DNA of 64,000 nt from NCBI RefSeq assembly GCF_003473485.1, contig NC_053045.1:58012494-58076493 (forward strand), written 5' to 3'. The notes beneath the pieces are model-generated. The model was not told the origin of the DNA, ran no database searches, and saw only the letters and a program-made list of their open reading frames with translations. The first letter of the stretch is position 1. Every line of letters starts with the position of its first letter. The stretch comes from Medicago truncatula (Eukaryota; Streptophyta; Magnoliopsida; Fabales; Fabaceae). Of the stretch, positions 1-64,000 are shown in pieces. The position numbers and the translations under genes are program-made.

Positions 1-920
1 ATGGGTCCTTTATATTATTTATTTGTAACACTCTGGTCCTTTATCTTTATTTTTTCCCGTTTAGGTCCTTTATCTCTCTTAAAAGCACATATACATCTTT
101 TTTCGCATTTTTTTATTAAAAAATACATAATTTTATTTTTAAAAATATATTTTTATTAAAACTAAAAAAAAACCAAAAATATGATGAAGATGTTCATCAT
201 CTTCATCTTCTTCCTTTGAATCTTCATCATATTCTTTAAATAAAAAAACATTCTACTAATATATATCTCCAAATATCGTGAATTAATCTTATATTAACCT
301 CAAATCTTCTTTTAAACACAAAAATCAAAACCTTAATTTCACAAATGTTGTAAGGCGGATGGTGGAGGCTTAGTCACTGGCGGAAGGGTTAGACTTTACA
401 AAAGTTAAGATTGTTCTGAAAACAACAAAATTGATGTGCAAAGCTGCTCTCAATTTTGGGGTTATTTTTATGCTGGACTTGATTATTGAGTTAGAAAATA
501 ATAATAATAATATACAGCGTTGCAATTTATATAACTAAATCTTTTTTTTTTTTTTGTGATGAAACTAAATCTCTTTCTTTATAGGGTTTTGATTTTTGTG
601 TTTAAAAGAAGATTTGAGTGAATATAACATTAATTCGTGATATTTTGAGATATATTTGTTTAGAAATTTTTTTGAATCAATGAAGATGATGAAGATTTAA
701 AGGAAGAAGATGAAGATGATGAACATCTTCATCATATTTCTACATTTGTTTCATTTTTAATAAAAATATATTTTAAAAAATAAAATTATGTATTTTTTTT
801 AATAAAAAAAATGAGAAAAAGGATGTATATGTTCTTTTATAAGAGATAAAAGACCTAAGCGGAAAAAAATAAAGATAAAGGATCCAAGTGTAACAAATAT
901 ATAAGATAAAAGACCTCTAA
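1..920. mobile_element. Foldback (long-TIR) non-autonomous element, left edge at the window start
   Basis: Bases 1-235 and about 690-920 are imperfect reverse complements of each other. Both contain the 'ggtcctttatctt' motif, the A/T-rich arm with 'atacataattttattttt', and the 'gatgaagatgttcatcatcttc' region. The middle, about 300-600, is unique AT-rich DNA with no recognisable gene. The left end coincides with the window edge, so the terminus and target duplication cannot be checked. The type is inferred from architecture only. Confidence 0.55.
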
Positions 921-2890
921 TGTAATCATGTCTATAATTAAATAAAAATTAAAAGTATTAAAAGTTACCTTATGATTATAATTGATTCTTTTTTTAGAAA
1001 AAAAAATTGACTCATTTGTGACATTTAATGTTGCCAATATATATTACATTTTGATTGGTTGATATCATGAGAAGGTAAAATACCCTCTAAACAAGAGAGG
1101 GTAATCTAAAAAAAAAAGCTTTTATTTTGTATTGTTTCATATTTTATAATATGATTTAAAATTATATGTTAATTTTTTTTTAACGGCCAAATAAATTATT
1201 TATATAAACGAAAGAGGGAATTATTACAAATGTTTTAACCCACCTAAACGGAAAAAAGTACAAAGGATACTCATCCCCAACTAGATACAAACTTAGAAAC
1301 TAAGAAAATGAGACAAAGGAGATCAGGGTTCAAAAACAACTCAAAATACATGCAAGGCCCCCCTTTTCTCCTAGAAATCAATGTTGATCTGACTCTAACA
1401 CTTTACCTACTCAACAAATATCATTCAACCATAATGATTCAAACTTGACCGGCCTTATCGGATTAAAATTAACTACATTAGACTTCTCTTCCCCCATATT
1501 TAGCTTTTTAACACGTCCTTCCATGTAGTTACTTCTCCATTCAAACATCTCCACCACCATTTTGCTATAAGAGCAAAAAAAAACTATATGTAATGATATT
1601 GTGAATTAAAAATAAAGAAAAATATGCATCTAAATTTTGATTATATTAAAATGAACATGCAATACTATTTTTCTTTACACTTTGTATGTTAGATTTATGT
1701 CGCTAATTTTTTTAAAAAAATATTAAAGAAAAAGAAATTGTAAATTTTAACATAATATATAAGGGGGTGTAATTCAAACTTTTCTTATACATGATGAGAG
1801 TGTTGCAAAAACAACCCTCAAAGAAAAATTTAATCAATATGTATAGTTTGTGAGGTAAAAGTTAATTGACAACCTTACCCGTATGTGGGAATGAATTCGA
1901 GGGGAAAGAAAGTATAAATGAATTTATGATTCAGAAATATCATGCTTCCTTCCGCCACATCTTAGCTTTGAGCCTCTAACTCATCTTCAAACTCTCCTTA
2001 TCTTCGTAATTTCTCCATGACTTCTTCCAAGAAATCTACCTCAGATGCATGTTGCTGGATCTTCTTCATCAATGACCTGCTTTTTTATGAAATTACACAT
2101 TTTAGTCCCTGTAACATTTTTCTTAAGCATTTTAGGGACTAAAAAAGTTAATGAAAATTTTTGATAGGGACTAAAATGCTGATGGAAAATATTTATAGGG
2201 ACTAAAAAATAAAAATGTTGATGAAAATTTTTATAGGGACTAAAAAGTATAATTTTATTTTGTAGAAACTAAAAACAAAATTCTGAATATTTATAGAGAC
2301 CATTTACTTAATTAACCCTATATTTTTTTGGATTCGGTAATTCAACTAATTTGAAATAAAAGATAAAAAGTTTGACTCATAGAATAAATATTGATATAAA
2401 TAATTAATTACTAACATTTACCGTTTGATAAAACTAAAAAACTACATATATATTCCTTTTGGCTTGTAACAAACAAGTTAACAATCTACGTCACAATGTT
2501 TACGTAGGCAAGAGAACGTAATATTTAGACATGCAATGAGAGATAGCGTGTTTGACACTGAGATATATCCCTTAAAAATTTAAAAGAAACCGATTGCTAT
2601 GTAAAATATATAGTTCCTTCCAAAAAAAAAAATGTAAAATATATAGTTATGGAATAATTTTGAAGAATCAGATTTCTAGTAACTTTGATGAAATATCTAC
2701 TACAGTACCAGCCTTCCTTCATTGAATATTTTCCCTTTTAATCCAACCATGTGTATTTGACAAAAATAGTATCATGTTTTTTTTATAACAAAGATATAAC
2801 CATTTCTTTGCTGAGATTTGTGTTGCTTTGCTAGCTAGCTATTGAGAGCTCTACCAAAAAAAACTACCATAGTATTTAGTAGGAGTGTGA
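921..2890. other. Gene-less AT-rich stretch with a short repeat cluster
   Basis: No gene is supported here. At 2095-2290 the motif 'tagggactaaaa' recurs four times at roughly 45-65 bp spacing, each time with 'gatgaaaattttta' nearby. This looks like a decayed MITE arm or a small tandem array. The rest is AT-rich spacer with no coding signature. Confidence 0.4.
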
Positions 2891-2899
2891 GTGTGACTC

Positions 2900-3203
2900 T
2901 TTTTTGTTTATGTCTATATATATATTACACGTGTTCAAAATTATAAGTCGTTTTAAGAAGAAAAAATTTATCTGGAATTATAAGTCGTTTTACAATATCA
3001 ATGAAGTATTAATGTTAATTTTTCTATTATACACATAACTATTTATTATTGTCTATTCTTCGAATTTTTTAATTTATCTTTCTCATACAATTTACTATAG
3101 ACAGTTTTATAAAACAACTCATAATATTTCTTTAAATACAAAATTAATCATGTTTATTCGTACCTGTGGACAATCTTGTTTATTTGGAACAAAGGGAGTA
3201 GTT
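2900..3203. mobile_element. Stowaway-like MITE (decayed)
   Basis: The stretch contains two 'aattataagtcgtttta' motifs near the left end. It finishes with 'ggaacaaagggagta', which is the plus-strand right end of the common plant 'CTCCCTCCGTTCC' Stowaway type. The left terminus is poorly preserved. Confidence 0.4.
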
Positions 3204-3508
3204 CGTTGCATTTATTTTACTTGATAATTTATAGGGTACACTTGAAAAATTCCATACACATTGGTACAATTAATTGATGTTTAAATTAATAGTTAGATAT
3301 TTTTTTTTTAAATTATTATAAACAATGATATGATGTTTTTTTTAAAGAAATGATATTTTCTATAACATTAAATTCAACAAATAACATTTTATTTTATTTA
3401 GTAAAAAAACATGTTATTTTATAAAAATTGCCGTTAATATATTGATTTAGAAAACAAATATACCGGTATACTTGGGGATTTGATCTACTTTATTAGGCTA
3501 GACTTGTC

Positions 3509-3597
3509 TGTCCCCATAAATTTAGCTCAGTTGATAAAGACAATGTAAAATATATGTAAGTTCCAGGATTCGAATCCTGGTCATGCACCACCAAAAA
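3509..3597 (+). mobile_element. Short tRNA-derived SINE
   Basis: A-box-like 'tagctcagttgataaaga' and B-box 'ggattcgaatcc' lie in tRNA-like order, followed by a short A-rich tail. Near-identical 14-bp direct repeats flank it: 'aggctagacttgtc' at 3495-3508 and 'aggttagacttgtc' at 3598-3611, with one mismatch. That is typical of a LINE-mobilised SINE. The body is too short and degenerate to be a working tRNA gene. Confidence 0.7.
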
Positions 3598-3611
3598 AGG
3601 TTAGACTTGTC

Positions 3612-4519
3612 CCATAATAGGTTTGTGTTTCCTAATTATCAATTTCTTTAATTTTCTCTGTTGATACGGTTTATGTCCAACTCTCTTTTCTTGTACTCTT
3701 CTTCTTTTCCTTTCCTTATGATTCTTTTCTTTTTATTTTCAATATAGGAATCATATTCACATTCACCGTATCTCCATGATTTTTTTCTTTTTCCTGAACT
3801 ACCAAATAATTTGAGTTGAAGAGAATCTCTCCGGCCCAGATTGTATCGCCAACCTTCGGTATTATACCCCAAATCAAGCTCATTAAATGGAGAAAGAATC
3901 CTTCATATATTTTCTGCAATAAAAGGAACACCGAAAGTATGAAACATAATTAAATTAAGGAAAATTCTATGGTGAAGTATGATAATGACTTTTTTGGTGA
4001 AGTTAAATTGATTTTCACAATATTTGAATCCTTCAATTGACAAAACCCCCTTTTCTTAGAAATCCTAAAAATTAAATATTTATATACTAATGTTCTTCAA
4101 TTTTTTCGAAAAACAAACAGAATAATAAAAATTATAAAAAATCATCACATCCTCCTCCATACTACTTTTCGCCTTGAACACATAAATTTTCATTTGTGCA
4201 TTAAGATTGAAATTTCCCTTAATATTTTGTATGATGACTGATTTATAATAAGGTAAAGTTTAGTCTTAGAATGGTCCACCAGCAGACACTAGTTGACATG
4301 ACATCAACAATTATATCATTGACTAAACTTTAACATATCCAAAAAAATCAGTTTCCTAACTGCACCGTAGAAGCCCCCTTAAGTTAATTCAATAGAGTTT
4401 TCCCACCGTTTAGGTCAAAAATATGGATATATTCCAAGGTAAATTCCTATGTATCATAAGTTTGATTGAATACCATTCCATTACCAATACGTTATGTTAA
4501 AACTCATTCAAAAAAAATT
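3612..4519. other. Gene-less stretch
   Basis: Open reading frames of about 70 codons exist on the minus strand at 3650-3930, but they have no start context, splice signals or family resemblance that I recognise. The remainder is AT-rich spacer. Confidence 0.35.
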
Positions 4520-4528
4520 TAAAAAATA

Positions 4529-4921
4529 AGCTTAAATATGTATTTGATCCTTGCAATTAGGGGTCGTTTAAAAATTGGTCCCTGTAATTGCTAATCCTTG
4601 CAAACTAGCCTTGCAATCATTAATCATTTAAAATTTCGTCCTTTGACCAATTTAATCACTGCCATGTCACTAATTTGATGACGTGGCAATCACTGCCACA
4701 CATGAAATTCCAATTTTGCCCTTAAGAAGAGGACAAAATATTGAAGAAAGAATTGGAAACCCAGGGGTAAAATTGGAATTTCATGTGGCGTGGCAGTGAT
4801 TAAGTGGGGAGAGGGACGAAATTTTAAATGATTAAACAATGCAAGGGTAAATTGTCAGGATTAGCGATTACAGAGATCAGTTTTTAAACGACCCCTAATT
4901 GCAAGGATCAAATACATAGCC
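4529..4921. mobile_element. Foldback MITE with 9-bp target duplication (Mutator-like)
   Basis: The arms begin 'gcttaaatatgtatttgatcc' on the left and end as its reverse complement ('ggatcaaatacatagcc') on the right. They continue as inverted repeats through the 'ggtccctgtaatt', 'gacgtggcaatcactgcc' and 'atgaaattccaattttgcc' segments. The 9-bp sequence 'taaaaaata' is duplicated exactly at 4520-4528 and 4922-4930. A 9-bp duplication is the Mutator-superfamily hallmark. There is no coding content. Confidence 0.75.
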
Positions 4922-5081
4922 TAAAAAATATATTATAATTCATAAGCCTTAGTTCGATTGAAAATGATTGATATTTTGAGATGTGTGAATGTAGGCCCAT
5001 ATTCTTTCTTGGTTCCGCTTAGTTGGACATAGGTGCTGCATTGCAGTTGCAGGGCAAGTTCAAAGAACCATTTTTCTTTTC

Positions 5082-5088
5082 TATATAA
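5082..5088 (+). promoter_or_regulatory. TATA box of the small protein gene
   Basis: The sequence 'ctatataagggg' lies 88 bp before the ATG at 5176. It would place transcription start near 5113 and give a leader of about 60 bases. Confidence 0.6.
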
Positions 5089-5175
5089 GGGGGAGACAGG
5101 ATTCTATTGAAGCAACCAGAAAACACACACAAAGCATAATAACTATTCCCTCAACTTCAACTTCAACATCAATTA

Positions 5176-5442
5176 ATGGCACCTGAAACAAACCTGAGAG
5201 AGATAGGTTTGGAAGGGTTTGATCTGATAGAGAAGTTGTATGGAGCACCAAGAAGGGCCAAGAACAACAGGGTATTTCCTGCAAGACAAGGACGTTGGGT
5301 GGTTCAAGTTCCCAATGATGAAATGGAAGAGCCTCTTGCCATGAATAGTAATGAGGTAGCTGCTCGTTTTAGCGGGATACTTGTTGTTGATTACTTCATG
5401 GGAAAACCACAAGTTCGTTGTAGTAGACCAATTCGAACTTAA
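5176..5442 (+). CDS. Small plant protein of unknown function (88 aa)
   Basis: This is a complete intronless reading frame of 88 residues preceded by a good TATA box (5082-5088) and an A-rich leader. The start context 'aattaATGGCA' is favourable in plants (GCA as second codon). The product is basic and arginine-rich. It has two conserved-looking blocks, one around residues 18-45 (IEKLYGAPRRAKNNRVFPAR) and one near residues 60-80 (ARFSGILVVDYFMGKPQVRC). I see no signal peptide, membrane segment or known catalytic motif. Codon use looks coding, and the frame is not a shadow of another gene. I do not recognise the family and give no function. A repeat with its own USE and TATA-like motifs begins about 60 bp downstream. 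Confidence 0.65.
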   Translation: MAPETNLREIGLEGFDLIEKLYGAPRRAKNNRVFPARQGRWVVQVPNDEMEEPLAMNSNEVAARFSGILVVDYFMGKPQVRCSRPIRT

Positions 5443-5484
5443 TATCACTTTTCTAATTCACACTTCTCATATCTGTTGGTTTGC

Positions 5485-5640
5485 AAGTGTGAGTTATATG
5501 TCCCACATTGAATAAAATAGTAAAGGTTGAACACCTTATAAGTAAGAGGACCCATAAACCCACTGCCTTAAGGTTTTGGGTAAGAGCGTGGTGTCTCTCT
5601 TGTTTATGTGTTGTTCTAGGAAGCAGCTCAATGACCTGCA
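5485..5640 (+). repeat. Repeat with USE-like and TATA motifs
   Basis: The motif 'gtcccacattg' (5500-5510) resembles the plant snRNA upstream sequence element. It is followed 25 bp later by 'ttataagta' (5536-5544) and the block 'cccactgccttaaggttttggg'. This combination is a familiar dispersed repeat in legume genomes. The 25-bp spacing is of the Pol III type, unlike the 32-bp spacing at 47.4 and 57.2 kb. No snRNA body (Sm site or stems) follows. Confidence 0.45.
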
Positions 5641-5739
5641 AATTTTATATATTATGGAGGTCTTTTGCAGCTGTAGCTATATCATATGGGACTTTATATA
5701 TTTTCAGTCCTTGTATATGTGTTTGATGTACTGAAATTT

Positions 5740-6385
5740 GAGTGCAAGTCGTAAAGAAACTGAGCGTGTGCTTTTTCTTTTCTTTTCTTTTCTTCCACAA
5801 CTTTTATTTTATCGGCACCACCTATATGACCCTTTTCCCATTTTTGCCACTCTCTCCAATGGTGCCAATTGCCAAATATTTAATTGTCTCTTCTCTCAAG
5901 TCATGATTGAGTTCAACCAAGTTATACTTACATTACATTATAAATCTTGAATGAGATTATTTGCTCTCTCTGATCTTACATGGGATAAATCAATAACTTA
6001 TTATTTTAGATATCTTGTTGAATTCTAACACAGTTCAAATTTAGGATAAGAATGTTTACTATAGAGGTGTGATATGATAAATTTTTGAATTAAGAAAATG
6101 CATTACCTTCTAACTATACCATTACAATGACTTCGATGCAAGAATATAACATTGTCCGGATGACTTTTGATACAAAAATTTAATGTATCAATCCTGACTC
6201 TCGCTCATCTACCAAGCTTAATAAATGATTATGATACCACTTGCAAGAAAGTCTAGTAGAATGTCAGAGCAACATGTTAATAATCTATGACCGTTAAGAG
6301 ATCATGACACCACATCTCTGTCTAAAACTTTAAGGCATTGAAAATATTAGTCTTATCTCTTATATCCACTTTAAATTTATGGTGA
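5740..6385. other. Gene-less stretch
   Basis: AT-rich spacer. Short frames are present, but none has coding character or conserved motifs. Confidence 0.35.
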
Positions 6386-6387
6386 CA

Positions 6388-6557
6388 ACTAGAGTACCCA
6401 TGGAAGAATGGTGGGTAATTTATCCCGCCCAACCAATACACATTAGCCACATAAACACATTTTTAAGTGGTATCCATGAACTATCTTGACTCCACCAACA
6501 AATTGCTCATTTTCATTGGTTGGTGGGTAAATTACCCACCATTCTTCAAAGGTAATC
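6388..6557. mobile_element. Small foldback MITE
   Basis: The left arm 'gaagaatggtgggtaattta...cccaaccaat' is matched by its reverse complement 'attggttggtgggtaaatta...cattcttc' on the right, around a loop of about 60 bp. 'ctaga' occurs at both outer edges and could be the target duplication. Confidence 0.6.
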
Positions 6558-6559
6558 TA

Positions 6560-7506
6560 GAAAAAACCTAAACTTAATTATTCATAGTCAATATATGACT
6601 ATTATTCACACTTGAATACCAACAAACTAGTCTAAGTGTGAATGTCTCACATCAATTATGAATGTGTTCAATGTTAAATATGTATTACTATTCATTCTTA
6701 TAGTAAGGATGTCTTGATTTTGAAACTATTCTACTAGATAAATATAGTTGTTCATTCTTTACCTTGATGGATTTGTCAACATGAAAATCGTTGACACGGA
6801 GAGATATTAGAATCTGATACTCAAAAAGAAACACACTCTTAGCCTTAGGCCTCAAGTCTTCACCATCATGGTCAACCCTTTAGGGTTCCTATTGGTTTTT
6901 ATTTTTCTAATCAAATGACTTGGTTTTTCTTGTGTAAGAAATAATAAAAATTTATTATTCTCGCTTGCTCGTGTGGGACTCAACGGATCCTCTCTCCCCA
7001 AAAGAATAACTTAACTGTGAAGATCAAATAATCAAGATCATGCTTATTTGTTGTTAAAAAAATATATATATGATGCTTATTTTACAAGCTCAGTGCAATA
7101 CTTGAAACTTGGGATACTTCCGTATAAATATATATCAATATGCCAAGGATAAAATCTTATTCTTGTTGATGAGGGACTATGTAATACCACAATCAACACA
7201 CCGAAAATATAATATATAGTTCACTATTCATTAATCATTATGCAAGATTGTGATATATGGTGATTTAGAGATTATAAGAATTTAAATCTCTTTTGTCAAA
7301 AAATATAAAAGAGAATTTAAATCTCAATTTGTTATGGAAGACGTTGAGGATAACTGGATATAAAACGTCCATCACAGTTCACAACCTACCTATCATTAGA
7401 AGTTTTGATAATAATATAGACTCTTTAAAAAAACGAATGTTCTGTTGCCGACTCGGTGATTAAGTCATGGAAATACTCTCACTTAATGTGGTATTAAGAA
7501 ATGAAA
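6560..7506. other. Gene-less stretch
   Basis: AT-rich DNA with no supported gene. A segment at 6610-6670 ('caagtgtgaatgtctcacatc') resembles the repeat at 5485, in weaker form. Confidence 0.3.
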
Positions 7507-7514
7507 CATCAAGT

Positions 7515-8423
7515 CAGCGGCGGATCTTCTCGGGAGCGGAAGGGAGCTGCGGCACCCCCCACTTTTTTTTTTTTTTTTATATATATATACTCCAACTGCA
7601 GTGCTCACCCTGTGATTGTGAGCATCTTCTCTCTCACGGCACCCCACAACTTTACTTCCTAAACCATCCACACCAATTCCTTCCGCCGCCGATCTCAAAT
7701 TTCCGATCGCCGCAGATTCCAATTTCAATTCCTTTCCGTCCTTAAGCTCTTGTGGCTTCTCTCTTTCGTTATCGTATCAGTTACCGATGTCGGGATTGCG
7801 ATTTAGTTTGCAGCAGTCACAATTGCGACTTGAGTAAGAGAATCAAATTGAACCTTTTGCATATTCAAAGAATCAAATTGAGTGTTTGGAGAAAAGGAGG
7901 TGAAGAAGACGATGCTTCTATCTACCTGCAAAAAGCACAAATGTAGTGTTGTGTTGTGGTTGTGGGTTCTCTGTGTGTGTTTTTTTTTTCATTACTTCAA
8001 AACAAAATCTGATAGTTTTTTTTTTTTTTGGTAGATAGACGAAATGGCAAAGCCATTATAAACTCACACACACAAGTGGAGGTACCGGGGTTCGAACCTC
8101 GGTCATGGCATCCGGCCTAACAATTTCGGCATTTTGCCAGTTGAGCTAGGACTTCTGGATCAAAATCTGATAGTTATCATTCAATAATATTACTCATCCA
8201 TGTTTTTTTTTTAATAAAAAATACATTACATAGTGGCTTGCTGGCTGCTACGACGGTGGGAACTTGTTAGTACTCATCCCTTGTATACATATTTTTATTT
8301 TGTTTTGTGTTAATATTATTTTGATTTTTTATAAAATTATATATGCCTCTAATAAATTTCAATTATAATATTTTAGGTAGTATTTACGGCTCCCCCTAAC
8401 ATTTTGAGCAAGATCCGCCACTG
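7515..8423. mobile_element. Non-autonomous hAT element with exact 8-bp target duplication
   Basis: Terminal inverted repeats are 'cagcggcggatctt' on the left and 'aagatccgccactg' on the right. They are flanked by the exact 8-bp duplication 'catcaagt' at 7507-7514 and 8424-8431. An 8-bp duplication with CAG-GGCGG ends fits the hAT superfamily. No transposase is present. The interior (about 7600-7950) has GC-richer, exon-like composition and may be host-derived, but I do not recognise it. A SINE has inserted inside (8018-8160). Confidence 0.85.
8018..8160 (-). mobile_element. tRNA-derived SINE inserted in the hAT element
   Basis: Read on the minus strand it has an A box ('tagctcaactggcaaaa'), a B box ('ggttcgaacc', within 'ccgaggttcgaaccccgg') and an A tail (the T run at 8018). 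The 15-bp target duplication 'caaaatctgatagtt' is exact at 8003-8017 and 8161-8175. The insertion postdates the hAT element. Confidence 0.88.
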
Positions 8424-8431
8424 CATCAAGT

Positions 8432-9640
8432 AGATTTTTAAAAGATTGGCCAGCAGAAAATAGACAAGTTCAATGTGTGGCAAAAGAAGAGCTTTAATTT
8501 GGGAGCACAAATTAAATCCAATCTATACTTGACTGCAGCAGGGAAGATCCAGATGAAGGATTTTTATCCAACACAAATTATGATCCTCTTCAAGTACATG
8601 TAATGTAATGTAATGTTTGATCAGTTATAGAAGATCCACAAATAGGATTTTTGCAGCTTAAATTAAGTATTAGGCTTTGACCCATTGGTACTTCCATTTT
8701 TTTTCATTGTTCTGTTTCTAGTGAAATTTGTAGTTTTTGAACTTGGTACAATTCATTTGTTCATTCTTCTTTTTTTTATTGTAACCTAGTACAATTTTTT
8801 ACTTTTTGAACTTTTCTATTTGCGATAGACATTTTAAATTTTTATTGTGATGTTTTACAATGAATTGAACGATTTAGTTATCTCATATTATACTATAAAA
8901 GGGCTCTGATAAACACATACATACCTTTTTTTTTTTTTTTTTTTATGTATCTTGTACTTGTAGTTGTACTAGTGAAAATTGACTAGGAAAGTTTGATTAA
9001 CTACACACACATTTTTTAAGATATAAGACTAATTTGACATGGAAAACAAATAAAGAATTTGTTTCAAATTTTAAATAAAGTTTTTCTTTCTTTCAATCTC
9101 ACCATCTACTTACTTGCAACGGACCAAATTTTAAATGAAATTAAAAAACTACTGGCATAACTTTGTCCTATCTTTGAGTAAAGATGTAATCGTTGACCCT
9201 TTGATGGTGTAATTTTTGTTTGATACTTTTGATCCTCATTGTTCATCAAAGAAATATAAAAGCACCAATTCAACATCACACACAATTTGTATAATAATAT
9301 TCCATTTTTATCAGAATAGCTACAAATTTAGAGAAAGACAAATGAAGTATATCAAATTATGCTTTATATATATGTGTTTTTATCTATTGTCCGCAGCCAA
9401 AAAATTTAAGCGATATATTTTTTGGACAACGGTTAATATTTTTCAACCAACGAAGAGAAGGAAATTGTGCTTTTGCTGCTATTAGAATGTGGGAGTTAGG
9501 GGATGGGAGGAATTGAACCCGAAAGAAGGGGGCACAATTAATGCACACAATGCATCACTAAATTTAGCTAAACTAAATAAGTCATAAAAGCTATTAGTTT
9601 CCGTTGATTTAGATGAACCATTTATTTTTTCCGTTAAGAA
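8432..9640. other. Gene-less stretch upstream of the polygalacturonase
   Basis: AT-rich spacer with a long T run at 8930-8943. An open frame at 9216-9485 shows no protein family resemblance. Regulatory sites for the downstream pollen-type gene may lie in 9490-9640, but I cannot assign any. Confidence 0.3.
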
Positions 9641-9646
9641 ACATGT

Positions 9647-9653
9647 TTATATA
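9647..9653 (+). promoter_or_regulatory. TATA box of the polygalacturonase gene
   Basis: 'tttatatagta' lies about 120 bp before the ATG at 9770 and predicts a transcription start near 9680. Confidence 0.55.
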
Positions 9654-9769
9654 GTAGATAAGCCATGAATGAGGTATCATTTCCCCATTTCCTATAAGCC
9701 TCCTCGGAGGCCCCTAAGCTCTCCAAATTGTTAAAAAGATAATTACTTCATAACAAGCATCGAAGCACA

Positions 9770-11622
9770 ATGGCCGTTGCAAAGAGTGTTGTTATTCTTA
9801 TTTTGCTCTTTGCATTGGCCAGTTATGCAGATGCTGCTCCTAAACCAAGGCCTCCCGTTGGTCATGATGTTTTCGGGGTTAGAAAAAGCTCTAAGGATGT
9901 CCTCCTTCCCGGGGAGAAACTAGTTAATGTCTTGAGTTTTGGCGCCAAAGGTGATGGTGTGACTGATTGCACTCAGGTAAAATCATCTCAAGTTTCTACA
10001 TCGTGGTTGCAAAATCAGATTATAAGATGCGAAGAAATATTATTTATGTTAATTTTCAAGATTTAAACAATAAAATTGAGGATTATAACTCCTTCAATAT
10101 TACTAGGCTCGAGTTATCTACTTGAGACATGATGCCATTTTTATAAACAATTTTTCAAATTTTATCTCTTATTAACACATGATTTGTGTTTTGTCCATGC
10201 AGGCTTTCATGCAGACATGGCAAGCAGTCTGCAAAAAACCAGGACAAAACAGGTTTTATGTTCCTGCTGGTAGATTTTTGGTTTCGGAAATAATTTTTGC
10301 AGGACCATGTCTTGCTCCAAAGCCAGTAACAATTCAAGTGGTAGGAACTATTTTGGCTACCACTGATATTTCTGAGTATGCAAACGGAAGATGGTTCGAG
10401 TTTCAAGACTTGAATGGCCTAAAAATGCTCGGTGGAGGTACTTTTGATGGACAAGGTCAAGAATCATGGAAATTCGCTGAGGATTGTAAATCTGGCAACG
10501 GAGATACTGCTTGTGTGCCAAATCCACCCGTAAGTTTAACACTAATTAATTAATTAACATATGATCTCATTAATATATGGTCTTCTTCACTAATATAATG
10601 TTATTAATAATTTGGGAATGCAGAGTTTGTATTTCACAAAAGTGCAAAATGCAATTATAATGGGCATTAAATCAGTGAATCCCAAAGGATTTCACGTATT
10701 CGTTACTCAATGTTCAAACATTAGGTTGCAAAGACTTAGGCTCACTGCACCTGATACCAGCCCAAACACTGATGGCATTCATATTAGCACCTCCTACGGT
10801 GTGAAAATAAATAGATGCACCATTGGAACCGGGGATGATTGTGTCGGTATGATAGACGGTTCTGAACAAATTGCGATCAACAAACTCAAATGTGGACCTG
10901 GACATGGTATCAGGTAATTAACTAACTAATGTAACAAAGTTTAACATCCAATACACATGAATCATCTTTTCCATGATTTTGATATATACATTTAAAATGT
11001 ATATATCAAAATGAAAGCCATCTGTTTAAGCTATATATATCGTAAATTTGATTTATGACAAATTTCCTTTGTTTTGATTTATTTATGCATGACAGTATCG
11101 GTAGTCTTGGAAGGAGAGCAGACGAGCGAGAGGTGAAAGGTGTAAGGGTACAGAACAGTGAATTGATTGGCACAGACAACGGTTTGAGAATAAAATCATT
11201 TCCAGAGAGATTTGCTGGTGGAGCATCTGAGATATTTTTCACTAACATTAACATGACAAATGTTAAAAATCCAATCATTATTGACCAGGAATATGAATGT
11301 GATGATATTTGTAAAAAGAAGGTACTTATTTGCACTACAACAAAAACTATTTTAACAGCAAGATGTTAATAATTGTGATACTTATATATTTATTTACGTG
11401 CAGCCTTCATTGGTGAAGATTGCAAATATTCATTTTTCAAATATAAGGGGAACTTCAGCTACACCAATGGTAGTGGATATGAGATGCAGCAAGATGCATA
11501 CATGCCCCGGTGTTACATTTAATAACGTCGACCTAAAGTTTGGATCAGCCCTTACCACAGCTAGATGTGTCAATGTTAAGCCTGTCTATACTGGCTTGGC
11601 AAAGCCACCAATTTGCCCATAA
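9770..11622 (+). CDS. Exopolygalacturonase (GH28), pollen type, complete
   Basis: Five exons: 9770-9976, 10203-10529, 10624-10913, 11096-11321 and 11404-11622. All have GT-AG borders and a continuous frame, giving 422 residues, the normal family length. Residues 1-22 form a secretion signal ending at ADA. The four classic GH28 motifs are present in order: SPNTDGI, GTGDDC (catalytic aspartates), GHGISIGSLG (split by intron 3, catalytic histidine) and RIK (as NGLRIKSF). Cysteines near the C-terminus (CPGVTF, PPICP) are as expected. The enzyme hydrolyses alpha-1,4-galacturonan in the cell wall. The close relatives I recall (PGA3 type) act in pollen and pollen tubes, so the expression site is inference. 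It looks intact. Confidence 0.93.
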
Positions 11623-11639
11623 AATTTCTTATTTTATCA

Positions 11640-12270
11640 ATGTTGCCAATTAACTAAGGAGGAGGAGGGGAATGAGAGATTTTACAATTATGCATTTTGT
11701 AAAATGTGTAAATTGTATAATGAAAAAAAGGGGAAATGATCCTTGTTTTTTGAAGAATGTTTATGGATCCCAATTTAACTAATTACAGATTGATGATATA
11801 GCCAATTAATCAACTATCCCTTAGCTGTTATACCAATTATTAATATGCAAGTCTAATTTCTCTATAATATTAATTTCTAAAGATTCAACTTACTTCATAC
11901 AATGTGAAGGTTGGTTGAATTTGCAAGAATTCAACTCATACTAGTATTCGTAAGAGTCCGAATCTCATTGTTGATTTGATAAACCTGTAAGTAAATTGTA
12001 TATTGTGATTTTTCTTGATCATGCGGAATAGACTCAACTAATGACTTCAACATTTATTTATAAGGTTGCGGAAAATTAGACAAAGCTTGCAATGTAAATA
12101 AGTGTAACATCATATCTTACCACCCTTGAACATTATCATAGAACACTAAATATCGTGGGAAAGAACCATGTGACCAATCACTAATGGAAGGAACTTCTTT
12201 TAGGGTTTAAGAATTCTTTGTTTTCGGATCAATAGCCTGAAAGTTGACATAAAAATGACGAGTAATTCAA
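11640..12270. other. 3' flank of the polygalacturonase and gene-less spacer
   Basis: The first about 120 bases are the probable 3' UTR. The rest is AT-rich spacer with no gene seen. Confidence 0.4.
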
Positions 12271-12274
12271 CTAC

Positions 12275-12678
12275 ATGAAATCCAATCTTGGAAATATAGT
12301 ATTCCACTCTTCTTTCTACTCAAGGTTTCAATACATTTCAAAATAGAGAAATTTATAGCGGAGCAGGTGCTATACGAGAACAATTAATTGATGGATTTAA
12401 GAATTATTATAGATTCTTCATTGGTAGAATGGAAAGAATTAGGAGAAGAGGGATCCATTGACAATGAAAATGAATGGGAAGATCGAGAAAAGTAGGAAGA
12501 AGAAAGAATTTTTTGGTTCAACGCATGGAATTAGCTAAGCAATTTATTCGAACAAGTATAGAACCAGAATGGAGGTTTTATGTCACTTGCCGGTTCTTCC
12601 TCCTGAATTGAGATTGATTATTCAAATAGATGGAGGAAAATTAATGAGTTCGGATATTAATGAATTTCATAGAAGTGC
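12275..12678 (+). pseudogene. rpoC1: Plastid rpoC1 fragment in nuclear DNA (NUPT)
   Basis: The stretch reads as plastid RNA polymerase beta' subunit from about EIQSWKYSIPLFFSTQGF, through GAGAIREQL and [13 protein letters not shown], to LPPELR-like and [15 protein letters not shown]. The frame changes several times (near 12395, 12500 and 12570), there are internal stops, and both ends of the gene are missing. Only about 400 bp of the roughly 2-kb gene are present. It is surrounded by nuclear repeats, with no plastid neighbour genes. This marks an old plastid-to-nucleus transfer and not an active gene. Confidence 0.82.
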
Positions 12679-12679
12679 A

Positions 12680-13460
12680 AAAGTTGAAATCTTATTTAAT
12701 GTGTCATTTTCACCGAAACAAAACTCAACGAACAAATTTCCACTCTAAACATTCCTTAAAAAAAATCGCTCCAAACATATTTTTGATACAAAATAATTTT
12801 ATAAAAAAAAAAAAACAAGAAGACCAAAATGCATTATATATGCACGGGTCGAATACTCCACTTATTTACCTTTAACATAAGTGGCTATTTTGTATAACAC
12901 ATTGCATAATCAAGGACTACTTTAAAATTATGATACATTGAGGGACTATTGTGGTTACTTTTAGAGACCAAATGACTGTCACCCCCTTTAAAAATGTAAG
13001 GATTGCAAAACTATTTCAGACACCGTCGTCTACTAATGATGCACAAACACCGGTCACAACATTGACAATGACAGCCGACATCGATAAAATTTTGAAGAAA
13101 TGACATAATTCAATGTAATTAAAAATATTGGTATCGAAACAACGTATGCTAAATACTGGAACATGTCTTCAATCAAAAATGATGGTACTAACAAAACTTG
13201 CAACAAGAGTTTGCCTTTCCAACCAGGTAATTAGAGGGAAACTTGTTGAGGAATATATGAAACTAGGAATGAATTGACTCCGAAAATTTAGAAATGAATA
13301 AAAAAAAAACGACTCTTTTGTTGTTTTATATTTTAAAGGGAAATTGAAACAAATTTAATCATCCCAATTTATTGATTTAGCACTAAATATTGATATGTTC
13401 TTTCTTACTAAATCAATGAATATACGAGGCAAAATTATAAAAGAAGTCTTTAAGTTTTGG
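12680..13460. other. Gene-less stretch
   Basis: AT-rich spacer. The segment 12890-13000 ('gggactattgtggttac', 'gagaccaaatgac') looks like a worn MITE arm of the 'gggaccaaa' type. No gene is supported. Confidence 0.3.
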
Positions 13461-13464
13461 TTTA

Positions 13465-13796
13465 ATCGTAGTTTCGGTCCTCCTATTTTTATCATTTTGC
13501 AGGATTGGTCCTCCTATTTTATAAAATTCTACAATTGTGGTCCCTCTATCATATTTTTGAACTATAAAAATGTGATGTGATAAATTTTAAATATCGTGTA
13601 ATATGATTTGAAGATGGAAAACGATCAACGTCCATTAAATTTTGTAACAAAATTCTCTTGAAAACTTCATTTAAAACATATCATATCACAATTAGACAAA
13701 GTATTTGATAGAGGAACAAAAATTATCAAATTTTAAAATAGGGGAACCAATTTTGCAAAATGATAAAAATAGGAGGTCAAAATTGCAATTAAGCGT
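13465..13796. mobile_element. Foldback MITE
   Basis: The left arm 'tttcggtcctcctatttttatcattttgcagg' is mirrored on the right by its reverse complement ending 'aaaataggaggtc...attgcaatt'. Both arms are about 100 bp or more. The flanks 'taagttttggttta' and 'taagtttttggttta' look like a direct repeat around the insertion. There is no coding content. Confidence 0.55.
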
Positions 13797-13855
13797 TAAG
13801 TTTTTGGTTTATAATAGATAAGTCTTTTAAATTATTTTTTCTTACTAAATGCACG

Positions 13856-14560
13856 TTTGATCTCCTATTTTAACTTAATTGGAATTTCAGTTCCCCTGTT
13901 TCTAAAAGCACTATTTTGGTCCCCCTGTTTTACAATTTTTGGATTTTTTTAGTCCCCGTCGCTTTTGATGACTTGTCACTCTCATTAATGATGTGGCAGT
14001 GACTTGGCATGTGTGTGTTGGATTATTCATTTTCCATGTCATTTATAAAATTAGTTTGAATTACATATTAAAAAACCAATTTAATTTAAAATATTTATAT
14101 ATAAAAGAATTAAAAGATTAAAATTAATTGAAATATATAACAAACCCTATAATTAACATGAATTGTTTTCCTCTTCTTCAAAAAAATATGAATTGTTTTC
14201 CTATTGTGAATTTTGTGAATGACTATGCTATTGAACAGTATTAATTTTGTTCCATTGCTTGCTTAAAATTTCTTGGTTTTTAAATTTGATTGATTTGGGA
14301 CAAAATGAAATTGAGGGTTTATTATATATTTCAATTAATTTTAATCTTTTAATTCTTTTATTTTCTTTTAAATTAATTAGTTTTTTATGATGTAATTCAA
14401 ATTAATTTTATAAATGACAAGAAAATGATATTAATGACATGGAAAATGAATAATCCAACACACACATGTTAAGTCATTCTCACATTATTCTTTAAAAAAA
14501 ACAAAATCATTGTCAAGATGAGAGTGACAAATCATCAAAAGTGATGATAGTGGTTTTAGA
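13856..14560. mobile_element. Foldback element, partly degraded
   Basis: Arms at about 13920-14105 and 14390-14560 are inverted repeats of each other. They share 'gatgacttgtcactctcatt', 'gtgtgttggattattcatttt' and 'aaattagtttgaattaca' with their complements. The right arm is more diverged. There is no gene inside. Confidence 0.55.
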
Positions 14561-14828
14561 GAAGATTTGTTATATTGTTTGGTATAAGAGAAAGAAGATA
14601 GAAATAGAAGAGAAATAAATGCTATTATTTTTAAAAAGACAAAAATATCTTTGATAAGACAACATTATAATTTATGATTAATTAAAAAATTAATGACATA
14701 TTAGATATTTTTGTCTTCTTCCCTCTTTCTTCTCACTTTTGAAGAGAAAACAAAAAGGTATGGGACCCACCATTTATTCTTCTCTCTTCTCAATTTCTCT
14801 TCTTACCAAACAAGAGAAATCTCCAACT

Positions 14829-14937
<109 letters not shown>

Positions 14938-15020
14938 CTCTCAAACCAAACAAAGGATTAGTCTTCAATACGGAAACCGGAATGAGAATTGTCGTTCCCA
15001 CATTGCATAAGGTTGTGGCA

Positions 15021-17840
15021 TACGAGTAATTGATATTTTTGTCTCCTCGGCAGTTAACTGTCGAAGTTTTAGAAATCTGGTTGCAGTTAACTGCCGAGGA
15101 AAACTCGGGAGTTAACTGCCAAAGAAAAAAAAAAAAAAAAAAAAACTCCTTCGGCACTTTACTGCCGAGGAACTATTTCATACCTTTTTTATTATACTGT
15201 TTTGTTAAAGCTTTAAAAAAGAGATAATCAAAATATAGTTGAATGGTGTTGATGATTTCAGAAGCTGGTGGGTGCTTCCTAGAATATGAAACGTGTTTGA
15301 TGATTTGTTGATTTTACATACAGGTTGTCATACCCCAATTTTTTACCCAAGATACCACTGACACGAGTTTTTTAACTCCGATCGGTTTCAGCCTTTTCAA
15401 TGAAAAATTCGGTAGGAAGGTATTTTAAAATACCTCATAATTGGTTCCGAGTCGGGCCCTCTTCTCTCTTTATTTATTTTTTTATTTTTTTATTTTTTTC
15501 TTTAAACTCCATCTTTTCTTTTTTTTGTTTATTGCTGTTTTTTTATTATTAGCATTATTTTTATTTTTATCCTTTTTCATTATTATTATCATTATTTCTT
15601 ATCCCTTTTTTTATTATTATTTTTGTCCAATAATTGGTGCAAGTGGTCACAAATTACTCTCAAGCCAAATTTTTGCTCAAACACCCACTGCTATATAACC
15701 ACAGCAGCACCACACGCCAAAAGGGGGGAATTTTTCAACACAGAATTTCAAATTGCAAAACCTGCAATCACAATATCCAAAACCAATCGCAGAAAGAAAC
15801 CCAACTCATTTCAAACCTTCACTGATCCATAAACAAACAAAAAACCACATTAACAACTAACAGTCCCACACCATAAATAAAAATCAAGATCGATCCACAA
15901 CAAACCCCAATCGTCCAGCAAGCTACGAAAGACCGGCCGAAACCCTTTCAAGCACATAACAACCAACTTCTTTTTCCAAAAACTAAAGGTAGTATTTTCT
16001 AATCTTAGATCTAGGGTCCGTTAAACCTCATTTCAAAAAACCGTTTTCAAAAAAGAAAGGAGAAGGGAAAGGGTAATCTTTTGGTAAAAATAAAATAAAA
16101 AAAAGGAGGAGTTTTTAACTCCGGCGCGGTGGCGCCGCCGCGAAAACTCGCCAGCCACCGCGCCGGAACCATCTCCGGTATTCTCTTCTCGTCGGAGAAG
16201 ATGAAGAAATTCTAGAGAGAAGGCAGAGCATCTCTCTCTAGAAATAAGAGAAGAGAGAGAAAGAGAAATAAAAATGAATATAAAAAAACCGGAGCTGGCT
16301 ATTTATAAAGGGATTGAACCGGTTCAACCTTTAAACCGGTCTGAACCGGTCTAATCCAGGCCCATACGTTTTTTTCTAAGGCCCAAGCTCAAATCTCTTT
16401 TATTTTATTCCTGCACCCCCCTGTTTACTTCCTGCACTCCGCAGCATCTAATTTTATTTCCTTTTTCATGCATTTTAATTTTCTCTTGCATTTTCTATTT
16501 TATCTTACATTAAAAGTACACATATCAATCCAGAGTGCTCTGGTCCTCAATTAATTGTTAATATTATATTCTTGTTTAATTTAATTATTCTCCAGAACAA
16601 TCTGGTCCTTGTTAACTAAATTAATCCATAGTGCTCTGGTCCTAAATTAATTGTTAATATTATATATTTTTTAATTTTCCTCCAGGTCTTATGCTTTTAT
16701 TTTCATTGCTCTGTTAGTTTAATTTTCACCTATTATCCAAAAACAACAAAAACATCAAAATATCAAAAATCACAAAAAATATTTTCATAACAAACCTTGA
16801 CTTTCAATCAAGTGATCGTTATTTTTATTTTCTTTCTTAATCACATTTCAAATCAATTCTAATTCATTTTTAAGTCAGTTTTCTTCAATCTAAAAAACAC
16901 AAATCAATTCTCATTTGCCACTTGGCTTTTTATTTCAAAACCTTTTTTCAAAATCTAATAAAAAACACTCAACCAATCAAACGTCAATTTATACCCCGAA
17001 CTACGAGGTTTTGATCCCTCACGGGTACGTAGGCAGAGGATGTTTGTCCTTTCAAATCAACTAAAAAACAATTTTCTTTTTTTTCTCTTCAATCAAAATC
17101 AATTTTCTTTTTCTTTTCAACTCATCATTCAATTTTATTTTCATCTTTTTAAAAGAAAGCAAGTTATAGCACAAAAAGTTAAATAAAATCAAGAGGTTCT
17201 CGTAGAGTACTACGAATATTTAGGGTGCTAACACCTTCCCAAAATATAACCAACCCCCGAACCCTAAATCTCTTCAAAATGGATGGTTTAGAACTTTTTC
17301 CCCTTAAAAAAAAATTTGTTCAGTCGTGAAATAAAAAATGAGTCAAAAGTCAATCAAATGACCTTAACCTCCGAAAAATGACGCGACAGAGGTACACATT
17401 GATTTTACATACAGGTACACTACATGTTTCTAAATTAATTGTGTTTATATAAACAAAATACCATTATATCTTGGCTTATTTATAAGCAAGAAAGAACTAA
17501 ATTTGATGATTTCTAAATTAAACTCAATTTAATAATTATCTCTTAGTCTCAATGCAAAATTGATGTTGTGATTATTGTAATCGAGTATATTCTCTTATCT
17601 CTTAGCTGTGCTGCAAGAGTTGGAAAATTATTTATTTTCTAAGATTTTAAAATTATACAGTCATGTACCGCAAGAGCAAGAGGAGTGCTTCAATATAATA
17701 AAAAAGGTATGAAATAGTTCCTCGGCACTCGGCAATAAAATGCCGAAGGAGTTTTTTTTATTTTTTTTTCTTCGACAGTTAACCCGGATTTCTAAAACTT
17801 CAACATTTAACTGTCGAGGGGCAAAAACGTCAATTACTCG
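15021..17840. mobile_element. TIR (foldback) DNA element split by a solo LTR
   Basis: The left arm (15021-about 15197) and right arm (about 17689-17840) are inverted repeats. Both start with 'cgagtaattga' and share the cassette 'cggcagttaactg', 'gaagttttagaaatc', 'aactccttcggca' and 'gaactatttcatacctttttta'. The 7-bp direct repeat 'tgtggca' flanks it exactly at 15014-15020 and 17841-17847. Without the 2.06-kb LTR insert and its duplication the element would be about 0.75 kb. It has no coding capacity. The right end lies 87 bp before the MORF start codon, so it forms that gene's immediate upstream region. Confidence 0.8.
15326..17388 (+). mobile_element. Solo LTR of a large gypsy-type (Ogre/Tat-like) retroelement
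   Basis: A 2.06-kb terminal repeat begins 'tgtcataccccaa' and ends 'gacgcgaca', the canonical TG...CA. It is bordered by 'caggt' (15321-15325) and 'gaggt' (17389-17393), a 5-bp duplication with one change. A promoter-like 'ctatttataaagg' lies near 16300, and the 3' part contains the 'gggtacgtaggcag' motif common in large legume LTRs. No internal coding region is present, so this is a solo LTR left by recombination. It is a fossil, moderately old, and younger than the TIR element it interrupts. The family name is inferred from length and motifs. Confidence 0.75.
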
Positions 17841-17927
17841 TGTGGCAGATCATCCTTCTGCAAGTGGTAGCAATTCTCAACCGGAATAGGTTACTTCTCA
17901 CTCATTCAGTAGCAAGAGTTCGAAAAA

Positions 17928-19466
17928 ATGGCGTACACGAATGCCAGGCGCACACTAGCATCCATTCTAACACGAGCACTTTCTTCTTCATCATCATCTG
18001 GAATCGCTTCTCTCAATCGCACACGTTTCGCTTTCGCGTTATCCTCCGCTTCCAGACAAACCCTACCCATCCCTCACTCGTTCCCGGTTCGTTTCAAATC
18101 ATCGGGTTCGGGTTATTCTCCATTGAACGATCCATCTCCAAATTGGAGCAATCGTCCTCCAAAGGAAACCATTCTTCTCGATGGATGTGATTACGAACAC
18201 TGGCTAATTATTATGGAGTTTCCTGATAACCCTAAACCCTCTGAAGATGAAATGGTTAATAGCTATGTTAAAACCCTAGCTCAAGTTCTCGGAAGGTTCC
18301 TAATTCTAATGCTTTCGCTTTTCATTTTTCATAATTTATTAGGATTCTTCTTTTCTATTTTCTATTTTTTTTTTTTAAATTTTCGTGTTTTGATTTTTGT
18401 TGTAGCGAGGAAGAGGCTAAGAAGAAGATATACTCTGTTTCTACTTCTACATATATAGGTTTTGGTGCTCTTGTTTCGGAAGAGCTTTCTTATAAAATCA
18501 AAGGTGATTCATTTTGTTCTTTACGAATCCCAGTTTAGCTTATTTGAGGTTTTTGTTTTTGTTAGTCGTTAGGGTTGAATAAACAACAATTAAGCGTGAT
18601 AGCATAATTTCTTATCATATAAGTATAAGCGCATTTCTTTAACAAAAGATAAACTAAAGTCGAACCTTGTTTGTATAAGTTATAAGCTGTTTTCGTAAGC
18701 TATCCTTGAGAGCTTATGGTAATAATATGAAAAATAGCTTACAGAGATGTCATAAGCTGTTTCCATAAGCTCCCTCAAACAGTTTTAGAAGTGTTTATGT
18801 TAGAAGTTTGGCTCAACACGCCATTACGGCCTATGGTGTTACCATGGCGGGCATTCATTCACAAATTTCTTATGGTGGTTGTCCAAAAGTCCGCCACTCC
18901 ATTCTGCCATGGCGTTACCATGACCGCAATTTAACAACACTCACTGTACATAAGCACTTATCAAATTGGGCCTTATAAGTTATAAGTATTTGGTTCTGGA
19001 TAATTGGCAATTACCATATATGTTTGACATTCCGTGGCATGTTTTTCTGCCTTTGTAGAGTTGCCGGGAGTTCTTTGGGTGCTGCCGGATTCATATCTTG
19101 ATGTTCCTAACAAGGATTATGGAGGTGAGTGGAGTTGTTTAAACTAAGAGCTTGGTTAATTGTTACATCATTGTTTGTTGTCTTGACCACTCTCGGGGAA
19201 TTTCAGGTGATTTGTTTGTTGATGGGAAAGTAATTCCTAGGCCACAATATAGATATGCTGAAAGGGCACCAAGTAGAAATAGACCTCGTCCACGACATGA
19301 TAGGCGACGCGAAACTATGCAAGTTGAAAGGAGAGATCCTAATCAAAGACAGAATTGGAACCAAGTTCAGGGAGAACATATGCAGCCATCAAATCCAATG
19401 AATAGCCAAAACTCGGCTTCAGGTGGAGAAAGCCATGAAATGTTTAATAGGAGGAACTCTGGTTGA
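17928..19466 (+). CDS. MORF/RIP (DAG-like) organellar RNA-editing factor
   Basis: Four exons: 17928-18295, 18406-18503, 19059-19124 and 19207-19466, all in frame with GT-AG borders, encoding 263 residues. Residues 1 to about 55 are rich in Ser, Arg and Ala with few acids, an organellar (probably mitochondrial) targeting peptide. The MORF box follows: [18 protein letters not shown] and LIIMEFP, then [34 protein letters not shown], and [19 protein letters not shown] with [12 protein letters not shown]. The C-terminus is low-complexity, rich in Arg, Gln and Asn. Family members bind PPR proteins and are needed for C-to-U editing in mitochondria or plastids. The sequence is closest in memory to the MORF4/5/6 group. 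Transposon ends lie just upstream, and intron 2 carries a MITE. Confidence 0.92.
18590..18975. mobile_element. Nested MITEs in intron 2 of the MORF gene
   Basis: Repeated 'ataagctgttt...taagct' motifs, with outer 'aagcgcat' and 'aagcacttatcaa' ends, mark a 'cataagc' MITE. A second segment of about 140 bp (18800-18945) interrupts it, with inverted 'cgccattacggcc', 'ttaccatggcgg' and 'ccatggcgttaccatg' sequences. The same outer family is found at 25260-25450. Confidence 0.5.
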
Positions 19467-19659
19467 GAAATTGTCTCTCGTATAGATGATAGTACCAAGT
19501 TTTTCAGATAGAGAATTTTGATTTAAGGTTTTGAGGTGATATTTTTTACTCTTTTTTGTTTGTTTAGAAAATGCTTGTGGCAGAGCTTGACATTTGATCA
19601 TCGTTTTTAGCACCATTATGAATTATTATAAAGTTGAGACTTGTGTATGCTGTGGGCTT

Positions 19660-20400
19660 TACTCATTGCTTCCAGTGTCGTTTTAGTCTTTTTCATCTAT
19701 GTTTTGATCTGTAATACATATCACTGATTGTGAAAATTGATTAGTTGAAACAGTTATGTTGTTTTCTATAAGGCAGATATCTGTCTTGCATCATCTGAAG
19801 TTCATTTATTTTTTTAGGGATCTGAAGTTCTTCTTTACAAGTCCTCAATGTCTTGTCAATATACCTAACATGTCACGAAACCTTGAAAATTGAAGTTACT
19901 TATTAAGTTTTTTTGTTTGGAATTGCCACTCTATGGAGGATTTTGATCATTCTCCATAGAATTTTTTGCTTGATTGCATTTATCAATATTATTCCAATCA
20001 TCTCATGTTTGAGTCTCATTCTTGACAATGTAGTATAAATTTTGGACTTGATGCATTAGTCATATCAGTACTTTTAATTTTCTCCAGAGACCAACTTATA
20101 GTGAGTTTTATTTTTTAATTTGAGTATGACTTAAACACAACACAAGAGACTTAGTTTATTGAGTTGAATATTGAACAAATCGACATTAAGGCTCCCACTT
20201 AAGAGTTTAGATATTCTTGCACTTTGGGTCAGATTTAATTTTGAAATTACTGGTTTTGACTATTTCATTCTAGTGTTATTTGGTCTTCATCCAGTATTTG
20301 TAATCATAGGTGAATTAAATATGAGAAATTCTTAAAGAATACGTTTTCACCCTAAGTAATGTTCAATAACAATGTAATTTTTTTTCACAAATGTTTAATT
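19660..20400. other. Gene-less stretch
   Basis: Downstream flank of the MORF gene. AT-rich, with no supported feature. Confidence 0.35.
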
Positions 20401-20403
20401 TTA

Positions 20404-21960
20404 GGCTAAATTAATCAAATGGTCCCTCAACTAATTACCAGTTTTCATTTTGGTCCCATAAGTTCTATAATTATCATTTTGGTCCCCTCAACTTTTGCTC
20501 CGTCATTCAATTTGGTCTCTACCGTTAGTTTCTTAATGCCTAATTTTTTTGATTTGATTCTAACCATTTGATTGCAGGTCCGTTGTATCTAATAGTGAAC
20601 CATCAACACCTAATTTTTTTCCTTTTCTTCATCTTCTCTCTTCTTGCTTAGATCTTCATCAAACTTTTTCAGAATATTTTTTCTTCTTTAACACAGCAAC
20701 CACCATCGGTTAATTTTTTTTTTTTACTAACATCTAATTTTTCATACTTTTCTTCATATGCTTCTTTCCTCTTTATCTTTGTTAACTTCAAAATATTCAT
20801 CAATCAAATCCTTTCAAAATTATCATTATCATTATTAACTAATATTCATCAATTCTTTCAAAATAAAGAATAAAAACTAATGTTCATTTGTCTTTATCAA
20901 AGATCTTCATCACCTTCATATGAAACTCATAAGAAAAGAAAAAAAAAAACTCTTTATTAAACTATAAAAGGAATGTTCAACCAAAAGTGAAAACAAAGGT
21001 CAGCATTCAACAAAAATGTGAGTTACAGAGAGAGATGACTGAAATAAAAACACCAAAATTTCAATTTCTTCACCCATATTTATCAGCATTCAACAAGATA
21101 AAATGAATGTTGGATTTCGAATTGGAAAAATCTAGATTTGCAACAACCATAAGCCCTTCATATCGAACAATGGAAAAATTTGGATTTGCAATCACAATCA
21201 TATGTCGTTCATCAGGATTTGCAATCGCTCCTTTTTCAAGCTCCTCCATAGCCTTAATCTCTGCCTGAAACCTCGGGTCCATTTACTTCACAAACTCATC
21301 AGTAAACCCGACCCGGCTCACATCCAGATACAGACCAAATTCCTTGTGCTGATATAGCCAGTCCACGTAACGCCGCCATAGAGCACGTAGATCCGACGGT
21401 GGTGGTTTGTGGATTGAACGGCGGAGAGATCCATTCCGGTTGGAATTTCAAGTGCAACAGAGCGAGTTGGAGGGAGTTTGGGTCGGGTTTGGTATATAGG
21501 AAGATTTTGTGAACGACATCGTATTGGAATAGAGGATGCGTTTTGGTTTTTTTTTTTTTTTTTATTGTTGAGTGTTTCTGAAGATGAATAAATGCTTGAG
21601 ATTGAAGCCATGATGGGATTGGAAAATTGAAATGAAATGAAATGAAAATGAAATTGAAAGGGAAATGAGTCGGGATAATGCTATGAAATTGAAAGGGAAA
21701 ATTGATGAATTTCTGAAAAAAAATTATGAAGCATAACCAAGGTGATGAATAAGAGGAAGGAAGAAGATGAAGAATGGTATATTAAGTTAGTTGTTTTGGT
21801 CCACTGTAAGATACAATAGACATGCATGATCTAATGGTTCTCTTTTAATAAAAAATATCAAACGGTTTAAATTAAAATAATTAACAGGATCTACAGTGGA
21901 CCACTCTTTAGGTTGGTCCACCATAGCCATTTGAACAACCATTTGGTGGACAACTCATGA
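20404..21960. mobile_element. Foldback element carrying a plastid PGI gene fragment
   Basis: The left arm starts 'ggctaaattaatcaaatggtccctcaac'. Parts of it ('ttgtatctaatagtgaacca') are inverted relative to the right side ('ggtccactgtaagatacaa' near 21800). The arms are diverged, the right terminus is not clean and no exact target duplication was found, so both ends are approximate. Between the arms lies the gene fragment listed next. Confidence 0.45.
21200..21611 (-). pseudogene. Fragment of plastid glucose-6-phosphate isomerase (5' part), probably transposon-captured
   Basis: On the minus strand the sequence begins MASISSIYSSSE, resembling the plastid PGI transit peptide, and includes ARSVA-like TRSVALEI. 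In another frame it then reads [31 protein letters not shown], a stop, then MDPRFQAEIKAMEELEKG and AIANPDE. These blocks match, in order, the N-terminal region of plant chloroplast phosphoglucose isomerase as I know it. The piece is frameshifted, has a stop before MDPRFQ and ends long before the catalytic domain. It cannot encode an enzyme. Confidence 0.75.
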
Positions 21961-21964
21961 GACA

Positions 21965-23560
21965 ACCATAATTTACAAAGAAAAAGTTGGTATTGACACG
22001 AAAATCAAAGCAATAGAGAGATAAAGTAAAAAATAATGTGACTATGAGAGAAAAAATTATCATAAAAGTTGTCAAAAAATATATGTTTAACTATCATTTC
22101 TCATTTTATCATGCACAAGTTACCATAATTCTCTTTTGCACCTTTCCCCCTCTCCTACTATCGCTCAACTCGTGGCTTGGAAATTCGTCGGCAGTGGATT
22201 CACCACCATTTATACGTCTTTCTTAGCTTTGCCGCATATAGAGGCAATGAAAGTTTAAATTGTTGTTACTAGAACTCTAGAAGTGTCATTTCGACCGCAT
22301 TGAGAGGAGTCAAGTTTGAGGTTACACAGATAAAGTTGTTACTAAGTTCATTTGTATCAACAAGGATCAAGGACACAAAGGAAAGGAAGTTGAATTGGAA
22401 ATCATTCCTTGAAATTGCGGACTACTTAGGATGTTTTTGAAATTGGGATTAGTTTTTATCCAAAACCGCAAGTCTGGCCTTGTTTCACCATAGAAAACAA
22501 GAAGCTACTATTTATTGCTTTTGAAAAACGCCCATCCAAACCCTCCCACAGCTCCGAACATAGATTTAGAGCTCGTTTTTTTTTTTTTTAAGGAAATAAT
22601 CAGTTTTAAGAGTTTTGCATTTGTTTGTTTCAGCTTTTTAAAAAAATTAGTATCTAAAAACAACTTCAAAATAAGAAGTTGTTAAGAGCAACTTCTCAAA
22701 AAATAAATTTTTTTTAGAGGAGGGAGAAAATATTGTTTAAAAGATTGAACTAATTTTGTAACAAATAATCCCTTTTATATAGTTGTATCCAAACAAACTA
22801 GATTATTTATTTTTAAAAAGTGATTTTTATTACGGTAAACAAATACAAAATAAATTCTGATTTTTCATAAAATCTCGAAAATATAATCTCTAAATTTTTA
22901 TGGCAAAATAACTTCTATTTTAATCCGTAACAAACGGACCCTTAATGTATATTTAACCCCTTTTTGTAGGAGGTAAATTTGATTCTTGAGGACTGCACTT
23001 GATTTTAACATGTATTGAATTATGAATATTTTTGATTAAAATTGATTATGTTTTCAAAATGGATTTTAACTTAGATAAAATTTAAAGTTTTTGTCAATAC
23101 AATTGGTTTCAAACCATTTATATATGAATGTATTTAAATATGTATTTCCATTTAAATCACTTTTAACTAAAATTAAATTTTTCCTTAAAAAAGAAACTAA
23201 AACTAAATTTTAAAATCAATTTTTAATACCACAAAACCAAACGCACAATGCTTAAAAAAAAAAAAAAAAAAAAACAAACGCACATTCAGCGATTTTGTTA
23301 AAAATCTCTGAAAAACTAATCTGTAAATTATTTAATATCTAAATCAATTTTTTATTCCATCATCAAAATCTTTACCCAACAACAATTTGATTTGATAGTT
23401 ACCTTTGGTTGAAAAATCACCGCCACACAATTGGCTTTTGGTACGTGCAATGCAATGATCTCATTTTGTATAATTAATGAGTCATTTAGCTGTTAATTGG
23501 TTTATTAATATCCTGGTCCAGCTTAAAAAAATAAAAAAAAACCGAAGTTTTTCATTTAAC
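21965..23560. other. Gene-less stretch
   Basis: Spacer and degraded repeat. The region 22440-22950 has MITE-like flanks ('gtttttgaaattggg...', 'taacaaacggaccctta'). An A run lies at 23252-23273. No gene is supported before the TPR gene leader near 23570. Confidence 0.35.
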
Positions 23561-23675
23561 GGGTACTATTACAAGATCACAGAGATTACCAAAAATAACG
23601 ATCAATCATCAAAGAACAGAAAATACAACTTTTCCATACAAATTTCTTCATCTTCATTTTCCAGATCTTTCAAAG

Positions 23676-26402
23676 ATGAATTCCAATTATGGCAAACCAA
23701 ACCCTCCAAAACAATCCTCTGCTTCCCTCAACAACTTCAATTTCGATCTTGATCTTGGAATCGGATCCAATCGATCCAAATCCCTAAAAGATCAGAAAAC
23801 CCCAAATCCTCCTTCAAATTCCTATTCAACTCCTTCATATTCATCAGCACAACCCAAAAAATGGACCCACCAACCCGTTCAAACTCCGGCGGGGTTACCC
23901 GGTGCACCACCGTCGATGGTCGGTGATATCTTCGGGAAAAGTTGGGGATCAACTCAACCTTCGGGTCCTAGCATTGGTATCGTTAATAAAAACCCTAATT
24001 TGTTTGGGGATTTGGTTACCTCTGCATTGGGTCAAGGTTCTTCAAATAATAGCAACGTTCCTCTGAAAAATGCAATTCCCACACCTAAAAATTCATCTTT
24101 TTCAATGTCAAACATGTCCAATTCTTTGCCTAAACCTGTTAACACGCTGCAAAGTGGTTCTTCTTTGGGATCATCTTCTGGAAGTGGTTTTAATTTGAAT
24201 GCCAATAGAAGTCCCAATATTGGAGGTCCTTCAATTCGAAGCGGTGTTGGTGTTGCTGCATCTGGTAGTGGAATTGGAATTAGTTCTAGTAATAAAGATC
24301 CTTTTAGTTCATTGGCTGGTTTTGGATCTAAGCCATCTTCTAGTCTTAATTCAGCTGCTAAACCTTCAAAGATTGATTCACAAGATGATGGTTTTGGTGA
24401 TTTTCAGAATGCTACAAAACCAAGCACCAATGCATTTCCATCAAGTGGTGGTAGTGTTGGAATTGATGTTGATTTTACTGGATCTTCGGCTTTTTCGAAT
24501 CCAACACCAGTTCAAGCTTCTGGGGGTGATCCAATGGATATGTTTTTCACATCTACCACTCCATCATCTGGAGGTGGTGGTGGTGGAGGTGCGGCGGCAT
24601 CTTCTGAAATTGATGATTGGGGTAATGAGTTTGGAGGAGGAAACCATGACGTGGGTGGAACAACCACTGAGCTTGATGGGCTTCCACCTCCTCCTGCTGG
24701 GATATCAGGTTCTTCTGCTAAAGGCAAAGGGATGGATAATTACAAACAGGGACAATTTGCTGATGCTATTAAATGGCTTTCATGGGCTCTTATTCTTCTA
24801 GAGAAAGCTGGGGATGGTGCTGGTACGGTGGAGGTTTTGTCGTGCAGAGCTTCTTGTTATAAAGAAGTTGGAGAGTATAAAAAAGCGGTGGCAGATTGTA
24901 CCAAGGTATACTTTAGTATCTTATTAATGATTGGCAATTGTCCTTTTATATGTTATAGAAATTCTAGTGGACATGGAACTTATATGGTAAGGTTGAGTTG
25001 TTTAATCACTAAATACTAGCTGTGTTATTTAATCGAACTGTTGGATAAATTAAATGATGTCTTTGCATTTGCTATAAGCTTGAGACTGAAAAGGGAGGAG
25101 ATAAAAAGCTAATCAAAAGGAGATAGTATTGTTTTAGATTATTGCTGGAAAGCAAGGTTTGGTAGAAAATATTAGGAGCAACTAGCAAGGAGATGAAAAG
25201 AAACTTCAAATTATCATTTATTCAACGGTTGTGCCATACTTGAACCAAAAATATATAGGGTGCAATTGGGTAAATAATTTAATTAAGCGTTTATGCATAA
25301 GTTATTTTACAACTAAGCCGTATGTTGTTTCGATAAGCTATCATGTACTTATTGCAACAAGCTGGAAAAAGTTTATGAATATTAGAGTATGACATAAGTT
25401 GTTTACATAAGCTCTGCCAAACACTCACACAAGTGTTTGTACATTAAGACTAGCCAAAGTAAGGTCTTCTAAATGAATCTAGAATACCTTAAGAAAGTCA
25501 TTTCTAATTAATGTAGTGCCTTATTTCTAGGAATTAATCTTTCAGTTTATGGAACGAAAACATGCATCATGATGGATGATTCTTGAAATCTCAATAGTTT
25601 CTAACAACTACATGCTATCTCTTTGTCAAAAAAATAATTTATAATAGCTATAGTGTGTGTATCAGACTATTAGATACATAATGGTATCCAATTTTGTGAA
25701 ACGAATAACTATTGTTGAAAAATATATAAAATACAATATATCTAAGATGTGTATGTGGATATGCATAAACAATTTCATATAACATAATTCAAATTCATAT
25801 ATAATTGTAATTCCGATAAATCCAATAAGTACAGTTTGTGTTTGGACTTTGATGTTTCAAAGGTATGTTAAGTGTCTAAGCATATTGGTTTTGGATGTGC
25901 ATAACTGTATGTAATGGAATGTAAAAATCAGTGCTGCATAGCTCCATGTATCAGTAAATATTGTTGGATTTAGATTTCCCCATAATATCATTGCCTTGTC
26001 TTACATTTAACTTGATTGACACCCTTGGTAACATGTGTAGTCAACTTAGAAAATTTAGTTTGAAAGATTACAATGGGTGGCTAGTCCATGAGTTCTGTAA
26101 TCACCCAATAAGTTGTGTTCCATATTTTGATTTCCTATCTCATAAATGCAGCCATACTGTTTTCTTGATCAGTAATTCACCATGTAACTTTGAGGAAGAA
26201 GTTAAACAAGCTGCATTATGTTGTGCAGGTTATTGGAAACGATGAAAAAAATGTATCTGTCCTTGTCCAGCGTGCTCTCTTGTATGAGAGTATGGAAAAG
26301 TACAAACTTGGTGCTGAAGACCTGAGAACTGTGCTGAAGTTTGATCCTACCAATCGGGTTGCTAGAAGTACTGTTCACCGGTTGGCTAAGATGGCTGAAT
26401 AG
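23676..26402 (+). CDS. TPR protein with long low-complexity, adaptor-motif N-terminus
   Basis: Two exons, 23676-24905 and 26229-26402 (intron 1323 bp), in frame, giving 467 residues. Residues 1 to about 345 are Ser/Gly/Asn/Pro-rich and disordered, with short motifs of the type used by clathrin-coat accessory proteins (NKDPFSSLAGFG, DDGFGDFQNA, DDWGNEFGG). There is a poly-Gly run near residue 300. The C-terminus (about 350-467) has two to three helical TPR-like repeats: AKGKGMDNYKQGQFADAIKW, ...LSCRASCYKEVGEYKKAVAD, LVQRALLYESMEKYKLGAED, ending LKFDPTNRVARSTVHRL. Plants have a conserved uncharacterised gene of this architecture. A link to vesicle traffic is my inference from the motifs. The start is the first ATG after an A-rich leader. 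Confidence 0.88.
25255..25450. mobile_element. MITE in the intron of the TPR gene
   Basis: Inverted 'aagcgtttatgcataagttatttt' and 'gacataagttgtttacataagct...aagtgtttgtac' blocks, the same family as the outer element in the MORF intron (18590-18975). Confidence 0.5.
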
Positions 26403-26844
26403 GAAAAAAATTCTATCCTTTTTCTTTTCATTATTACGATATATACCGGGTGATATAATATGTACGGACTGCCTGTGATTGCTGTCACCCTTCATATGAT
26501 TTTCGATGTATGGCTTTTTCTTATTCTGCCTTATGTCTTGAAATTAATATTCTTGCTTCCTTGCCCAGATTTGAACTCAATATTGATTGCCTTATTCTTT
26601 TCCTGACCATATACTGTGATTAATTTACGTTGTTTACATATGAAGAAACATATTTGTTATTGCTGACGGATAGCTCTGATTATCGCTATGCCTGGTCCAC
26701 AACAGACAACATTTTTTAATCGTTTGATCAAGTGAGTTCTTAATGCTGCCATGCATCATCCTTACCATATTCGTATCCATTTCTTTCTCCCCACCTAACC
26801 ATTTGGGCTGGCTAGAATGATTTTGTTAGAAAGGGGTTGAAGCT

Positions 26845-26984
26845 ATCCCCGTGAGCTTAGCTCAGTTGGTAGGGATATTGCATATTATATGCAGGGGCCG
26901 GGGTTCGAACCCCGGACACCCCGCTTCTCCACAATTAAATTGTGTGAGCTCTAGCCACTAGGCTACTTGACCAAAAAAAAAAAA
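26845..26984 (+). mobile_element. tRNA-derived SINE, well preserved
   Basis: A box 'tagctcagttggtaggga', B box 'ggttcgaacc' inside 'ccggggttcgaaccccgg', a body ending 'ggctacttgacc', and an A15 tail. The 15-bp duplication 'aaaggggttgaagct' is exact at 26830-26844 and 26985-26999, so the insertion is young. Despite the clear internal promoter it is not a tRNA gene: there is no acceptor stem or anticodon arm. Confidence 0.93.
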
Positions 26985-27031
26985 AAAGGGGTTGAAGCTG
27001 GGCAAGTTTGGAGGCAAATGTAAGAGCAAGT

Positions 27032-27033
<2 letters not shown>

Positions 27034-27064
<31 letters not shown>
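27034..27064. repeat. Poly(T) run, about 31 bp
   Basis: A homopolymer tract, possibly the reversed tail of a lost retroposon. The flanks 'agcaagtgtt' and 'agagtaagtgtt' are similar. Confidence 0.9.
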
Positions 27065-27068
<4 letters not shown>

Positions 27069-27267
27069 AGAGTAAGTGTTGCTTAAATTGCTGATAATGG
27101 GAAACTTCTTAACACTCAATCTAGGCTTTATCAAGTTTTCCGAGTAGACATCTGTCATACTGATTTGTTCTATGGGAATCACTGTTCTTTCTAATCTCAC
27201 TACAGTAGATATATTGACGCTCACCATTAATCATATACCTTAGAATTTTGTTTAGAAGGTTTGTTGT

Positions 27268-27595
27268 ATACTGCCTCTGTCGCAAAATATAAGCAAAAAA
27301 ATCTCATATTCTTTGTCTCAAAATATAAGCAAAAAAAAACAAACTTTTATGTTATTATTATGTTTTTTCAAACAAATCATCTTTTCCAATATAAAATTAA
27401 ATGCAAATTGCATTCAATTTGTTCTCCTTTTTATTTTCTCCATAATTTTTAACCAATGAGAATTATTTTTACATCTTTTCATGAAACTTATTCCAACTAG
27501 AACATAAAAAATTATACTTCAAATCACTAAGTGTTAGTTTTCTTAATAAGTGTGAATTAGTGTTTTTTGCTTATAAATTAGAACGAATGGAGTGT
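27268..27595. mobile_element. Stowaway-type MITE
   Basis: The left end 'ctgcctctgtcgcaaaatataagcaaaaa' and right end 'ttttgcttataaattagaacgaatggag' are inverted versions of the plant 'CTCCCTCCGTCCCAAAATATAAG' family. TA lies at the left insertion point. An internal repeat of 'ctcaaaatataagcaaaaa' suggests partial tandem growth of the left end. Confidence 0.65.
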
Positions 27596-27707
27596 GTGTT
27601 TGTTCTCGCGATGGCATTGAGTTTAGACATGCGGTCTAACTTTGTAATATCACAGTTCAAGTGATATTGGGACACGAGTCGAACCAAACAAGTGCATAAA
27701 CAAAATC

Positions 27708-27960
27708 ACTTGTTTAACTTTTTTTTTAGAGAAAAATTTACTTGTTTTACTTAGGTTCTCAATATATCCCCCAAAAGGAAAGTGAGAGAAAAAGTTAATA
27801 AGAGAGAAAATGCAGTGTAAACAAAATTTTAGGGTTCTAAAGTTAGTATCATCTACTTGTTTTACTTCTTTTTTAGAGGAAAATTTACTTGTTTTACTTA
27901 GGTTCTCAATATATCCCCCAAAAGGAAAGTGAGAGAAAAAGTGAATAAGATAGAAAATGC
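27708..27960. repeat. Tandem duplication, period 147 bp
   Basis: The block 'aaatttacttgttttacttaggttctcaatatatcccccaaaaggaaagtgagagaaaaagt' (first at about 27734) recurs 147 bp later with few differences. There are two copies and no gene. Confidence 0.85.
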
Positions 27961-27964
27961 AAAT

Positions 27965-28980
27965 GAAGAAAAATAAAATCTATTTACCTTGTCACCAATA
28001 CATAGTTTTCTCTTATTGCTCATTTTATTTAGTAAAGACACGAGGAAAAAATCAGAGAAAGTCACTCCTTCCTAACTTAAAAATGTTTGCATTATATTTA
28101 CCTCTTCTTTGTCTCCTCCCAAAAAAAAAAAAAAACCTCTCCTTTGTGTTAAAATATACATTCTTCTTCCTCAACTATGTATTATACTTTAGACCATTTT
28201 TATATAATTAATAATGTTTTATACATATTGTTTCATCTATTTTTTTATTAATGGGTGGATTTAATGTTTGAAAAAGACAACAATGGAGAGCAAAGGATGC
28301 ATAAGAAAAAGAGAGGAAAAAGAAGGTGAAAGAAGACGTTAATATGGTGGAAGCTTTAAAAAGAAACACCTCTTTCAATGTAATCCCCACATTTTGCCTA
28401 GGTAGATTAAAAATTCCATTTTAGCTTCTTGATTTTTATCCACATTTTACTAGAAAAGTAAAGAGGTTTGATTTGTTGATATCATAAAAATAAATGAAAA
28501 TGCAGTACATAAATAATACTTAGGGGAGAGAATTGTAATCCAAACATCACTTAAAGAAGGAGTAAAATTTGTTTTAGATTTTAACTTTTAAAAGAATGAG
28601 TGTATATTATAACATAAGAAGAGAAGAAAGTGTGTAATTTAAAACTTTTTAAATCACAAAAATATTAACCGACTATGAAGTCAACCATGCCCAACAAAAA
28701 CACCAAATAAATGGATATTCGGGTTACCTTGAATTTCCGTCCTATTGCAAGAACTATCATGTTTTTGTTTTATCTAGTGAGTTCGGGGATATCATCGGGC
28801 AAGAAAAATTGAAATAATATAGCACAAGAAAAATAGTTTTGTTACAAGGACCAATCTATTTGATTATTGAAGGGGCATTTGCAAGAATCTAAGATTTTTT
28901 TGAAGGAAACAGGAATTTAAGATTTTGTATTTTAATTTGGAGAAGTGTTATTTGAAACACCCACAATTAATCTAAACACA
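27965..28980. other. Gene-less stretch
   Basis: AT-rich spacer with poly(A) tracts. No coding region is supported. Confidence 0.35.
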
Positions 28981-28997
28981 TTTTTTTCTTTTTTTGT

Positions 28998-29125
28998 TGG
29001 TCTAGTAGCTTAATAGCTGGAGCTCACACAATTAAATATGAAGAAGTAGGATGTTCAGAATTCAAACCCCAATCTGTATAAAAATTATGTAATTTTCTTA
29101 TCAATTGAGATAAGGTCAGAGACAC
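28998..29125 (-). mobile_element. Old copy of the 26845-type SINE
   Basis: The minus strand aligns with the SINE at 26845 along its length: plus-strand 'ggtctagtagcttaatagctggagctcacacaatt', then the degraded B box 'gaattcaaacccc', then the A box 'tatcaattgagataag'. It has many substitutions and no clear target duplication. Confidence 0.7.
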
Positions 29126-29274
29126 TCTAAACATCCTTTGATTAGAAGCAAAATGCTGCTTACATGGACGAAAAAAACCAAAACAATAAAAAAAAAAAAT
29201 ATAACACAATATGAATTAATTTTTTCTTCTTCTTCCTATAATCATTTTGGAAACGGAATTGACATTTCCTCTCA

Positions 29275-30354
29275 ATGTTTCACTATCATTGTTGTCTGAG
29301 AACTCTTCTCTACCTCAACAATCTTTCCAAAACCCCAAAATGTTGTTACCTTCTTCTTCTCCAACCCCACCACTCTCTCAACACCACTTCTGATTCAGAT
29401 CAACACTCTTTCCCAGTTTCCTACCTCACCAACAATTGCGCTTTATCTCCACAAGATGCTCTCAAAGCATCCAAACGACTTCGTTTCAACACTCCCGACA
29501 AACCCGATTCCGTTATCGCCTTTTTCAAAACCCACGGTTTCTCCGATCACCAGATACAAACCATCATTCGCAAGATTCCATTGCTCATCGTTTACAACCC
29601 CATTAAAACCATTTTGCCAAAGTTTCAATTTTTAGCCTCCAAAGGTGCTTCTCCCAAAGACATTGTTGCCACCGTTACCAGAAGCCCCAATTTCCTTTGT
29701 TCAAGCCTTGACAAGAACATAATCCCTTCTTTTGAATTGGTAAGAAGTTTCTGTCCTTCTGATCATAAAGCTATTACTTCAGTAATCATTTGCCCCTCTT
29801 CAATTTGTGATTCTCGCTTTAAACCAAATCTTCAATTTTTGCTTGATTTTGGTGTCACTCGTTCAAGTATTTACCGTTTGCTTACTAGCAGACCTTCCAC
29901 AATATGTTGTACTGATTTGAAAAAGGCTTTGGAGGAGATTAAGGAATTAGGGTTTCAACCTTCCAAATACAATTTTTGTGTAGCATTATTGGCCAAAAGG
30001 GCTGTCACCAAATCCCAATGGGATGCCAAAGTTGATGTCTTGAAGAGTTGGGGTTGTTCTGAAGATGCAGTTTTTAATGCATTTAGGAAGCAACCCAACT
30101 TTATGCTAAGGTCTCCAGATAAACTCAATGCAGTGATGAGTTTTTGGGTCGAGGAGCTTGGTTGGGATCCTTCGCTGCTCTTAGCTGAGCCGACGCTTTT
30201 TGGATACAGTATACAGAAAAGGCTTAGTCCAAGGGCATCAATTGTCAAGTATCTTCTATCCAAAGGTTTGATGAAAGAGGGTGCTAGCTTATGTACACCA
30301 TTTTATCTGACTGATGAGAATTTTCAGCGAAGGTACGTGAGGAGAATCATCTAA
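29275..30354 (+). CDS. mTERF-family organellar transcription/RNA factor
   Basis: A single-exon frame of 359 residues. The N-terminus (about 1-45) is rich in Leu, Ser, Thr and His with almost no acids, a probable mitochondrial or plastid targeting peptide. From about residue 60 there are tandem mTERF motifs of about 35 residues, e.g. SVIAFFKTHGFSDHQIQTII, RKIPLLIVYNPIKTILPKF, KDIVATVTRSPNFLC, KVDVLKSWGCSEDAVFNAF and RKQPNFMLRSPDKLNAVMSF, with the C-terminal LSPRASIVKYLLSKGLM. These helical repeats wrap nucleic acid. Plant members affect organelle transcription, splicing or ribosome assembly. The sequence is typical of the large intronless legume mTERF group, of which many are tandemly arranged. 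A broken second copy lies 400 bp downstream. Confidence 0.92.
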   Translation: MFHYHCCLRTLLYLNNLSKTPKCCYLLLLQPHHSLNTTSDSDQHSFPVSYLTNNCALSPQDALKASKRLRFNTPDKPDSVIAFFKTHGFSDHQIQTIIRKIPLLIVYNPIKTILPKFQFLASKGASPKDIVATVTRSPNFLCSSLDKNIIPSFELVRSFCPSDHKAITSVIICPSSICDSRFKPNLQFLLDFGVTRSSIYRLLTSRPSTICCTDLKKALEEIKELGFQPSKYNFCVALLAKRAVTKSQWDAKVDVLKSWGCSEDAVFNAFRKQPNFMLRSPDKLNAVMSFWVEELGWDPSLLLAEPTLFGYSIQKRLSPRASIVKYLLSKGLMKEGASLCTPFYLTDENFQRRYVRRII

Positions 30355-30364
30355 GCTAGTAAAC

Positions 30365-30755
30365 CTAAATCAGGGAGAATGCTAATATCACCGTTACAAC
30401 CAGCCATATTATCTTCATGCCATTCTAGTTGCATTCTTCTGACATGTAGGTCGTAGTTCTAATTTTGCTAACAGCCTATCTGGTTTGGTTGGGGGGATTC
30501 TAGGTTGGTTGTATTTTTTTTTTCATTTCCTCATTTGGGAACCTGGAACCTTTTTCGGTTTAATTCTGGCCTATATCACTAGTTTATATTTTATAAATAA
30601 TTGTTACAAGAGAACCATTGGTTTTTCAGTTGGAAAATGTTAAATATGATTTTTTATTCAACGTGGATTCTCTTCGAATTTGAAAGAGATGTATGGATTC
30701 ATGCCACATATCCTTAGGAATTATGGGATTAGTAAAATGTTGAATTTATAACATA
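30365..30755. other. 3' flank between the mTERF gene and its relic
   Basis: Probable 3' UTR followed by AT-rich spacer. No other feature seen. Confidence 0.4.
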
Positions 30756-30761
30756 TATACC

Positions 30762-31055
30762 AGTGGCTTTATGCTACGGTCTAGGGACAAATTCAATGCG
30801 GTGATGCATTTTTGGATCAAACAGCATGGTTGGGATCCTTTCGTGCTCTTGAAAGCTCCAGATATTTCCGGATTTAGTCTAGAGAAAAGGCTTATTCCAA
30901 GGGCTACTGTTATCCGGTATCTTCTCTCTAAAGGTTTGATGAAGAAGAGTGCTCACCATTTTCTTTGACTGATGAGTTGTTCCTGAAAAGGTATGTGAAT
31001 TATTCTGAGGAAGAAGCATCTACGCTATTAAGGCTATATCATGGAGGATGCTAGC
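30762..31055 (+). pseudogene. Truncated tandem mTERF copy (C-terminal end only)
   Basis: The reading FMLRSRDKFNAVMHFW, then WIKQHGWDPFVLLKAPDISG, then FSLEKRLIPRATVIRYLLSK closely parallels residues 280-345 of the upstream mTERF gene. After GLMKKSA a one-base frame change leads to LTDELFLKRYVNYSEEEAS in another frame. About 275 N-terminal codons are missing and there is no start. The end of this copy resembles the usual mTERF terminus (FLKRYVNYSEE) more than the intact gene does. It is therefore a remnant of a separate paralogue and not a recent copy. Confidence 0.85.
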
Positions 31056-31087
31056 GTATTTTTGAGAAGTTATTTATTTATTTTTTT

Positions 31088-31430
31088 GCTTAAATGTTAT
31101 TTTGATCCCTTAAGTATTTATGTATTTATTTGGTATCGCTTTGGTCTCATAAGTAATAAAAGGTCCGTTTAGGTCCCTTAACTTTATTTAAAGTATCGGT
31201 TTGATCATTTCTGTTAATTTAATTAAAAAAAACGTTAAGTTTAGGGACCAAACTAATACTAATTAAATAAGATAAGAGATCAAAATTTAATGTTTTTTTT
31301 GAATTAAATTAACAGAAAGGATCAAACCGATAGTTTTAATAAAGTTAAGGGGTCAAAACGGACATTTTATTACTTATGGGACGAAAGCGATACTAAATAA
31401 ATACTTAAGGGACCAAAAGAGCATTTAAGC
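31088..31430. mobile_element. Foldback MITE with 9-bp target duplication (Mutator-like)
   Basis: Arms of about 150 bp: 'gcttaaatgttattttgatcccttaagtatt' and its complement 'aatacttaagggaccaaaagagcatttaagc'. The 9-bp 'tattttttt' is duplicated exactly at 31079-31087 and 31431-31439. A further direct repeat, 'tatttttgagaagttat', occurs outside on both sides (near 31056 and 31446), so the target was duplicated more widely. Confidence 0.8.
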
Positions 31431-31464
31431 TATTTTTTTTTAAGGATATTTTTGAGAAGTTATG

Positions 31465-33100
31465 AATGCATTTATTTGACATAACTGTATAAACCAATCA
31501 TATTATGTTGAGAAATGATATTTGTACAACCATTTGTGACAATTTTCTCTCACATACTCACATTATACTCTTAATCTCTTTCTTCCTTATTCTAGTTTAA
31601 TGTATTGGTTCATTCAATCAGTAGGTTGGAACTTGTTTTGCTTTTGGTCACAGTTTTGACTCATATCCCTAATTTTTTTTTTTTTTTTTATAATCAGTGT
31701 TCTAGATGGTGCGAGAATATTCGCGTGACTTGCACGAAGGGGGTTATTAAATGCCCAATATACTAAGCTATATAGTCTTTTTTGTATGTTCTTTTTTATT
31801 CTTTTGGTAAAATACTTTATTTTTTTTTGAAAAGGGGCAAACTATTATCTTCTTTAATTTCATTTCAAATTTTAAAAATGTTTACATTGTTGCTGGGTGT
31901 ATACATGATCACTATTTTTAAGATTGTGAATATAGTTCAATTAATAGGTAATCTAGTGTTTTAATAATGTATATCAATCAAGTAAGTATTCAAAATTCAT
32001 AGATTACATAGTTTACTACCACATCAACAAATTAGATGATCAAAATCATATATTAATAAAAAAAAATGGAAGACCATAATTGCACAATTAAAAATAAGGT
32101 AAATACTAAAAAGTGACCTGAAGACATTTGTTAAGAAAATGAAAATAGAAATATTACATTGAAAAATGGAGAAAAGCGATGAATTTAATTTTGTAAGACA
32201 TTGATTGCCTTAACAAATGTTTTTAGGGTTGTTAATATAGCACTAAAAATAAAGACTAAAATTACAATTTTAACAACAGCAAAAAAGATCAAAAGTACAA
32301 TTAAACCTATATTTTGAAAAAATATATATAAGAATTTTATTATTATTATTTTAATCAAAATGAACAGTAAACTAAATATGTATAAAATGCCTCAATCTTT
32401 CACACAAAAAAAATGTATAAAAAGCCTATATTGATGCACCATGGCATTTAGTAGGAGAGCACATGGCTGCCGCACTTCATTTTCTATAGAAGTTGAATTT
32501 TTTATTTTTTATTTTTATTTTCGAAAGATGTTGAATTGTAAAAGTTAAAAAAGGTAATTCGTGGGTTTTGCACGATAGATGATTCGCACCACAGAGCATT
32601 TTTCTTTTACAATTGATGGAAGAGAATATTTATTTTTGCGGTTGGAGAATATGATTGTTTTATTACATATAAATATTTTTAAGAGGCGGATTGTTATATA
32701 TCTACTTCAGTTTCTTAAATATACCCTGTAACAGAATTCATCTTTCTGGTTCACTAATTCAGAATCATTGCAGTTCAGTTTTCCTTTACATATTTTGGGT
32801 CCTATCCATCAGTTTCCTTAAACTTAATTCATGATAGGACATTATGATCTGGTTTGACTCATGTAGCCGACTCGACTTAGTTGAAAAAGGCTTTATCTGT
32901 TGTATCTAAGTAAGGTTTTTTATATAGATATGTATGAATTATTACAAATTTATAGCATTGAGATGAACAAATGAGTTGAAATACCTTCAGGTAACACGTT
33001 TTAAATGAAGTTGTACTACTCTTCATAAAGAAGTTAAGACTGTTGATTGTTTCTTGGAACTTGAGGATCTGTCCAGGTCCTTGTTGTCGCTGATACTATA
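31465..33100. other. Gene-less stretch
   Basis: AT-rich spacer with simple tracts (T run near 31672-31689, ATT repeat near 32338). No gene is supported. Confidence 0.35.
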
Positions 33101-33119
33101 ATTTGTGTTAAGTTGTGTT

Positions 33120-33247
33120 ATGACAATTTCTTATCCCACCCTTCTGAATTCTCGTGTGCCTGCAACATTTCGGACTATTGAATCCAAACAGTTTAAAACA
33201 CCATCCAACACCCTAAAACATTTCGGATTTCAGAATCCGAACCAGGT
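33120..33247 (+). CDS. Possible orphan first exon with a transit-peptide-like start
   Basis: From ATG 33120 the frame reads MTISYPTLLNSRVPATF..., Ser/Thr/Lys-rich and low in acids, to ...FGFQNPNQ. It stops at a good splice donor ('aaccag|gtgaga'). The composition resembles an organelle-targeting exon 1. I could not find a convincing second exon before 36 kb, and hAT elements sit just downstream. It may be a gene truncated by transposons or chance. Function unknown. Confidence 0.22.
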
Positions 33248-33451
33248 GAGAAAGGTGGGAAAAGAAACTCTCGTGTTATTTGCATATATGTGCATGCCAT
33301 TTTTTCACCTTGAACTGTTAGAAGTCATTTTTGCTTTAAGATTTTCTTCACTGTCTGAAATGAAAAACATATCTGAGGCCTTGATATGATTACAATTCTT
33401 ATTCTTATATTTTTCTACTTCAAGAAGAATAGATAGTGGATTGGTTTTGAT

Positions 33452-33556
33452 CAGTGGCGGAACCAGGAATTACATAGAGCCTGGGCGAAAAATTTATCGC
33501 AAATTCACATGTGACATAATATATATATAAATTCCTTCCTTCAAAAAAAAAAAAAT

Positions 33557-33612
<56 letters not shown>

Positions 33613-34073
33613 TCATATATAAAAATAAAAAAGGATCGTCATATTAAGTTGTTTGAAGGATCTATCGGCAGTGGCGGATCTTGAGTTATTTTCTCGGGGG
33701 TACCAAAATTCTATGAAATATATATTAAGTTGTTTGAAAGATTAATAAAAAATGTTAACTGCTGTAGTGGTTTAATTTGCATGAGTATGGCCCAGAGGTG
33801 TGTGTTTGATTCCCACCATGGAACTTTTTTGACAAAAAAGTAAATATATACAGAAATATAAAAAAGGGACAAGAAGGAAGAATCGAACATGCGACGTCTG
33901 AGAGAAATAACAACTGCTTCTCCACTGCGCTAACTGGAAAACATGTGAGTAAAATGCCCGATATAATATATATAAAACATTGCGGTACCATGGGTTCTAA
34001 GGAAGATCCGCCATTAATTATCGATCGAGCCCGGGCGACCGCCCGGGGTCGCCGGGCGGTGAAACCGCCCCTG
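33452..34073. mobile_element. Non-autonomous hAT element with exact 8-bp target duplication
   Basis: The left end 'cagtggcggaacca' and right end (complement 'caggggcggtttca') are bordered by exact 'gttttgat' at 33444-33451 and 34074-34081. Inside are A-rich and (AT)n tracts (33545-33607) and a second hAT-like element. No transposase. Confidence 0.8.
33669..34016. mobile_element. Second hAT-like element nested in the first
   Basis: The left end 'cagtggcggatcttg' is inverted at the right as 'gaagatccgccatta'. The flanking octamers (33661-33668 and 34017-34024) agree at only five of eight positions, so the duplication is worn. It carries two tRNA-like modules facing each other: a B-box-like 'gtttgattccc' near 33807 and a reversed 'aatcgaacatgcgac' near 33880. 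Confidence 0.6.
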
Positions 34074-34129
34074 GTTTTGATGCAAGTGGGTATTTTATGA
34101 TAACATTTCAAAGTTGTTTCTCTTAGGTA

Positions 34130-36370
34130 CCGTTTGGCCCGACTTCTTTTCAGCTTCTCTATATTTTTAAGGAGAAGCTAAGCCAAACACAATATCAATA
34201 AAGTACCTTCGAAAAGAAGTACTTTTTTTAGAATGCATAAAATTAAATGGAGTGAGCTTTAACAAAAAGTTGTTGAATGTTACTTCAAAAAACTATTTCT
34301 CCGTAATTTATTTCACAAGCACCTCTCTTCAACTCACGTTGACAACCTTTTCTTTTATTTTTTAATATTATATTTCAATTTTTTTTTTTTTCCATATAAT
34401 TTTTTTTGAACCGTTTGGCACACTGGTGTGGGTTGAATTTGTCACAATATCAAGAGTTAAGTAAGTTTAGTCCCTGTCTATATATCATTTTTTGTTTTTA
34501 GTCCTAATTTTTTTTTCAAGCAATGGTTCTCCAAATGTTTTCTGTCAGTAAATTTGGTCCTCAGTTGTTAAATGTTACACATATTTACAGGGATATTAGA
34601 GATGTATATTCTTGTACTTGTGATGTAACTGTCTTTGATTTGAATGGATATGCTAATAAGTGGTATGCAATATGCTTTATAGTTTATATAGTTAGACTAT
34701 TATTTATCTTTTAAGTGAATTTCTTTATCTTTATAGGTCATGTCCCCAGTTTTTTAACTATTGATATGCACTATGCAACATGCTGGAACAGTTGTACAAT
34801 TCATAAAGATTATTTGAATGGATAAAAATTTAAAAGTGGATATAAGTTCTGTTCTTGTTTTTGGTAAAAAATAAAATTTCACATAACCACCGAAGTTAAG
34901 ATCATGTAACTCCTCTTACGTAAGAAAGGATTTGTGTTATAGGCTTTGGCAGTTTATTTTTTTAACAGAGTTGCTTTGATTTTAATGTAAGGACTTGACA
35001 TTGGGGGATTTATGTTATGTATAATTACTAATTACTACTATGATACTATATCATTGGAGGGGGTCATATTTCATTGTAATATTTGATGAAATATTTTTCT
35101 TTTAGGAGGTATTTGATGGAGAAGTGAGAGGTAGTCGTGGGTTTAATTTGTCACTGATGTCTGATATAAAATCCTATTTGAAATGATCTATTACATAAAA
35201 CATCTATACGGGAATTGTGTAACCCGTTTCCGTTAGTCATAAAAGACTAATATACGTTTGAGTAGAAGTGGTATGTAGCTGCCCTATGTCAAAGTACCTC
35301 TAGTACCAGGAACACAAATCATGTGTGCATGAGAATGCTGCCCAAACCATTTGAGTTTTGTGGTTTGTTATTTAGACACGCTTATGTTCTCAAAAGTCAA
35401 AACACTTGGAGGCAAGGGCCCGTTTGGTGGCCAAGATTAGGAGATTATCATATCCTACTCAAGTCTATTGTTTGATGCACCTATAGGATATGATAAACTA
35501 ACCATATCATTAATTCTATCTTATTTGTCTTGCGTTGCTCTTCCTCTCTAGTCGTCTCGCGTTTGCAACCATTGTGTCTCTCCATCTAATACAATGCATT
35601 TTTCTTTTCTTTTTTCTCTTCATTTTCCCTCTTTATAATGGTTCTTGTTTAAGAGAAATCGATACTAGGTTTTACTCGTAAATGATTCTCCTCTTTGCCC
35701 GGATTCCTAGTAATGCGTAGAATTGATTTCAGAGCAATTGGTTCAAGATGAAATTGATTATATTTTTATCTCGTGTTCACAGATGGGAGATGGGTCTTGT
35801 CTTCCTCAACTATGCATATTTCCCTGTTTACTACCGGTTCTCATTCACAGTTGTATATCTTTGACTATGAGTAGTCTTCATTTACTACCGGTTCTCGTTC
35901 ACAATTGTTGATTTTTTATACAAAAATTATGGCGTGTTGAAGTTACTTGTTCTGCACAGTGTATTGTACATCTTTGACTATGAGTGGTTTTCATTTGTTC
36001 TGCAACTTGATTTACATTTTGAATTTATGTGTGAATTTGATTATTCAAATTGAAGTGAATTCTCCTTAATAGTGTATGAAATTGGTATAGTATTAATAAT
36101 AAATAGATAGATAGATATCCTTCAGATAGATAGCAGCAGAGTTATTGCATCGAGTATAGGATTGGTAATAATATGGTTTGTTTTACTTGGGCAATTTGGA
36201 AATTGAGAAACCAGATCATTTACACCAAAACTAGTTTGACCAGTTGATTAAGAATGTGAAGATTATGGTTTGGTGTTGGCTAAAAGCGAAAATTGAAGGT
36301 TTTAATTATGTGTTGAATGAACCAATGGGGTTTTAATCTTTTGGTGAGTTTGGGAGCTAAAAGATGGAAA
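34130..36370. other. Gene-less stretch with MITE-like boundaries
   Basis: 34126-34440 begins 'ggtaccgtttggcccgac' and contains further 'ccgtttggc' motifs, as many plant MITEs do. Another such start is 'gggcccgtttggtgg' at 35417. At 35825-35910 'tttactaccggttctc' is repeated about 55 bp apart. No gene is recognisable. Confidence 0.35.
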
Positions 36371-36399
36371 AGCTAGCACTCACCTTCTCTCTCACCTCC

Positions 36400-37230
36400 T
36401 TTTTTGACGCAAGCCAAAACAAGGAGTTTCATGAGAGAAAAAACATGCTCCAAATACACTGAGGAGAGTTAATTCATGGAGACCATAGCAGAAGGTTTTA
36501 GACTTCCTCAACTTAGTTAATACATGGTTGAATGAGATTACTTCCAGGAGATTAATCAAAGGAAAACAAAAGAAGTTAAAAACGTCGGAAATAACATAAA
36601 TGGTAAATCTCTTTCTTTGCGAGAGTATGGACACTGTCTGTCACTTTACCCCTTTGTATAATAAAAACAACTTGAAAGTTACCTTTCAATGATAACAGGG
36701 CCCTATAAATGGAAAAAATATAACCATATTCTGAATTATCAGATTTCGTCGTGCACATCATCAAACAAAGCTTATATCTTCCACCCTGAGGCTGAGATTA
36801 TTCTTCAGACTTAAGTTGCACCTTCCGAAAGCGTATATCTTTTCTCCCATAATCTCCAAAGCGTCATACAATACCAAGTCAACTTTACGCACCCAAAAAT
36901 TAGATACGCAAAATCCTCAGCTTGACCAAGAAGACTAGTAAATGTAATCCCTCGTGGATATTCATGTTGTTTGATATTGATACCTTGTTTATTTTAATGT
37001 AAAAATCGTTAATTGAATTTCGAAGCCACGCTAGATTATGTTCGAATCGGTTAAAATTTATAGTTGAATGATTTTGACTTGGTTCTAAATATCTAACAAC
37101 ACCACCAAATAAGATAGACCTGTTGGTAGAGTTCATTCCCAAATCATCATTAGATAAGTTGCAATCAAGCAAAGAGTAGAGACCTAAATTGAAGATTTTG
37201 CTCCATTTATCAGACTGAATACGATTATCC
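36400..37230 (-). pseudogene. Relic of a leucine-rich-repeat (TNL-type) resistance gene
   Basis: On the minus strand, from 37172, the reading LDCNLSNDDLGMNSTNRSIL, then FGGVVRYLEPSQNHSTI and FNRFEHNLAWLRNSI has the spacing and wording of the C-terminal LRRs of plant TIR-NB-LRR proteins (SDCNLSDDDL... L.LS.N.F). Pieces further along (36576-36860) may correspond to the post-LRR domain. Frames are interrupted repeatedly, there is no NB or TIR domain, and no splice structure survives. The family is inferred from the LRR wording only. Confidence 0.42.
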
Positions 37231-37739
37231 CGGAAGGCTTGAGCAACTTCACAATCTCTTATTTATTTTATTTATTGGTACTACACATTTACTTTTCTAC
37301 TTGATACTAACTTGTTCTCGTTCCTATGTCCTGTTAATGTTTTTAAGACACGCTAGCTTATCATAAGAGCTTGCTTTCAAACCATTCTTTGTTCATGCTT
37401 GATTGTATGCTATCAACAAGTAAATCGCCTGAGACGACTTGAAACTAAGCAAAATATGAGCTAAAAAACATAAGTCAAGCTAACAGTAACCATCACCGTA
37501 AATACCAGGCAAACAAATTTGTCAACTACACTGATAGAACAAAATATTTATCCAGTGATACAACACTCATAAACACTGTGTTTGGTAAAAGTGATTTAGC
37601 AAAGAAAATAGATAGAAACGCAACAGAAAGAGGGAGAGTCATCACCTCATTTGGTTCAAGAAGGGAAGGGGGATAACATACATTACATAGCGAATAACTT
37701 CCACAACTGCTGTAAAACAATTACACAATTTTGACCATG

Positions 37740-37862
37740 TAAAATCATTAATCAAATCTAGAATCTTTGAATTTGTTACCACGGTGAAACTTATCATTTC
37801 TCCAAAACCATTAATCATATCTAGAATCATTGCATTTGTTACTAGGGTGATACTTATCACTT
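37740..37862. repeat. Two-copy tandem repeat, about 64 bp
   Basis: 'cattaatcaaatctagaatctttgaatttgttac' and 'cattaatcatatctagaatcattgcatttgttac' follow each other, each ending '...acttatca'. No gene. Confidence 0.75.
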
Positions 37863-37990
37863 TTACTGCTATGGAATGTTTTAAGACTTGAAAGACCAGC
37901 CTAGAGAGCTAAGCAAAAGCAAAAATAGAATCCAGTTCCCCCTTTTCGACACAAGTCAACAAGAAGCATTTGCGAGCAAGCATAAAAAAC

Positions 37991-38173
37991 AAATAAACCT
38001 TCAATTTGATCCATAAACTATCATTATGTCTCCTATTTGGTCTCTAAATGAAAGAAATGTGATGAGTAATCCTTAAACTACCCTTAATCAAACTACCACT
38101 TTTCTATAGTTCAAGCTCAAGGACCAAATAGGAGGGAGAATAATAATTCAGAGATCAAATTGAAGGTTTATTT
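37991..38173. mobile_element. Short MITE with perfect 20-bp terminal inverted repeats
   Basis: 'aaataaaccttcaatttgat' at 37991-38010 is exactly inverted at 38154-38173. The inner arms share 'cctatttggtc' and 'gaccaaatagg'. Confidence 0.8.
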
Positions 38174-38174
38174 C

Positions 38175-38885
38175 ATAATAATATAGGGAGAATAATGACT
38201 AATACCATTGGAATGACAGAGTGAAAGAATTATAACGAACAAAACAGAAACACCCCAAAGAGCAGAACAAAAAGCACAATGAGTTGCAATAATGTGGCTT
38301 CAAACATACAAAAAAAAATAAAAAATCCCATACATAAGGTTGACAAGCAAAGCATACTATAGCAACCAACAAAAACACCAGAGGATGTCGAAGAGTCATG
38401 TGATCATTACTCACAAGATTGAGAACCTACTTCGAAGGAAATTCCCAAAATCTCTTACCTATTTGCTTTTGGTATTATCCTCTAAAACATAGGACAGAAA
38501 ATACTCATAGAAGGGAATGCCTTGCACACAATACTACTACATAAACTAACAAACCCAAATGATATCGTAATGATTAATAATTGAACATAGAAGCAAATTG
38601 CTTCCTATAAACTAGCATTAATTTACCCGTCTAAAAACGCTATAACTTCAAATCAAAGAATTTGTAACGAGTATTCTCCGCCAGCAACTGCTCAATCCTG
38701 TAGTATATATATACCCAAACAAACAAACAAAGTAATGCAACCATAAAAGATATTTATTTATTGGATGATTAATTATGTACAATATTTTTACAGTAATTTC
38801 CCAATTCATATAAAATAAATACAATCCTACAATGAGCATTCACAGATCATGACAAAGCATTGATGAATGGAACAGAAAGTACCAA
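38175..38885. other. Probable 3' region of the glycine-rich gene
   Basis: No coding feature. Part of it should be the 3' UTR and terminator of the minus-strand gene whose stop is at 38891. Confidence 0.35.
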
Positions 38886-38890
38886 CGAAA

Positions 38891-39445
38891 TCAGCAAATT
38901 GGAGCCAATCTAGCTGGAACCTTTTCCCTATCAGAATCAACAATAGATCCATCTGCAATAATTCTCACAATCTTTTTAACTGCAAAATGCAAACAATTCG
39001 ATAACATAATCCACGACAACACCCGATAAACGAAATCAAAAGCTGGATCCTGCAACGACGACGAATGTTCATCCCAATTCTCTCCCTCTCCAAATCTATT
39101 AAAATTCCAATCACCACCTCCTCCTCCTCCTCCTCCAAAACCACCACCACCACCGAAAATACCGTCACCGCCATCACCAAAGAATAACCCCTCACCTCCG
39201 TTATCATCGCCCGACAACTTCCGTCTTGTTCGTCGTTTCCTCCGGGTAAGCGTCCGACGTGGTATCCTACGTGTGCTAGGTTTGACCGGCGGCGGAGCCA
39301 CTGCATCGCAAGGATGAATCATTGCTGAGATCTGATCGGAAGATGGATCGGCGATGGAAAATTGATAGGCGCGAAGGATGCAGAGACTTTTGGCGGCGGT
39401 GACGGTGTCGGCGATCATCATCATCATCATCGTCGTGAATCTCAC
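38891..39445 (-). CDS. Glycine-rich plant protein of unknown function (184 aa)
   Basis: An uninterrupted frame with clear coding composition (GC-richer than its surroundings). It begins MRFTTMMMMMIADTVTAAKS. A basic block follows at about residues 58-76 (RRIPRRTLTRRKRRTRRK), then an acidic and poly-Gly block at about 85-115 (GGGGGFGGGGGGGGDW). The C-terminal segment appears conserved (DPAFDFVYRVLSWIMLSNCL, HFAVKKIVRI) and could include one amphipathic or membrane-associated helix. The basic stretch could act as a nuclear or organellar signal. No catalytic motif is visible. The true start might be a methionine among the M-run. I do not recognise the family. Confidence 0.68.
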   Translation of the reverse strand: MRFTTMMMMMIADTVTAAKSLCILRAYQFSIADPSSDQISAMIHPCDAVAPPPVKPSTRRIPRRTLTRRKRRTRRKLSGDDNGGEGLFFGDGGDGIFGGGGGFGGGGGGGGDWNFNRFGEGENWDEHSSSLQDPAFDFVYRVLSWIMLSNCLHFAVKKIVRIIADGSIVDSDREKVPARLAPIC

Positions 39446-39559
39446 GCAAAGTTTGTATTGGTTTTTGTTATGTTTTTTTCAGCTGAAGATGAGAAGCGAA
39501 AGACAAATACATTTGGTTATAGAAGAATGTTGAGGCTACAAGTTTCACAAAAACGATGA

Positions 39560-40220
39560 CGTGTCGGGTTGACCATGACATCATTTGGGCTTATGGGCCT
39601 CACTGCGGTCCTTTGGAGTTACTCACAAGTTTTGGAAACAAAAATTGCTTTTTAACACCTCAAAAATAGTACATAAATGCCTCATAACAATTAACTAACT
39701 ACCATTAACTAAATGTTCCAATGACAGTAAATCACTTTTCCATAAAACACAGTCATTTCTCCCACAAACCTATTTTTTTCAGCTTCAAACTTCAAACAAA
39801 TAACAAAATCTAGTTATTCAAAAATATAGTAAATACTAAATAATAAGTGGTGTGTGACTCACTATCAATTTTTTTTTGTATCCATGTCTCACTAAAGGAC
39901 ATTTGTTATCTACTTGAGATATTCCTTACTACTCTCTCTCTCACGAAATCCTCTACATTTTTCTCATGTGCAGAATGCTAATCCTCTCCATTGTCACATG
40001 TTTTTTAACTCTCTCTCTCTCTCTCTCTCTCATAATGGTTTAGAAAATTCAAACCCTTATTTTGACAATAGAATGACAATAATAATTAAAAACTAACACA
40101 CATAAATGGAGAAGTCTAAATTCAAATTCCAATCATATTGTTCGGTCTGACATTTTCATATTTTTTTTCCAAATGAGTTAAAGATTTGTGAACTTTATTT
40201 AAACAATGTTAGAATTTAAT
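39560..40220. other. Gene-less stretch
   Basis: Upstream region of the glycine-rich gene and spacer. A short (CT)n run lies at 40009-40031. No gene. Confidence 0.35.
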
Positions 40221-40235
40221 GTAAAATTGGATAAT

Positions 40236-40375
40236 TATCATTTTTTTTTATAGATAGACAAAGTGATAAATAATTATTAAAACTTACACATACAAGTGAA
40301 ATGATCAAGGTTCAGATTGGTTACAATATCCGACCTAACAATTTCAACATTTTTATCAATTGAGTTACTTTTAGA
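40236..40375 (-). mobile_element. Decayed SINE of the 8018 type
   Basis: The plus strand has 'ttttatagatagacaaagtgataaa', 'acacatacaagtgaa', a ruined B box ('aaggttcagattgg'), 'ccgacctaacaatttcaacattt' and A-box complement 'tatcaattgagttact', in the same order as the SINE at 8018-8160. Confidence 0.7.
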
Positions 40376-40379
40376 CATG

Positions 40380-41600
40380 TTTTATTATTCTAGGGAAATG
40401 CAAACCGGCGCCCCTGGTGCACTGATTAAGGATATGAAAAAGAAATTTATATAGTAATTAATGTATTGAAATTGTGTAATTAATTTATAATAAAGTAAAA
40501 AACAGTTTCCTTTTATAATAATAATTTCCTTTTATAACGTGACCTTTATTCTATTATACCCCTATCATTTCTCGCCATTTCCTTTTACTTTAGAACATTA
40601 TGAACATTATTATCTTGAAGTAATGCCCCCATCCAAAGCAACTTTATATTCATAAATATTTGCTTTGTAATTAACTAATCTCGTAAATGTCCACTTTATT
40701 TTTTACATCCTACACATTTCCACGTGTTTGACCCTATACACCCTATAGGGTCCTACAAAGAAACAGCTGGGCGAGCTTTAGCCCAGTGTTTGGTATATTC
40801 TACTCTTGGCCGTGTTATTAAAATTATCTCCATAGATTAGGTCTTGTTATTAAAATGTTCATTATGTTTGAATAGTACGTGTTTAATCATTAATCAAATA
40901 TTGGAGATATTTACCAGAAGAAAGATAAATTAAAAAAGCTTGATGATCACTTTATTTAAAGATAACCACAAAACTACAATTGAATTCCATCCACAGAAAC
41001 AAGTTAGATAATTAATTATGTCCTTGTCAATTTTGATATTGCAGCAGTTGTTAATCACTGACCTTGTACGAAGAGTAATTGTCATTTTTTTATCATAACT
41101 TTTTTAATTCATTAATTTGGTCAGTTGTTGTTGTTTTAACGAAGTTATGAAATACTCTTGCTTTATTTTTTTGGTCATTTCTTGGTATACAAACTGTTAC
41201 TATGCAAATTCTAATTTGTTTATTTGCAGCCTAATTACTAACTAGACCCCATAATTGTGAGTCAAATGGTTATTATGACGTTTAATCACCTTTCATTGTC
41301 AAACAAGCCCACCTCACCTGTTACATTTATCTTATGGTGATTGGTGGCCAAAGCAAAGATGAGAATGACACCACATTAGAAATATACTTTTACAATAAAG
41401 AATTGTGCTTAAACTTTGTATGTAGAGAGTATATAGTAGGATTAGTAGCATACTTACTATTTACCATTCATTTCACGTTTCCTGTGGCTATAGGATTTGC
41501 AGGTGGTGTGATTCCATAACTCAAGGAATATAAATAACTTGAGTTATTTTTCTTCATCGAATATCAAGGTCTTGTATATCATTATTTCCTTTACTAAGCT
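40380..41600. other. Gene-less stretch and PP2C upstream region
   Basis: 40393 begins 'agggaaatgcaaaccggcgcccctggtgcactg', a familiar MITE start, but I found no matching right end. 'ggaatataaataact' at 41525 could be the PP2C TATA box. The 'catgcag' just before 41681 could close an intron in the 5' leader. Confidence 0.35.
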
Positions 41601-41685
41601 AAAATTTTCATTGCATATATGAACTTAGAACTATATATATGTTGAGTGTGTTAATTTCTAAAACAATAATTGGCATGCAGTTATC

Positions 41686-43705
41686 ATGGTTCATTTCCCA
41701 TCTTTTGTCAACGGATTGGCAAGAACTATGTCGATCAAGAAAGAGAAGAATTTTCGAAAGGATGATGCAAGGAAAGCTGTGGAAGAATTGGCAAAGGAAG
41801 CAAGAAAGAATGAATTGTTATTGAGTTCCTCTGGAGTTGTTAAGGCCAACAAGGATAATAGTTTTGTTTCTGTTTTTACACATAGAGGCCAAAAAGGAGT
41901 CAACCAAGATCGTCTTATTGTTTGGGAGGTATGCAATCTGGAAAAAATTTATATACTGTGTTGTGTTATAGATTAGATTAATGTAGGAATTATTATAATG
42001 TTGTAATTAATTTGTTGCTGATGCTAGGAATTTGGATGCCAACAAGACATGATGTTTTGTGGAGTTTTTGATGGGCATGGTCCTTGGGGACATTTTGTAG
42101 CCAAAAGGGTTAGGAAATTAATACCAGCTATTTTGCTATGCAATTGGCAAAAAAATCTGGCTGCAGCATCAATTGACCTAGATTTAAAGATGGAAGGTGA
42201 CAAAAATATTCATGGTTTAGACCTATGGAAGCAATCCTACATAAAAACTTTTGCTGCTGTTGACCAAGATTTGAAGCTGCACACTGGGATTGATTCATTT
42301 CAAAGTGGCACTACAGCTTTGACAATCATCAAACAGGTAATTTGAATCTTGAAAATGTTGGTCCTACAACTTGGTCAATGTTCAATTATTACTGCAGCAT
42401 TGCCAACTTCAGTGTCCCGAGAGTAGAGTAGTAGTTCGATACTAGTAAGAATGTAAAACTATACCGGTAATTTTATCTCTAACTTGGTGCTTAGGGTGGG
42501 GACTTACGTGGTTGTGTGATAAGGAGATTGATGATTTGATCCTCACCTTTAACATAAGATAAAACTAACAATATTAATATTTGTCATGTTAAAAAAAAAC
42601 ATGTTTCAATGAATTGGAGTCTAGAGCTTCTAAATATAAGTTCAATATACGTCCAAAAGACAACACAATGCATGAATATGCCAAAGCTACAAAAGATCGT
42701 TTCATGAGTTTCGCTATAATTTGCTAGATGCTATAAGTATCTTAATTTTTACTTGGTAACTATTTCAAAACTCAAGTTGAATTGAATGATTCAACCAATG
42801 GAACTATGAATCGACACCATCTAGTGTTTGATTACTCGAGTACATACATAGATCATGGTTCAGTCTCTACCTAAACAAAAGTATACTAACTATACAACGA
42901 ACTCTAAAGAAAATTTGAATTCAATTAACTCTGAAATATTTGTCATGAATATTTCAGGGTGAAAACCTTATTATAGCAAATGTGGGTGATTCAAGACTTG
43001 TGTTAGCAACCACTTCAGAGGATGGTACATTATTTCCACTGCAGCTTACCACTGACTTCAAACCAAATTTACCAAGTGAGATTTATCTTTGTCTTACATT
43101 ACACACACACACACTTGTGTAAAAAGTAACTGTATTTGTTCAAGAAATTTGAGTGTTGTAATATTTGTTGATTTCAGATGAGGCAGAACGCATAAAAGAA
43201 TCAAAAGGACGTGTATTTTGTATGAAAGATGAACCAGGAGTGTATAGGGTGTGGATGCCAAATGGTAAAACACCAGGATTAGCAATATCTAGAGCCTTTG
43301 GTGACTATTGTATGAAGGACTATGGTCTAATCTCAGTGCCAGATGTGACACATAGAAAACTTACCACTGGGGATCAATTTATCATCTTAGCAACAGATGG
43401 GGTATGTTTCTTTTTTTATAGAGTGAGCGTAACACATGTTAAAAAAAAAAAAAACTATTTATCTTTTTAAATTTTTGAAGTATTTAATTAATATTTTGGT
43501 TATGTCTTAGGTGTGGGATGTTGTATCCAACGAAGAGGCAGTGAAGATTGTTTGTGCAGCAGCACATAAAGAAAAAGCAGGTGAAAGGCTTGTGAAATAT
43601 GCCATACGTGAATGGAAAAGAAAGAGAAGTGGTATTGCAATGGATGATATGTCAGCAATTTGTCTCTTCTTTCATCAACTCCCACACACTAAAGCTTTTG
43701 ATTAA
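41686..43705 (+). CDS. Protein phosphatase 2C (plant clade E-like), complete
   Basis: Five exons: 41686-41928, 42028-42336, 42958-43075, 43178-43401 and 43511-43705, in frame with GT-AG borders, encoding 362 residues. The N-terminus MVHFPSFVNGLARTMSIKK is typical of one plant PP2C subgroup. The catalytic motifs follow in order: RGQKGVNQDRLIVWE, FCGVFDGHGPWGH (metal-binding DGH), SFQSGTTALT, ANVGDSRLVLA, DFKPNLPNEAERI, LAISRAFGDYCMKDYG, DQFIILATDGVWDV (metal-binding DG) and DDMSAICLFF. It should be a Mn/Mg-dependent Ser/Thr phosphatase in the cytosol or at membranes. The subgroup includes regulators of growth under drought, but that role here is inference. All key residues are present. Confidence 0.95.
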
Positions 43706-43719
43706 GATTAAGAAGAATT

Positions 43720-44100
43720 GTTAATTGCTTCCTTATATATGACACAGATTTGTTGTATCTATATTCTCTTAGACACTACTATTTAAAATGTAAATGAATT
43801 ATGAGACTCACTCCTATATGCTGTGACAGTTCCAGCCGTTACAGGCTATATACCTTCTTAAAATGAAATTCAGAGAAAATCATATGGACCATTACATGTG
43901 GGGAAGGTAATGAATAATTTGTGTGACAGTTGAACATTTTATTTTTTACAAAAATAATCGAAGACCCCATACTGATATACACATATTCATTGAATGTGCA
44001 CATATACCCCTAAGGGTATCAAATCAATCATTTCAAAGAAAGGGTAACGCCCATACTTTAGGCCAATAAAAAAAGGACGTGGATTGTGAGGTTGGCAATG
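43720..44100. other. Spacer between PP2C and the GGCT-like gene
   Basis: PP2C 3' UTR, then the promoter region of the next gene. No other feature. Confidence 0.4.
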
Positions 44101-44112
44101 TGCAGTCTCATG

Positions 44113-44120
44113 TATAAAAA
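44113..44120 (+). promoter_or_regulatory. TATA box of the GGCT-like gene
   Basis: 'gtataaaaagg' lies 112 bp before the ATG at 44225. Confidence 0.6.
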
Positions 44121-44224
44121 GGAATGAAACTGTGATTTTTGTTTGCGCCAATCAACTGAACCAATCATAGCCAACAAAACATAGTAGCTAGCTAAGTCTA
44201 AGCTGCTTTGTTTGTTGAGTTGTG

Positions 44225-46460
44225 ATGGGCGTTTCCTCTGATCTCTTGGCTTTGGCCTCCCTACACGGTGACGGTGACGTTGATGGTTACATCTCCATAT
44301 GCGGCTACGGTTCTCTCCTCTCCGGTAACTAACTAACTAATTAACTAACTTTCCTATAAAGAATTATTCAATCATCACTCTCTTAAACTAACTCTAACCC
44401 TTTGACAGAGAAAAGTGCTAGAAGCACGTTTCCTCACCTAATTAACTTCCGAACCGCCAGGTTAACTGGTTTTCGCCGTCTCTTCTCGGTTGTAGGAGCC
44501 TTCTTTTTTAATCATGGCATAGCCAACCTCAAAACTCAGGTGATGTGATGTCTCTTTTCCTTCTCCTTTCTACTTATTATTTTTAGTTATTGAGCAAGGG
44601 AATTTAGTTAATAATTGGGTTTATTTTCTTTGCAGGAAGTTGCTGGCCTCTCTGTTGAACCTTGTCAAGGTGAAACCATTATAATTACTGTTTTTGATAT
44701 TAAGAAATCAGAGGTATCGTTTTTTGTAACTTATGCTGTAAAAACTTTTGCTAATGCATCCAATTCAATCATATCTCATCAATCATCATTATATCAATTT
44801 GTTCTACTTGTTCTTAAAATATCTTCACAATTATCTACATGGTAAATCAATACTTTTTATCAATTTATTTATAAAAAAAGAAATAATAACTCTTTTTTTT
44901 TTTTTTATGTATCCAATTAATTATGAAGACAGATTCCAGCATTTATCAAAAGAGAGCGCGAATATCGCTTTTTATCTGTGAGTTGTCTTTCTTTTTATGA
45001 GCAAAAATATGAAATTTAATCCAAACATATCTGCTGCAAGAGTTCCAAATATAATCTGATAATTATTATTTATATTGTCAGGTTTTCCCTGAATCACTAG
45101 ATGGGGTGCCATTTACCAGTCCAGCAGTATGTTATGTTAATTCAAATGTTACATTTGTAGCTATTTTCCTATTCATAAATTAAGTAAATTGATTTTCCTG
45201 CTGGTTAGAATTAATTGTAAGATATGATGGTTTTTTTAGTTTGATGATATTGTGGTTTCTTCGCTGCAGGTCCTATGTGCATCTTACACTGATGAGGAAT
45301 TCTTTAAATTTAAATGTTGTGGTAATGTTCCAACTAATTATTATTACATTAGTTTGTGTGAAACTTGATTACATAATAAAAACTTGCATCTTCACTTTCG
45401 CAACCAATTCCTTACATTTTTTTATACAAATTACCATGAAGGGGATTGTTGGTTCTTTTCTGAGTACTGACACAAGTGAATATATAAGCACAAAAATTTG
45501 CAAGCATACTTATGATAACATGCATTATATTTCCCATGCTGCTCCTAATCAGTTGTCAGAACGGTTTATAAACTATAATAATACATTATAGCTGTGCCTT
45601 CTGTGTTTTTTTCTTTCTTGCAGAGGGAAGGGAAATATATTTTAAACAATATGGGGAATACAATATCCATAAGATTTGGCGTGATGACGCGTTACCATGT
45701 CGTGTTTATCTTCGACACTGGTCAGTAGTCTTCTAAATTTCAGTAATAATACAAAATTAATTGCTTCTGAGGTTTATATTCATTTTTCGAAAAGTGTGTT
45801 AATAAGCTATGCTTGAAAAGCAGATTTTGAGGTATAAATTACTATTATTTATAAAAAGTAAGTAAAAATAGATTGACATGGAAATGTGACAAGGGAATTG
45901 AGCATCTGATGATCAAACTAATTCCTGATACATCTTCTATGGGTTTGCACACAAACATTTCTCTGAAGATTGGGGGAGATCAGATCATTTAATTGTAACC
46001 AACTTTGAATATGATTATTATTCCTAATTAGTATTAGTATCTACTCATTGTCTTTTCATGATTTGGCTTTGTGATCGTAATATCGAAGTCGTGTTGAAGG
46101 ATTTGAATGTTGTTTAGTCCTTAATTCAGGAAAGAGGGTTGAATATCTCAGTTATCTAGCGCACACAACTTTATGAGTCATTTAGGTCTTCCATCTTTTA
46201 CATCAGTAGAAAGATTTCAATGAAACTAGCTTATGACTGCAATAATCTGAACAATTATTTTGTAAAATTAACTAATGGTAATGAGTTATTGCAGTGTCCT
46301 GGCAGCAAAAAGCTTAGGTGATGAAGCTTACAGTAACTTCTTGGACCATACCTTCATTGCTGATCGCGAAACAACAATTCGCAAGTACTTTGAGAAAATG
46401 GGCACAAGCATCATGGATGAAGAGCCTCCTGAATCTTTAAAAACACGTTACGGAGGTTGA
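44225..46460 (+). CDS. Gamma-glutamylcyclotransferase-like fold protein
   Basis: Eight exons: 44225-44324, 44409-44539, 44636-44713, 44933-44977, 45082-45126, 45270-45321, 45624-45720 and 46295-46460. All borders are GT-AG and the frame is continuous, giving 237 residues. The motif ICGYGSLLSEKSARSTFP near residue 26 is the glycine-rich YGSLL loop of the GGCT/AIG2/BtrG fold, followed by RTARLTGFRRLFS and VFDIKKSEIPAFIKREREY. The C-terminal half is helical (CVLAAKSLGDEAYSNFLDHT, FIADRETTIRKYFEKMG). I cannot fix a catalytic glutamate or a substrate. Plants have conserved uncharacterised proteins of this kind. The very short exons 4-6 (45, 45 and 52 bp) are unusual. Soluble, no signal peptide. 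Confidence 0.85.
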
Positions 46461-46479
46461 TCAGATCCAATAGTCGATA

Positions 46480-47395
46480 CACTTGTCATCAAGGCTCTAA
46501 CCTACGGGGTTTTCCATTTCTGAATTTGATTATCCTCATGTACTTTCAATGTGTGAAGTATTGATAATTGCATTCTTTGCACAGATTGTATCAGATACGT
46601 GTCCGATATTGATGTATGTATGCATCATCTATGGTGGTCGCACGGTGCAAAGACCTAGCATGAAAAGAAACTATGTATAGATTCAAAAATTGTGAACTTT
46701 CCTTATTGGTTGTAATATGTAAACCAAAATCTATTCAAACAAAATCTCCTCTTATTTGGAGTAAACTTTCCTTATTGTTTTCACTAGATAAATTGTGAGA
46801 TCACTAACCAAACAAAAGCCCCTCTTACTTGGGACATAGGCTGTTGATGATCAAGTGAAAAGTAATTTGTGGATTAAACTTAAGATTGCAAGGGGCGGAG
46901 GCGTCCTCATTATTTTCCATTAAGGCTTGATTAGGCTTACAAAAATCAAATGATACAGGCTTGATTTTTTGCATTAAGACTAATTTTTCTATACAAGGCT
47001 TTGAATACTAATAATATGCATCACCAATAAGTAAAGCAGCAAGCTACATAGAGAATGTGCTCTGTTGATGCAGACCTTCCTGCACACTGCACCGAGTCCA
47101 GTTTCATCCTGTCAAATATCCAAGCTCAATTACTTTGTCATCAAGACAACATATAAACCATTATCAGCATCATTTTTTAAGTATGACTCCAGTCCTCATC
47201 TAGACAAAGAATTCTATGGATCTTACCATAATGACATAACAGAACATGCAAATCCTTTAGTGGAGTTTACCACTCTCTTTTCATTAAACTCATTGATCAT
47301 GTAGCAGGAGCTCAAAGGTACATAAAAAGGGCATGAATTTTGGCAACATAACCAAGCTATTATTGATGCACATATAGTGATTTATTCTCCTAAGT
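46480..47395. other. Gene-less stretch
   Basis: 3' flank of the GGCT-like gene and spacer. An open frame at 47065-47304 has no promoter or resemblance that I can support. Confidence 0.35.
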
Positions 47396-47406
47396 ATAAA
47401 GTATAA

Positions 47407-47458
47407 GTCCCACATCGGTTGGGTTTTAGAATAAGAGGAGGGAACAAGCTTATAAATA
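47407..47458 (+). promoter_or_regulatory. snRNA-type promoter: USE plus TATA
   Basis: 'gtcccacatcg' (47407-47417) matches the plant snRNA upstream sequence element RTCCCACATCG. 32 bp later comes 'ttataaata' (47450-47458). This spacing is the Pol II snRNA type. It is identical to the promoter at 57188-57239 although the bases between the two elements differ. Confidence 0.8.
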
Positions 47459-47483
47459 AATCGAACCTACTACGGAAGCGATT

Positions 47484-47658
47484 AACCTGTCCTGTCAGGG
47501 GGTGAAAGGCAACTGGTCAATGATCGTTAAGTGATGACTAGTTGTGCCAACGCCTATAATTACGAACACACATGTAATTCGTACGACTGGTCCTGCCCTA
47601 CTTTGGTCTGGGACTAGCTCGTCAATTTTTGGAAGCTTCTCCTTTTTGGAGAGGCTCT
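47484..47658 (+). ncRNA. snRNA-like gene, candidate U4atac (copy 1)
   Basis: The predicted RNA starts 34 bp after the first base of the TATA with 'aacctgtcctgtcagggggtg'. A 5' stem-loop region follows ('aaaggcaactggtcaatgatcg' to 'tgatgactagttgtgccaacgcc') containing a CAAUGA...GUGA internal-loop signature like the 15.5K site of U4/U4atac. Next come a small hairpin ('aattac'/'gtaatt') and the Sm site AAUUUUUGG (47624-47632). A perfect 9-bp terminal hairpin closes it (47634-47656, one G-U). The order and the segments 'caactg-tcaatga' and 'ccaacgcct...aacacac' resemble human U4atac as I recall it. The 5' end is nearly complementary to the CCUUGACAAGGAUGG region I recall of plant U6atac. U4atac is therefore the preferred but unconfirmed identity. 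Confidence 0.6.
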
Positions 47659-47736
47659 CGATCAATACTTTCCAATTATTTATTATTAATTTTTATTTCC
47701 TACTAACCTTTTTCTTTTGTGGCATTTTATTTATAA

Positions 47737-49151
47737 GGCTTAATACATCAGTTGGTTTTTAATTTATTTTTAGTTTTTAATTTGGTCTTTTAATTATTAA
47801 ACATTTCAAATTGGTCTTTTATCTTCTTTCTGTCATTCAATTTGACCCTATTTTATTCATTTTAACCCTCAAGAAAATGAGACCGTTGGATAGATGAGGT
47901 CTATCAGATCTAACTGTGTAGCACCAACACATGATTTATTTTACTTTTCGTCATCTTCTTTCCTCAACTTCATCTTCATACAACCTTCATCAATCTTCAT
48001 CATCTTCAACTTTTTTTTGTTCTTTCAAAAATTCATCATTTTAATTTCAACAAAAACTACAAAATCAAACATTTAAATTTATAATTAAGACCATTGTCTT
48101 CCTCCTTTTCAGATAAAATCCAACGGCTACAAAATCCTCATCAAACGATTCGGAGAATTCCATCTTGAACACTCACTGTTACCTAAGTTCTTGTCACTCT
48201 ATGCAACATAGCATAGCATTCTCAACCTGATGTTAAATCAAATCAAAGTCACACTATCTTATACTCACTGAAAACTGCATAGTTTCACACATGGATCTGG
48301 ATTTTCTCATTCCCGTTCTAAGTCCATCATGGAACTCTGTTAGTCCAAACTACTCACAACCCATTTCTTTAATTCAATGATTTATTACAATTCAATCATC
48401 AATTTCATTTCTTTTTGCATTTTACGAATCTGGGTCAGGTTGTTTTACTCGTGGGATTTTTTTACTTACTTGGCCATTGTTGGATCCATTCTCCCTGGAA
48501 AACTTGTTCCTGGTGTTGTTCTCTCTGATTCTACTCGTCTTCATTATCGATGCAATGGTTGGTTACTGTCTTTGTTAATTTGTATTTGTTTTTTTTCTTG
48601 TTCCTTATGATGGAGATTTGACTTTATTAGCAAAAAAAAATTAGGTTTGTTTTCTCTTGTTCTGTTCGTTGGATTTCTTTGGATCAGTGCCAAGATGGAA
48701 TTTGTATTTCCTGCTGTAAGTGTTTGCCTAATTTGTATTAATAATTCAGTTTGCTTATCGAATTGGTGTTAATTTTAAATTTAAATGTTTGATTTTGTGG
48801 TTTTTGTTGAAGTAGAAATGATGAATTTTTTAAAGAACAAAAAAAGTTGAAGATGATGAAGATTGATGAATGATGTATGAAGATGAAGATGAGGGAAGAA
48901 GATGAAGAAAAGTAAAATAAATCACGTGTTGGTGATACACAGTTAGATCTGATAGACCTCATCTATCCAACGGTCTCCTTTTCTTGAGGGTTAAAATAAA
49001 TAAAATAGGGCCAAATTGAATGATGAAAAGAAGATAAAGGACCAATTTGAAACGTTTAATAGTTAAGGGACCAAATTAAAAACTGAAAATAAGTTAAGGG
49101 ACCAAATTGAAAACTGAAAATAAGTTAAGGGACCAAATGATATATTAAGCC
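47737..49151 (+). mobile_element. Pack-MULE-like foldback element with 9-bp target duplication
   Basis: Terminal inverted repeats of about 350-380 bp start 'ggcttaatac' (left) and end 'tattaagcc' (right). They share 'caaattggtcttttatctt', 'gaccgttggatagatgaggt', 'ctatcagatctaactgtg' and the 'cttcatcatcttcaactttt' region. The exact 9-bp duplication 'tatttataa' lies at 47728-47736 and 49152-49160, a Mutator-superfamily hallmark. No transposase is present. The centre holds a host gene fragment (next entry). The arms remain well matched, so the element is not very old. It begins about 75 bp after the snRNA-like gene. Confidence 0.88.
48291..48717 (+). pseudogene. Captured fragment of delta(14)-sterol reductase (FACKEL-type)
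   Basis: Starting at an ATG (48291) the sequence reads MDLDFLIPVLSPSWNSV. After a non-matching gap it continues with YLAIVGSILPGKLVPGVVLS and DSTRLHYRCNG (about 48467-48557), and after another gap ISAKMEFVFPA (about 48684-48714). These blocks occur in this order in plant sterol C-14 reductase, a membrane enzyme of sterol synthesis. Intron-like DNA separates the pieces, so genomic DNA was captured and not an mRNA copy. It covers only the N-terminal end of the enzyme and cannot be functional. It sits wholly inside the Pack-MULE. Confidence 0.78.
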
Positions 49152-49184
49152 TATTTATAATAACTTGTTTCATGCTCTATTGTC

Positions 49185-49245
49185 TTGTTTTTTTTTTTTT
49201 TGTGTAATAGCTTAGTGGTTAGAGTTCGAATCCCTGGTCAGGCCA
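49185..49245 (+). mobile_element. tRNA-like SINE fragment
   Basis: 'gtaatagcttagtggttagagttcgaatccctggtc' combines an A-box-like start with a B box ('ggttcgaatcc'-like 'agttcgaatcc'), preceded by a T run. It is too short to classify. Confidence 0.4.
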
Positions 49246-49589
49246 ATCTTATCAGAACTTTATTGAAAACATTTCGCAAAAAATTAGAATTTTTTAACTT
49301 TTGAAAAATTCAAGATTAAAAAACTCAAGATAAAATTAATAGGAATTTTTTTTGTCAAGTACAGAGGAATTTTTTATAAATCATTCGAAATTTTCTGAAG
49401 TTTAAAGAAAGTTAAACAAATTTAAATTTAACGGAGACTAAAATTCTATACTAAAATTCTATCCTCATCACGGATGCACATTTTGATTTTTTTCCAACGG
49501 CCATTGTCCAGATCACCACTCGCGGTTGCAGCGCTAATGGTAACAGGGACGTGAATGAATAGTATTGGCTATATTCCTCCAATCAACGA

Positions 49590-49980
49590 GTAAGTGAAAA
49601 GCTATCTCCAAAAAAATAAAAATGTTGTTCTCCGTCACATTCTGTCATAATTTCATATTCATGTGCTTCCAAATGTTCCATATAATCTTCTTGTGGTTGT
49701 TGCAATAACAAGAAAATAGTTATTGATGCGCTTTCGGCCTTATTTACCTTACCTCTTCACAACATAACCCCACTAGCTTGCCACACATGAGTTGAATAGC
49801 TAAGGGGCATTCAAAAATTATTCGGACTATATCTTCATAATTAGCATCACAGCTCACACAATTAGATGAACAATTTATACCTTTATCTAGAAGTCGTGCA
49901 CGCGTTGGGAAGTATCTGCGACACAAACACTAAATGAGATTCTTGACCTTTGGGCCAAATACTCCATATATAAAATTTTA
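49590..49980 (-). mobile_element. LINE fragment with zf-RVT domain
   Basis: On the minus strand (49926-49744) the reading FPTRARLLDKGINCSSNCVS, CDANYEDIVRIIFECPLAIQ is the zinc-binding segment found after plant LINE reverse transcriptases (LPT...L..RG......C..C....E...HLF..C). Only this piece survives, in a worn form. Flanking sequence to 49590 may come from the adjacent RNase H region. Confidence 0.7.
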
Positions 49981-49989
49981 AGCGTAAAA

Positions 49990-51035
49990 AAAAAAAAAAG
50001 TCATATTTAATTAATGATTCGTTAAAATTATCTAAATTTTTTTGGGAGATAATCTAATAATATTCTAAACATTCTTAGAATTTTTCATTCAAAAGTATGA
50101 ATTCTACACATGAACAGTGACCAAAAATGATGATGGAAAATTTTTGAAAAATTAAAAGTAGGAAAAAAAAATTAGAGATTAAAACAAAAAATTGATATAT
50201 TTCAAAACACAAAAAACATATTTAACCCAAAAAAAATATTACTATCAACAAAAAAAATACACATCATACATTTGATGTGTAAGTTCTAATATCATACTTA
50301 TTAGATAAGTGGATAATCCACTGTTTAAACCCCGACCATACATATACAATGTAAATGTCCCTACTAAAAAAAAACTACCGAACTCATTCTTATTGCTTTT
50401 TATAAACTCTTCAAATTTAATATTTATTCGATTGTGGAGTTGGGGTGTTTCTCAATAATAACGCTTAATAAATAAATTGCTTCAATAGTTGAATTTTACA
50501 AATCTCTGTCTTGTATGGAATCTATATATAGTTAACTCCAACTAAAAATTGATGAGGAGAAAACCGTTTATCCCAACTTGGGAAATTGGAAAAGGTTTTA
50601 AGCTGTTTGAGAATTTGGGGCTAAAATCAACTTCAACCGGGACAAACAAACTTTCTTCTTAAAATCATTTCAATGATAGTTGTTGTTACATTTTCACCTA
50701 AAGACTCAACAAACGCATTATAATGATGGAACCTTTTATTTGCAAGATATTCACATCTATAGCTGAGAATTTACTACTGCAACCTTATGGATAATGGAAA
50801 ACTATGTGCTCACTTAGTGTGTAGAAAAAACATCATCTACTAATGAATGAAATAAATAAATTGTTTCAATAGTTCATAGTTGAATTGTAAAAAAATAAAA
50901 AATAATAGGTACATCTTATAAATATTACTAAATTAAATGTTAACATTTTATATTCTAAGACCAATGAATACTATTAACTAAAATATGTTTTGAAAATAAT
51001 AATAGCTACATCTAATAATTTGAAAGATGTCTTTT
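49990..51035. other. Gene-less stretch
   Basis: AT-rich spacer. 50260-50370 resembles a degraded tRNA-type SINE ('gtttaaaccccgacc...tacaatgtaaatgtccctac'). No gene. Confidence 0.35.
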
Positions 51036-51053
51036 ATTTAAGGACAAATATAT

Positions 51054-51841
51054 TACGGCGAGGTGTGTGGGAGGTTGGAGGTTGGGGGCCGGAGTTGTTC
51101 TTCTTGGTGGCGGGAGGTGGGGAAGATTAGGGATGGGGATGGTGGTGTTGGGGGGATTGGTTTAAGGATTGTGGTAGCAAGAAGGTGGGGAATGGAAATG
51201 ATACTCTTTTTTGGTTTGATACTTGGTTGGGGTCGTTACCTTTGTGTGTTCGTTTCCGTAGGTTGTTTGAGCTTTTTGAAAATAAATATGTTACAGTGTC
51301 AGATATGTTTTCTCTTGGTGTTGAGGAGGGAGGTGAGGCGTGGCAGTGGAGGCGGAGATTGTGGGCGTGGGAGGAGGAGTTGTTAGTGGAGTGTAGGGCT
51401 TTTCTGCTTGATGTTTCGTTGCTTGTTAATGTTTCAGATCAATGGTTGTGGCTCCCGGAACCCTCGCAGGGTTACTTTGTTCGGGGGGCTTATGCCGTGT
51501 TGACTTCTAAAGATTTACCGATGGTGGACTCGGCTGCGGAGATGATTTGGCACAGACAGGTTCCTTTGAAGGTATCAGTCTTTGCTTGGCGGCTTCTTCG
51601 AGATCGGTTGCCTACCAAATCGAATCTGATCTATAGAGGTGTAATTCCATCAGAAGCTGGTTTGTGTGTCTCTGGATGCGGTGCCTTGGAATCGGCGCAA
51701 CATTTATTTCTCTCTTGTTCATACTTTACTTTATACTTTGTTGTTGTACAGAATTCTGAAGTAATCTTTGTGGCACGTCTTGTGCTAATGAGACTCTTGT
51801 TGTTAATATAATTCTATTTTTTATTGTTAAAAAAAAAAAAA
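51054..51841 (+). mobile_element. 5'-truncated LINE (3' end) with target duplication
   Basis: Only the last about 790 bp of a non-LTR retrotransposon remain. The frame at 51185-51811 reads GNDTLFWFDTWLGSLPLCVR, FAWRLLRDRLPTKSNLIYRG and CGALESAQHLFLSCSYF, the C-terminal region of plant LINE ORF2 with the zf-RVT cysteine/histidine pattern. It ends in A13 (51829-51841). The 14-bp duplication 'aaggacaaatatat' is exact at 51040-51053 and 51842-51855. The GC-richer composition contrasts with the surroundings. The insertion is fairly young. Confidence 0.92.
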
Positions 51842-52004
51842 AAGGACAAATATATGTTTTTTAAAAAAGAATGCTTTTATAAACAGAGATAGAGAGCATT
51901 GCATTAGTAGGTGAAAACTATCATTTATGTGGTATTTTACATGATAGGATAAATAAATCAAACAGCCCTCAAGTGCATTGTGATAGAGTCCTATAATGAA
52001 TTAC

Positions 52005-52144
52005 TTCCTCCGGTCACAAACTTTTCACCTTTTAGGTTCATCATCTAATAAATGATATATGTAATCTATAATATGAACCACATACTTTATTTATTAAATG
52101 AACTTATAAAGTGAAAAATTTCTTACATTTAAGATGAGAGGAAG
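52005..52144. mobile_element. Small Stowaway-like MITE
   Basis: The left 'cttcctccggtcacaaacttttcacctt' and right 'aagtgaaaaatttcttacat...agaggaag' are inverted, bordered by TA on both sides. Confidence 0.7.
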
Positions 52145-52149
52145 TATCT

Positions 52150-53460
52150 TATAACAAAGAATGATAATCATGTGATCGTTTGAATAAAGGGATACAAAAT
52201 AAGGTAGGGACATTCATTGGATCATTTTTCTAAACTACTCAAAGTAACTTTTTTAAATCTTCAATCGGGCATTATATGAGTGGGTCATACCCTGCTCGAA
52301 CGCTCCCATCATCACATATTCACGGGTAATTTCCCTTTGAATTTAAAGATATAGTACCAAATATAATATTGCAATCTACCTAACACAATGGCACAAACTC
52401 CCAAAACTCAATCAATATATTTTCAATTTCATCCATTAATCGTCACGTTTCATCTGCATTAGTACTCTATGGTTTATGGCCTCAAATTAAAAGGGGTTTT
52501 CATCATCATTCAAGTACCTTCAAACTGAGGGTGTTTATTTCCTTTTCATAAATGTGATATGGGCTACTAATTTTTTTTTATTTTCCACAATGCCCTCATA
52601 AAACAAAAACACTAGAAATAGATCTTGAAAGAGAAATGTTGACAAAGTAGCCTCAAGAACAGGTAAATGGTTTAATAAATGTGTTACAAAACCGGTTCAA
52701 CAAACATAAAAATCATAAAGGTTGATAATTCTTTTAAAAATTCTTTAGAAAACAACAGTTGAATGAACTAATGTGATTGTCACAATTACTTGGGATGGTT
52801 CTATATTTGCAGCCTAATCATATGACTTTAGGTGTTAGTTGCAACAAATATAAGGGGCAGTATAGAGTGGCCAAAACAACATTTAGTTCAAATATCACCT
52901 AATATCTAAATATATAAAAGAAGGTTTTTAGTTGAATTAAATCCAGTTAAAAAAAAAAAATCTTAAAAAAAAATTCAATAGCACGTGGATGAGATGGTTT
53001 GAACTTCTTTCAACTTAACTAGAGGTCTTATGTTCGGATTCAGTTATTAGAATGCAACAGTATTATGAGAGAGAGTTTTATCGTTTATTACGGCTCGATG
53101 AAATAATTTATCTAGCTAGTTGTAAACAAAATATCTAATTTACACAAAAAAAAAAAAAAAATTAATAAAAGGCCAAATGCACCCTATCTCTAAATTGCTA
53201 TCCTTAACAAATAATGCCATTTGGAGAGATTAACGTTAACCTCTCCAAATATCTCTCTAATAAAAAAACTTTTCTGTTCCTACCAACAACTGATCAAGTA
53301 TCAAAAATCTCCTCCGCAAAGGTTGTTGGTTTTTTCCTAACCGCTAAACCCCCTTTGTTTCTGAAAACCAACAAAACAAAACCACATTCACTATTTGTAT
53401 TGTAATAACCCGTGTTCATATTTTGTCTTTCACTTTCACATTCTCATAATCATATCAGAA
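52150..53460. other. Gene-less stretch upstream of the J-protein gene
   Basis: AT-rich spacer. 52983-53110 has a worn tRNA-like segment ('gatgagatggtttgaac', 'gttcggattc'). The immediate promoter of the J-protein gene should lie in 53250-53460, but no clear TATA box is seen. Confidence 0.35.
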
Positions 53461-53467
53461 CTCTAAA

Positions 53468-54579
53468 ATGGGACAAGAATCAGATTCCAAAGCCAAGTTG
53501 GTGTTAGAAATTTGCTCCATTTCTACACGTTCTGCATCTTGTGTTCATAGGATTCCAACCAAGACAATTTTCATTGACTGGTATTGCATTCTTGGAGTAA
53601 GTTCTTTTCAACCTTTCTTGTTTTGGTACAATGCAAACTAGGTAGCTTTTTTCTTTTGGTTCTTTCTCATTCATACATATATCTTCATATAGGTAGAAGA
53701 AAATGCAGGAGTAAATACCATACGCAAAAGATACCATAAACTTGGTAGGTTTAACTGGTTTTACTATTATGTTAAATTAAATCTGCATTATCTCTATATC
53801 ATGAATTATGATGAGTTTTTTATATTAATTTTGTTGGTTTTTTTTTTTTCTCTAGCCTTACAACTTCATCCAGATAAGAACAAACATCCAAAAGCTGAAA
53901 TTGCCTTCAAACTTGTTTCTGAGGTTAGTTTTGTCATATTTTATTTTCCTATTATTTAACTATTATATTATTCAAGTATTGTAACAATGGTACAAAATCT
54001 CATTTCCCTCTGCTGCACATTTTTCCTCAGGCAAATGCATGTCTAACAAATGCAGCAAAGAGAGAAGCTTTCGACTTCGAGAGGTACAAGAATTTCTGCA
54101 TTGAGTGCAAAAGAATTCCATATACATCATCAGGCAATGTTTCTGTCAATTCAAGTGGTTCAGGTTTCAAGGCATGGAATATTATCACAAAATCAAGATC
54201 TTTTAAGTTTTGGAGAAATATTAAGGATATTAGAGAGAGATTTAATGAGGAGGCTAAGGTGGTTGAGAATTGTATGAGAGTAAATTCAATGTCAAGGAAT
54301 GAATCTCCACTCTACAATCCAGATAGTTATCTACATAGAAGCAAGTCACATAGATTTGAGAAAGAAACGCCTGTTTTCAATCCATCTGACTACTTGTACC
54401 AAGGCTATCCTCATATGAGAGGTCTTATTAACAAGAATCCTTCCGCATTTTGGTATTTGCAGACATCTAGTATGCTGCACAATGAGAAGAGAGGAGCGCA
54501 GCATAGCTCGCCTGTGTTTGAGGTCAAATCAAGGAGTATGTTTACAAACCAATTTGCTTTTGTACCATCAAGATATTAG
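53468..54579 (+). CDS. J-domain (DnaJ-like) co-chaperone
   Basis: Four exons: 53468-53596, 53693-53744, 53856-53923 and 54031-54579, in frame, giving 265 residues. After an N-terminal extension (about 1-36) the J-domain runs from DWYCILGVEENAGVNTIRKR, through the HPD motif in LALQLHPDKNKHPKAEIAFK, to ANACLTNAAKREAFDFERY (about residue 105). The HPD motif that stimulates Hsp70 is intact. The C-terminal 160 residues are lineage-specific, rich in Ser, Asn and Tyr, with no zinc finger or Gly/Phe region, so it is a class C (type III) J-protein. The location is probably cytosol or nucleus. The last exon overlaps the start of a segmental duplication whose second copy lies at 58690. Confidence 0.9.
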
Positions 54580-55089
54580 CTTTTGAACATTTTTACGTTC
54601 AATTAAAGCAATATGATTGTCTCATTCTTGTTTCTTTAAAAGATTATTTACCTTTCATTTTGAATTTGTCACAATACATGTGATTCTGTTCGAACCTCAA
54701 AGCGTAGGAGCGAAGATGATTAATTTAAACATGGGCTAACGATGTAGCTTGAAAACATAAATTAAAAGCCTAAGGTACAATAGGTATGTAGCATTCCTTA
54801 TGTTACAGTAATTGTGAAATTGCTGCAATTTAAAATGAGTAAAATTTGATCACTACTTCAGGTGATGTCAATTAAATGGAGAAGTTCTTTTAGGTTGTTA
54901 AAACAACAATGAAAGCAGCTTTCTTGATAACAGTAGTTTTACGCCTTTAAACTCATTTTCTACAAATCCAGAAAACAAACCCATTACAGACTCCAGAGAA
55001 TAGTTTAGGTGCGCACTTGCTACTGATATTGTGCACCAATTCTCTCCTTTTGAGATATAGTTTCTTTCTCCGTGTAGCATAAATGAAAA

Positions 55090-56780
55090 CTATTGGGTTG
55101 CTTGTTCTCTGGACGTCGGATTCTTAAGGCTGCAGCTCTTTTTCTGCAAGATTCTGTACCTTTGAATCTGATGATTCCAAAAATGCCGAGAAAAATAAAA
55201 CATAAGAAATTGGTTCTCTGCATCCTGATTCCGAAGAAAGATAAAAATATACGAGCTAATTACCTACCTGTGGTCATGCGCCCATAACTCACTTTTCCCT
55301 TTTAACGCCTCCTCCCCCATAGGATGGAAGCAAAGTTGGGGCAATCCAAATTATAGTTTTCTTCTAATAGTCAGACTTGAAAAGAAATTTTCAAGGACGT
55401 GCTCCTCTTGTGAATCTTCTGACTTAAGCACTGCTGCAAGAGATGCTATTGCTTTGTGGAGAGAATTAATCTTATCATCCAAAAATGGATGCAGTATGCC
55501 ACCAGATCGTCCTGTTGAAACCTATGTGTGCCATTATATCGGCTGCTGTTTTAGATTTCTTGTAGATATCATATGTGAAGTATGAAAGAAGAAACCTTAT
55601 CCAAAACAAGCTCCTTCGGGATTTTATTGAATCTCACGAACAATAACCTGCAATTAAAGTTAAGTTATGAGGAATTAGAAGTTATGGGGAATATGATTGA
55701 TTCCCTTTAACTGATAATGGGAGTTCCTTGATTCTTTTAAAATCTGAAACGCATTGATTTTAAACAAGTAGATAAAGAATAGAGTAGCAAGTGGCAACTA
55801 CTTATGGGAAGCAAGCAACTATTGATAGACTTGCCATCAATGACTCCAGGAACAGTGGAGGCATATAAATATGTTAAGCAAGCATGTGAGACTTACTTTA
55901 ACCCCAAATGTTTTGCAAACACAGCTATTTTCAAATTTATGAATTATTTCATTTTGACTTAGTTCCAGAAGGCCAAATCTTTTTTTGTGCCCACTCCATT
56001 ATGCAAGATTTAGACTTTGATACCAAAAATGAAAAGGATAACCAAACATAAATATCTGAGCAACAAAACATAGCTATAGTCAAATCACTAACTATACACC
56101 CATATTGATGATAAGGTATTTTTCCTATGTGCCCTTTCAATCCTTTGTAATCTTCTTTGTTTCCTAAAAAGGGAATATAAAGTAGAAGAATGAGTTATAT
56201 GTCAAATTCAATCATCAGAAGTACTTCAAATATTTCCACTTTAAAACTCCGAGAGAGGTATTCAACTAATGCAGTTCACAGATAGATAAGAGAAGTTGGA
56301 ACAGAAGTTTCATCTTTCCTTCCTATATAAGTTTGTAGAGATAACAGATTGGACATGTCCTTTTATATTACACAGACACAAACATCATTCTTCCTTGATA
56401 GTATTTCTCACATCCTAAACAAGCCATGTTCAATTTAAACTTCAAGTCAATTTGCAGGTCTCAGAAAGGTGAAAAGCTTTCATCTGGTATGCCATTGAAA
56501 AATAACTTCAGTAAACCATTGACAGGTGTCAACTATAGCCCAAACCTATGTTACATACCAACTGATCTAACCATGTGACGAATAAGAGGAGCAACATGAA
56601 CATGAATACTAGAGACAAAGCCTGCCAGTTGTTTCTTTCAAGCAGAACATTAGCATTGTCAACCGTCTTCTTTACTAAGTGAACAGCATATGCATTGTAT
56701 GCTAGATTTAGAAAATGAGGACGAAGCTCTTCGAATACTTCATCTCTTTCAGCTTGTGAACAATGTTTAGCACAAATCTT
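55090..56780 (-). pseudogene. Decayed duplicate of the PUM24/PUF6-type gene
   Basis: The minus strand repeats exons of the intact gene at 59342-63421. 55095-55190 matches its last exon, 55268-55510 matches 59571-59819 (including the LENF.S..TI region), 55612-55662 matches 60837-60887, and 56095-56165 matches 62122-62193 (MKGHIGKIPYHQYGC). 56567-56775 encodes an upstream exon that lies outside the window in the intact copy (CSQAERDEVFEELRPHFLNL, AYNAYAVHLVKKTVDNA, HVHVAPLIRHM). The middle exons are absent and several frames are shifted. It is a partial, non-functional copy. Confidence 0.85.
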
Positions 56781-56784
56781 TCAA

Positions 56785-57180
56785 ATGCAAATACAACAAA
56801 TGCCAAAGATTAAAACTGCGATATATACACTTAAAGGGTGTGAAACTGAAACCGCGATCTAGGCTGCAACACGATATAACAGGTTTTAATGATGTTGAAA
56901 TCACAACACGACCGTAATTGAGGTCACATCAGCTGCATTTGATTCTGATTCTCGACGGTATCAAGGACTGTGACGCCGCCCAAACCGTTGTCACGTCCGC
57001 TATTTAAAATCGGTTATAATTTGGATCATTGAGTGTATATGGCCATCTAACTAGCTATAGTCTCGGACACCCACCGAACACATCTTTAATCCAAAGTGTC
57101 AGTGCTAGTTAGATGGCCAGTTAGTTACTACCAGACATGAGTGTGACCAGAAAAAAGTAAACAGAACATCACATGTTTAC
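56785..57180. other. Gene-less stretch with a short palindrome
   Basis: 'ggccatctaactagc' (57041-57055) is inverted as 'gctagttagatggcc' (57104-57118) around 48 bp, a small foldback. 56820-57010 contains alternating 'gcgatct', 'cacgac' and 'gacgccgcc' motifs typical of MITE debris. No gene. Confidence 0.45.
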
Positions 57181-57187
57181 ATACTTA

Positions 57188-57239
57188 GTCCCACATCGGA
57201 AAGAGTAGAAAGTAAAATGAGGGAAGATAGTTATAAATA
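57188..57239 (+). promoter_or_regulatory. snRNA-type promoter: USE plus TATA (copy 2)
   Basis: 'gtcccacatcg' (57188-57198), a 32-bp gap, then 'ttataaata' (57231-57239). The motifs and spacing are the same as at 47407-47458. Confidence 0.82.
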
Positions 57240-57264
57240 AAGGAAAGATGATAGAGGAATGCTC

Positions 57265-57432
57265 AACCTGTCCTGTCAGGGGGTGAAAGGCAACTCGCCA
57301 ATGACCGTTAAGAGACGGTGGGTTGCGCCAACACCTATTATTTCGAACACACCTGCCGCGCGAGTAACAGTTCATTCCTTACTTTGGTTTCGGACGGCAT
57401 CTCGTCAATTTTTGGAAGCCGAAAGGCTCTCG
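57265..57432 (+). ncRNA. snRNA-like gene, candidate U4atac (copy 2)
   Basis: It starts 34 bp after the TATA begins, as copy 1 does, with the same 5' segment 'aacctgtcctgtcaggggg' and 'tgaaaggcaac'. Stems are conserved by compensating changes: copy 1 pairs GGUG with CGCC where copy 2 pairs GGUG with CACC, and the inner CUGGUCA/UGACUAG of copy 1 corresponds to CGCC/GGUG plus ACCGU/ACGGU here. The Sm site AAUUUUUGG is at 57407-57415 with the same 'ctcgtc' in front. The 3' hairpin is shorter (AGCC-GAAA-GGCU) yet still pairs. The middle (57350-57395) has diverged. U4atac identity is preferred but unconfirmed. This copy keeps all landmark elements. Confidence 0.62.
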
Positions 57433-57690
57433 TTATTCAATCAATTCTTGAAAAGATTTATCTTATTGATTTTCACATGAATTTTAGGTGTCTTTGGTTT
57501 GTTTGTCGTTTTATGCGACGTTGTTAGATTTTTTTTTTGTCTAAAGAAAAATTTGCAAACTCTTTAATTCTTTTGTCCCAAAAAATTCTTAAAATATGAA
57601 TTAAAAATAAAATTTTAAGCGTAAAAAATATAAAGATTTATATTTAATTTATCTCTCAATAAAATATTTTAAACTTTATACACTAAACAT

Positions 57691-58584
57691 GGGTGGAATC
57701 TAGGATGAGGGTTCAGTTAAATCCCTCACTTATGTACCGCTCCCATTACATTAAATTAGTCTATATGATATCGTTAATCATTTCCACACTCAATTCAATC
57801 TCAAGTTTCGTCTCTGCATCCACATTCTCTCTCTCCTAGCATGTTACTCTGTTGCTGCTACACAACGACATGGACAATGGCTTCCTCTAATTCATCGACA
57901 CAGTTTATTGCCAAAATCCCCACATTTCAATTCCAACATTTTTTCATTTAAAATTTCTTTCATTTCTTATAATCCCGCACAAACTTTTGTTAATTATTCA
58001 TTATGTTAGGTTAATTTCTGTTCTTCCTATGTGAAACTTGAAAATTAAAAATTACAAAGTATGGAATCAAATTCATTTGGTTGAAAGATGATAATGAAAG
58101 GAGCACGAGCTTCTCCAAAATTTAGAAGAAACAAGATCCCATAAAAAACATAATAGTGCAAGGAGCATGAAAAGGTGTTGGCCGTAAAGTTTTTCTTTAA
58201 GATTTTAACAAACTATTTCCCATAAGGTTGTGGCCATGTAATTGGAATTCAATTCGATTTTAATAAGAAAACTTTTAGTTCTGTATTGGTGATTTTTGGA
58301 TGTTCCAGAGTCCAGATGTTTTGCAAATAAGAAGATAGGAGATGGTGGTTTTATATTTCATTTATACTTGGTAAGATCTGAATGAAAATGGTGGGGGGTG
58401 GCAGAGAACCGCCGTGACAAAAGTGAGGGAAAGGACGATAAGGGGATAGAGAAGAATTTGTTGGGTCCAATCTGGCTAACACATGATACAATCTCATAAG
58501 TTCTTTCATCTAATAGCTTTTAATGATGGTCCACCCATATTTTAGGTGAGGGACTTAAGTGAACCCTTACCCTAGAATCTACCC
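57691..58584. mobile_element. Foldback element
   Basis: The left arm 'gggtggaatctaggatgagggttcagttaaatccctcac' is inverted at the right end ('gtgagggacttaagtgaacccttaccctagaatctaccc'). The flanking direct repeat 'taaacat' lies at 57684-57690 and 58585-58591. The interior has exon-like sections (57790-57960, 58080-58180) that I cannot identify and that might be captured DNA. Confidence 0.7.
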
Positions 58585-58689
58585 TAAACATGACTACAAA
58601 AACCTTAAACCTTAACGAAATCAAAATTTCAAATATACTCACAAGTCGACTTAAACGCAGAGACAAAAAGTGGTCTTGTTGCAAAAATT

Positions 58690-59335
58690 CTTCTTCCACA
58701 TTTTGGTACTTGCAGGCAGCAGAATGCTGCATGAAAAGAAAAAAAAAATCCCTTCGTTTATGCGGTAAAAAACAAGGATATTTGTGAATAGTTTTACAGT
58801 AAAGCGATATGATTGCCACATTATTGCTCTATTTAGAAGGATAAAAATGGAGTACCTATCATTTAGAATTTGTCATGATACAAAATGAAGTACCTATCAT
58901 TTAGAACTTGTCATGATACACGTGACTATGTTCGAACCTGTGTTCGAACCTCCAATCACAGGAAGAAGCAACAATGATTAAAAATAAACAGAACAGCCAA
59001 ACACCGTAAGGCTACAAAGATACAATAGGTGGGTGTGTAGGATTCCTTGTTACAGTAACCGTAAAATCAATGTAATTAAAAATGGACAAAATTTGATCAC
59101 TACTTCAGGTGATGTCTATGTAATTTTTTAAGTTTTTTAAAGGTTATCAAAATTACATCAAAAGTAGATTTCTCAATAACACTAGTTTTATGCCTTTTAA
59201 CTCTTTCTTTCAACAAATCCAGAATAGAAACCCATTACAGGCACCCGAAAAATGATATAGGGGTGCATTGGCTACTATATTGCGCGTCAATTCTCTCCAT
59301 CTGAAGATATAGTTTCTTTCTCCATGCAGCATAAA
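58690..59335 (+). repeat. Second copy of the J-protein 3' end and downstream flank
   Basis: 'cacattttggtacttgcaggcagcagaatgctgca' (58698) parallels 'cgcattttggtatttgcagacatctagtatgctgca' in the J-protein last exon (54445). The following 'gaatttgtcatgatac...gttcgaacct', 'cagtaaccgtaaaatc' and 'cactacttcaggtgatgtc' parallel 54660-54870. The segment thus begins inside a J-protein exon and runs into PUM24 flank, marking the duplication boundary. No working J-protein is encoded here. Confidence 0.8.
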
Positions 59336-59341
59336 TTAAAA

Positions 59342-62300
59342 TCACTGGCTTGCTTGTTCTTTGGCCTGTGGGTTCTTGAGAACTCCATTATCAATTAAAG
59401 GCTGCAACTCTTTTTTTGCAAGCTTCTGTACCTTTGAATCTGTTGATTCCAAAAATGCAGTGATAACCTTACAGCTGCAATCACAAAGTCAAGAAAAAGA
59501 AAACATAAGAAATTGTTCCTCTGTACCATGATTCTGTTGGATTGTAATATGCGAGCAAATGAGACCCCACCTGTGACCATGGGCCCATAATTCACATTTC
59601 CCTTTTAAAGCTTCCTTCCATAAGATGGAAGCAAAGTCAGGGCAGTCCAAGATTAGTTTTCTAATGGTCCGATTTGAAAAGAAATTTTCAAGGACGTGCT
59701 CCTCTTGTGAATCTTCTGACTTAGGCACTGCTGCAAGAGATGCTATCGCTTTGTGGAGAGAATTAATCTTATCATCCAAAGTTGGATGCAATATGCCCTC
59801 AGATCCCCCAGTCGCAACCTGCATGTTGCCATTGAATTTATCAAAAAGGCAATGCTACGTAACAAATTGAGCTTGTAAAATTTAAATATCAATGTAATAA
59901 CTATTACCTCGTATATGACCTCTTTGCCAAAATTTGACCGTATCAGTTCTCCTACATTCTCAATACATATATCAAGAAGACTCTGTAGAAAATTACAATC
60001 AAACATTACTTTCAGTACAATTTCACAATCCAGAAGTTATTGATGTAAATAACCTTTCCCATAAAAAAAAAAATGAATCAGGCCAGCAACCAGAGGTTAA
60101 GGAAAATACAGAGGAATACATCACTATAAAACACAAGTAAAACATGGAAGGATAACTAATTTATTAGAAGGAAAGCTAAAGCAGCCGACCTCTGCAAATC
60201 CACTGTTGATCAATAGCTCCTGCCTTCTGACCAATGGGTCTTTCTTTCCACTCTCAGCTAGGTCAGTATCATCCACAGAAGTTTTATCTTCATTAACTTC
60301 GGGCACTTTCACTTCGCTGTCTTCCATGGAATCATCGTTGCCAATTGAAACCTTGGAAGTTTCTGTCTGAGAGCTTGCTTCTGACTGATCCTGACAGTGA
60401 TCAGAATGAATGAAGTGATTAATGAGTTGCTAAAGTATAAAAAGACGGAAAAGATGGGAACAAAAGAAACCTTGAGAGACAGAGAAGGTATAGATGAATT
60501 CATAGAAGCAAGTTCATCAGGACTGAAATAGCGTGAACAGTTGGGGTGTAGTAATTGGAGTAAAGGACGTCTTCCATTCTGAAAATCCAGAAGTTATATT
60601 CATCAAAACATCATAAACCACATCATAAGAACATAAAATATTTATGCATTGTTTTATTTATGGGATTGAAGAAGCTAGGGCAGGAGGAACAAAGAAATTA
60701 CTGCCAAATAGATGCTAAGTGCATATAAAGGATTTCAAGAATATTCTTATTATTATTTGATGAAAATTATAGTTTATATTGGCTTCTTTTTTACAATGAT
60801 TGTAAATATCATATGTGAAGTATAAAATAAAAGAACCTTGTCCAAAACAAGCTCCTTCAGAATTGATTGAAGCTCGCGAATGATAACCTGAAATGAGAAT
60901 ATTTTAAAAGCTTAATATGAAACAAGTATCATTAAATATAGAGCAACAATTACTATGCAATAGAATATCAAAATCAAACTCACCTTTGTTATCAGTTTTG
61001 TGTCGTCGACAACTGAAAGGATGGAAACCAGCACCTAAGAGTTTAAATGAATAAAATATTCAAATTTTAAGTTCTGAATGGAAGGTAAGTTATGACGAAT
61101 AAGACTTTGGGGAAATATGATTCCCTTTCACTGATAATGGGAGTTTATTCATTATTTTATAATCTGAAACAAGAAAACTTTAAACAAGTACTAGATAAAG
61201 AATATTGTAGCAAGTAGCAATTACATATGGAAAGCAAGCAACTACTAAGTCAGTAGACTGAACAGTTAGGCAAGCATCTAAGCCTCACTTTTTTTTTTTG
61301 ACAAAATGTAAGCCTTACTTTAACCCTAAAGGTATGTTTGGATGAAGGGTTTAGGAGGGGAGGGGAGTGCTTGCTTTTCTTTTTTAAATTACGGACACTA
61401 TATGATGTTTTTTTAAATCAATTAAGTGTGATTGAACTTATGATCATTAATCATGATATTCTTTTAATTGTTCTAGAATATATCAAAATATAGACTTAGC
61501 CCTTCAAAGTCCTTAAGTCCTCCCCTCCAAAAACCCTCTCCGAAACGGACCCCTAAGGCTTTCTTTGGGAGTTTGGAGGGGAAGGGAGGGTTTTGTGAAA
61601 AAAGGAAGGATCAAGTGGATGAAATAAAGGACTTTGAGAGGGGAGGGTTTTGGGGTGTTCACTTTTCTTCATAATACAAAATCCTCCTAATTTGGGGGAA
61701 CTAAAAAATTGTATTGGAGGGATTAGAAGGGTTTATATGAATTCTTCAAATTCAATCTATGTTGTTATAATATTCTTAAAATTAAAAATATATTAATCAT
61801 AAGCATTAATTTATCATTCTCTAAAAAAATACTCCTACAAAAAATGTGAAAGATCTCCATTTTCCCCTAAAATTCCCCACCCCGCAAAAGCCCTCCCCTC
61901 CCCTCCAAACTCCCAAACAAAGCCCAAGTGTTTTGTAAACAGATATTTCACCACTATTTTCCCATTTATTAATTCTTTCAGTGTGCCCATTTTGACCTAG
62001 TTCAGAAGGCCACACTGTTTTTTACTATATGTGTGCCCATTAAGCAAGATTAAGACTTCGATACCAAAAATTAAAAGTAGGTAGCTGTGCAACGAAACAT
62101 AGCTAGAGTAAAATCACTAACCATACACCCATATTGATGATAAGCTGTTTTCCCTATGTGCCCTTTCAATCCTTTGATAATCTTCTTTCTTTCCTAAATA
62201 GGGAATGTGAAGTAGAATGAATTATGTGTCAGATTCGATCATCGTGAATACTTCACACGTTTCAATTTAAAATAATAGTTGCTAAACAAACCTTGGCATT

Positions 62301-63421
62301 CCCATATTTCACACAAAGAATTCCAATTTTGGCACCATCCTTTGTACCAATCATTCTGATAAGTAGTGGACTTGATAACTGTTGAATTATCTCTGCAACA
62401 GAGGTCTTTGAAAAAACTCAATTTAGATAGCTAAATGCTATTGCCATAACCAAATTCCTTAGCTGTAACAAAAACCACAACGAATTGTTGCAGGAAAGAA
62501 AAAGGGGTACCTTATCAGCAATGCTAAAGTATTCCAACAAGACTCTGTGTAGGATAGAGTGGTCAACTATCCCTTTCTCTAAAATTGGCTGAATCACTTT
62601 CGACATATGACGTGAAACTGAGCCTTTTTGTAGACCCAACTTGGACATTACATCTAGTAATCTGACATGTAATTGAAAGAAAACTAAGTAAAAATACTCC
62701 AGAAAGAGGAAAATAAAATAAAGCATCATATTGAATTCCATCAGATCGTGATCAGTAAAATTAAGAGATTAAGTAAGACCAGTTCATGAAGAGTAGCAAT
62801 TATTGCTAACAAAATTCGGAGACTGCAAAATACATTGCCAGCTTCATTACATAAAATTATCAATCAAACTGATGTCAGGTAATTATTTGTCCAAAAGTAT
62901 ATAAGTAAAAGTCAAAATATTCAACTTGTCATGTTTTCTAAGCAACATTAACTATTATTAATTTTAATTATCAGAGACTGTTAAGACCCGTAGTATGACG
63001 GCATATTCTTCAGTATACTCACGTATAAATTAATATATGATGACATAAGAAACCTCTAATCAAGCAAAAGCTAATTAAGTGCCTATTGGATAACTTGCAA
63101 TCTTTGCTTCTGTGTTCTATGCAGGTCTCAGTGAAATTAAAAAAAAGTTGGAACAGAAGATCATCCTTCTCAACAAGAAAAACAGTAAATTCAAAATTCC
63201 ATTCATGATTATTATATTATTTTTAAAATGTGGCACCTAGAAGAGATATAGACAAGCAACAATGTCCCAAATGCTTTAATATAATTCCTGACAGCAGAAT
63301 CTTTACCTGGTTTCCTTCGCTGGGACTAGGTCCTTAAACAACTGAAGCTCTGTGGAATATAATTCCAAAAGTAGCTCTTGCTTTTGTGCAGCACTGGCTA
63401 AGTCGTATGCATGCTCAACAA
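59342..63421 (-). CDS. Pumilio-type nucleolar RNA-binding protein (PUM24/PUF6 class), 5' end outside window
   Basis: Exons on the minus strand, 5' to 3': 63307-63421, 62511-62661, 62292-62405, 62122-62193, 60984-61034, 60837-60887, 60471-60578, 60190-60390, 59908-59982, 59571-59819 and 59342-59474 (stop). All have GT-AG borders and join in frame. The product reads VEHAYDLASAAQKQELLLEL, VMSKLGLQKGSVSRHM, VIQPILEKGIVDHSILHRVL, PLLIRMIGTKDGAKIGILCV, KYGNAKERKKIIKGLKGH, VLVSILSVVDDTKLITK, NGRRPLLQLLHP, an acidic linker, then GKKDPLVRRQELLINSGFAE and the C-terminal CPL region to NGVLKNPQAKEQASQ. In Arabidopsis and yeast this class acts in pre-rRNA processing in the nucleolus. N-terminal exons lie to the right of the window. 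The decayed copy at 55090-56780 shows the exon expected next. Confidence 0.93.
61330..61553. mobile_element. MITE in a PUM24 intron (first of two)
   Basis: 'ggtatgtttggatgaagggtttaggaggggaggggag' is inverted at the right as 'cctcccctccaaaaaccctctccgaaacggacccc'. It lies in the intron between exons 62122-62193 and 60984-61034. Confidence 0.6.
61556..61925. mobile_element. MITE in a PUM24 intron (second of two)
   Basis: The arms 'ggctttctttgggagtttggaggggaagggagggtttt' and 'aaaagccctcccctcccctccaaactcccaaacaaagccc' are near-perfect complements. It is adjacent to the previous MITE, and the two share related ends. Confidence 0.75.
62665..63300 (-). other. Intron of the PUM24-type gene
   Basis: AT-rich intron between exons 63307-63421 and 62511-62661. 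No further feature seen. Confidence 0.5.
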
Positions 63422-63614
63422 CTGCATAAGATGTATATACATAAAACTTAATTTAAGGAAGCTGATGTTGACTAAATACTGAAATATTTGAATTATTGAC
63501 TGACAACAATTAGTTTTGGTGCATGAAAAACCAAGAAATGCAAAAAGAAAACAAATTGAATCCCCTCTCTCTCTTCCTTGCTAGTCTTTCTCGCATCCTA
63601 AACAAGCCAGCTTT

Positions 63615-63935
63615 AAAAAAAATAAAAAGGGCAGCCTGGTGCACTAAAGCTCCCGTCCCACCATTTTGATGAATTGGACGCAGCCTTACCCTGTTTTTAC
63701 ACAATACGCTGCTTCCAAGACTTGAATCTGTGACCTTTCAGTCACGTGACAACAACTTTTACCGTTGCGCCAAGGCTAAAGCTCCCGCATATGCAGGGTA
63801 TGGGAAGGGGTCCCACCATTTTGGTGTATTGTACACCTTACCCCGTTTTTACACAAGAGGCTGTTTCCAGGACTTGAACCTGTGACCTTTCAGTCACGTG
63901 ACAACAACTTTTACCGTTGCGCCAGGGCTCCCCCT
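63615..63935 (-). mobile_element. Au-type SINE dimer
   Basis: There are two tandem, near-identical tRNA-derived units on the minus strand (about 63637-63777 and 63778-63935). Each shows the A-box complement 'accgttgcgccaaggct' or 'accgttgcgccagggct' and a B-box region ('gacttgaacctgtgacc'), plus the 'ccttaccc(c/t)gtttttacacaa' and 'ggtcccaccattttg' body of the widespread angiosperm Au SINE. The 16-bp duplication 'taaacaagccagcttt' is exact at 63599-63614 and 63936-63951, so the dimer inserted as one unit. It lies in or next to the PUM24 5' introns. Confidence 0.85.
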
Positions 63936-64000
63936 TAAACAAGCCAGCTTTTTTTTTTTTGAAGAAGCTAAATTAACCCACCTAAATTGGCACTAGGAAG

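Follow-up and report, generated by a model that had tools for sequence, protein, structure and literature searches.

Does this locus of Medicago truncatula encode a U4atac snRNA, the RNA that is essential to minor splicing, as a preliminary description had proposed, and if so, does it work? Within the window (the whole stretch of DNA that was analysed, 64,000 nucleotides long) the answer takes the form of two loci rather than one. The locus first described, copy A, is almost certainly a U4atac minor-spliceosomal snRNA gene and, to judge from the elements that it carries, very probably a functional one. A further locus about 10 kb away, copy B, which had not figured in the preliminary description, is best read as a second U4atac gene, a diverged tandem paralogue of copy A. 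The features of both are collected in Table 1.

Table 1. Features assigned to U4atac copies A and B (window positions).
Feature	Position	Strand	Remarks
Copy A USE, TCCCACATCG	47408–47417	+	10/10 match; 33 bp 5' of TATA box
Copy A TATA box, TATAAA	47451–47456	+	First base 33 bp 5' of the gene start (47484)
Copy A, predicted U4atac snRNA gene, ~174 nt	47484–47657	+	RF00618 match, U6atac pairing; start and 3' end predicted from sequence
Copy A stem II strand	47486–47501	+	Pairs with U6atac in two helices, 5 bp and 11 bp, around one bulged G of U6atac
Copy A 5' stem-loop with K-turn-like internal loop CAAUGA...GUGA	47510–47544	+	Putative 15.5K site; 9 bp, covariation with copy B
Copy A stem I strand, UGCCAAC	47545–47551	+	Complements U6atac GUUGGCA; compensatory versus Rfam consensuses
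Copy A Sm site, AAUUUUUGG (DNA AATTTTTGG)	47624–47632	+	Aligns to Sm end of RF00618
Copy A post-Sm hairpin, AGCTTCTCC-TTTTT-GGAGAGGCT	47634–47656	+	9 bp, UUUUU loop
Copy B USE, TCCCACATCG	57189–57198	+	Same motif as copy A
Copy B TATA box, TATAAA	57232–57237	+	Promoter spacing comparison
Copy B, predicted U4atac snRNA gene	57265–57430	+	RF00618, 29.6 bits; start and 3' end predicted from sequence
Copy B stem II strand	57267–57282	+	Identical to copy A stem II strand
Copy B 5' stem-loop, internal loop CAAUGA...GAGA	57291–57325	+	A/B comparison
Copy B stem I strand, GCCAAC	57327–57332	+	U6atac pairing
Copy B Sm site, AAUUUUUGG	57407–57415	+	Same as copy A
Copy B post-Sm hairpin, AGCC-GAAA-GGCU	57417–57428	+	4 bp, GAAA loop

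Covariance-model scans with Rfam return U4atac (RF00618) as the best family for both copies, at 39.4 bits for copy A (47485–47636) and 29.6 bits for copy B (57266–57419), the match to copy A having an E-value of 2e-5 when a 401-base stretch is scanned and of 0.0031 when the whole window is. The snRNA family match that the preliminary description had asked for is thereby obtained, though under the gathering score: neither copy reaches the 53 bits set for RF00618, a value that is the curator's reporting threshold and not a feature of the RNA. A default Rfam scan therefore misses both copies, and their U4atac matches emerge only at a permissive threshold. Scanned at the Rfam gathering score, the window gives as its sole report a single repeat of a microRNA family, hit on both strands. 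Because such a scan leaves copy A unreported, it is plausible that the locus is missing from gene sets, as had been suspected. The MIR2655 family matches 31145–31381 on both strands (224.6 and 188.8 bits), a pattern that fits a palindromic, MITE-like element better than a microRNA gene. Repeats of such microRNA families are typical of Medicago.

Genome-wide, in an assembly of 429,922,655 bases, an RF00618 search at E up to 10 places copy A first (E = 0.005) and copy B third (E = 0.619) among the 4 matches listed. The other two, L010 and L012 (30 and 25 bits), were rejected as U4atac genes and set aside because they are without the 5' end and the USE, each agreeing with the former at 10/22 places at best and with the latter at 7/10 at best. 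The Sm-type sequence AATTTTTGG is present in L010 and absent from L012.

Family scores were complemented, decisively, by the pairing partner found in the same genome, its own U6atac, which scores 92 bits. U6atac gives 8 matches at E up to 0.001, 7 of them over the cut-off, and the genome also yields U12 and U11 matches that exceed theirs. Three of the U6atac matches (L001–L003) come with USE, TATA-like element and terminal T-run, a fourth (L004) comes with a USE and no T-run, and the remaining four (L005–L008) have no recognisable USE. The three intact-looking genes L001–L003 lie on contig C5 at 4.69–4.77 Mb, less than 85 kb apart, each with its USE 26 bp before the TATA-like element, which is the spacing of U6 genes. 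L005 and L006, on contig C1 at ~2.97 Mb, are identical over the gene and the examined flanks, stand 12 kb apart in opposite orientation, have no recognisable USE and are probably pseudogenes that form part of a larger inverted repeat.

The 22-nt 5' end common to copies A and B pairs with the U6atac of L001, L002 and L003 at −30.3 kcal/mol, a value that 0 of 1000 shuffles reach against L002 (mean −16.2, sd 2.9). The stem II so formed consists of 16 bp, in which 11 bp and 5 bp, the latter with two wobbles, are separated by a G bulged out of U6atac; the species' own U6atac thus pairs far better than the preliminary description had proposed, with one bulge instead of two or three. When all 127,956 22-mers of the window (both strands) are ranked against the U6atac core, copy B comes first (−31.3) and copy A second (−30.8), followed by the next separate site at −28.7, so that the margin of copy A over that site (−30.8 versus −28.7) is modest: real, not wide. 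Stem I, 3' of the 5' stem-loop, adds 7 bp with U6atac in copy A and 6 bp in copy B, and its letters read CCAAC/GUUGG here against CUAAC/GUUAG in the Rfam consensuses, a double change from U-A to C-G. In the unconstrained minimum-energy co-fold of either copy with U6atac stem I does not appear; the Y shape of copies A and B with U6atac was written by hand and only its energy evaluated, at −49.4 and −49.5. With U4atac as best family and the genome's own U6atac as partner, the proposed identity stands, and complementarity to that U6atac is shown to identify U4atac where the Rfam threshold fails.

Could the two copies instead belong to the major U4 snRNA, as diverged genes or as pseudogenes? They share its overall plan and, as discussed below, its promoter spacing, and the U4 loci of this genome likewise show hairpin-forming letters after the Sm site (judged by eye, not folded). 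The choice of partner, however, runs the other way. At −30.3 kcal/mol with U6atac against −19.7 kcal/mol with U6, copies A and B are the reverse of 13 U4 loci with one common 22-nt 5' end, which pair at −29.6 with U6 and at −15.1 with U6atac (these being 13 of 20 U4 loci fetched, of 27 matched in the genome); with U6, the two copies thus stay well short of the −29.6 of the U4 loci. Their own 5' end, moreover, agrees with that of U4 at only 10/22 places. U4 is also unlisted for either stretch at E up to 10, where U4atac is listed, with the proviso that, where families are related, the listing shows just the best one and a weaker U4 match may exist; and the genome search with the U4 family, for all its 27 matches, lists none in the window. 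We consider a U4 origin very improbable.

The spacing between USE and TATA box sets the polymerase in plants. The promoter pattern CCCACATCG occurs twice in the window, against a mean of 0.10 in 100 shuffles, and both occurrences are the promoters of copies A and B. The USE and TATA box that had been described for copy A are indeed there, with a gap of 33 bp, the same as in copy B, instead of the 32 given before; the TATA box likewise begins 33 bp, not 34, ahead of the start. Among the U4 loci examined (20 of 27 matched), 15 have a gap of 32–35, counting loci whose USE matches at 9/10 or better and whose TATA box matches at 5/6 or better, and the other five are without recognisable USE and TATA box. 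The gap is 24–26 in all 15 U6 loci examined (45 matched) and 26 in 4/8 U6atac matches, those with a USE. The promoter spacing of copies A and B is that of the genome's U4 genes, not that of its U6 and U6atac genes.

The plant 3'-end box, CA(N)3-10AGTNNAA, serves polymerase II snRNA genes as a processing signal and lies outside the RNA, and it is therefore not family-defining. It is absent, within one substitution, from the 60 nt downstream of copies A and B; it is exact in 10/20 U4 loci, not exact in the other 10, some of which are perhaps pseudogenes, and present within one substitution in both U12 loci. Just 3' of both genes, at 47663–47670 and 57442–57449, a similar CAAT(A/T)CTT stands amid diverged sequence and may possibly represent a diverged 3'-end signal.

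Comparison of the two copies shows where conservation resides. Their first 31 nt are identical (31/31), and identity is complete over the USE (13/13), the first 22 nt (22/22) and the Sm site onward (12/12; 47624–47635 in copy A). Elsewhere it falls to 17/32 in the gap between USE and TATA box, 9/21 between TATA box and start and 22/60 downstream. The surroundings have thus diverged to 37–53% identity and conservation is concentrated on the functional elements. In the 9-bp stem of the 5' stem-loop all pairs are kept across both copies (9/9), four of them varying, two by changes on both sides; when the same six changes are placed at random, all nine pairs survive in 157 of 200,000 trials, or in 2,363 of 200,000 if placement carries a transition bias.

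These observations bear on whether copy A alone is a working U4atac gene and copy B a decaying pseudogene. Several traits of copy B would suit decay: its lower score of 29.6 bits, one stem I pair fewer, GAGA for GUGA, a central domain that folds less stably and a 3' hairpin with fewer pairs. Decay would leave unaccounted for its intact promoter, its 31/31 5' nucleotides and its Sm site, and the 9/9 stem pairs with compensatory changes, all kept while the surroundings fell to such low identity. We regard a pseudogene as unlikely, if still a reading of some weight. Copy B is probably functional too, since promoter, U6atac pairing, Sm site and all nine stem pairs appear to have been kept while its surroundings diverged.

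Outside the conserved elements, the two predicted RNAs differ. The internal loop that had been described as U4-like is present in copy A, with CAATGA at 47518–47523 and GTGA at 47531–47534. In both copies CAAUGA and GA are found as in U4-class RNAs; the 3' strand of the K-turn-like loop reads GUGA in copy A and GAGA in copy B. Relative to the Rfam consensus this strand has one extra nucleotide between GA and the stem (U in copy A, C in copy B), and the inner stem is weak, its first pair being U.U in copy A and C.A in copy B. Over 185 nt, copy A folds with z = −4.6, none of 200 shuffles being equally stable. The two central domains fold differently, less stably in copy B, and are without a convincing common fold. 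The Sm-type AATTTTTGG of copy A lies where it had been placed, and the terminal hairpin beyond it has its 9 bp, one of which is U.G, so that the hairpin is perfect, as had been claimed, only with wobble allowed; in copy B it has 4 bp and a GAAA loop.

A non-spliceosomal Sm-class small RNA, for example of U7-like or SmY-like type, is another reading, and the Sm site and hairpin of copy A do give a weak SmY match (22 bits against a cut-off of 39). An RNA of that sort would leave unexplained both the best match to U4atac and the complementarity to U6atac, 16 bp plus 6–7 bp in the right order, and we hold it to be extremely improbable beside a U4atac gene.

DNA searches of the 430-Mb genome with copy A, with copy B and with a 20-base 5'-end pattern each return only copies A and B, these counts being lower bounds since copies with common words can be missed. 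The hundreds of dispersed copies that, according to the preliminary description, would have marked the sequence as a repeat were thus not returned by the genome searches. Exact-pattern scans for the 5' end in other genome-contig and viral-contig collections gave no match, which is as expected for a plant gene. There is little room for a transposon-derived or chance sequence with snRNA-like motifs: transposon remnants do occur nearby (zf-RVT at 51131–51811), but two copies only were returned by DNA and pattern searches of the whole genome, and what these two have kept in common lies mainly in the functional elements. Such an origin is scarcely credible next to that of a U4atac gene pair.

As to how the pair arose, the stretch 54649–56426 is repeated at 58891–63609 in the same order, in six pieces of 75.6–92.1% identity. 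A likely source of this arrangement is a tandem duplication that copied U4atac together with the adjoining stretch as one block. The zf-RVT domain (PF13966, forward strand) is a retroelement remnant between the two U4atac copies, and an mTERF-family protein gene is found at 29263–30354(+) (PF02536, E 1e-37).

Taken together with what is known of the family, these features suggest the following course. RNA polymerase II would transcribe copies A and B from their USE/TATA plant snRNA promoters, and the Sm site of the RNA would bind the Sm ring. From the complementarity described above, pairing with U6atac is predicted for two parts of the RNA: stem II at its 5' end, and stem I in the segment that follows the 5' stem-loop. 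By analogy with other U4atac RNAs, the RNA would keep U6atac inactive and bring it to the minor spliceosome, with 15.5K/PRPF31 presumably bound at the 5' stem-loop during delivery, and the U4atac/U6atac duplex would be unwound before U12-type introns are cut. A further proposal is that two structurally different U4atac RNAs are expressed from the tandem pair, having the same U6atac-pairing end and a different central domain and 3' hairpin, and both carrying an extra K-turn nucleotide for which 15.5K/PRPF31 would have to make room. This is possible, though on balance we doubt it. Were it true, plant minor tri-snRNPs would come as variants and could be regulated separately.

The kind of RNA is already known; what the locus adds is a real gene that automatic annotation can miss. 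The legume copies are strongly diverged and therefore fall under the standard model cut-off, and such genes can consequently be counted absent. What is provided here is a tested legume U4atac, a diverged pair whose natural variants, with their compensatory changes, offer material for structure–function studies and for improving the plant model. The usefulness of the locus thus lies in both respects, the default scan missing the copies and the pair supplying natural variants.

Set beside human and Rfam U4atac (RF00618), copies A and B present the same elements, namely stem II strand, 5' stem-loop with CAAUGA, stem I strand, a further domain and the Sm site AAUUUUUGG, and differ in scoring under the cut-off, in the extra K-turn nucleotide, in a longer central region, in the post-Sm hairpin and in stem I letters that are changed jointly with those of U6atac. 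For human RNU4ATAC, PMC7337319 gives a length of 131 nt and places a variant at position 124 within the Sm site; these dimensions leave the human RNA little space for a post-Sm hairpin. Plant U4 snRNA (RF00015) resembles copies A and B in promoter spacing and general plan, its 5' end pairing with U6 where theirs pairs with U6atac. In a survey of minor snRNAs the same Rfam models were applied at E 0.01, as stated in the relevant part of PMC10639083, and at that value copy A passes genome-wide (0.005) and copy B fails (0.619). The Arabidopsis minor spliceosome is treated in sections of PMC4892727 and PMC3422263. The closest precedent is the Arabidopsis U4atac gene At4g16065, for which the pertinent passages of Wang and Brendel (2004, PMC545797) describe a USE, a TATA box and an Sm site, and which was found via complementarity to its U6atac after BLAST with the human gene had failed. 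The stem II sequence deduced there, CCCGTCTCTGTCAGAGGAG, has the CTGTCAG core in common with copies A and B. As described in the same passages (PMC545797), the Arabidopsis gene is single copy and its structure nearly identical to the human one, whereas two copies are present here.
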